This document shows positions 1-35,940 of a stretch of DNA of 35,940 nt, in pieces. How positions within the stretch are numbered: the first letter of the stretch is position 1; each line of letters opens with the position of its first letter. This DNA comes from Candidatus Zixiibacteriota bacterium (GTDB lineage: Bacteria; Zixibacteria; MSB-5A5; GN15; FEB-12): NCBI GenBank assembly GCA_016926795.1, contig JAFGNW010000256.1, positions 1 to 35,940 on the forward strand, given 5' to 3'. The notes under the pieces were generated by a model. It was given only the letters and a program-made list of their open reading frames with translations. It was not told where the DNA came from and did no database searches. The position numbers and the translations under genes are program-made.

Positions 1-54
1 CATCCGGGAGCCGACCTGTACACCGAAATAACCCTGTTCAAGGACGTCTGGTGA
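1..54 (+). CDS. C-terminal tail of an upstream pseudopilin-like protein (partial)
   Basis: An open frame enters from the left edge and ends at TGA 52-54, giving 17 residues that finish PGADLYTEITLFKDVW. The third pilin-like protein downstream ends PGSTVKMDIIFPADLW: same length after PG, same closing D-[LV]-W, and the same alternation of hydrophobic residues. I infer that this is the end of another member of the same tandem family. Its stop overlaps the GTG start of the next gene (GTGA), the junction type also used by the following two genes. Only the tail is visible, so the identification rests on a short alignment. Confidence 0.6.
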   Translation, partial: HPGADLYTEITLFKDVW

Positions 55-1220
55 AAAGAATGAAAAACCCTTTCCGCAACCGAGACGGTTTCAGCCTGAT
101 TGAACTGACGGTAATCATAGTCATTATTGGAATCCTGGTAGCTGTGGCGATGAAATCGATGACGACCGTAACCGAAGATGTCCGGCGTGTCAAAACCGAA
201 CAGGAGATGGAACAATTGGCACGGGCGATTGTCGGCGACCCGGATATCACAACCGCCGGAGCCCGTTCTGATTTCGGATATGTCGGCGATATCGGCGCTT
301 TTCCGCCCAATCTGACGGCTCTGGTAACCAATCCCGGTCTGGGAACCTGGGATGGACCTTATTTGCCGACCGGATTCGTCCAGGACAGTGCCGGTTACCG
401 TATCGACGAATGGGGACAATCTTACGGTTACGGCGGCGGGATTACCATTACTTCGAACGGCGGCGGCACTTCAATTACCAAAAAAATCGCCGATGCCGCC
501 TCGGATTACCTTTTGAATACCTTTCAAGCCGTTATCCGCGACGCCTCCGATAACCCGCCCGGGTTGATTTATATTGATTCGGTTACAGTCAGGATAACCA
601 TTCCCGATGGCGCCGGGTCAAATTTGACTAAAAATTATACTCCCGATTCCGCCGGTAATTTCACTCTGGACTCTCTGCCGGTCGGGCAGCATCCCCTTAG
701 AATAATCTATACTCCCCAAGTCGATACTCTGCTGCGGTATATCACGGTCCTCCCCCGCCAAAAAAGCCAGCCGGTGCCGACTTATTATTTCGCTGTCGCT
801 TATTTCTCGTCCGACACTACCGGTCCTGCCGACAGCCTGCTGATCAAGGTAACCGGCTCCGACTCCATATATGCCGGGTTCTGCAACAATATTTCCTTCT
901 GGATTGAGAACAACACCGGCGGCGATATTACTATAGCCTCTTTCCGATTGACCTGGACCAACCCGACCGCCTATTACCGTTATGTAATCTGGGATGGCGT
1001 CACGGTGGTAAACGAAAACAGCCCTAAAGTCGGCTCGGGCGAACTGGCGGTCTTTTCCCCACCGCGCACGGTCAGCGACGGCGAGAGTTTGAAAATACAG
1101 ATTGAGGAATTCCGAACTCAGCCTACCGGCGGTTCGCGCGTCAATATGCAAAATACGGTCTTCATAGTGGATTTATCCGACGGCTCCACTCTCGAGGTTT
1201 CCGTGGGGAGTTGCCCGTGA
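51..1220 (+). CDS. Modular pseudopilin (prepilin-type N-terminus, GspG-like core, C-terminal beta domains)
   Basis: The protein has 389 aa. The GTG start at 51 overlaps the previous stop and has AAGGA at 40-44, six bases upstream; the ATG at 60 is a less likely alternative. Residues 13-20 (GFSLIELT) form a class III prepilin peptidase site with Glu at mature position +5, followed by a hydrophobic helix. Residues of about 50-140 resemble the type II secretion pseudopilin GspG core: DFGYVGDIGAFPPNLTALV, then WDGPY and DEWGQ. A segment near 175-235 resembles carboxypeptidase-regulatory-like beta domains (PDSAGNFTLDSLPVG). The last 110 or so residues form a domain shared with the next gene (YVIWDGV, SDGESLKI, ending SCP). 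It is likely a minor pilin or pseudopilin displayed at the envelope, processed by PilD. The partner secretion machinery is not in view. Family assignment is good; the role of the added domains is unknown. Confidence 0.85.
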   Translation: MKRMKNPFRNRDGFSLIELTVIIVIIGILVAVAMKSMTTVTEDVRRVKTEQEMEQLARAIVGDPDITTAGARSDFGYVGDIGAFPPNLTALVTNPGLGTWDGPYLPTGFVQDSAGYRIDEWGQSYGYGGGITITSNGGGTSITKKIADAASDYLLNTFQAVIRDASDNPPGLIYIDSVTVRITIPDGAGSNLTKNYTPDSAGNFTLDSLPVGQHPLRIIYTPQVDTLLRYITVLPRQKSQPVPTYYFAVAYFSSDTTGPADSLLIKVTGSDSIYAGFCNNISFWIENNTGGDITIASFRLTWTNPTAYYRYVIWDGVTVVNENSPKVGSGELAVFSPPRTVSDGESLKIQIEEFRTQPTGGSRVNMQNTVFIVDLSDGSTLEVSVGSCP

Positions 1221-2386
1221 TAAGAGTTCACGACAATTCCGGTTTTACCCTTGTCGAGGTCGTCATGGTGATTATAATCGCCGGTATCCTGGTCACTATA
1301 GCTTTTCAGGCGGGGACTAACGTTTACGACACCGCCCGGTTCGAAGAGACCAGGCAGGAGCTCGACCTGCTGGCGTGTGCCGTTACGGGCAATCCGGACC
1401 TGAACAACAACGGGGTGCGGACGGATTTCGGTTATGTGGGTGATATCGGCGCCCTGCCGCCCGACCTCGATGCCCTGATGCAGAACCCCGGTGGTTACAC
1501 TACCTGGAAAGGTCCTTATTTTCAGAATCGTTTTTCACAGGTAACCGATGATTATAAGACCGACGCCTGGGGTAAGGCATACGAATATAACGGCCTGACG
1601 ATAACGAGCAAAGGGAAGGTGACCGGCGGCAGTGGTTGCGGCGGACCGACCACTACCGGCGATATCGTCAGGCGAATCTGCAGCGCCACCGGTGAGTTGC
1701 TGGTCAACCGGGTCAGCGGGACGGTCTTTGACCGCTCCGGTACTCTACCCGGTGATGACTACCGTGATTCCGTCAGAATCGTGTTGACCGTACCCGACGG
1801 CTCCGGCGGGTTTGCCGCCCGCGTTACGGGCGTCACCTCCGGGGGATATTTCACTTTTGACTCGATTCCCATCGGCAATCATAATCTGGATATAATCTAT
1901 TTGCCCGACAATGACACCCTCAGCCGCTTCGTTTCGGTAACCCCGAAATCGACTTCTTATAACGAATATTATCTGGTCGCCAGCCCCTGGTCGCCCTGCT
2001 CAGGGGGCCTGACCAGGGTCCCGAACTCGGACTCCCTGAAAAATGATTGCCACGGTTTCTTTTTCTGGATACGGAACGATTCCGGAAGCGATATTACAGT
2101 CAGTTCGGTTGTTCTCACCTGGAGCGGAACCACCGCCTATTATCGTTACGTTATCTGGGGCGGTGTTTTTGTCTTTGACCGCAACAATCCCAAAGCCGCC
2201 TCCGGGGAACAGGTCTTTTTCAGCAGTCCGCAAACCATCAGCGACGGCGAGACCGTTAAAATCGAGTTCGATAATTTCCGGACTTTTCCCAATGGCGGCT
2301 CCCAGGTAGATATGGATAATACGGATTTTACGGTGGTGTTTTCCGACGGAACAAATCTTAATGTAAGCACGGAGGATTGCCCTTGA
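1217..2386 (+). CDS. Modular pseudopilin, paralogue 2
   Basis: The protein has 389 aa with the same architecture as its upstream neighbour: prepilin site GFTLVEVV (Glu+5), hydrophobic helix, GspG-like core (DFGYVGDIGALPPDLDALM, then TTWKGPY, TDAWGKAY), a carboxypeptidase-regulatory-like beta segment (FTFDSIPIGNH), and the C-terminal domain with YVIWGGV, SDGETVKIEF and final EDCP. I place the start at GTG 1217, which overlaps the upstream TGA (GTGA) and has GGGGAG at 1205-1210; a TTG at 1211 in the same frame would sit directly against that ribosome binding site. Cysteines are more numerous than in paralogue 1 (for example in GSGCGGP), so a disulfide is possible. Function as a pseudopilin or minor pilin is inferred from the family. 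Confidence 0.85.
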   Translation: MIRVHDNSGFTLVEVVMVIIIAGILVTIAFQAGTNVYDTARFEETRQELDLLACAVTGNPDLNNNGVRTDFGYVGDIGALPPDLDALMQNPGGYTTWKGPYFQNRFSQVTDDYKTDAWGKAYEYNGLTITSKGKVTGGSGCGGPTTTGDIVRRICSATGELLVNRVSGTVFDRSGTLPGDDYRDSVRIVLTVPDGSGGFAARVTGVTSGGYFTFDSIPIGNHNLDIIYLPDNDTLSRFVSVTPKSTSYNEYYLVASPWSPCSGGLTRVPNSDSLKNDCHGFFFWIRNDSGSDITVSSVVLTWSGTTAYYRYVIWGGVFVFDRNNPKAASGEQVFFSSPQTISDGETVKIEFDNFRTFPNGGSQVDMDNTDFTVVFSDGTNLNVSTEDCP

Positions 2387-3117
2387 TAAACCTATATTCC
2401 AAACGGGGCTTCACCCTGGTTGAGTTGGTGATAGTCATCGTCATAATCGGTATTATCGCCGCTATCGCCACACACCAGATGTCCGGTTCAATTGAAACCG
2501 CCCGGGTGGAACAGACCAAGAAGGAAATGGACCAGCTGGCCCGGGCAATCGTCGGCGATACGGAGTTATATTCCCAACATGCCCGGGTGGATTTCGGTTA
2601 CGTGGGCGATGTCGGCGCGCTGCCGCCCAACCTCGACGCCCTGGTGGCCAATCCCAGCGGTTACACCACCTGGAACGGTCCCTATATGACGTGCGGTTTT
2701 AACGAGGATGATTTCAAAAAAGACGCCTGGAACGTCCCCTATGTTTTGCTCGACACCTTAATACGCTCCACCGGCTCGGGTACCGATATCGACAAGGTTT
2801 TCTCAGCCGGCACCGACGTCCTTTTCAGCAATCGGCTGGAAGGTTACATTGCCGATGCCAACCGCACTATGCCGGGTATTGTTTATCGTGATTCCATCAT
2901 CGCCCGCCTTTTTTTCCCCGACGGTTCCGGCAGCACTACAGCCATATCGACCCACCCAGGTCTCAAGGGTAATTTTTCCTTCAGCGGTATCCCGATCGGT
3001 AATCATCAACTACAGGTCATTTACCTGCCTGACAGCGACACCATGACCTACCCGGTCAGCGTCACCCCCGGCAGCACGGTGAAAATGGACATCATCTTCC
3101 CGGCCGACTTGTGGTAA
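2383..3117 (+). CDS. Modular pseudopilin, paralogue 3 (short form)
   Basis: The protein has 244 aa. The start is TTG 2383, overlapping the previous TGA (TTGA), with GGAGG at 2371-2375; TTG 2377 is in frame but too close to that site. It has prepilin site GFTLVELV, a hydrophobic helix, the same GspG-like core (DFGYVGDVGALPPNLDALV, TTWNGPY, KDAWNVPY) and the carboxypeptidase-regulatory-like segment (NFSFSGIPIGNHQLQV). It stops right after that segment at PADLW and lacks the roughly 110-residue C-terminal domain of paralogues 1 and 2. The natural-looking ending, also seen in the fragment at the left edge, suggests a genuine short form rather than a truncation. It is the last gene of the array; a minus-strand gene converges on it. 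Confidence 0.85.
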   Translation: MINLYSKRGFTLVELVIVIVIIGIIAAIATHQMSGSIETARVEQTKKEMDQLARAIVGDTELYSQHARVDFGYVGDVGALPPNLDALVANPSGYTTWNGPYMTCGFNEDDFKKDAWNVPYVLLDTLIRSTGSGTDIDKVFSAGTDVLFSNRLEGYIADANRTMPGIVYRDSIIARLFFPDGSGSTTAISTHPGLKGNFSFSGIPIGNHQLQVIYLPDSDTMTYPVSVTPGSTVKMDIIFPADLW

Positions 3118-3174
3118 AGCCGCAGAATTAACGACCTGTCCTTAAATAAGGGATTCAATATTCAAGGAATAAAA

Positions 3175-4320
3175 TTATTCTTCGGTAATAACCAGTTTTA
3201 TGCCGCGTTTTTTAAGCTGGGGAATGAATAAAGAGGATTTAACCGCGACCTCCTGAGGTTTAACACCACGCTCGGTAATCTGTCCCGAAGCCGCCATCCA
3301 GGCTATAATAGCCGCCGGAAAGGCCGTGGTACGCATCATGGCGGTCAGGCCGGTGCGGGTGTCCTGACGGTCGACGATTTCATAAACCAACTTCTTCTTT
3401 GAGCTGTCTTTCTCCCCCTCGAACGTCAGCCTTACCAGTACCATGTCGAGGTCATCTTCATAGCTGAGATTTTTATCCAGTACAGCCTTCAGCACATCGC
3501 GCGGTTCAATACTGTGTCCCCCTATATCCAGCGGTTGTCGGGAAGCCAGGCCGATCTCCAGCATCGGTTTGAACAGACGACAATGACCGGGGTAGCGAAT
3601 GGTTTTATAATCGAGAAAATCGACCTTGTCCAGAAACGTATCGGGCAGAGTCGAGGTACCGCCCGAAGTATAAAACGCTTCGAATTCGCCGATACCGTCG
3701 AATTCCAGACTTTCCACGGCCGTCATGGGATTGACGATTTTCTTTTTGCCCTCTTCGAGAATCACGCAGGGTTCCCAGTATTCGTTAATAAGGCCCTCGG
3801 CGGAAAACACCATCTTGTAATTCAAAGGGGGTCGGGGCGATTGCGGCAGACCGCCGACCCGGATTTTCAACGAATGCAACCGGTCAAACCGGTTGTAACC
3901 GTCGGCAGCCAGCACCGACACCATTCCCGGCGCCAGGCCGCAATCGGGAACAGCGATAATTCCGGCCGCCTCGGCGTCGGCGTTCATTTCCAGCTGGGTT
4001 TGCACGATACTGTTATTGCCTCCCAGGTCCATAAAATGGCACCCGGCTTTTATCGCCGCCCGGGTCAGCCCGGGATTGTATTTATAAGTCACGCAGGACA
4101 GGGCCGCGTCATAATCCTTCAAAATCTCAACAGCCCGGTCTTTATCACCGGCATCGAACCGTCCCGTAACCGCTTTACCCTCGCCGTATTTCTCACCTAT
4201 GCCACGGGCCAGTTCGGCGTCGATATCAAAAACTCCAACCGCCTCAACACCCTCGGCCCGGGCCAGGTCGTACACCGCCGCCCGGCCCATCAATCCAGCC
4301 CCGATAACAGCAATTCTCAT
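3175..4320 (-). CDS. Saccharopine dehydrogenase-family oxidoreductase (lysine 6-dehydrogenase-like)
   Basis: The protein has 381 aa and is likely an NAD(P)-dependent amino-acid dehydrogenase. ATG 4320 is chosen because AAGGAG lies seven bases upstream and the Rossmann motif GAGLMG (residues 7-12) starts at once; the frame stays open upstream but encodes nonsense. The central region LGGNNSIVQTQLEMNADA with CGLAPGM and the substrate-domain stretch GGLPQSPRPPLNYK are hallmarks of the saccharopine dehydrogenase/Lys9 superfamily, and the single-domain length suits the lysine 6-dehydrogenase branch. The reaction would be oxidative deamination of lysine or cleavage of saccharopine; the exact substrate cannot be decided here. 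It stands alone, convergent with the pilin array and divergent from the small DHp gene, so context does not assign a pathway. Confidence 0.8.
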   Translation of the reverse strand: MRIAVIGAGLMGRAAVYDLARAEGVEAVGVFDIDAELARGIGEKYGEGKAVTGRFDAGDKDRAVEILKDYDAALSCVTYKYNPGLTRAAIKAGCHFMDLGGNNSIVQTQLEMNADAEAAGIIAVPDCGLAPGMVSVLAADGYNRFDRLHSLKIRVGGLPQSPRPPLNYKMVFSAEGLINEYWEPCVILEEGKKKIVNPMTAVESLEFDGIGEFEAFYTSGGTSTLPDTFLDKVDFLDYKTIRYPGHCRLFKPMLEIGLASRQPLDIGGHSIEPRDVLKAVLDKNLSYEDDLDMVLVRLTFEGEKDSSKKKLVYEIVDRQDTRTGLTAMMRTTAFPAAIIAWMAASGQITERGVKPQEVAVKSSLFIPQLKKRGIKLVITEE

Positions 4321-4483
4321 TATCCGTCTCCTTATTTTCAGGGGAATATATATGAAATTTTCATTTAGAAAAGTATTTTTATCGACCGAACGCGTTGAAA
4401 ATAAGAAAAAAACCGTTTCCGCCGATAATATGATAAATACACTGTTATACTGATGGGGAAAAAGCCGGGAGAAGATTATCACC

Positions 4484-4789
4484 ATGAGCGACATCAATAA
4501 AATAAACCAGAAAGACACCGAGGCAGAAGAAATTTTGAACCTTCTGAAGCCTTTTATAATACACTGCCTGAAATTGAATCACGACCTCAATAATCCCCTG
4601 GCCGGGATAGTCGGTTACACGGAATTTTTGCTCGACGAGGAAGAATCGCTGACCGATACTCAGCGCGAATATCTCGAGCAGATAAAGACCTGCGCGGAAC
4701 GGATTAAAAACGAAATCACTGAATTGTGCAATGAAAAAATAGATCTCTCACAGCGGATAAATCTCAAACAGCTTTTCCCGGAAAAATAA
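4484..4789 (+). CDS. Small stand-alone histidine-kinase DHp-like protein
   Basis: The protein has 101 aa. Residues 31-50 (LNHDLNNPLAGIVGYTEFLL) match the H-box of HisKA/DHp domains, with His33 as the candidate phospho-acceptor, followed by a second helix (about residues 58-83) completing the two-helix hairpin. No receiver, sensor, membrane segment or ATP-binding CA domain (no N, G1 or G2 boxes) follows; the protein ends in KQLFPEK. It could act as a phosphotransfer protein (compare Spo0B and ChpT, which are also DHp-based) or as a dimerisation decoy of a kinase. GGGAGAAG lies about 9 bases before the ATG, and a -10-like TATACT is at 4446-4451. No response regulator is adjacent. The DHp similarity is clear; the role is inferred. 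Confidence 0.72.
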   Translation: MSDINKINQKDTEAEEILNLLKPFIIHCLKLNHDLNNPLAGIVGYTEFLLDEEESLTDTQREYLEQIKTCAERIKNEITELCNEKIDLSQRINLKQLFPEK

Positions 4790-4801
4790 AGAAAACGGTG
4801 G

Positions 4802-6976
4802 TCATATCAAGTTGTTGATTTTTCTGAGGATCCATTCCACCGACAGCATGGCGATAAAAATCAGCAGCAGCCAGAATTTATTCCATACCACAATTTCTTT
4901 TTGCACCGCTTCGACCACGGGATTCAGGTCGATATTATTGACGGCGTCGTTGAATTGGTCGAAAGTATAGAAGCTGCCGCCGGTCAGGCTCGCCAGAGCC
5001 ATCAGACCGGTCCGGTCACCGCTCTGGTCGAATTCCTCCAGCGAAAAAGTTTCCACGACGATTTGACCCTGCTCGTTTTTAAGGACCTGTCCCCCTTTCT
5101 CGAGGAAGGCGGAAAAAGTATACCGGCCCGGCGGCACCGGGTCAAATTCAGCCCTCAGCCGTCCCGGGGTTTGTTCGATAAAATCTTTTTCGTAAACTTC
5201 ACCGTCGCCGCTTGAAAGCCGTACCGTTCCGGTTACCTCTGTCAGCGGGCGAAAACCCTGGTCGTATGCCATACCGTCGAAACGCACCGCTTCGCCCCGG
5301 CTGAACACTTCCTTATCGGGGGTCACCCGAACCGGCTCAAAATCATCCTGTACCGTCAGCCAGCTGATTGTCCCTTCGAGAAACTTTTCATAGAGACTGT
5401 TGTCCTCACCAAACCCGAGATTGACAAACCCCCAACTCCAGAACGGCAGGGCGGCGGCGGCCAGAAGCTTGCCCGGTCCGAACCGACGGTAACCCAGGAC
5501 GGGGATTTTTTCCCATTCCAAGCGCCCGCCCGAGGCATAAGCGAGAACCACTCCTTCGGGGTCAACAACATCACAGCGAACCAACGTTTTAAAAGGCGGC
5601 CGGGTCGCCCAGAGTTCCCGGATAGCATTGCGGTCGTCAGCCAGGCGTATTACCGGATGAAAGAGGTTATTTTCGGACGGCTCACCGTGGAAATCCAGAT
5701 ACTCGATACGGTTCGGCTGAGATTGAGAGAACGGCAGGAATTCATTGAAGCGGTTGCCCGACCCCCGCCCTGCGAACTGCGGTCCCATCAAAAGCCACAA
5801 CGCCCCCCCCTTTTCATTCAAATAAGACTTCAGGATATCCAGGCGCGGTTCAAAAGCGACCGGGTCGGGATCGTGCAATATCACCAGGTCGTAGCGGTTG
5901 AGTTCAGTCTGACGGCTCGGGAAACGACCACCCAGGTTGCCCGCCTTCTCCCCGGTGACGATTAAATCAACCTCATATTTAACCGATTGTGTCAGGAATC
6001 GTCTTAAAAAACCAACCTCGTAATCCGGCCGGTCAGTCACCAGCAACACCAGCAGTCGGTTTTTGAGAACCTTGACCGAGACGGTGCGAAGGTTATTGCC
6101 TGCCGATTCCTCCCCTTCCAGCGGTGATATTTTTATCTGCATCAGTTTCTGACCGGGCTGGTCGGGAGTATATTTAAGAATTACATCCCCGAAACCACCC
6201 TCCTGGGAAATTGCAAATCGGCTTTCGGTCAAAACCCGGGTCGAATCCAGAAGCTGCACTGTCAGGTTTTTACCTGCAGCGTCATGCCAGTTCAGTTTGA
6301 CTTTTACTTCTGTCGGTCGGCCTACAAAAACCACGGGATTGTAATTAACCTCGTCCAGACCGACATCGAAATTTCCGACATCCAGCGCGAGGTCAACACA
6401 GACCAGGGGTACTTCCAGTCCCTGTACGGCTTCCCGGGGTCGGCGCCCGGTATTGGACTTGCCGTCGGAGAACAGCAGCCAGTAATCTGAAGGCTCGGTC
6501 AGGTCGAGTTTTTTCAATTCGTAAAGAGCGTCACCCAGAGCGGTTTTATCCCGGTCGACGGATTTCTCTTCCTCGGCCAGGTTGCTGCCGAAATAAAACG
6601 TCTTCAACTCCGTCCGGATTTTAAGACGCCGGTAATTCTCATCGGTCAGAAGTGAATCCAGCCGCTCCCGGCGCGATTTATCCCGCTCGAAACGGTCCAT
6701 GCTGGAGGAGTCGTCCACCAGCACGGTTATTTTCTTACGGCGCTCAAACTCGCGGTTGTAGCTTAACACCGGCTCGAATAATGCCGCGCAAAGGGCCAGA
6801 ACGGCTATAACCCGAACAATGATAAAAATGATTCTTAATAAAGGTGAGACCGGCGGATTGGTGCAGCGATACAACCAGAAAGACAGCGCCAGAAGCAGCG
6901 CCAGGGTAAGCCAGACCAAAACCGGGTTTCCGGTTAGAAAATTAACGTTGATGTCTTTCAAGCCAAACATGAGCAC
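4802..6976 (-). CDS. Large membrane protein with VWA domain and GATase1-like region
   Basis: The protein has 724 aa. It has two N-terminal TM helices (about residues 19-37 and 48-70), a VWA domain starting at ITVLVDDSSSMD (MIDAS D88-x-S90-x-S92), a periplasmic beta-rich region, a glutamine-amidotransferase-like fold segment (LLVLLVTDRPDYEVGFLRRF ... YDLVILHDPDP), a beta-sandwich region near 560-660, and a final TM helix (FWLLLIFIAMLSVEWIL). This layout resembles BatA-like or large VWA membrane proteins of the FCB and PVC groups, which are thought to act in envelope assembly, but no MoxR or Bat neighbours are present. The GTG start at 6976 is uncertain; ATG 6970 is equally possible and neither has a good ribosome binding site. 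It lies 82 bp downstream of the prenyl synthase gene and may be co-transcribed with it. Confidence 0.75.
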   Translation of the reverse strand: MLMFGLKDINVNFLTGNPVLVWLTLALLLALSFWLYRCTNPPVSPLLRIIFIIVRVIAVLALCAALFEPVLSYNREFERRKKITVLVDDSSSMDRFERDKSRRERLDSLLTDENYRRLKIRTELKTFYFGSNLAEEEKSVDRDKTALGDALYELKKLDLTEPSDYWLLFSDGKSNTGRRPREAVQGLEVPLVCVDLALDVGNFDVGLDEVNYNPVVFVGRPTEVKVKLNWHDAAGKNLTVQLLDSTRVLTESRFAISQEGGFGDVILKYTPDQPGQKLMQIKISPLEGEESAGNNLRTVSVKVLKNRLLVLLVTDRPDYEVGFLRRFLTQSVKYEVDLIVTGEKAGNLGGRFPSRQTELNRYDLVILHDPDPVAFEPRLDILKSYLNEKGGALWLLMGPQFAGRGSGNRFNEFLPFSQSQPNRIEYLDFHGEPSENNLFHPVIRLADDRNAIRELWATRPPFKTLVRCDVVDPEGVVLAYASGGRLEWEKIPVLGYRRFGPGKLLAAAALPFWSWGFVNLGFGEDNSLYEKFLEGTISWLTVQDDFEPVRVTPDKEVFSRGEAVRFDGMAYDQGFRPLTEVTGTVRLSSGDGEVYEKDFIEQTPGRLRAEFDPVPPGRYTFSAFLEKGGQVLKNEQGQIVVETFSLEEFDQSGDRTGLMALASLTGGSFYTFDQFNDAVNNIDLNPVVEAVQKEIVVWNKFWLLLIFIAMLSVEWILRKINNLI

Positions 6977-7027
6977 AATATATCAGTTCTGTCCCGTAAA
7001 GTTAACGAAAAAAACAGTTATATTGCT

Positions 7028-7056
7028 TTTACAGGGGAAATAAGCGGCGGTTGCAA
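7028..7056 (-). promoter_or_regulatory. Weak candidate promoter for the VWA gene
   Basis: Read on the minus strand, TTGCAA (7056-7051), 17 bases, then TGTAAA (7033-7028). Each box matches four of six sigma70 consensus bases. It lies about 50 bp before the VWA start, just after the prenyl synthase stop. Read-through from that gene is an equally good explanation. Confidence 0.25.
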
Positions 7057-7058
7057 TT

Positions 7059-8039
7059 TTATGAAGCCCGGGCAATGGTGTATTTGACCATGCTTTCCAG
7101 TGATTCGTAGTAGACGGAGCCGTCAATGGGTGAGATCTGGTCGAGACCCTGCCGGCACAGTTCATCGGCTCGCTTGTAGGCGTATTCGATACCGCCGTTT
7201 TCATTGACGAAATTGTATATCAGGTTGAACGATTCCTCGTTACTCTCTTTCAGATGCCTGACAATCTCCCTTGAGCTGGATTCCTGAACTTTTTTAAGGG
7301 AATATATAAGCGGCAGGGTTACTTTACCGGTCATAACGTCATTACCTATTTCCTTACCGGTAATATCCGCATCACCGACGAAATCCAGCAGGTCATCGAC
7401 AATCTGAAAAGCGGTGCCGATTTTTTCGCCAAACTCGGCAAAACGGCGGCGTTCGCTGCGGTCCTTCTTCTTTAAAATCGGCCCGGTCTCGCAGGAAACG
7501 TTGAACAGGGAAGCGGTCTTATCGGCGATAATATCGATATATTCCTCCTCCGAAAGGGCATAATTCCCGGTTTCCTCAATCTGGCGCAGTTCCCCCACCG
7601 AAACCCGCGAGGTGGCATGGGAAACGGCGCTTATCAAATCCATGGAATTTATATCCACCATGATCTTGAAAGCCTTGGCGAATAGATAGTCTCCCATAAG
7701 CACCGAAATCAGGTTCGTCCACTGGGCGTTGACGGTTTTCTGGCCGCGTCTCAAATGTGATTCGTCGACCACGTCATCGTGCAATAAAGTGGCGGTATGG
7801 ATGAGTTCGATAGCCAGCGAGGCATCGACGGAGATTTCCGTATAATTACCCGACGCCCGCGACGAGAGAAACAAAAAGGCCGGCCGAATCCGTTTGCCTC
7901 TCGATTTCAACAAGTGCCGGGCAATGGATGAAATTAAAGGCGAATCTCCCCGCAGATAATCGTTAAGCTTATCCTCAAATATCTCCAGGTCAGTATGAAC
8001 GGGGCTGGTGTATTCCTGTAATCTATCAGTATCCAACAT
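7059..8039 (-). CDS. Long-chain polyprenyl diphosphate synthase (IspB/HepT family)
   Basis: The protein has 326 aa, usual for the trans-prenyltransferase family. It shows GKRIRP (48-53), the first aspartate-rich motif DDVVD at 88-92 followed by the R-R of SHLRRGQ, and the second motif DDLLD at 215-219. It elongates allylic diphosphate with isopentenyl diphosphate, chelating Mg2+ through the two motifs, to make the side chain of a respiratory quinone or another long prenyl chain. Chain length cannot be read safely from the sequence; the bulky/small pattern before the first motif (HTATLLHDD) suits a long-chain enzyme. It has its own promoter about 40 bp upstream and precedes the VWA gene. Family certainty is high; quinone role is inferred. 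Confidence 0.92.
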   Translation of the reverse strand: MLDTDRLQEYTSPVHTDLEIFEDKLNDYLRGDSPLISSIARHLLKSRGKRIRPAFLFLSSRASGNYTEISVDASLAIELIHTATLLHDDVVDESHLRRGQKTVNAQWTNLISVLMGDYLFAKAFKIMVDINSMDLISAVSHATSRVSVGELRQIEETGNYALSEEEYIDIIADKTASLFNVSCETGPILKKKDRSERRRFAEFGEKIGTAFQIVDDLLDFVGDADITGKEIGNDVMTGKVTLPLIYSLKKVQESSSREIVRHLKESNEESFNLIYNFVNENGGIEYAYKRADELCRQGLDQISPIDGSVYYESLESMVKYTIARAS

Positions 8040-8078
8040 TTTCAGAATATACGTTTCCTTATGCGGATTTTAGAAAGT

Positions 8079-8107
8079 TAAATATGTATTTTTTCCGCGG
8101 TTGTCAA
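8079..8107 (-). promoter_or_regulatory. Sigma70-type promoter for the prenyl synthase gene
   Basis: On the minus strand: a perfect -35 TTGACA (8107-8102), 17-bp spacer, then -10 TATTTA (8084-8079). It is in the 162-bp gap upstream of the prenyl synthase, about 40 bp from its ATG. The -10 is imperfect, so this is a candidate. Confidence 0.45.
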
Positions 8108-8201
8108 TCGAATAAAATTTTAAAATGAGAGACTTATTTTCCTGAAATTATGTTCTTACCCGACAATAGATTGCGAAATATGACATAGAAATAAATAGAC
8201 T

Positions 8202-9014
8202 TTAAATACCGTTATTGTTGAAAATAAAGTCTCTCAGTCCCTTGATGTAGGTTTGATTTTCCAGATAACCGCGGTCGTTGTGGGAACCCTTCAACTCGAT
8301 AAAAAATTTGGGTTCGCGGGCGGCTTTGTAAAGCTGCCGGCCCATTTCAATCGGAATCAGGTCATCATCGGGCGAATGTGTCACCAGAACCGGGCAGGTG
8401 AGTTTGGCGATCTTGGTTAATGAATCGAACTTGAAGCGCAGCAGAAACTTGACGGGAAAATAAGGAAACAATTTCTGCCCCAGTTCGGCAGCCGAGGTAA
8501 ACGAGGATTCCACCACTACCCCCCCGCATTTAACTTTCGAAGCCAGGTCAATCGCCACCGCCCCGCCCAGCGAACGGCCGAAAAGGATAATATTCTCTGG
8601 GACTATTTTTTTCTCGTTCACCAGCCAGTCATAAGCGGTTCGGGCATCGGCGCAAACGCCCGCCTCGGTCGGTTGGCCATCGGAACGCCCGTACCCTCGA
8701 TAATCGAACAGCAATATATTGACTTCGAAAGTTTTCAAGAGCTGTATCGTCTCCAGCCGATGGGAAATATTCCCGGCGTTGCCGTGACAGAATAAAATCG
8801 TCTTGCGACCGGGATTGCCCGGAAAATACCAGGCGTTAATCTTCTCTCCCGGAACGACTTCAATATAAACATCTTCGCTCGTCAGGTTCAATTGTTCGGG
8901 CGCGACTACCAGCTCTTTCATGGGAATAAACACCATCCGACCCTGGTTAAAATAGAGGTAGATACCGAACGCCGCAAAAACACCGATCAGGATAAAAAAG
9001 AGCCAGACTATCAT
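8202..9014 (-). CDS. Membrane-anchored alpha/beta hydrolase (ABHD13/Bem46-like)
   Basis: The protein has 270 aa from ATG 9014, which has AGGTGAG ten bases upstream; a GTG at 9029 would add five residues but would sit on that site. A single N-terminal TM helix is followed by an alpha/beta hydrolase domain: oxyanion motif CHGNAGN, FDYRGYGRSDG, nucleophile elbow GRSLGG (Ser at about residue 148), acid in HSPDDDLIP and the catalytic His in GSHND. This set is typical of the Bem46/ABHD13/YfhR group of serine hydrolases whose substrates are mostly unknown. It follows guaA with a gap of about 75 bp and may be the last gene of the lpx operon. Hydrolase fold certain; substrate unknown. Confidence 0.87.
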   Translation of the reverse strand: MIVWLFFILIGVFAAFGIYLYFNQGRMVFIPMKELVVAPEQLNLTSEDVYIEVVPGEKINAWYFPGNPGRKTILFCHGNAGNISHRLETIQLLKTFEVNILLFDYRGYGRSDGQPTEAGVCADARTAYDWLVNEKKIVPENIILFGRSLGGAVAIDLASKVKCGGVVVESSFTSAAELGQKLFPYFPVKFLLRFKFDSLTKIAKLTCPVLVTHSPDDDLIPIEMGRQLYKAAREPKFFIELKGSHNDRGYLENQTYIKGLRDFIFNNNGI

Positions 9015-9089
9015 TTTGAAAATGCTCACCTTTCACAACCCGTATTGGTTATACGCGAAAAAATTTACAAAGTACCCGACACCGCCGGT

Positions 9090-10625
9090 TTATTCCCATT
9101 CGATGGTGGCGGGCGGTTTGGAGGAAATATCGTAAGTAACCCGGTTGACCCCCTTGACATTGCGAATAATGCGGTTAGCGATATAAGCCAGGATATCGGG
9201 GTCGATGCGCGCCCAGTCGGCGGTCATGGCATCGACCGAGGTCACCGCCCGCAGGGCTACGACATTCTCGTAGGTTCTTTCGTCGCCCATTACCCCGACC
9301 GTCTTAACCGGCAACAGGACGGCGAAGGCCTGCCAGATTTCATCGTAGAGGTTGTGTTTGTGAAGCTCCTCGATAAAGATGGCATCCACCTCGCGCAGCA
9401 GATTCAGGCGCTCTCTGGAAACGGCGCCCAGAATCCTGACCGCCAGGCCCGGACCGGGAAAGGGATGCCGCCTCACGAATTTCTCCGAGAGACCCAGCGC
9501 CCGACCCAGCGCGCGTACCTCATCCTTGAACAGCTCCCGAAGCGGTTCTATCAGTTTGAGCTTCATCTGTTCTTTGAGGCCGCCGACATTGTGATGTGAT
9601 TTGATTGTCACCGACGGACCTTTGAACGAGACTGACTCGATGACGTCGGGATACAGCGTCCCCTGACCGAGAAAATCAATCCGGCCGATTTTCTCCGCCT
9701 CAGCCTCGAATACGTCGATGAAGGTATTGCCGATAATTTTTCTTTTTTTCTCCGGGTCTTCTACTCCCGCCAGGCGTTCCAGAAACAGCTCCGCGGCGTC
9801 GACCTTGTGCAGGTTTATCCCCAGCGACTCGAGCATCTCGCCGACCTCGACAAACTCGTTTTTGCGCAGCACCCCGTTATCCACAAAAACCGCATGGAGA
9901 TTATCACCGATGGCGCGGTTCAACAGCATAGCGGCTACCGAGGAATCGACCCCGCCGGAAATACCCAGCAAAACCCGGCCGTCCCCGACCCGGTTCCTGA
10001 TTTTACCGATAGCTTCGTCGATGAACGACTCGGTCGTCCAGTCCCCCTTCAGGCCGCACACCTTGAACAGGAAGTTGTGCAGAATCTTTTCCCCCTCGAC
10101 CGTGTGATGCACTTCGGGATGGAACTGCAGGCCGTACACCTTTTTCTTCTCGTCGGCGATAGCCGCCACTTTTAACGAGTCGGTCGAGCCGACCACCCGA
10201 AAACCATCGGGTAGTTTGACAATTGAGTCACCGTGAGACATCCACACCCGGTTTTCGGGAGTTACCCCTGTGAACAACAAACCATCATCCACTACTCGAA
10301 AAGTCGAGGCGCCGTACTCCCGGTTAGTGCTTTTAACCAGCTCGCCGCCGTAATACTCCGCCAGTAGCTGCATACCGTAACAAACGCCCAGTATCGGCTG
10401 CGGCTGCTCGTAAAAGGAAGGGTCAAGGCGGGGCGAATCGGGGTCGGCCAGCGAAGCCGGGCCGCCGGACAAAATATAACCGGAGACGTTTCTATCCGCA
10501 TAAGCGTTCAAATCGACATTGCAGGGTACAATTTCGCAATAAACGTTGGCTTCCCTCACCCGGCGGGCAATCAACTGGGTATACTGCGAACCGAAATCAA
10601 GTATCAAAATCATCTCATGCGACAT
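9090..10625 (-). CDS. guaA: GMP synthase (glutamine-hydrolysing)
   Basis: The protein has 511 aa, the normal length for single-chain GuaA. It converts XMP to GMP with ATP and glutamine in the cytoplasm. The class I glutamine amidotransferase domain has nucleophile Cys82 (GVCYGMQ) with His169 and Glu171 (QFHPEV); the ATP pyrophosphatase P-loop is SGGVDSS at 223-229; the C-terminal dimerisation domain contains [10 protein letters not shown] and ends PPATIEWE, the conserved GuaA terminus. The ATG at 10625 has GAAGG inside the last codons of nadB, so translation is probably coupled. guaB is not in view. Placement in an lpx operon is unusual, but the gene looks intact. Confidence 0.98.
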
Positions 10626-10630
10626 GGTAG

Positions 10631-12235
10631 TTACCTTCTCTCTTCCCTGGATAGGCCGGGGATAACGGTGTCGTGTAAAAAGCTGTCATCCGTTTCCTTG
10701 TTGTCTTCAAGATAATGCAGACCGCGTGACTCGAACCGGGATATCGCCGACCTTATTATAAGTTCCGCCACCGTGGCGATATTGCGCAGTTCCACCACCT
10801 GGAAAGTCGCCGGGGTGGCGAAATAATACTGCTCCACGGCGTTTTTTATCTGGGTAACTTTCTCCAGAGCCAGATTCAAGCGCTCTCTGGTACGGACGAT
10901 GCCGACGAAGTCCGACATGACCCGGGTTAACTGATGCCGGTCGTGAGCGATGACAATTTTCTCTCGCGGGTATTCCAGGGTGGAATAGAGGACGTTGTCC
11001 ACCGGCACCTCGGCGGGGAACTGAACCTGCTTGAAAAAGTCATAGGATTTCAGGGCGGCGGCTTTCGATACCACCACCGCCTCAAGAAGCGAGTTGGAGG
11101 CCAGGCGGTTGGCGCCGTGCATCCCGGTCATAGCCACCTCCCCGGCCACATACAGGCCGGGCAGCGAGGTCTCGCCGTGGATATTGCTGAGTACGCCGCC
11201 GCAAGAATAATGGGCGGCGGGTACTACCGGAATCGAACGCTTGGTGATATCATATCCGTATTTCAAGCAGTTGCGGTATATGTTGGGGAAACGTTTTTTA
11301 ATGAAACTTTCTTCGCGGTGGCTGATGGTTAACAGAACATATTCTTCGCCGCTCTCTTTCAGTTCCCGGTCGATGGCCCGGGCCACTATATCCCGCGGGG
11401 CCAGGTCTTTCAGTTCATGGTTATCCATAATAAACCGACCGTCAACCGATTTAAGCCGCGCTCCCTCCCCGCGCACCGCCTCGGAAATCAAGAACGGCCT
11501 GCGTCCCGGACTGTACAGGGTGGTGGGGTGAAACTGGATAAACTCGAGGTTGGCTACCGCCACCCCGGCTCGGAAGGCAATCGCCACGCCGTCACCGGTG
11601 GCGATCAAAGGATTGGAGGTATGGAAATAAACCTGCCCCAACCCGCCTGAGGCCAGCATCGTAACCGGCGCGTAAAAAGAACTGAAATCCCGCTCTCTTT
11701 CACAGAAGACAAACGCCCCGGCGCAGCAATCCCTGCCGTCGGAAGTATAGGTTATCAAATCCAGGACCATGTGGTCCCGATAAATATCGATATTATTTTT
11801 ATAAGACCGGCAGGCCTTGATAAGCGCCCGCTCGATTTCCCGACCGGTTAAATCGGAGGCATGTACTACTCGCTTGGCCGAATGCCCCCCTTCCCGACCC
11901 AGGTCAAACTCACCGTCGACTTTGGTGAAACGCACCCCGTAATCCATCAGTTCTTTGATGGCCCCCGGCCCGTTCTCGACGACATCCTCGACGACATCCC
12001 GATGGCACAGACCGCAGCCGACTTTCAGGGTATCGTCAACGTGCTTTTCGAACGAATCGTTTTTATCGAACACGGCGGCGATGCCCCCCTGAGCCCGGTT
12101 GGTATTGGTATTGCTCTCGTCTTTTTTGGTTAAAATGGCGATTTTTACATCGGGATCTTTTTCAACCAGTTGCAATGCGTAAAAAAGACCGGCTATGCCG
12201 GTGCCTATCACCAGGAAATCATAACGACGGTCCAT
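10631..12235 (-). CDS. nadB: L-aspartate oxidase
   Basis: The protein has 534 aa. This flavoenzyme makes iminoaspartate from L-aspartate for de novo NAD synthesis (partner NadA, absent here). It shows an N-terminal FAD-binding GTGIAG motif (11-16), the flavoprotein-family segment [21 protein letters not shown], the active-site region [10 protein letters not shown], and the [17 protein letters not shown] block shared with succinate dehydrogenase/fumarate reductase flavoproteins. The NadB identity, as opposed to SdhA or FrdA, rests on length, the lack of the SdhA covalent-FAD histidine context, and the [18 protein letters not shown] region. Its ATG overlaps the lpxK stop (TGATG), and guaA follows after five bases. 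Confidence 0.95.
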
Positions 12236-13320
12236 CAGGTCTCCCGCCTTTTTAAATTGAGCTTAGACATAATACCTTCCATTAACTTTTCTTCCCCCGG
12301 GTCCAGGTCTACCGAAAGAGTAAGATAATATATTTCCCGGTCAAAATCAAAATTTCCCAGCTTGACCCAATCCTTGCTGGTGGTGACGATTACATCCGAA
12401 TCCAGTTCCTCGACCAGAGTCTTGATTTCTTCCAGGACGGTCTGGTCGTATTGCTGGTGGTCCGATAGTTCCCAGGCATAGTCGAGGTCGCCCGACAGAG
12501 CGAACACCTGTTTTCTCAGCGCCTGAAAATTGCCCACTCCGGCAAAAAGGAAAACCGACTTGTCCTCGAGGTATTTGACCGACAGGGTCTGTTCGCGGCC
12601 GACCAAATCGGTAGCCGTGAATTTGGCATTATAAAAATCTCCTCCGGGATGTACTTTTTGCAGACGTTTCATCAAGAGGTTCAAGTCCCGGGCGAACTTG
12701 GAGCGGGTGACCACCACAATGTCCGCCCGCCGGATAGCCCTAATCGGCTCGCGCAGGATACCGTATGGAAACGGTTTGAGAAATTTATCTTTAACCCCGG
12801 CGTCATAGGTAACCAGGTTGATATCGCGCGCCAGAGCAAAATGCTGAAAGCCGTCGTCAACGATGATAACATCGACCTCCTTCATCCCGGCCAGTTTTTT
12901 CGCCGCTAGAGCTTTGGATTCGTCAACGGCGAAAACCGCCTCCGGCAAATCATTGGCCAGAAGCATTACTTCATCCCCGGTCTGGTTGACATTCATCTTC
13001 TGGACCCGGTAGCCCGGTTCTACAAAGGATATTCTTTCCGGCCGGCCGTATCCCGAGGAGACGATACCTACCCGGATTTCCTCGTTCAATAAGTATCGGG
13101 CGATAAAAGCCACCATCGGGGTTTTGCCCGAACCGCCAACCACGATATTTCCCACCGAGAGTACCGGCACGTCTAATTTAAGGGGCGCTCCCGAACCGAT
13201 TTTCTTGAGGAAAAACAGGAAACGATGCGCCAGCGACATCAGCCAGAGAAAAAAAGCAGCCAGACGCCAGAACGACACCCCTTCACTTCGGATAATTTTT
13301 TTCCAGATTTCTTCAAGCAT
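12235..13320 (-). CDS. lpxK: Tetraacyldisaccharide 4'-kinase
   Basis: The protein has 361 aa. LpxK phosphorylates the 4' position of the lipid A disaccharide at the inner face of the cytoplasmic membrane. The start is ATG 13320, overlapping the end of waaA by eight bases (ATGCTTGA), with GGAG upstream; the open frame reaches further but inside waaA. The N-terminus has a membrane-associating hydrophobic helix (FWRLAAFFLWLMSL), then the P-loop GNIVVGGSGKTP (GGSGKT at 62-67) and the second family motif DDGFQH. Its stop overlaps the nadB start. All sequence hallmarks of the family are present. Confidence 0.95.
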   Translation of the reverse strand: MLEEIWKKIIRSEGVSFWRLAAFFLWLMSLAHRFLFFLKKIGSGAPLKLDVPVLSVGNIVVGGSGKTPMVAFIARYLLNEEIRVGIVSSGYGRPERISFVEPGYRVQKMNVNQTGDEVMLLANDLPEAVFAVDESKALAAKKLAGMKEVDVIIVDDGFQHFALARDINLVTYDAGVKDKFLKPFPYGILREPIRAIRRADIVVVTRSKFARDLNLLMKRLQKVHPGGDFYNAKFTATDLVGREQTLSVKYLEDKSVFLFAGVGNFQALRKQVFALSGDLDYAWELSDHQQYDQTVLEEIKTLVEELDSDVIVTTSKDWVKLGNFDFDREIYYLTLSVDLDPGEEKLMEGIMSKLNLKRRET

Positions 13321-14584
13321 AACCCGTTCGCTCCAGAATATAACGGCCGATTTGAGATGTGGCCGACTTTTGGATATCGGCCTCGGTTTTGACGGCAAAA
13401 CTCAGATGACCCAGACAAACCTCCTCGATGACCCTTTCCAACTCTACTACCGAATTTACCCTGTCGCCATATTGACCGGCTTCGATATACTCGGCTGCCT
13501 CCCGGACATTTTCGAGGGAGGAGCCGTACACAACCGGTGTCCCGGCCCAGACCGGCTCCAGCAGGTTGTGACCACCTATCGGAACCATCGTTCCCCCCAC
13601 AAAAGCCAGGTCCGCCGCCAAGTAAAATTCGTTTAAAAGACCCATCCGGTCAATAAGGATGAAAGATGCCCGGTCATGGTCGTTCGACGCCTTGCCAAAA
13701 CCGGTCAGTGACCTGCCGTCGTATATATTATAAGAAACATCAAGCCTTTCCAAAAGAGCTTTTATTTCTACCAGTCTTTCCAGATGACGGGGCGCCAGCA
13801 CAAAGGCAAGGTTCCTGTATTTCGGTTTTAATCGTCGGTAAATATCAACCAGCATCGCTTCCTCACCCGGCCTTGTGGAACCGGCCACCAGCACGAAGTC
13901 ATCGCGCTTCAGTCCGATTCGCTCCCGGATGTGAATAATCTTCTCTTCCGAACGGTCCGGCAGGGGGGCGTCGAATTTCATATCTCCGGCGGTGACAGCC
14001 CGGTTTTCATCAATATCGAAATACAAATACCGATTCCGGTCCTCGACTGTTTTGAAAAAGAACCGTTCATATTTTCTGAGCAACCGGCCAAAAGAAGCCT
14101 TGAACAGCTTATATTTTTTGAAAGACTTTTCCGACATGCGACCGTTTATCAAGACCAGGGGGATTTTTCTTGATGAAGCTTCACTTATCAGGTTGGGCCA
14201 GATTTCGGTCTCTGCGATTACAATCATTTCCGGTCGTAATCGGTCGAGGGTTCTTTTTATAAGCGACGGAACATCAAACGGGAAAAAAGCCACGGTCACC
14301 CTGTCACCTATGGTTGAAACCGCTGTTTTATAACCGGTCCGGGTCATTACTGTAAGGAAAATACTCAGGTCGGGCTTTATATCGAGCAGGTATTCGACCA
14401 GGAACCCGATAATCCTGACCTCCCCTACCGAGGCGGCGTGAAACCAGAGATTTTCAGCCGCGAGACCTTTCAATAAAGCCAGCCTTCCCCGCCACAGCGG
14501 GTCGCCGGCGGCTGCCTTGAGACGACCGTAGGGATATACCGCGCAAAAAACCAGAAAACCGATTATTTTATAAATAAACATCAT
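13313..14584 (-). CDS. waaA: 3-deoxy-D-manno-octulosonic acid (Kdo) transferase
   Basis: The protein has 423 aa, normal for WaaA/KdtA (glycosyltransferase family 30). It transfers Kdo from CMP-Kdo to lipid IVA at the inner membrane. An N-terminal membrane anchor (FIYKIIGFLVFCAVYPYG) is followed by the conserved acceptor-side motif WFHAASVGEV; the C-terminal half has VLVAGSTRPGEE and the nucleotide-binding VPIGGHNLLEP. Whether it is mono- or bifunctional cannot be told. Two adjacent ATGs (14584 and 14581) overlap the lpxB stop, so either gives coupled translation. The order lpxB-waaA-lpxK makes a compact lipid A/Kdo cassette. Confidence 0.95.
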   Translation of the reverse strand: MMFIYKIIGFLVFCAVYPYGRLKAAAGDPLWRGRLALLKGLAAENLWFHAASVGEVRIIGFLVEYLLDIKPDLSIFLTVMTRTGYKTAVSTIGDRVTVAFFPFDVPSLIKRTLDRLRPEMIVIAETEIWPNLISEASSRKIPLVLINGRMSEKSFKKYKLFKASFGRLLRKYERFFFKTVEDRNRYLYFDIDENRAVTAGDMKFDAPLPDRSEEKIIHIRERIGLKRDDFVLVAGSTRPGEEAMLVDIYRRLKPKYRNLAFVLAPRHLERLVEIKALLERLDVSYNIYDGRSLTGFGKASNDHDRASFILIDRMGLLNEFYLAADLAFVGGTMVPIGGHNLLEPVWAGTPVVYGSSLENVREAAEYIEAGQYGDRVNSVVELERVIEEVCLGHLSFAVKTEADIQKSATSQIGRYILERTGYA

Positions 14585-15681
14585 AAATATTCATTGATAA
14601 TAACGGCTGTCCGCTGTGACGCACCCGGTCCGCCCAGAATATCCGTCGTGCGGTCCAGTTTTTGTTTTACCCGTTCGGTATAAGCTGTATCGGTCAGGTA
14701 TTTTTCCAGCGCGGCAGCCATTTTTTCCGGATTGGCTTCACCCTGAATAAGTTCCGGGACAACTTTTTCACCCTGGACCAGGTTAACCAGCCCGATCATA
14801 TCCAGCTTAACCAGACGGCGGGCAATGTGGTAGGTGATAAAGCCGGTTTTATACACCACTACCATCGGCCGCCCGATTATGCCCGTTTCCAGTGTAGCTG
14901 TGCCCGACGAGGTCAGCACGAGTTGACTTTCATAAATAGTTCGGCGCGAATCGTCGTAAGACAAACCGATGTTTTCGTAATCCTGCAATACTGATTCATA
15001 ATCATAACCGTCTTTCACCCCGGCGACTACCGCTTTTATATCGTATTTTTCACGAAGCAGACGGACGGCTTCAAGCATCGGGCGCAACATGCGGGCGATT
15101 TCCTGAGGCCGGGAACCGGGCATAAGAGCAACCTGATTATTCCCCGGCAGGGGTGATTTTATATATTCTCTTGAAATATCATCGAGCAGATAATGCCCGA
15201 CAAATTCTCTCGCCACCTCGCTCTCACAATAAACAGACTCTTCGAAGGGTAATATATACAGCATCAAATTAACCAGGCGGTCGATTTGTTTTATCCGGCC
15301 CTTTCCCCAGGCCCAGATTTGAGGCGAAATGTAATAAATGACGGGGATGCCCAGAGGTTTAATTTTTTTTGCCAGGCGCAGGTTAAAACCGGGATAATCG
15401 ACCAGAAGCACGAACGCAGGTCGTCGGCTCTTAATTTCGGTCATACATCTATAGAAAAGTTTGCGAAAGAAAAAATAGCGACGGGCTACTTCCCAGAAGC
15501 CCAGCACCGCCAAATCACCGGGTCGAGCCAGTTGGGTCTGTCCCAGTTTTTTTAACCGGGAGCCGCCGAGACCGAAAAATTCAAGGTCCGGATTAATTTT
15601 TTTCAGGGCGGTGATGAAATGGCCGGCGGCATTGTCTCCCGAGGGGTCCCCCGCTGAAATGAAAAAAACAGGTTTTCCCAT
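14581..15681 (-). CDS. lpxB: Lipid-A-disaccharide synthase
   Basis: The protein has 366 aa (glycosyltransferase family 19). It condenses UDP-2,3-diacylglucosamine with lipid X to form the lipid A disaccharide. Visible family motifs: N-terminal ISAGDPSGD, LVDYPGFN, the strongly conserved YYISPQIWAWG, LMPGSRPQEI and the donor-site SSGTATLE. The ATG at 15681 directly follows the stop of the oxidoreductase gene with no gap (TAAATG), and its own stop overlaps the waaA start, so it is embedded in a translationally coupled block. Confidence 0.96.
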   Translation of the reverse strand: MGKPVFFISAGDPSGDNAAGHFITALKKINPDLEFFGLGGSRLKKLGQTQLARPGDLAVLGFWEVARRYFFFRKLFYRCMTEIKSRRPAFVLLVDYPGFNLRLAKKIKPLGIPVIYYISPQIWAWGKGRIKQIDRLVNLMLYILPFEESVYCESEVAREFVGHYLLDDISREYIKSPLPGNNQVALMPGSRPQEIARMLRPMLEAVRLLREKYDIKAVVAGVKDGYDYESVLQDYENIGLSYDDSRRTIYESQLVLTSSGTATLETGIIGRPMVVVYKTGFITYHIARRLVKLDMIGLVNLVQGEKVVPELIQGEANPEKMAAALEKYLTDTAYTERVKQKLDRTTDILGGPGASQRTAVIINEYL

Positions 15682-16677
15682 TTAAGCCGGTTCCGCCTCC
15701 ATCATGCGCGCGATTGATTGCAAACCGATACGTTCGATTTCCAGAGCTACCCGTAGGGCTTCCGAGGCTTCTTCAAGGGTTACCGCCACCGGAGTATTGT
15801 CGCCCACGGCCTTTAAAAAGGTTTCCAGCTCCAGTCCCAGCATATCCTCACCCGAATCGGTGACTTTTTTATAGACCAGGTGCTTGCCCGACTTGCCCAG
15901 CGGTACCCGCATGCCGTCGAAATCGTTCTCCCCCGCCGCCAGGCGGTAAAGGTCGGCTTGTTTGTTGGCCAGGTCAATCGAGTAATAGCCGGATTTCTGG
16001 AAAATGCGAAGTTTCCGCATGGCGTGCAGGGATATTCTCGAGGCGGTCAGGTTGGCCACCGCGCCGTTCTCGAAGGTCAAGCGGGCGTTGGCGATATCCG
16101 CCTGCTCGGAAACGACCGCAACGGCCGAGGCCTGGATATCGACTATGCGGGACTTGATAAAATGCAACACCAGGTCGATATCGTGAATCATCAAATCCAG
16201 CACTACCGCGACATCGGTACCGCGCGGGTCAAAAGCCGCCAGACGGTGCGCCTCGATAAACGATGGTTTGATATTCAGTTTTTGCAGCGCCATGACCGCC
16301 GGATTGAAACGCTCAATCTGACCCACTGTTATTTTAATATCTTTTTCACCGGCCAGTTCTTTTAATCTGAAAGCTTCTTCGAGATTTGAAGTAACCGGCT
16401 TTTCGATAAGACAATGGATGCCCTGCGGTATTAGATACGCCGCTGTTTCAAAATGAGCCGAGGTTGGAACCACGATGGATACCGCCTCAGCCTTACGGGC
16501 CAGATCTCCCAGGGAATCGAACGTGGTGACTCCGTATTCGGTCGCATATTTTAAAGCTTTATCCCGGTCGATATCATAAAGTCCGACCAGGTGCGATAAG
16601 GACAGCCGGCTGAGCCACCTCAGGTGGTGTCGGCCCAGCGACCCTACCCCCACCACGGCAGTATTTATTTTACGCAT
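15682..16677 (-). CDS. Gfo/Idh/MocA-family oxidoreductase in the lpx operon (GnnA-like by position)
   Basis: The protein has 331 aa. The N-terminal Rossmann domain has GVGSLG (10-15), the family EKP signature is at 92-94 (IEKPVTSN), and the C-terminal alpha/beta domain carries MIHDIDLVLHF, where the His-Asp pair is expected at the active site. The family dehydrogenates sugars, often nucleotide sugars. Position between lpxA and lpxB recalls GnnA, which oxidises the 3-OH of UDP-GlcNAc in bacteria that make amide-linked (2,3-diamino) lipid A; in Acidithiobacillus gnnA and gnnB lie between lpxA and lpxB. No GnnB aminotransferase is present here. It therefore may be GnnA with gnnB elsewhere, or another sugar dehydrogenase. 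Family certain, substrate inferred. Confidence 0.88.
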   Translation of the reverse strand: MRKINTAVVGVGSLGRHHLRWLSRLSLSHLVGLYDIDRDKALKYATEYGVTTFDSLGDLARKAEAVSIVVPTSAHFETAAYLIPQGIHCLIEKPVTSNLEEAFRLKELAGEKDIKITVGQIERFNPAVMALQKLNIKPSFIEAHRLAAFDPRGTDVAVVLDLMIHDIDLVLHFIKSRIVDIQASAVAVVSEQADIANARLTFENGAVANLTASRISLHAMRKLRIFQKSGYYSIDLANKQADLYRLAAGENDFDGMRVPLGKSGKHLVYKKVTDSGEDMLGLELETFLKAVGDNTPVAVTLEEASEALRVALEIERIGLQSIARMMEAEPA

Positions 16678-16700
16678 AATTTATAATATTTCCTGTAATT

Positions 16701-16722
16701 AAAAACCGGCTCAAGGGCCGGT
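16701..16722 (-). terminator. Intrinsic terminator/attenuator between lpxA and the oxidoreductase gene
   Basis: On the minus strand, ACCGGC (16722-16717), a six-base loop, GCCGGT (16710-16705), then a T run (16704-16701) and AATT. It lies just after the lpxA stop in a 46-bp gap, inside an otherwise tightly coupled operon. It probably gives partial termination, so lpxC-fabZ and lpxA would be made in excess over downstream genes. The stem is only six GC-rich pairs. Confidence 0.6.
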
Positions 16723-16723
16723 A

Positions 16724-17497
16724 TTATTTCGTCAAGCCCCGCTCGGATCGCTTTATGAAATCAAAAATAATCTGTATCTCGGGAATAATTTCCATCTCGT
16801 TCTGGATACGTTCGACAGCCTGAGAGGTATTGAGTCCCGAGAAAAAAAGAAATTTGAAGGCATGGTCGAGGGCGTCGATGACCTCTCTGGCGAAACCGCG
16901 CCGTCGCAGGCCGATTTTATTCACTCCCACCACCTTCAAAGGATAGCCGCCCATCAAAGCATAGGGGCAGACATCCTGGGGTACCCGGAAGCCGCCGCCG
17001 ATCATGGCATGGGTACCGATTTTGACAAACTGGTGCACCGGTAATACCCCGCCCAGAATCGCAAAATCGTCGATTTCGATATGCCCGGCCAGATTAACCG
17101 AGTTAGCCAGAATAACGCTATCACCAATATGGCAGTCATGAGCCGTGTGGGAATAAGCCATCAGAAGGCAGTCTTTACCCACCCGGGTTTCCCCGGTAGC
17201 TTTGGTCCCGCGGTTAACGGTAACGTACTCTCTTATAACAGTGTTATCACCGATTATTGCCTTAGTCTCTTCTCCCTCGAATTTCAAGTCCTGGGGTTTG
17301 GTACCGATAACGGCACCGTGTGACACCTGCACATTTTCACCCAGAATCGCTCCGGGAGCCAGCATCACTAAGGAATCGATTCTGGTACCCTTTCCTATTA
17401 CGACATTGTCCTCGATAATGGAAAAGGGGCCGATTACGACATCGTCGGCAATCTCGGCCCGGGGCGAGACTATGGCAGTTTTATGAATTTCACTCAT
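16724..17497 (-). CDS. lpxA: UDP-N-acetylglucosamine acyltransferase
   Basis: The protein has 257 aa, a left-handed parallel beta-helix of hexapeptide repeats in the first 190 residues and a helical C-terminus. It transfers a 3-hydroxyacyl chain from ACP to the 3-position of UDP-GlcNAc (or of the 3-amino sugar), the first step of lipid A synthesis. The catalytic histidine is His120 in SHTAHDC (equivalent to E. coli His125), and QDLKFEGE matches the substrate-binding QDLKYAGE. The segment HAMIGGGFRVPQDV aligns with the region that sets acyl chain length and keeps the GG pair of E. coli. The ATG overlaps the lpxC-fabZ stop (ATGA). Confidence 0.97.
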   Translation of the reverse strand: MSEIHKTAIVSPRAEIADDVVIGPFSIIEDNVVIGKGTRIDSLVMLAPGAILGENVQVSHGAVIGTKPQDLKFEGEETKAIIGDNTVIREYVTVNRGTKATGETRVGKDCLLMAYSHTAHDCHIGDSVILANSVNLAGHIEIDDFAILGGVLPVHQFVKIGTHAMIGGGFRVPQDVCPYALMGGYPLKVVGVNKIGLRRRGFAREVIDALDHAFKFLFFSGLNTSQAVERIQNEMEIIPEIQIIFDFIKRSERGLTK

Positions 17498-18885
17498 CGG
17501 TCAATCACCATAGCCATGAAGTCAGCGTTAGCTACCAGCGTTTCACCCACAAACGCTTTTCCGGTCATTTTACAGGTGCTGCGGCGGAAAGAAACCATAT
17601 CCATTTCGAAACGGAGCTGGTCGCCGGGAACCACCGGCTGGCGAAAACGGGCGTTATCGATAGCCAGGAAGTAAACCAGCTTTTTCTGAGGTTCTTCCAC
17701 GGTGTTCAACAACAGAACCCCACCGGCCTGTGCCATGGCTTCCAGAATCAACACCCCGGGCATAATCGGTCGACCGGGGAAATGTCCCTGGAAAAAGGGC
17801 TCGTTAATAGTGACGTTCTTTAAGGCCACCACTTTCTTGTCCGGTTCGAGGTCGAGGATACGGTCCACCAGCAAAAAGGGGAAACGATGCGGCATGATAC
17901 TGGAAATAGCGTTAATGTCCAGAAAATGTCCGGTCCCGCCAACTGAGTAACGGCTGGCGATTTTTTTCTTCTTATAAAGTTCCCGCATTTTTTTGGCCAG
18001 AGCTACGTTGGTTTTGTGCCCGGAACGCCCGGCCAGCACATGCCCCTTGAACGGCACCCCGATTAAAAAGAGGTCGCCCAGCAAATCAAGGGTTTTATGA
18101 CGTACCGGTTCGTTGTGGAAACGCAGCGGGATATCGTTGATAATGCCGGTCTCACCAACAAAAGCTTCCCCCTTCAAATTCAGAGCCTTGCGAATCCGGT
18201 CAACCTCGATTTGCCCCAGGTCGGAATCATATATCACTACGGCATTATCCAGGCTGCCACCTTTTATCAAACCGGATTCCTTGAGCATCTCGACTTCCGA
18301 AAGAAAACAAAAAGTCCGGGCCGGGGCAAACTCCTCGACAAACTCCTGCTCGAGGTCCTGAAGGGTCGTGTACTGTGTGCCCAGGGCAGGGTTTTTATAG
18401 TCGATCATAAAAGTTATGCGCAAATCGTTAGAGGGGGTGACCACCAGGTCCACCTGGCGCTCCGGCTCGCTGAGAGACATCGGAGTATCGATTTCCAGGT
18501 AATCTTTGTCGGCTTCCTGGTTCTCAATTCCGGCTTCCAGGATTTTATCCACGTACGGCTTGGCGGAACCGTCGCCTACCGGCGGTTCATTGTTATCCAG
18601 CTCGACAATCATATTGTCAAGCTGAAGGCCGGCGAAAGTTGCCAGTACATGCTCGACCGTAAATACCTTGGCCTCTCCTTTCTGAAGCGTTGTACCCCGG
18701 GAGATATCCACGACATGGTCGATGTCGGCGATAACCGAAGGATGACCTTTGATGTCGGTGCGTACAAAACGAATACCCGAATCCGGTGGCGCCGGTTTAA
18801 AAGTCATAGTACAGTTGTTGCCGGTATGCAAGCCGATACCGGACATCGATATCGGACTTCTGATGGTCCTTTGTTTTTCAAACAT
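17494..18885 (-). CDS. lpxC-fabZ: Bifunctional LpxC deacetylase / FabZ 3-hydroxyacyl-ACP dehydratase
   Basis: The protein has 463 aa, two enzymes in one chain. Residues 1-305 are LpxC, the zinc deacetylase that commits UDP-3-O-acyl-GlcNAc to lipid A: Glu78-His79 (VEH), His263 and Asp267 ([10 protein letters not shown]) and His290 (SGHKTN) match the catalytic and metal residues. Residues of about 320-463 are FabZ, with catalytic His368 ([13 protein letters not shown]) and Glu382 (LILEAMAQ). This fusion is known from Bacteroidetes and other FCB bacteria; it places a lipid A enzyme and the dehydratase competing for the same 3-hydroxyacyl-ACP in fixed ratio. It is the first gene of the operon, with tandem promoters and a short leader. 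lpxD is not in the window. Confidence 0.97.
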
Positions 18886-18913
18886 AATCTTAAGGTCTCT
18901 AATAAGTTAGAAG

Positions 18914-18942
18914 ATTATACAAATATCCGGAGCACCTTTCAA
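18914..18942 (-). promoter_or_regulatory. Proximal promoter of the lpx operon
   Basis: On the minus strand: TTGAAA (18942-18937), exactly 17 bp, then a perfect TATAAT (18919-18914). The -10 box lies 28 bp before the lpxC ATG. This is the best sigma70-type promoter in the window. Confidence 0.78.
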
Positions 18943-18982
18943 GCTTTTTTTAGACACTGACATTATACTCATATCGAAACAC

Positions 18983-19011
18983 ATAATAGATAACTTTTTC
19001 CCTCGTTTCAA
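18983..19011 (-). promoter_or_regulatory. Distal promoter of the lpx operon
   Basis: On the minus strand: TTGAAA (19011-19006), 17 bp, TATTAT (18988-18983). It lies 69 bp upstream of the proximal promoter with the same -35 and the same spacing. Its -35 box is one arm of the palindrome at 19005-19019. Confidence 0.6.
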
Positions 19012-19019
19012 GTTGAAAC
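19005..19019. promoter_or_regulatory. 15-bp palindrome shared by divergent -35 boxes
   Basis: GTTTCAA-G-TTGAAAC is a perfect 7-1-7 palindrome. One arm contains the -35 of the distal lpx promoter, the other the -35 of a plus-strand promoter. It could be an operator for a dimeric regulator or just the result of two back-to-back TTGAAA boxes. Confidence 0.55.
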
Positions 19020-19041
19020 ATAGCCGCAGCCGGGATATTTT
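19013..19041 (+). promoter_or_regulatory. Divergent promoter facing the SBBP-repeat gene
   Basis: TTGAAA (19013-19018), 17 bp, TATTTT (19036-19041). It would give a transcript with a leader of about 255 bases before the ATG at 19303. Matches the two lpx promoters in -35 sequence and spacing. Confidence 0.45.
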
Positions 19042-19076
19042 TAATTTACATCATAAGGACATTTCTTTGTACCTTA

Positions 19077-19125
19077 GCGCCTTTGTAAAAACCGTCCGGC
19101 AAAACTACTTATTTTTTAAAGGCGC
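19077..19125. repeat. Inverted repeat in the leader of the SBBP-repeat gene
   Basis: GCGCCTTT (19077-19084) and AAAGGCGC (19118-19125) are perfect inverted copies separated by 33 bases; the flanking AAAAA and TTTTTT next to the arms could lengthen the stem. The rest of the gap 18886-19302 is AT-rich, holds the three promoters, and shows no open gene. Confidence 0.5.
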
Positions 19126-19302
19126 ACAGTAAGCTTTTGTATCGTTTAAAGTTAATAGAATATTACACCTGCCGATAAATATACTAAATATAACCGAAAT
19201 AAAAAATCTTTCCGTAATAAAAAAAGACTTTTATAAATGACAGTTTCTACTTATTTTATATTCGGACCGATTTTATTACTTACCTATTTTTAGGGAAGCA
19301 GC

Positions 19303-22221
19303 ATGAAGACCCTCACATTGTTTGTTACATTTATACTATTTTTTTCTTTAAATTCAATAATTCTGGCGGATAGTTCGCCCGATATCCCCTCTCTTAAAAA
19401 ATTTACGACTCCTCCGATGACATTTACTGCCAACCAGGGGCAGTGGAACCAGCAAACTCTCTTCCGATGTGATGCCGGTAGCGCGCTCCTCTGGTTTACT
19501 CACGATGGGGTCTATTACCATTTTAACCGGCGCCTCGGTAACAGCGAGGAATACACCGCCCGCCTGCCTCACCGGATGAGCGAGCCGGCTGACAATCCGC
19601 CTGTTTTCGAACGTCTACTGATAAAATCAAATTTCATAGCTGCCAATCCCGAGCCGGTTATAAAAGGCAATGCTCTTCTCAGCCATCGCAGCAATTTTAT
19701 ACTGGGCAATGACCCGGCTCGATGGCGAACCAACGTCCCTTCTTATGAATCTCTCACATACGAAGATATCTACCCCGGAATCAACCTTGTTTATTATAGT
19801 AAAAACGGTCATATGGAGTATGACTTCGTGGTATTTCCCGGAGCGGACCCGGCGGTAATAAAAATTCGATACGACGGTGTGGAGAGGATTTCGGTCAACG
19901 AGACCGGAGAACTGCAGCTGACCACAGCCTGGGGTACGGTTACCGAACAAAAACCGGTCTTTTATCAGGACATAAACGGCGAGCGTCAAACGGTCACCGG
20001 ACGCTACTTGATTCTCGGCGAAACCACCTTCGGCTTTGAACCGGACCGTAATTATGACCCCACCCTGCCGCTGATTATCGACCCGGTCCTCGTCTTCAGT
20101 ACTTATATGGGAGGAAGTGTTGAAGATTGGGGACTTGATATTGCGGTCGATGATAATAGTAATGTATATGTGGTCGGGATGACTTACTCTTCCGACTTCC
20201 CGACCGAAAATCCCCTTATTGACACCATTACCGGCTCCAGCGACGCTTTTATGACCAAGCTCAAAGCGACCGGGGATGAGTTTATTTACAGCACCTATCT
20301 TGGCGGCGATGGATTTGATTTCGGCCTCGCTCTCACCATTGACGGCGATGGAAACATCTATCTTACCGGGGTAACTTATGCCGCCGACTTTCCGACCGAG
20401 AGCCCCCTGCAGGGAACCTATGGCGGAAACGGCGACGCTTTTGTCGTTAAGCTTAACAACACCGGGGAATCGCTTATTTTCAGCACCTACCTGGGCGGAG
20501 GCAGTTATGACAGCGGCGAGGATATAATTCTTGACGCCAACGGCAATATCTATGTTACCGGTGGAACCGATTCGGAATCTTTCCCGACCCAGGACCCGCT
20601 CTTTAACAATCAATTACTGCGTGATGCTTTTATATCTAAAATAACCCCTGATGGCTCCTCATTCGTATTCAGCACCTACCTGGGGGGTGAGAGAGGCGAT
20701 TTCGGCAAAGCTCTCTGTCTCGACGCCGACACCAATATTATTATTCTGGGTTCCACCAATTCGGATAATTTCCCCAGTTTCCGGGCCTATCAGGACGAGC
20801 GAGCGGGTTTTTATGATGCTTTTATTACCCGAATCAATGCGAACGCAACGAACCTGATCTACAGCACCTACCTCGGCGGCGGCGATGATGACTGGCCGGT
20901 GGATATGGAAATAGACGCCAACGGTTTTGTGTACCTTACCGGTTATACTTACTCGCTTGATTTCCCTAAATACTTACCATTCCAGAACGCCAAAGACGAC
21001 TCCGCGGATGCCTTTGTCACCAAGCTGGATTCATCCGGCGTCAGTCTTGTTTTCAGCACCTTCTTCGGCGGCAGCAAAAACGACTACAGTCAGGGGATTA
21101 CAGTCGATAACGACGGAAAGATTTATATATCCGGGAGCACCGGTTCCAGTGATTTCCCATTAAAAAGGGAACTTCAGACTTACCAGGCCAATAATGATGC
21201 CTTCGTAACGAAATTCAATGATGACGCCAGTCTGCTGTTTTACAGCACCTGCCTCGGCGGCACCGGCAGCGACGCTGCCAATTGTATTGATATTGACAAC
21301 ACCGGCAATGTTTACCTGACGGGGTCGACCTCTTCCATCGATTTCCCCACTGTAACCCCCTACTGCGACACCCTGACCGGCCTCAAGGATGTATTTGTAA
21401 CCAAGATTTTCGATGACTGCATCGATAACGACCTCGATGATATCTGCGACAACGAAGATAACTGTCCCGAGGCATACAATCCCAATCAGTACGATACCGA
21501 CGGTGACGATGACGGCGACGTCTGTGATTTGTGCACCGACACCGACGACGACGGTTACGGCAACCCCGGTTTTGCCGCCAACACCTGTGACACCGATAAC
21601 TGCCCGGATATTTACAATCCCGATCAGGAAAACGCCGACGGCGACGGCTTCGGCGATTCCTGCGACGTCTGCATCAACGACCCCCTGAACGATATCGACG
21701 GTGACGGTCTTTGCGGTGATGTCGATATCTGTCCCCTTGCTTATGACCCTTTACAGGAAAATACCGACGGCGACAATTACGGGGATTCTTGTGATAATTG
21801 TCCGGATATTTTCAACAACAGCCAGGAAGACGCCGACGACGACGGTATCGGTGATTCCTGCGATATCTGCATCAACGATGAATATAACGACATCGACGAG
21901 GATGGCGTCTGCGGAGATATCGATAACTGCCCTTTCTTCTACAATCCCGACCAGCTTGACGCCGACAGCAACGATATTGGTGACGCCTGCGAGAGTTGTT
22001 GTGTTGGCACCACCGGCAACACCAACTGCTCGGCGCTCGAAGAGCCGGATATCTCCGACATCACCCGGTTGATCGACTACCTGTACTTGAGCCATGTACC
22101 GCTGTGTTGCCCGGAGGAAGCCGATGTCAACATCAGCGGCGGCGAGCCGGATATCTCCGACATCACCCGACTGATAGACTATCTGTACATCACTCACGGT
22201 CCCCTGGACAACTGTCCATAG
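19303..22221 (+). CDS. Secreted SBBP beta-propeller protein with TSP3 repeats and doubled dockerin-like C-terminus
   Basis: The protein has 972 aa. A signal peptide (about residues 1-22, ending IILA) is followed by the N-terminal domain that accompanies SBBP propellers (FTANQGQW ... LIIDPVLVFSTYMGG). Seven SBBP repeats of about 60 residues follow, each with [LF][VIF][FY]STYLGG, a D-x-x-G-N-[IV]Y core and DFPT. Residues of about 705-905 are thrombospondin type 3-like calcium-binding repeats (DNCPEAYNPNQYDTDGD and similar). The end has two copies of PDISDITRLIDYLY separated by a short Cys-containing linker, each resembling a dockerin-like EF-hand segment. It is probably an extracellular or surface-attached adhesion or scaffold protein stabilised by Ca2+. 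GGGAAGC precedes the ATG. Domain identification is confident; the ligand is unknown. Confidence 0.87.
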   Translation: MKTLTLFVTFILFFSLNSIILADSSPDIPSLKKFTTPPMTFTANQGQWNQQTLFRCDAGSALLWFTHDGVYYHFNRRLGNSEEYTARLPHRMSEPADNPPVFERLLIKSNFIAANPEPVIKGNALLSHRSNFILGNDPARWRTNVPSYESLTYEDIYPGINLVYYSKNGHMEYDFVVFPGADPAVIKIRYDGVERISVNETGELQLTTAWGTVTEQKPVFYQDINGERQTVTGRYLILGETTFGFEPDRNYDPTLPLIIDPVLVFSTYMGGSVEDWGLDIAVDDNSNVYVVGMTYSSDFPTENPLIDTITGSSDAFMTKLKATGDEFIYSTYLGGDGFDFGLALTIDGDGNIYLTGVTYAADFPTESPLQGTYGGNGDAFVVKLNNTGESLIFSTYLGGGSYDSGEDIILDANGNIYVTGGTDSESFPTQDPLFNNQLLRDAFISKITPDGSSFVFSTYLGGERGDFGKALCLDADTNIIILGSTNSDNFPSFRAYQDERAGFYDAFITRINANATNLIYSTYLGGGDDDWPVDMEIDANGFVYLTGYTYSLDFPKYLPFQNAKDDSADAFVTKLDSSGVSLVFSTFFGGSKNDYSQGITVDNDGKIYISGSTGSSDFPLKRELQTYQANNDAFVTKFNDDASLLFYSTCLGGTGSDAANCIDIDNTGNVYLTGSTSSIDFPTVTPYCDTLTGLKDVFVTKIFDDCIDNDLDDICDNEDNCPEAYNPNQYDTDGDDDGDVCDLCTDTDDDGYGNPGFAANTCDTDNCPDIYNPDQENADGDGFGDSCDVCINDPLNDIDGDGLCGDVDICPLAYDPLQENTDGDNYGDSCDNCPDIFNNSQEDADDDGIGDSCDICINDEYNDIDEDGVCGDIDNCPFFYNPDQLDADSNDIGDACESCCVGTTGNTNCSALEEPDISDITRLIDYLYLSHVPLCCPEEADVNISGGEPDISDITRLIDYLYITHGPLDNCP

Positions 22222-22248
22222 AGCTTTATGATTTTTTAAAAAACTTTT

Positions 22249-22284
22249 GCCATCGTTTTTATTAAAATCGATGGCTTTATTTTA
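22249..22284. terminator. Intrinsic terminator between convergent genes
   Basis: GCCATCG (22249-22255), a 13-base AT-rich loop, CGATGGC (22269-22275), then TTTATTTTAT. It follows the SBBP-repeat gene by 28 bp. The opposite side is A-rich too, so it may also stop the minus-strand RHH transcript. Confidence 0.75.
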
Positions 22285-22318
22285 TATCGAATTCGACCTT
22301 CCCCGTTAGTTCGTTGAA

Positions 22319-22576
22319 TTAAATTTCCTTTAGCGCTTTCACCTGACGCAGTTTCCGGAAGAGTTCGATATACTCCTTGACCATAATCTCCTCGGCTTGC
22401 GATAACCCCTCCATCATGGGGATGCCGATTTTCAAAACCGCCCGGACGATGTCGGCGGTGGTGCGGTCATATTTTTCAGCCAGGTCCTTGAGTTGCTTTT
22501 TCAACTCATAGGACACGAAAATGTTCAGGCAGTGCTCGCCCCGTAATTTCTGCTTTTCACTTTCCGTTTTTTTCAT
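22319..22576 (-). CDS. Small ribbon-helix-helix-like protein
   Basis: The protein has 85 aa. After a charged N-terminus, LNIFVSYELKKQLKDLAEKY gives a short beta strand and first helix, and DRTTADIVRAVLKIGI gives the second helix, the pattern of CopG/Arc-type RHH DNA-binding proteins. The C-terminal extension (about 35 residues) is helical and charged. The ATG has AGGGAGAA seven bases upstream. It lies 24 bp behind the sigma-like gene and is probably co-transcribed with it, so it may regulate that unit. No toxin gene is adjacent, which argues against an ordinary antitoxin. Target unknown. Confidence 0.65.
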   Translation of the reverse strand: MKKTESEKQKLRGEHCLNIFVSYELKKQLKDLAEKYDRTTADIVRAVLKIGIPMMEGLSQAEEIMVKEYIELFRKLRQVKALKEI

Positions 22577-22600
22577 GTTTTTCTCCCTATTGTAAAAATA

Positions 22601-23209
22601 TCAATGGTACTTTTCATGGCCGATTAAGACCTGCGGGGTTTTTATCTTAAGGCCGTATTTATCTTTAAGGATTTTGATTATCGGTCGCCAGGTGCCTTTC
22701 TCGTCCCGCCCGGCTATCAACTTATCGATATCTTTTCTGGAAGGCGAGTTGCAGATAGGACAGGTTATCGTCGCCGATGTTTCGGGCGGTACGATATCCA
22801 GGTTATACAGTTGTTTCACGACCGGCGCCAGTTCCCGTTTCAATTTCCGGACCGCCCGCTTGTGCAAGGCTTCCAGTTTGTACACCGCCCGGCCGGATTT
22901 TTCGGAAATCTCTCGATAGCCCTGACCGCTGTAATAAAAACGCTCGACAAACTCCTTCTCGTCGGCGGTTAGCTTATCCAGAGCCCAAGCGACCTGCTCG
23001 CCGATAAATGAACGCCGTCGTGCCTGCCGCAAGGCCTCCTTCTCATCCCGGGGCGGAACTGAACCGTCCGGCAGGAATCCGTCTTTTATATCCTCGAGTG
23101 AAATTTCATACTGATTCCGAGAAGACCCGTCTTTCAAAGCGTCTTTATTTTCCGGGTCTATCCCCAGCTCCACTATCCAGTTTTGATATACCAGCCGATT
23201 GGTGCCCAT
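22601..23209 (-). CDS. Sigma-region-4-like HTH protein with C-terminal zinc-finger-like domain
   Basis: The protein has 202 aa. Residues of about 71-127 (EQVAWALDKLTADEKEFVER ... YREISEKSGRAVYKLEALHK RAVRKLKREL) match sigma70 region 4: a helix starting LTADEKEFV, then the HTH. No region 2 is recognisable in the first 70 residues, which are acidic and probably disordered. The C-terminus has Cys150-x2-Cys153 (CPIC), a helical stretch with DKLIAG and IIKILKDKYGL, and His198-x3-His202, a likely zinc site of a kind seen in small DNA-binding proteins of mobile and phage origin. A strong site AGGAGGGAC precedes the ATG. It may be an atypical sigma-like regulator rather than a full sigma factor. Function unproven. 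Confidence 0.7.
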   Translation of the reverse strand: MGTNRLVYQNWIVELGIDPENKDALKDGSSRNQYEISLEDIKDGFLPDGSVPPRDEKEALRQARRRSFIGEQVAWALDKLTADEKEFVERFYYSGQGYREISEKSGRAVYKLEALHKRAVRKLKRELAPVVKQLYNLDIVPPETSATITCPICNSPSRKDIDKLIAGRDEKGTWRPIIKILKDKYGLKIKTPQVLIGHEKYH

Positions 23210-23415
23210 ATGTCCCTCCTGATTTATAGGGTCATTTCCTGAATTCTTTTTAATCTGGTGCGTGTAAAATCAGGTAACGAGCGGAATTTGTCTATTACGT
23301 GACGATCACTTACTATCGCTGATATGTCATCCGGCCGGTATCACGTGAATCACATAAACCTTTTTACGAAGTCTTAAAAAAGATTTTCTAAACTTTTCAC
23401 TTTATTTTACATATA

Positions 23416-23430
23416 TTAACTAGCAGTTAA
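23416..23430. promoter_or_regulatory. Palindrome upstream of the small membrane protein gene
   Basis: TTAACT-AGC-AGTTAA, perfect 6-3-6, 31 bp before the ATG at 23461. In the same 251-bp gap are two related sites, TTACGTGA (23295-23302) and TCACGTGA (23341-23348). They are plausible operators for the divergent pair, but no regulator can be assigned. Confidence 0.35.
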
Positions 23431-23460
23431 ATAAAAAGGACTACCACGCCGAATTAATAA

Positions 23461-23685
23461 ATGGATACAAATATGCAGACAAATAAAAAGAAAAACGGTC
23501 GAGCCGGCCGGATCGTATTCGGTTTTATTTTAGTGGGCTTAGGCGTCTATCTGCAATTATGGTCGATGGACATAATCCCGGATTTTGACCAAACCTGGCC
23601 GATTTTTATTATTATCATCGGCCTGGCTATAATCTTTGGGACTTTTTTGAAGAAAAAAAATCCAGAGAACGACCAGCAGGCATAA
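23461..23685 (+). CDS. Small two-TM membrane protein (LiaI/DUF5668-like)
   Basis: The protein has 74 aa. A basic N-terminus is followed by GRIVFGFILVGLGVYLQLW and, after DIIPDFDQTWP, a second TM helix IFIIIIGLAIIFGTFL, ending in a charged tail. The G-x-x-L-[IV]-G-x-G first helix and the W-P before the second are typical of the LiaI/LiaF-type transmembrane module found in envelope-stress proteins; here it stands alone without the C-terminal LiaF domain. An alternative start is ATG 23473. No good ribosome binding site is visible before either. A CPBP protease gene follows 22 bp later. Confidence 0.65.
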   Translation: MDTNMQTNKKKNGRAGRIVFGFILVGLGVYLQLWSMDIIPDFDQTWPIFIIIIGLAIIFGTFLKKKNPENDQQA

Positions 23686-23707
23686 ACAGAATCACAAGAG
23701 ACAGACC

Positions 23708-24484
23708 TTGAATAACCAGGCTTTTGAACGTATACCCATATATGAAGCTTCCGAGGCGCAGGATTTAAGTAATCCTTTTTTCCGTTTTAAGTTCACTTCC
23801 GACAACGGGGAATTCAGAGCCGGTTTCTTCTCTTATCTGAACCTTTTCATATTACTGCTAGTTTATCCCGGATTGTCTTTAATCGGGGTGGGTGACACCG
23901 CGAAACTGCTCAACAATATCGACCAGGCGGTGCTTGCTTTCATGCTGATATCGACCATCCTGATGCAATGGGTCATATTCCTGATAAATTTCGTAGGCGT
24001 CTATACCGAGAAAACCGGCCTGGCGGGTCTAAGGCTGGTCCGCATCCGGGGCACCGATTTTGCCTGGGCGTTTACTTTCCTCCTGGTGTCCAACCTGATC
24101 TTATCCGGTCTGGCCTGGTTTCTGGCTCAGGTGGGGCTGCCCATGCCCGGTGAAATAGCTTTCCTCATACCTGAAGACACCTTTGGTCGGGTTCTCTGGG
24201 TCCTGGTCTCCTTCACCGCCGGTTTCTGTGAAGAGGTGGCTTTCCGAGGTTATCTCATGACCCGTCTGAGACTTCTAGGGAAATTTAAAAGTTGGGTCAT
24301 ACCTACCATCATCTCGGTATTGGTATTTGGTGTCTGCCATGCATACCAGGGTCTGCCGGGTTTTATCGTCATCAGTGTTTACGGCTTGATGTTCTCGCTT
24401 TTGTATATCAAAACCGGGCGCCTCTGGCCTTGCATCATCGCCCATTTTTTCCAGGACTTCAGCGCCCTGTTCATTCCCCAGTAA
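23708..24484 (+). CDS. CPBP-family intramembrane metalloprotease
   Basis: The protein has 258 aa with about six to eight TM helices. The CPBP (Abi/Rce1-like) motifs are all present in order: E175-E176-x3-R180 (EEVAFRGYL), F207-x3-H211 (FGVCH) and H246-x3-D250 (HFFQD). These form the intramembrane metal site, so the enzyme is probably active. Family members cleave prenylated or membrane proteins, or protect against bacteriocins; the substrate here is not indicated. The TTG start at 23708 follows AAGAGA and is the only reasonable start before the first TM helix. It lies 22 bp behind the LiaI-like gene, suggesting an envelope-related pair. Confidence 0.87.
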   Translation: MNNQAFERIPIYEASEAQDLSNPFFRFKFTSDNGEFRAGFFSYLNLFILLLVYPGLSLIGVGDTAKLLNNIDQAVLAFMLISTILMQWVIFLINFVGVYTEKTGLAGLRLVRIRGTDFAWAFTFLLVSNLILSGLAWFLAQVGLPMPGEIAFLIPEDTFGRVLWVLVSFTAGFCEEVAFRGYLMTRLRLLGKFKSWVIPTIISVLVFGVCHAYQGLPGFIVISVYGLMFSLLYIKTGRLWPCIIAHFFQDFSALFIPQ

Positions 24485-24490
24485 AATCCC

Positions 24491-24528
24491 CAAAAAAAAC
24501 CAGCACGCCTCTCAGCATGCTGGTATTT
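24491..24528. terminator. Bidirectional intrinsic terminator
   Basis: ACCAGCACGC (24499-24508), loop CTCTCA, GCATGCTGGT (24515-24524), one mismatch. On the minus strand the stem is followed by eight T; on the plus strand by ATTTT. It sits between the convergent CPBP and sorting-domain protein genes and can serve both, best for the minus strand. Confidence 0.85.
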
Positions 24529-24558
24529 TCTCATTGGCTCTTTGCTGCTGCAAAAAGT

Positions 24559-27294
24559 TTATTTTAATAAAATCATCTTACGTTCCTGCGAATAACTCTC
24601 CCCGGTCAGACGATACAGGTAAACGCCGCTGGCAACCCGCCGGTTGCTTTTGTCCGTACCGTTCCAGACTAACCGGTGTTCTCCGGCCGGATAGGCACCG
24701 CGGGCCAGGGTCGTAACCTCGCGGCCCAACAGGTTATAAACAGTCAGATTGATATCCATCGTCTTCGGAAGGCTGAAAATTATCACGGTGGACGGATTGA
24801 ACGGGTTGGGATAATTTTGAGCCAGGGAAAAAGTCTCCGGCACCAGCGGTTCGTCGTCGTCAACATCGGTTGCCAGGTACAGGTAATTACCGGCCTGAAC
24901 GTTCAGCCCGTTATCGCGGGGATCGCTCCAGGTCAGCCAGGCCCGCCCCCGAACAGCGTCAACCGCAGGGGACTGCATGAATTCCGGAACCGCCGCCGAA
25001 ACCGGTAAATTGGCTCCCTGAGGCGCCAAGCTGTTGTCGAAAAGCTGATAATAAACAATTTTTTTACCGTCCCGGTTGTCGAGCCAGGCAGTTGTAACAT
25101 AATCGTTCTCGTCCACCGCCACCGCCGGCTCGAGGGCATCGGTCTCTTCAATATCGGTGACCGCCTGCGGGGTGCGAAGGACCACTCCGTCGCGGCTTAA
25201 AACCGTAAGATATAATTTGTAATAACCGCTTTCCACACCGTTGAAGAGCAGAAAAATATTCCCCAACCGGGAGATGTCGGCGGCCATATCATAAATATCA
25301 ACGCCCGCCACCGACGACGACCAGCCGAACGACCCGCCGGTGGTTTTATCGCTGTGGAACCACTTCACCTTGACCTGCGGCGGGGTCTGGCCGTAATCGA
25401 GCCAGACGACATAAAAATTTCCAACCTCATCGACCACAACGAGGACACCACCATTGTCAATATCGACACCGGAGCTACTGACCGCAAACTCGGCTCCGTC
25501 AGGGAGCCCGACTGCCGTCAGCCAGCGACCGTAAATCTGTGCGGTTCCGGTGCGTTTATCGGCCCAAACTACCAGACCCCGGCCGGTGCTGTTTACAGCC
25601 GCCGAGGGTCCGCCTTTGACCGCCGGCTGCAGGGTATCTGAGATCATGAATTCGTTACCGGTAAAATTGCCGTAGACGTCGCAAAAACGCCCGTATATAC
25701 GCTGCCCGGAAAGACCGTTCACTGCCCGGCCGTCAACCCAGACTGTCAAGGCGCCGTCAGAACTGACCGCCGCCGCGGGTTCGGACTGCAGATTACAGCC
25801 AATATCCTGATTTACCCTGCGGTTGACACCTACCTTTTCCCGGTTGTGGGTAACCGCCTGAAGATATATATCGCCGATATCGTTGCGTCGATCGGTAAAG
25901 ACTACCAGGTTGTACCAGTTCGTCAGGGTAACGATATCGGGTTCGAGGGAAGGGGCGCCGGCGGTGTCATCGTTAAGTTTGATTTCATCGGCAGCCAGAG
26001 CATTCCAGCTGGTGTCGAAGGGCATAAAATGAATATCGGCATCGCTGCCGGTAAATTCGGTCCAGGCGACACCGGGTCGGTCGGCGCGGGCGAAAGCCGC
26101 CGCCGGACTCCAGCGCTGTTCCAGAAGCGACCGGTTAAGCTGTCGCGGCGTACCGATCGGATTTAAAGCGTTATCGAAACGCAATCCCATAATTTTACTC
26201 TGGATACCGAACGAAGCCCAGGTTGCCAGCAGTTTACCGTCGGGTCCCACTGCCAGGGCCAGGTCCCAGTTCTCCACCTGGATATCCGGTATAGAAATCG
26301 GGCGGTTGTCACCCACCGGTCCGGTTAAGGAGCTGTATTGCTGAAGGTAAATTTCGTGAGAATCGCGCAAATCAATCCAACCGAGAACAAAGCCATATGA
26401 CGGTGAGTAAACAATCCGGGGCAGATACTGGTCGCTGCCGTCGGCCGGCGGCGGGATAAGTGTAAATTCGTTGCCGACCGCCGTCCCGTTACCGTCAAAA
26501 AGACGGGCATAAATATCGGCCCGGCCGTTGCGATAATCTTCCCAACCCACCAGAAAACCACCGCCCGGTTGAACCGCTACCGAGGGAACCCATTTCATGG
26601 CTGTTCCCCCGCCGGAGTTGACCGGCGACGGTCCCTTGAGGGTATTGCCGGAGTTATCATATATCCGCATATATATATTCGAGCCCGTGGCCGAATAATT
26701 TTCCCAGACCGCCACTGTACGGCCGTTGGGATAAATATCAAAATCGAACGGCCCGCCAAACGCTGCCAGACCGGTATCGTTTACCAGAAAAGGCGGCAGA
26801 CTGACCGACAGGTCGGAATTGTAACGAGAGCCGAAAATAAAACCGCTGGTACGGTCCCGGTAAAAAAGGTAAATCCTTCCCAGCGTGTCCGTTTTGAGAC
26901 GGGCATCAACAAAATCGGCGCCGATTTCCGAACCGGCGAGCAATCGGTTATCGCCGATAAACCCGCCTGTTAAAGCAAGTTCCTGAATGAAAATCTTGTC
27001 GGCTCCCAATCGTTCGTCCGACCAGGCCACCAGCCAGCGCTCGCCGGCAAGCGAACAGACTCCGACCCGGTCCTGGTTGAAACGCGCCGGTGTCGTTGTC
27101 TCCGAAATGACCGTCTCATCGATACCGGCCGCCAATCCGAATGGGGTATATTTATGAATAACCGTCTGTTCCCGAACAGTCGGGTCAATCTCCGGCAACC
27201 GGGAGGCATGGACCGCGGCGCGGTCAATCCCCCGGACGGGCGGAGTCAAACCCATCAACATCAGAAATAAAACGGAAAATCTAATAAAATTCAT
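24559..27294 (-). CDS. Secreted propeller-repeat protein with type IX-like C-terminal sorting domain
   Basis: The protein has 911 aa from ATG 27294, where a signal peptide begins (MNFIRFSVLFLMLMGLTPPV); the frame stays open 55 codons upstream but without signal-like sequence. The body holds about 13 repeats with the theme [VA]-W-x-D-x-R-x(3-6)-[DK]-I-Y (for example GWEDYRNGRADIYARLFDG, VWADKRTGTAQIYGRWL), probably beta-propeller blades. The last 85 residues are a T9SS type A-like sorting domain: NYPNPFNPST, then YNLLGREV, GEHRLVWNG, ASGVYLYRL and the basic end RKMILLK. It should be exported through the Sec system and then, if a Por system exists, to the cell surface. Ligand unknown. Confidence 0.85.
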   Translation of the reverse strand: MNFIRFSVLFLMLMGLTPPVRGIDRAAVHASRLPEIDPTVREQTVIHKYTPFGLAAGIDETVISETTTPARFNQDRVGVCSLAGERWLVAWSDERLGADKIFIQELALTGGFIGDNRLLAGSEIGADFVDARLKTDTLGRIYLFYRDRTSGFIFGSRYNSDLSVSLPPFLVNDTGLAAFGGPFDFDIYPNGRTVAVWENYSATGSNIYMRIYDNSGNTLKGPSPVNSGGGTAMKWVPSVAVQPGGGFLVGWEDYRNGRADIYARLFDGNGTAVGNEFTLIPPPADGSDQYLPRIVYSPSYGFVLGWIDLRDSHEIYLQQYSSLTGPVGDNRPISIPDIQVENWDLALAVGPDGKLLATWASFGIQSKIMGLRFDNALNPIGTPRQLNRSLLEQRWSPAAAFARADRPGVAWTEFTGSDADIHFMPFDTSWNALAADEIKLNDDTAGAPSLEPDIVTLTNWYNLVVFTDRRNDIGDIYLQAVTHNREKVGVNRRVNQDIGCNLQSEPAAAVSSDGALTVWVDGRAVNGLSGQRIYGRFCDVYGNFTGNEFMISDTLQPAVKGGPSAAVNSTGRGLVVWADKRTGTAQIYGRWLTAVGLPDGAEFAVSSSGVDIDNGGVLVVVDEVGNFYVVWLDYGQTPPQVKVKWFHSDKTTGGSFGWSSSVAGVDIYDMAADISRLGNIFLLFNGVESGYYKLYLTVLSRDGVVLRTPQAVTDIEETDALEPAVAVDENDYVTTAWLDNRDGKKIVYYQLFDNSLAPQGANLPVSAAVPEFMQSPAVDAVRGRAWLTWSDPRDNGLNVQAGNYLYLATDVDDDEPLVPETFSLAQNYPNPFNPSTVIIFSLPKTMDINLTVYNLLGREVTTLARGAYPAGEHRLVWNGTDKSNRRVASGVYLYRLTGESYSQERKMILLK

Positions 27295-27546
27295 TACTTG
27301 CTCAAACCTCAAGATTTTGTTTGGATATGAAAATGCAAATAAGGTGCCCTCATGAAAAAAATAAGGGGATAACCTGAAAGATAAAAGGTGTTTTTTATTG
27401 CCATGCAAACCGCTGCCGTACAAGGCGATAGGCCCTCTCCCGGACAACCTCCCCGGCATCGTCCAATTATGCCTTCAATTGTCTACATTAATCGCTGCAA
27501 GTCTTTTCATAATTTACACAAAAGGACAGAAATAATCAGACATTAT

Positions 27547-27592
27547 TTGACAGGCCTTTTTTATTTACATACTTATAAGTTGAAACTATTGT
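27547..27592 (+). promoter_or_regulatory. Candidate promoter region upstream of the coiled-coil/DUF4097-like gene
   Basis: TTTACA (27564-27569), 17 bp, TATTGT (27587-27592) is one candidate; a perfect TTGACA at 27547-27552 lies just upstream but has no good -10 at the right distance. Otherwise the divergent gap 27295-27717 shows no gene; its left part is A-rich next to the minus-strand start. Confidence 0.35.
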
Positions 27593-27717
27593 GGGGCTTG
27601 AATCGTATCTTTAAACAGGAGAATTATATATCCCGGGACGGAATGCCAACCGGGGAAATTGTTTTTTAAAAAGGGGTTGTGTTAGTCTACCGGGAAAGAT
27701 TAAATTGGATATCGACG

Positions 27718-29613
27718 ATGAAGAAGAGCTTTAACATATTTCACGGTTTAATTTTTATCCTGGCCGGACTGTTGTTTTTCCTGCCGTTCTCGATATCGGC
27801 CCAGGTAATGACCGTAGACTCAGACCCTGATTTGTATATTCTCAATCTCGATGAAGACGATCAGGACCTGGCCGAGGAATACCTGGATATTATCGAACAA
27901 CTCCAGGAAATAATCGAAGACTATGAGGATTACCTTTCGGATATCGAAGAAACCGCTCCCTGCGACGATAAAATTGATTTTGAATTATTCGAGGAGGGGC
28001 TCTCCAGCGGTTTATACGCCGAAGATATAATGGCTTTGAAAAAAGATATCGAGGAATATGCGGACGACCTGAAAAAAATACAGACTTCCTTCCGAAAATC
28101 CGACATGGCTGACGCTCGCGATTGTTATCGCCTGATTCGCAGTCTGCGCCGTGAGCTTTCAATTTTAAATGACCTGATCGACCAGAATATCACCAACCGT
28201 TTCGTGATGAAACTGAAAGACGCGGAATTCCAAAACTACCTCAGGGAATCCATTCTCAAGGTCACGGAAAAATTACTGAGTGAAAAAGACCTAGCTGAAC
28301 TGGATAAACAGTTGCAGGAACTGGGACACAGACTGGATGATATCGAGGAATTTGAGATTCCCCCGATACCGACTATTCCCGCCATACCGGAAACGCCGGA
28401 AAATCCTTCCCGCCCGGATATAAGGATTTTGCCGCGAGTTGAAACCAGGATATCCAACGACCGGAGCGGCAAGGAAAGCGGGTTGGCCAAGGTTTACACA
28501 GCTCTGCAAAGCGTCGAAGCCACGACTATCCCGGTCAATATCACCAACCCTATCGGCGGCGTTATTATTCTGGGAGATAACACCAAACAGATTGAGGCGG
28601 TGCTGAACATCGAAGTAGCCGCTGATTCCCGTTCCCGGGAAAAGGACTTCGCCGAAGCCACCACCCTCGAAATAAATTCGGAGAGCGACGGTTATTTCGT
28701 CAACGTCTCTCTTCCCAGGCTGACCGACCCGCACACCAAAATCTTAAGCAGTCAGCTGACGGTCAACGTGCCTTCGAAAAACCATATTATCTGTAAAAGC
28801 TCCTTCGGCCCGATTAAAGCTACCGGCCTGAACAACGGCCTGAATCTCGAGGCCAGTTATGCCGATATCACCCTGGCTGATATCCGGGGCGACGTCAACG
28901 TAAGCAATTCGATGAATCCAGTGGAACTCAGAAATATCTACGGGAACATCGAAATTTCCAATTCTTACAACACCATCAAAGTTTTCGATTGTACCGCCGA
29001 ACGGATGAATATCACCAACGCCTATTCCCAGGTATCGGTTTACAATTCCTCCGGTGAAGTTGTTCTGAGAAACTCCGGGCTGACCGAAATTAAGGACCAT
29101 AACGGCAACGTTGATATCGACAACAGCTACGGCATAGTCAAAGTCGATAATCTGTACGGCGACCTGAAAGCTCTCAACGCCTACAGTCCCATCGAAACCA
29201 GCGAGATAAGGGGAGCCGTGACCCTGGGCAATATTTATTCCCTGATTGCCGCTGTCGATATCGACGGCAGTCTCGAAGCCCAGAACAAATACGGTAAAAT
29301 CGACGCCCGGTACCTTAACGGACCTATTAACCTCATCAACGAAAACGGCGATATCACGGTGGTCATTGAAAATCCCCTGAAAGGCGCTTCCTCTATATCC
29401 ACCACTTCCGGAACGGCCACAATTACCCTCGATAGCCGCTCCAATATTTTTCTCAAAGCCCAGACCACGGGCGGGGAAATTAAAAGTTTCTATCCCCTGG
29501 TGCTTACCGACCGGGGAAATTTATTGATCGGGGAATTGACCCTGGGTAAAGGGAAAGACTCCCTGTCCATTACCGGCAACAACTCTAAAATCATTATCGA
29601 CGAATCAAGATAG
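27718..29613 (+). CDS. Secreted coiled-coil protein with DUF4097-like beta-helix
   Basis: The protein has 631 aa. ATG 27718 begins a clear signal peptide (MKKSFNIFHGLIFILAGLLF, cleavage after SAQ or so); an in-frame GTG at 27679 has the better site (AAGGGG) but would put 13 residues before it. Residues of about 35-210 are acidic and helical, probably coiled coil (EEYLDIIEQLQEIIEDYEDY). A proline-rich linker (PPIPTIPAIPETPENP) leads to a repetitive C-terminal half in which short strands with N-x-Y-G-x-I or N-S-x-x-x-[IV] recur (YGNIEISNSYNTIKVFD, NKYGKIDARYLNGPINLIN), as in DUF4097/adhesin-like beta-helices. It is probably periplasmic or surface-exposed. Function unknown. Confidence 0.78.
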   Translation: MKKSFNIFHGLIFILAGLLFFLPFSISAQVMTVDSDPDLYILNLDEDDQDLAEEYLDIIEQLQEIIEDYEDYLSDIEETAPCDDKIDFELFEEGLSSGLYAEDIMALKKDIEEYADDLKKIQTSFRKSDMADARDCYRLIRSLRRELSILNDLIDQNITNRFVMKLKDAEFQNYLRESILKVTEKLLSEKDLAELDKQLQELGHRLDDIEEFEIPPIPTIPAIPETPENPSRPDIRILPRVETRISNDRSGKESGLAKVYTALQSVEATTIPVNITNPIGGVIILGDNTKQIEAVLNIEVAADSRSREKDFAEATTLEINSESDGYFVNVSLPRLTDPHTKILSSQLTVNVPSKNHIICKSSFGPIKATGLNNGLNLEASYADITLADIRGDVNVSNSMNPVELRNIYGNIEISNSYNTIKVFDCTAERMNITNAYSQVSVYNSSGEVVLRNSGLTEIKDHNGNVDIDNSYGIVKVDNLYGDLKALNAYSPIETSEIRGAVTLGNIYSLIAAVDIDGSLEAQNKYGKIDARYLNGPINLINENGDITVVIENPLKGASSISTTSGTATITLDSRSNIFLKAQTTGGEIKSFYPLVLTDRGNLLIGELTLGKGKDSLSITGNNSKIIIDESR

Positions 29614-29634
29614 CGGTTTCCCCAAAAAACATCA

Positions 29635-29664
29635 TAAAAAAAAACCGACTCTGATTGAGCCGGT
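29635..29664 (-). terminator. Intrinsic terminator of the HDOD gene
   Basis: On the minus strand ACCGGCTC (29664-29657), loop AATCA, GAGTCGGT (29651-29644) with one G-U pair, then nine or more T. It is 22 bp beyond the HDOD stop. It also lies just after the convergent beta-helix gene. Confidence 0.85.
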
Positions 29665-29686
29665 CAGATTACATTTATTTCAACCC

Positions 29687-30991
29687 TTATCGGGGCATGT
29701 TCTCCAGTTCTTTGAGCTGCTTTTTGATTTTATCCTCGATATCGATAATATAATGTTCCTCATGATATACCGTGGTTTCGTAAGAAGTCAGGTCCTTCAG
29801 TTCCTTCATAACCAGACAGATGGTGTTGACGCCGTTGATGATGACGTCCATGGCCCGGGCTACCTGGCCGTTTTTATCCTTCATTTCTTCGTTTTTAATC
29901 GCCATTTCGACCAGTTGCGCCCGGCCCAGAATAGTCGCGGTGGCGTTGTTGATATAATGGTTGAAGGTCGCCGTGATGGTTTTCAAAGTCTCCAGAGCGG
30001 CTTCTTTCATCTGGGTACGGGCAATCTGCTTTTGCATTTTTCTGTTCTCACACAACAACGACTCCACCGTCATATACTGTGTGGTCAGGAGACGGTTGGC
30101 TTCCATCAGAATGTCATCGACGGAGCCGATTTCTATATCCAGATAACGGGCGTCCTCAACCGTCTTCGGCAACAGCTTAACCTGAATCTCTTTCAGCCTA
30201 TCGAGCGTCAAATTAAGATTGTCCCGGATGTTCTCTCTGTTTTCAAGCTCCAGATCCTGCTCTCCCCGGAAATCACGCATGATGTTGAAACTTGATAATA
30301 GGTTGGCTAGGGCGACAATCTGACTGTATATCAGTTCGGAATTAAGGCAATTGGGGGGATACTGGTTATGATGATGTCCGACCGCGTCACAGATGGCCTG
30401 GGGAAGATTCCACTGTTCCAGAAGGAACTGTCCCACCCGGGCGTGATTGGTGCCCCATATTTCTTCCTCGATTTCCAAAGTACTCTCCCCCTTTTGGGCT
30501 TTCTGATAGATGCCAGCAAAATCCTCGGGAAAAGATTTCTCCAGAATCAAAAGACCGATATCGTGCAAAAGCCCGGCGACAAAAGCTTCCTCGGCATGAG
30601 GATACCCGATAGTCTCGGCAATCATCCGCGAAGCTATCGCCACTTCCAGGGAATGACGCCAGAAACGGATCCGGTCGATTTTGGTGTCCCATTTCTGGGT
30701 AAGATTATATATCGAGGCCGACAGGGCCAGCGCCGTGACCTGGCGCAAACCCAGCATCACCACCGCTTTCGTCAGAGTAGTGACTTCCCTCGGGACACCG
30801 TAGAAAGGGGAGTTGACCACGCGCAGGATTTTGGCCGTCAAAGCCGGGTCATACATCAATACCCGGGCCAGTTGCTCGGCTGAGGATTTCTCGTCACGGG
30901 TGATTCTCAGAACCTCAACCAGGGTCTGCGGCAGAGAAAGAAGCTCCCGATGCTCGGATTTTATCTTGTCTATAATTTCAATATTGTTCAT
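29687..30991 (-). CDS. HDOD-domain signalling protein with C-terminal DHp-like helices
   Basis: The protein has 434 aa. Residues of about 12-220 are an HDOD domain (LPQTLVEVLRI, VNSPFYGVPREVTTLTKAVVMLG). Metal-binding positions of the wider HD family are mostly kept: His113 (WRHS), His143-Asp144 (LLHDIG), His183 (NHARVG) and GHHH at 205-208, so enzymatic activity cannot be excluded. After a linker and helical region, residues 341-405 look like a DHp hairpin: FNHYINNATATILGRAQL with candidate His345, then a second helix ending LKDLTSYE. No CA ATPase domain follows. HDOD proteins are regulatory, often linked to c-di-GMP or stress signalling. A hairpin separates it from the exonuclease gene upstream. 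Confidence 0.82.
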   Translation of the reverse strand: MNNIEIIDKIKSEHRELLSLPQTLVEVLRITRDEKSSAEQLARVLMYDPALTAKILRVVNSPFYGVPREVTTLTKAVVMLGLRQVTALALSASIYNLTQKWDTKIDRIRFWRHSLEVAIASRMIAETIGYPHAEEAFVAGLLHDIGLLILEKSFPEDFAGIYQKAQKGESTLEIEEEIWGTNHARVGQFLLEQWNLPQAICDAVGHHHNQYPPNCLNSELIYSQIVALANLLSSFNIMRDFRGEQDLELENRENIRDNLNLTLDRLKEIQVKLLPKTVEDARYLDIEIGSVDDILMEANRLLTTQYMTVESLLCENRKMQKQIARTQMKEAALETLKTITATFNHYINNATATILGRAQLVEMAIKNEEMKDKNGQVARAMDVIINGVNTICLVMKELKDLTSYETTVYHEEHYIIDIEDKIKKQLKELENMPR

Positions 30992-31027
30992 GTAATACCC
31001 GTTATTATCCTATTATCGGCTGATTTT

Positions 31028-31068
31028 AAGCTGAATTAAGCCCTATTATTCAGGGCTTGTTTCAGCTT
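31028..31068. terminator. Long hairpin at the end of the exonuclease gene
   Basis: AAGCTGAA (31028-31035), AAGCCCT (31038-31044), 7-base loop, AGGGCTT (31052-31058), TTCAGCTT (31061-31068). The two nested stems (8 + 7 bp) are separated by a 2x2 internal loop and include the stop codon of the exonuclease gene. There is no T run, so it may be a 3'-end stabiliser or a Rho-type or partial terminator. Confidence 0.5.
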
Positions 31069-32282
31069 TGCAATTTCAGGGAAAGACGTTCGAGACGCTT
31101 TTTAAGATGTTCCTGCTGTGAAAGGCTATCAGGGCATAATTGATGGGCTTTTCGAGCAAAGCCTAAGGCTTTTTCCACATTTTTTTCGCGGTGTTCAAAA
31201 TATTTGGCCAGTTCCAGGTTGGCCAGGTAACTTTCGCGACCGGCAGTTTCCGAGAGGGTTTGCCAGATATTCACCGCCTCATCCCAGCATCCGTTTCTTT
31301 TCATCGCCAGAGAATGAAAATAAAGAATATCCCCGGTCAGCGGTTCGCGACTGCTTTTTCCCATCGAACGGTACAGTTCGATGACCTTTTCGTTTTTTTT
31401 ACGGCGTCCGTAAACGCGTGATAGCGAATAAATATCCGCGACGTTTTCAAGGCAGGCACCCTCGGTACGGAATACCCGGTCGATATGGCTCAAGAGGAAA
31501 TAAAGCGAGAAAATATCCAGTTGGTTGTGCTCCATGACTCCGGCCATGTCCTCCAGGTTTTCCTCGGACAGCCAGTCGAAATAAACCGAGGGTATCAAAT
31601 AACCGGGGATATCTTCTTCCCGGTAAAAGCCCAGCAGTTCGCGTTCGACACTGCCGAGACTGCAGTCGCCCAACCGTCGTTTGAACAGCCGCCGAACGCT
31701 GTGTAACAGGTCGATATGACCGGCGGTCTTGATTTCCCGGGCGACCCGGTTGACAATCATCCGGTCGCGAACCAGCGACAGGTCAAAAGCCGCCCCGTTA
31801 TAACTGACGATGGTCTTATCGGGACTCAATTCTTCCAAAACCTGTTCGAGAACGGCTGTCTCGTCGGTGTAATCCGGCAGCAGATATTGCCGCACCTCAA
31901 AACCTCCCTCAATCACCGAGCCGCAGCCGATTAAGAAAGCCACCGTTCCAGCCCCTCCCAGACCGGTGGTTTCAATATCGAAAAAGAGCAAGTCGGCGAC
32001 CGTTACCTCGCCGGATTCCTCGAGAGCACTGAACGCGGAGCAGGAAAAACTAATATCCGGGTCAACCTCTTCCAGCTGTGCCTGTCCCAACACCGTACCC
32101 TCGGGAAAGAACTTTTTCACCAGGCAATAGGTGCCCTCGGGACGGTTTACCAGCTCCCCCCCGAGTTCGGTGGCCATTCGGGAATAACGACCCGGCAATC
32201 GCTTGACGCCGGTCTCAGTGTTGACTGTAACTATATGCTTTTTAAGACCGTTCAGGCGGTCGCTGATAATATCGCTGGACAT
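31062..32282 (-). CDS. RNase H-like (YprB-type) exonuclease with TPR-like C-terminus
   Basis: The protein has 406 aa. The nuclease domain has the DEDD residues: Asp102-x-Glu104 (FFDIETTGL), Asp167 (SYNGAAFDLSLV) and Asp256 in EHNQLDIFSL; the last motif has His252 where YprB-type enzymes often have Tyr. This matches the RNase_H_2/YprB group, putative 3'-5' exonucleases on DNA or RNA; the target is unknown. Residues of about 290-400 are helical with TPR-like spacing (AMKRNGCWDEAVNIWQTLSE, then EKALGFARKAHQLCPDSL). The ATG at 32282 overlaps the HEAT-repeat gene by 41 bp, a long overlap; a later start would lose part of the N-terminus. No signal peptide, so it is cytoplasmic, unlike its upstream neighbours. 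Confidence 0.83.
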   Translation of the reverse strand: MSSDIISDRLNGLKKHIVTVNTETGVKRLPGRYSRMATELGGELVNRPEGTYCLVKKFFPEGTVLGQAQLEEVDPDISFSCSAFSALEESGEVTVADLLFFDIETTGLGGAGTVAFLIGCGSVIEGGFEVRQYLLPDYTDETAVLEQVLEELSPDKTIVSYNGAAFDLSLVRDRMIVNRVAREIKTAGHIDLLHSVRRLFKRRLGDCSLGSVERELLGFYREEDIPGYLIPSVYFDWLSEENLEDMAGVMEHNQLDIFSLYFLLSHIDRVFRTEGACLENVADIYSLSRVYGRRKKNEKVIELYRSMGKSSREPLTGDILYFHSLAMKRNGCWDEAVNIWQTLSETAGRESYLANLELAKYFEHREKNVEKALGFARKAHQLCPDSLSQQEHLKKRLERLSLKLQS

Positions 32283-33225
32283 CTTGAGCGGCTTTCAAGG
32301 CTGATTCCATTTTAAGACGAACCAGCCGGTCTTTCTCGTACTTATAAAAGAGCCTTCTGAAACAACAGTTATCGTCCGGGTCGGCGGATATAATAGCTAC
32401 GGCGGCATGAGCCCGGCGGTTGGTATTTTTCGAACCGGTCTGCTCCAGTAAAATTTCCAGAGCCTCGTCGGTACCGTATCGACCGAGAATCCGGCAGGCC
32501 AGGTTACCGAGCATTTCGTTATCGGAATTTATCGAATCCCGCAGCGTCGCGATAACCGCCGTCGTGTCCATTTTCATCAGGGCATCCAGGGCGGTCATGC
32601 GGACACCATAAAATTCGTCTCCGAGCAGGCTGGTCAGTTTTTTCAGGCCGTCCCTCAGAAGCAGTTTACCGCAACTTACCGCCGCTGATTTTCTTACCTC
32701 GGGAATGGTATCGTCAAGAGCCGTCAAGACCGTACCGGCGGCCCGATGGTCGCTGATTTTCCCCAAAGCCCCGACTACCTGGTCGCGAACCTGCCAGCGC
32801 TGATGTTTGCTGACGCCTATCAAAGGCATTACCGAACTGGTGTCTTTGATATCGCCCAAAGCCCAGCAAACCCTTGAAACGACGTTACCGTCGGGACGGT
32901 TCAACGCTTCCACCAGGTCGGGCACCGCCGGTGAGCCGATACGCTGCAGAATATGAATTATCGCCCAGCGCTCCCGGGCCGACTTGGTAGTGAACTTGTC
33001 AATCAGGTACGGTACCGCCGGCGCCCCCAGAGCCGCCAGTGAATCCTTGGCCGGCTCCACCAGGTTGGTGTAGAGAACCGAGGCCGAGGAAGCTATTTTG
33101 AACAGGGAATCAACTTTCTTTTTTACGTTTTCGGAAGCCCCGACCGTTACTGCCAGAATTAAAGTAACAAGTAACGCCGGTCCACCGGTTTTTAAAATCA
33201 CATTTTTTATCTTATTTATCATCAT
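32242..33225 (-). CDS. Exported HEAT-repeat protein
   Basis: The protein has 327 aa. An N-terminal signal or anchor (MMINKIKNVILKTGGPALLV ... TVGASE) is followed by about seven HEAT-like repeats of 30-37 residues, for example GSPAVPDLVEALNRPDGNVV and DEFYGVRMTALDALMKMDTT, built from paired helices with the usual A-[VL]-x-x-L and D-x-x-[VR] positions. Such solenoids are protein-protein interaction scaffolds; no catalytic motif is present. The ATG at 33225 overlaps the end of the GGDDxY-repeat gene by 14 bp, so the two are translationally coupled and may act together in the periplasm or at the surface. Partner inferred from context only. Confidence 0.82.
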   Translation of the reverse strand: MMINKIKNVILKTGGPALLVTLILAVTVGASENVKKKVDSLFKIASSASVLYTNLVEPAKDSLAALGAPAVPYLIDKFTTKSARERWAIIHILQRIGSPAVPDLVEALNRPDGNVVSRVCWALGDIKDTSSVMPLIGVSKHQRWQVRDQVVGALGKISDHRAAGTVLTALDDTIPEVRKSAAVSCGKLLLRDGLKKLTSLLGDEFYGVRMTALDALMKMDTTAVIATLRDSINSDNEMLGNLACRILGRYGTDEALEILLEQTGSKNTNRRAHAAVAIISADPDDNCCFRRLFYKYEKDRLVRLKMESALKAAQDVQRYYQRPPERS

Positions 33226-35155
33226 TTTTCAGACTGTCCGTCGGATTCAATTCAATATCCATTCCCCCGCCCCATTTGGAGTCGGTTTGCCAGTAATAAT
33301 TGTCACGACCGTTCCCCCGGTACTGGTCGGCGCCGCCCAGGTCGATGAACAACCCGATTGAGCCGAAATCCCGCCGGGGATTACCGTAGCCCTGGGTATT
33401 GTCGGTTCTTTTAACGAAATACCTATCGTCCCCCTCGTTATCGATTAACACCCCGGCGCCGTTAGCCGAGCCGGCCGCCTGCGAAAGGTCAAAGGCGATA
33501 TAAGCGTCGTCACCGTGACGGTCCAGAATCAGGCCGCAGGAATAATCGTGCCCGCAGCCCTGCATCAGACCCTTACCATAATAAACATCCGAGCCGAAGT
33601 CATCGATAAGGGCGCCCAGCGTCATATGGGTTGCCGCGCCCTGACCGTATTGAAAACAGTTATAAGAGTCGTTACCGGACGAATCATAAATCACACCCAG
33701 CGACCACCAGTAGCTGCAAGCCTGGGCGAAAATATCTGCCTGGTAATTGTCGTTGCCTTTCAAATCGATAATGGTTCCGATACCGCCGGACATCGAGGGT
33801 CTGAGGCCGTACCCGAAACCCTGTGAGAGCGACAGGTAATGGTCCTTGTAGCGGATAATATCCTTGTACTTACCGCCGGCATAATAACTATCGGAACCGT
33901 CCATCTCGTAAATCATCCCCAGCCCCTGGACGAACCCGAATCCCTGGGCATAAAGGGCGGCGTTATAAATATCGCGACCGCCTTCATCAATCAGTAGACC
34001 CAGCCCGAACGTCCCCGCCCCCTGAACATGGGTATCGCCGTCATAACGGTCATCACCCTCGGCATCGTATAAAAGACCGAAACCGAAATACCCGGAACCG
34101 AGCGCAAATGAGCGGGCGTCATAACGGTCGTTGCCGCCGAAATCCAAAAGCAACCCGACCGACAGGCAACCCGAACCGAGGGTAAAATCCGACTTCGACC
34201 GGTAGCAGTCATCGCCGCCCAGGTCGATGATAATCACCCCATGGGGACGCTCGGCGTCGTAAGACAGGTCATAGATATCATCGCCGCCGAAATCGAGAAT
34301 GAACCTGTAATCGCCACTGTAATAGTCGTTACCGGTGCCGCCTATTTTCCAGCCCGGTTGCTGCCCCAGGTAGGTCTCCGTTCGGGCGTTGGCCGGCAGA
34401 TAACCGGTCCCCTCGATAATTTTCTGGGCTGTGACCTGGCCCGACTGGAGCAAACTTCGCAGGGCATTTATTTCCAGGTGCAGTTCCTGCAGGCAGTCGA
34501 TTCCGGCCGTGACCAGAGGGTCTTTGTCTATCCGGGTGCCGAAAGAGACAAAAGTATCACTGTAAGCTTCCTCTGTCTTTTCCAGGGAGTCGTTCTGTTC
34601 GACCGTGTAAAACTCTTCTTCGATGCTCATCACGATCAACTCCTTGAATTCGTTCTTAAGGAAATTTACTTCCTCGGGTGAGAGTGACGCCAGCATCATC
34701 TCCGCTGAGCGGGGAAAAACCACATCGATATATTTCATCGCTCGGGTCAAAAGCTGGTTTAGGTTGAAATCGGTATAATAGAGATTGTAACGACCCTGAA
34801 TCTCAGCGATATCCGCCTGGTAGGGCTTGGCGCGGTTGACCTGATATTCTCCCTTGAGGTCACCGAAAAGAATACGGGCCATGACTTCCGGTTGTTTCCT
34901 GACATGAGCGTTTTTCAGCGAAGCCGCATAATCGATCATTCCCAGCGGTCCGGCCATCAAATCGGCCACCAGTTTCAATCGGAAAGAATCCGGGTCGGTA
35001 TAATCCGAACGGTATGAAATATCCGAAGGTGTCAGTCCCAGGTACTCGGTCAGGTGTTCGAGGCCGAACCGTTCCGGAGATTGAGAAACGTTCTCCTGAC
35101 CTGCGGGAAGGGACGGAACCAGCCCGATAAGCACTATAAAGATTATAATTCTCAT
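33212..35155 (-). CDS. Secreted GGDDxY-repeat protein (putative beta-solenoid)
   Basis: The protein has 647 aa. A signal peptide (about residues 1-18) precedes a helical N-terminal region (25-265) without a recognised domain. From about 285 to 630 there are 12-13 tandem units of mostly 26-27 residues with the consensus D-x-G-G-[DN]-D-x-Y-x(6-8)-Q-G-x-G-x(3)-G-x-G-x-L-[IL]-D, for example FGGNDRYDARSFALGSG and AEGDDRYDGDTHVQGAG. The regular Gly/Asp turns and hydrophobic strands suggest a calcium-binding beta-solenoid, comparable to but distinct from RTX nonapeptides (GGxGxDxLx). Unit 7 carries an insertion. The ATG at 35155 has AGGA six bases upstream. It heads the cluster with the HEAT and exonuclease genes. 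I do not recognise a named family. Confidence 0.8.
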   Translation of the reverse strand: MRIIIFIVLIGLVPSLPAGQENVSQSPERFGLEHLTEYLGLTPSDISYRSDYTDPDSFRLKLVADLMAGPLGMIDYAASLKNAHVRKQPEVMARILFGDLKGEYQVNRAKPYQADIAEIQGRYNLYYTDFNLNQLLTRAMKYIDVVFPRSAEMMLASLSPEEVNFLKNEFKELIVMSIEEEFYTVEQNDSLEKTEEAYSDTFVSFGTRIDKDPLVTAGIDCLQELHLEINALRSLLQSGQVTAQKIIEGTGYLPANARTETYLGQQPGWKIGGTGNDYYSGDYRFILDFGGDDIYDLSYDAERPHGVIIIDLGGDDCYRSKSDFTLGSGCLSVGLLLDFGGNDRYDARSFALGSGYFGFGLLYDAEGDDRYDGDTHVQGAGTFGLGLLIDEGGRDIYNAALYAQGFGFVQGLGMIYEMDGSDSYYAGGKYKDIIRYKDHYLSLSQGFGYGLRPSMSGGIGTIIDLKGNDNYQADIFAQACSYWWSLGVIYDSSGNDSYNCFQYGQGAATHMTLGALIDDFGSDVYYGKGLMQGCGHDYSCGLILDRHGDDAYIAFDLSQAAGSANGAGVLIDNEGDDRYFVKRTDNTQGYGNPRRDFGSIGLFIDLGGADQYRGNGRDNYYWQTDSKWGGGMDIELNPTDSLKNDDK

Positions 35156-35216
35156 AAACGTCCTAATAATAATCTATAATCAGATAATCGGTCAACAATA
35201 ATGATAAAACTGAAGA

Positions 35217-35816
35217 CTATTTCTTTTTAGTCAGAACCCAGACGAATTCATTGTAAAAGGAAGAAAAAAACCTCTTTGATAAACGCGCGACCAATCCCTT
35301 TTTCCGAAGCAGTCCTGCGGAGCCGCGGTTGAAAGTGCCCGGGCTTTCCTTGATAAGCGGGGTATAATCGTGAATCCAGAAATTCGACAGCCCTTTTTTA
35401 AGCCTTTTTTTCGTCCGATAAAATTTGTCTTTCGAGGTTCTCTCGGTCCGGTCCAGGGAGAACAGACTGTACCCGGAGAGATAACAAAAACCCCCGGTTT
35501 TCAGGAGGCGGTAGATTTCATCGGCCAGAGCTGCAAAATTCTGAAAGCGGTGATAGCTGTTGTCGCAGATAATCAGGTCGAAGGACTCATCCCACAGATT
35601 TCCCTCAAACGGTCGGGAGTTGACATAGCGGGCGAAATAGCGGTCAAAGTAAACGTGCGTCTCGGTACGGTTGCTGATATTAAGGCAGTCGAAGGATATC
35701 AGGGGCTTAAAGGAGAAATGTTCACAAACCGCCAGAACCTTCTGCCGGGGCAGGTCCTTCTCAAACTGGCTGAATTCCGCTGACGGAAGCGTTCTTTTCA
35801 CCATTCTAAGCTGCAT
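35217..35816 (-). CDS. Degenerate class I SAM methyltransferase-like protein
   Basis: The protein has 199 aa. The middle (FDLIICDNSYHRF, then LADEIYRLLKTGGFCYLSGY) matches motifs IV-VI of Methyltransf_11-type enzymes, and VYFDRYFARYV fits the region before it. The expected N-terminal glycine-rich SAM loop is replaced by KVLAVCEHFSFKPLISFD without G-x-G, so SAM binding is uncertain, although some small methyltransferases of this kind use a cysteine- or glutamate-based loop (VCEH). The basic C-terminus ends WVLTKKK. An alternative start is ATG 35804. The short 5' gap has a weak AAGAAG site and begins right after a strong terminator, so its promoter must overlap that region. Confidence 0.62.
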   Translation of the reverse strand: MQLRMVKRTLPSAEFSQFEKDLPRQKVLAVCEHFSFKPLISFDCLNISNRTETHVYFDRYFARYVNSRPFEGNLWDESFDLIICDNSYHRFQNFAALADEIYRLLKTGGFCYLSGYSLFSLDRTERTSKDKFYRTKKRLKKGLSNFWIHDYTPLIKESPGTFNRGSAGLLRKKGLVARLSKRFFSSFYNEFVWVLTKKK

Positions 35817-35850
35817 ATTCTTCTTTATCGGTAAAAAATTCCTGAAACTG

Positions 35851-35881
35851 AAAAAAAAAAGCGCCCCCGGTCGGGGGCGCT
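35851..35881 (-). terminator. Strong intrinsic terminator of a gene to the right of the window
   Basis: On the minus strand AGCGCCCCC (35881-35873), loop GACC, GGGGGCGCT (35868-35860), a perfect 9-bp stem with seven or more GC pairs, followed by about ten T (35860-35851). It ends the transcript whose last codons are at 35906-35940. Confidence 0.93.
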
Positions 35882-35905
35882 ATGAAAAACCGCTGACAGT
35901 ACCTC

Positions 35906-35940
35906 TTAGGTAGTCACGTCGTCAATCGTGTTGGTCAGAA
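35906..35940 (-). CDS. C-terminal end of a gene entering from the right edge (partial)
   Basis: On the minus strand the frame reads LTNTIDDVTT followed by TAA at 35908-35906. The strong terminator 25 bp downstream supports a real gene end. Ten residues are too few to name the protein. Confidence 0.5.
   Translation of the reverse strand, partial: LTNTIDDVTT

Follow-up and report, generated by a model that had tools for sequence, protein, structure and literature searches.

How type IV superfamily filaments are initiated and what occupies their tips is an open question. The Verru_Chthon cassette proteins C and D (TIGR02599, TIGR02596) represent an NCBI-named cassette of prepilin-type proteins. 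In the type II secretion system (T2SS), a conserved set of four differentiated prepilins, GspH-I-J-K (XcpU-V-W-X; PMC6211770), accompanies a machine of GspE, GspF, GspG and a secretin, and the tip complex recognises substrates (PMC6211770, PMC10191384). In S. sanguinis, the place of HIJK is taken by a smaller modular set, PilA-PilB-PilC (PMC8179133, PMC9934059), where PilC combines a pilin with an Ig-like and a ConA-lectin domain. The major pilins of this species keep Pro22, whereas the modular minor pilins PilB and PilC lack it (PMC6497953). In HIJK as in PilABC, a subunit that lacks Glu5 takes part in capping the tip (PMC10191384, PMC9934059).

The cassette of prepilin genes described here resembles each of these systems in part. 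Like PilABC, it encodes modular minor pilins without Pro22 while the major pilins keep it, and the layout of PilC recurs at position 3 of the cassette in one relative (L134). In contrast to the three unrelated subunits of PilABC, however, the cassette draws its four subunits from a single GspG-like family of paralogues, retains an acidic residue 5 throughout and goes with a diderm T2SS-like machine that has a secretin; furthermore, the tails in our sequence are not lectins. Like GspH-I-J-K, it is a conserved set of four differentiated prepilins associated with a GspE/F/G/secretin machine, but the two are related in sequence at the signal helix only, the cassette cores being derived from GspG, and the cassette has extra modules instead of a K-like subunit without Glu5. 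The core is homologous to that of the major pseudopilin GspG (TIGR01710, PF08334), and its profile alignment with the GspG-like pilin of the machine itself shows 42% identity, whereas the cassette proteins fall below the equivalog cut-off, lack Pro22 and carry added beta domains. The match to Verru_Chthon proteins C and D spans about the first 47 residues and is far below the cut-off, so that the likeness is one of layout. The best reading by analogy is that the cassette works most like the PilABC and HIJK tip complexes, belongs to neither by sequence, and probably arose separately from a GspG-type pilin.

A prepilin array at the contig edge

The window, by which we mean the whole analysed stretch of 35,940 nucleotides, corresponds to contig C285 in the metagenome assembly of an uncultured member of the Zixibacteria, which comprises 3.29 Mb in 285 contigs and is 88.5% complete. 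At its left edge (1-3117, + strand), three complete prepilin genes are arranged head-to-tail after the final 17 codons of a fourth. The latter, the 3' end of cassette gene 1 (1..54, +, reading frame 1), encodes the C-terminal 17 amino acids HPGADLYTEITLFKDVW and a stop codon, and the remainder lies past the contig edge. The full position-1 gene is present in a genome of the same genus (G001), where the protein ends in ...SYLQMNLFKDVW. Since the two C-termini match (..LQMNLFKDVW in G001 and ..TEITLFKDVW in the window), the fourth gene is real and was cut by the end of the contig. Cassette genes 2 (51..1220, +, with a start at 51 or 60) and 3 (1217..2386, +) both encode a prepilin signal, a GspG-like core, a CnaB-like domain and a type A beta tail. 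Gene 4 (2383..3117, +) encodes the signal, the core and the CnaB-like domain, is tail-less and ends in PADLW.

The genes overlap by four bases, GTGA at 51-54, GTGA at 1217-1220 and TTGA at 2383-2386, and a purine-rich site is located 6-7 nt upstream of every junction (AAGGA at 40-44, GGGAG before 1217 and GGAGG before 2383). The first of these sites resembles a ribosome-binding site and forms, together with the stop/start overlap, the junction of genes 1 and 2 (40..54, +). The sequence thus confirms the tandem array with NTGA overlaps and preceding purine-rich sites that was reported in the preliminary description. The additional claim that the proteins are expressed in equal amounts is not implied by the four-base overlaps. 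Among 211 junctions, the overlap is 1 in 38 cases and 4 in 29, and because the junction type varies between relatives, the NTGA overlap holds little information: it is ordinary operon packing, one junction type among several. We also noted that the array is cut at contig ends both in the window (1-54) and in the genome of the same genus (L142, L143), perhaps because the similar cores confuse the assembly.

GspG-like cores with grafted beta domains

All three complete proteins score above the cut-off for N_methyl in Pfam (5.8e-6 for gene 2 and 2.1e-6 for gene 3), have Glu5 and contain the motif DFGYVGD-IGA-PP-L-AL, and their pairwise identities are 41-48%. With a prepilin signal (Gly-1, a hydrophobic stretch and Glu5) and a prepilin peptidase in the genome, they have the features of the class III prepilin superfamily. 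The AlphaFold2 model of the gene 3 protein (mean pLDDT 90.4) consists of a long helix, a GspG-like core and two beta-sandwiches (residues 164-252 and 265-389). The class III signal and helix alpha-1 (residues 1-57; 1217..1387, +) were delimited from the modelled helix at 12-57 and from residue counts, and here Glu5 is kept and Pro22 is absent. The globular core (residues 62-158; 1400..1690, +) is defined by a T2SSG match at 82-125, the model and a profile match. The T2SSG match is below the cut-off for gene 3 (0.0055), and the PF08334 cut-off is passed by gene 4 only (21.5 bits against 21), for which TIGR01710 gives 1.1e-11. The best score against the GspG equivalog model is 45 bits, short of the 88.85 of TIGR01710. 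N_methyl, T2SSG/TIGR01710, AlphaFold2 and profile comparison nevertheless agree with the earlier view of a shared prepilin signal, GspG-like core and added beta segment. A failure of the cores to group with T2SG/T4 pilins had been named as grounds for abandoning that view; in profile searches they match T2SSG, TIGR01710 and, by hhalign, the GspG-like pilins of the machine.

Residue 22 separates the cassette from the pilins of the machine. None of 138 cassette-family cores has the helix-breaking Pro22 of major pilins, compared with 16/17 GspG-like and 26/26 PilA-like pilins of the machine, a few of the PilA-like rows being from near-identical genomes. In the cassette family, residue 22 is usually Arg, Lys or Gln. 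Proteins at position 1 have a Tyr start in all 25 cases. Residue 5 is acidic throughout, with Glu5 in all sampled proteins at positions 1, 2 and 4 and a single Asp among those at position 3, and no capping subunit without Glu5 was seen among the sampled cassette positions. Models of GspH and GspJ match the cassette proteins in the region of the signal helix only, below the cut-off, and no GspJ (T2SSJ) was found in 41 genomes of relatives. T2SSK matches in 14 of these 41 genomes were rejected as probable helix-hairpin-helix proteins: they cover just positions 1-49 of 63, in frames of 500-776 amino acids, and the model also finds matches in control genomes, B. subtilis among them. A PDB sequence search yielded pilin N-terminal helices only.

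It is well supported that every copy carries a CnaB-like module and that some have a second beta module. In gene 3, the first of these is a CnaB/transthyretin-like beta-sandwich (residues 164-252; 1706..1972, +), recognised from the AlphaFold2 strands, from Foldseek matches to CnaB-type pilins and DUF3823 proteins, and from CarboxypepD_reg (Pfam) in 16/44 homologues. Whole-model TM-scores are low owing to the multi-domain layout, and the name of the fold is based on local alignment and Pfam. The second is the type A tail (residues 265-389; 2009..2383, +), also a beta-sandwich in the model, with a weak Arch_flagellin match at 281-383. We did not adopt a likeness to archaeal flagellins, as 5/44 members match (best 7.8e-9) and the window's own score is below the cut-off. 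The window's tail type A has no known binding fold. A Foldseek comparison with a viral library gave mostly generic beta-sandwich matches.

Two types of tails were observed. Type A is mostly located at position 3 and also at positions 1 and 2, type B mostly at position 2, and position 4 is tail-less in 27/27 proteins. In the window, genes 2 and 3 have type A tails and the tail of gene 2 is nearest to that of its neighbour (52%), which suggests that tails may have been exchanged within the genome. Positions 1 to 3 may add interchangeable beta tails. In some relatives the tails end in ConA-like lectin domains (Laminin_G_3, 1e-26, 2e-20 and 4e-19), and the model of tail B (pLDDT 78.6) resembles carbohydrate-binding (CBM) jelly rolls. 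Taken with the AlphaFold2 model and the Foldseek matches, the Laminin_G_3 domains of relatives identify these proteins as modular pilins, in which a non-pilin domain is grafted onto a pilin module.

Four lineages and their machine

A search of 61 genomes, from the window's own through those of its genus and family to its order, found the cassette family in every one. Exactly four genes are found in 29 of 34 complete arrays located apart from machine genes; the other five include one with 5, one with 6 and three that read as 2 or 3 genes, at least two of which are explained by masked sequence. The preliminary description had counted at least four copies. The fourth gene stands, whereas the number is in practice exactly four. 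In a tree of 155 cores, every position has its own clade: position 2 falls on one branch, and the support is a starred 97 for positions 1 and 4 and 92 for position 3. Window genes 2, 3 and 4 are placed in the clades of positions 2, 3 and 4, respectively.

The separate clades indicate that the genes are neither recent duplicates nor an assortment of equivalent cores. Judged from sequence relationships, it is well supported that the four positions are old, specialised orthologous lineages in a fixed order, in place of the bank of near-identical cores with different tails envisaged earlier; position 4 is tail-less in every case. Array counts and tree together describe a set of four differentiated subunits, a feature shared with GspH/I/J/K. 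The cassette was also said to go beyond an ordinary GspG-K set, and this contrast is weaker than claimed, since the cassette likewise looks like a differentiated set of four. Some relatives (L071, L076; genome G036) have a second, distant cassette-like cluster in the same genome, and G036 has 16 family matches. In the literature collection that we searched, we found no description of pseudopilins in Zixibacteria or Calditrichaeota, and similar sets throughout the order seem to be undescribed so far.

The genome encodes two filament machines, two secretins (on C38 and C23) and one prepilin peptidase (Peptidase_A24, E 7.1e-21). The operon on C38 contains genes for GspE with an MshEN domain, GspF, a PilA-like and a GspG-like pilin, PilM/GspL-like, PilN, PilO-like and GspC/B-like proteins and a GspD-type secretin. 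The second machine is a type IV pilus. Its PilB/PilT/PilC genes lie on C147, C23 carries a PilM-Q-like locus with a FimT-like pilin, and PilV/PilW-like minor pilins are encoded on C175. Only nine N_methyl proteins were identified, three in the array and two in the C38 operon, and the others include minor pilins of this pilus, one FimT-like and two PilV/PilW-like. A cassette core matches the GspG of its own machine with 43% identity in a six-frame protein comparison, and position-4 cores match C38-type GspG-like pilins in hhalign (probability 100, E 1.9e-41, 42% identity). That the cassette cores are paralogues of the GspG-like pilin of the C38 machine and descend from it is well supported.

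In this genome the cassette and the C38 operon are not linked, nor is the cassette beside the machine in the family to which the window belongs. Elsewhere in the class, most families have one to three cassette-type genes within the machine operon, directly after GspG; for example, a single gene is located between GspG and PilM in L130, L132, L133 and G061, and three are inside the operon in G038. Outside the window's family, a cassette-type gene adjoins GspG in 26/28 genomes, and a reading of the operon adds G069. In a sample of the class, cassette-type genes occur in 37/59 genomes. A GspG match accompanies them in 36 of these 37, and the remaining 22 genomes lack both at E 1e-15. As the cassette sits inside the GspG operon in relatives, its assignment to the C38-type T2SS-like machine, which is based on gene order in those genomes, is well supported; in the window's own family, it has relocated outside the machine operon. 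The earlier proposal of a pilus or secretion machine therefore holds, and the GspD-, GspE- and GspF-type genes that were sought are located on C38, linked through the gene order of relatives.

In G069 (L146 at about 6435-6828; L079), the GspG-like gene of the machine operon is seemingly frame-broken into two pieces, beside two open cassette-type genes. In several C38-type operons (L130, L132, L133, L144), the gene for the GspG-like pilin has as its neighbour one for a PilA-like pilin of 138-166 amino acids, whose final residues are NNW or NQF. The C38-type machine accordingly has two pilins with Pro22, and either one could be the shaft.

A candidate tip complex and its alternatives

We favor, with some confidence, the hypothesis that the four products of the cassette form a set of modular minor pseudopilins which prime and cap a T2SS-like filament and present binding modules. 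The single prepilin peptidase would process all four prepilins, which would then form a heteromeric complex in the inner membrane. This complex would initiate the filament and finally occupy its tip, from which the grafted modules would extend to bind a ligand, perhaps a glycan or a surface in the relatives with lectin or CBM-like tails, or possibly secretion substrates. The tail-less position-4 subunit, which is the most conserved in form, may be the joint to a GspG/PilA-like shaft. Some observations speak against a tip set. With an acidic residue 5 at every position, no Glu5-less cap is visible, and many class genomes have just one cassette-type gene, which means that the machine does not require a complex of four. 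Moreover, the cassette is not beside the machine in the window's family, so that the link there rests on relatives.

We also considered the possibility that the array is an assembly duplication or the decay of one pseudopilin, as might be suspected from its position at a contig edge and from the split of the same-genus array over two contigs. The identities among the copies are too low for such an origin, all frames are open and orthologues of each copy, in different clades, occur in many genomes; tree and identity values rule out chance as well as an assembly duplication, the latter having been named as a possible refutation, and we give this explanation as a whole practically no weight. It is also very unlikely that the separate type IV pilus is the machine to which the cassette belongs. 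The lack of linkage to the C38 operon in this genome would allow it, but that pilus already owns FimT-, PilV- and PilW-like minor pilins, the cassette-type genes of relatives sit in the operon of the other machine, and all but one of the cassette-bearing sample genomes also carry a C38-type GspG.

The remaining alternatives concern function. The modules could form a substrate-recognising tip of a secretion system, in which the cassette replaces the true GspH-K and picks up secreted enzymes. This is a possibility that we take seriously while considering it unlikely: the operon has GspE, GspF, a GspC/B-like protein and a secretin, GspJ is absent from the 41 genomes searched, and the known T2SS tip complex recognises substrates (PMC6211770, PMC10191384). 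However, the operon further encodes a PilA-like pilin, proteins of the PilM/PilN/PilO type and an MshEN domain, so that the filament may serve in secretion, as a surface pilus or as both, and the lectin and CBM-like tails of relatives fit surface binding better. Still less probable, in our opinion, is a bank of independent adhesins on the tips or sides of filaments, each binding a different glycan or surface and forming no single complex. Tails swapped between positions (A on 1, 2 and 3, B mostly on 2), the ConA-like lectin domains of some relatives, genomes that manage with a single gene and arrays of five or six genes all speak for such a bank. Yet the number four and the gene order are conserved across families, whereas an open-ended bank would vary in number; each core belongs to its own clade, whereas a bank would show mixed cores; and position 4 never has a tail.

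If the cassette is indeed a set of tip subunits, its history may have begun with the tandem duplication of a GspG-type pseudopilin, present at first as one gene in the operon, and continued with divergence into a full four-subunit tip complex that replaces GspH-K of the T2SS-like machine and was relocated as a fixed cassette. We put this scenario forward tentatively, leaning slightly to the sceptical side. If true, the tip complex would have originated twice by convergence, the second time with binding modules that can be exchanged and lacking a Glu5-less cap. This candidate phylum has intermediates with one, two, three and four tip-type genes from one pilin family, so that the origin of a tip complex can be read from genomes. 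Pro22, kept in shaft-type and lost in tip-type pilins, serves as a simple diagnostic. Metagenomes are almost the only source of knowledge about this group, and the cassette also points to its likely surface-binding proteins.

Other secreted proteins were observed in the same genome. Two that are otherwise unrelated, encoded at 19303-22221 (+) in the window and at 2376-4760 (-) in L008, have the same paired, dockerin-like C-terminal domain, EPDISDITRLIDYLYxSHxPLCCPEEAD, which is possibly a sorting or attachment domain. A large secreted protein at 24559-27459 (-) in the window has a C-terminal FlgD-like Ig domain of a kind that is a C-terminal sorting signal in other phyla.
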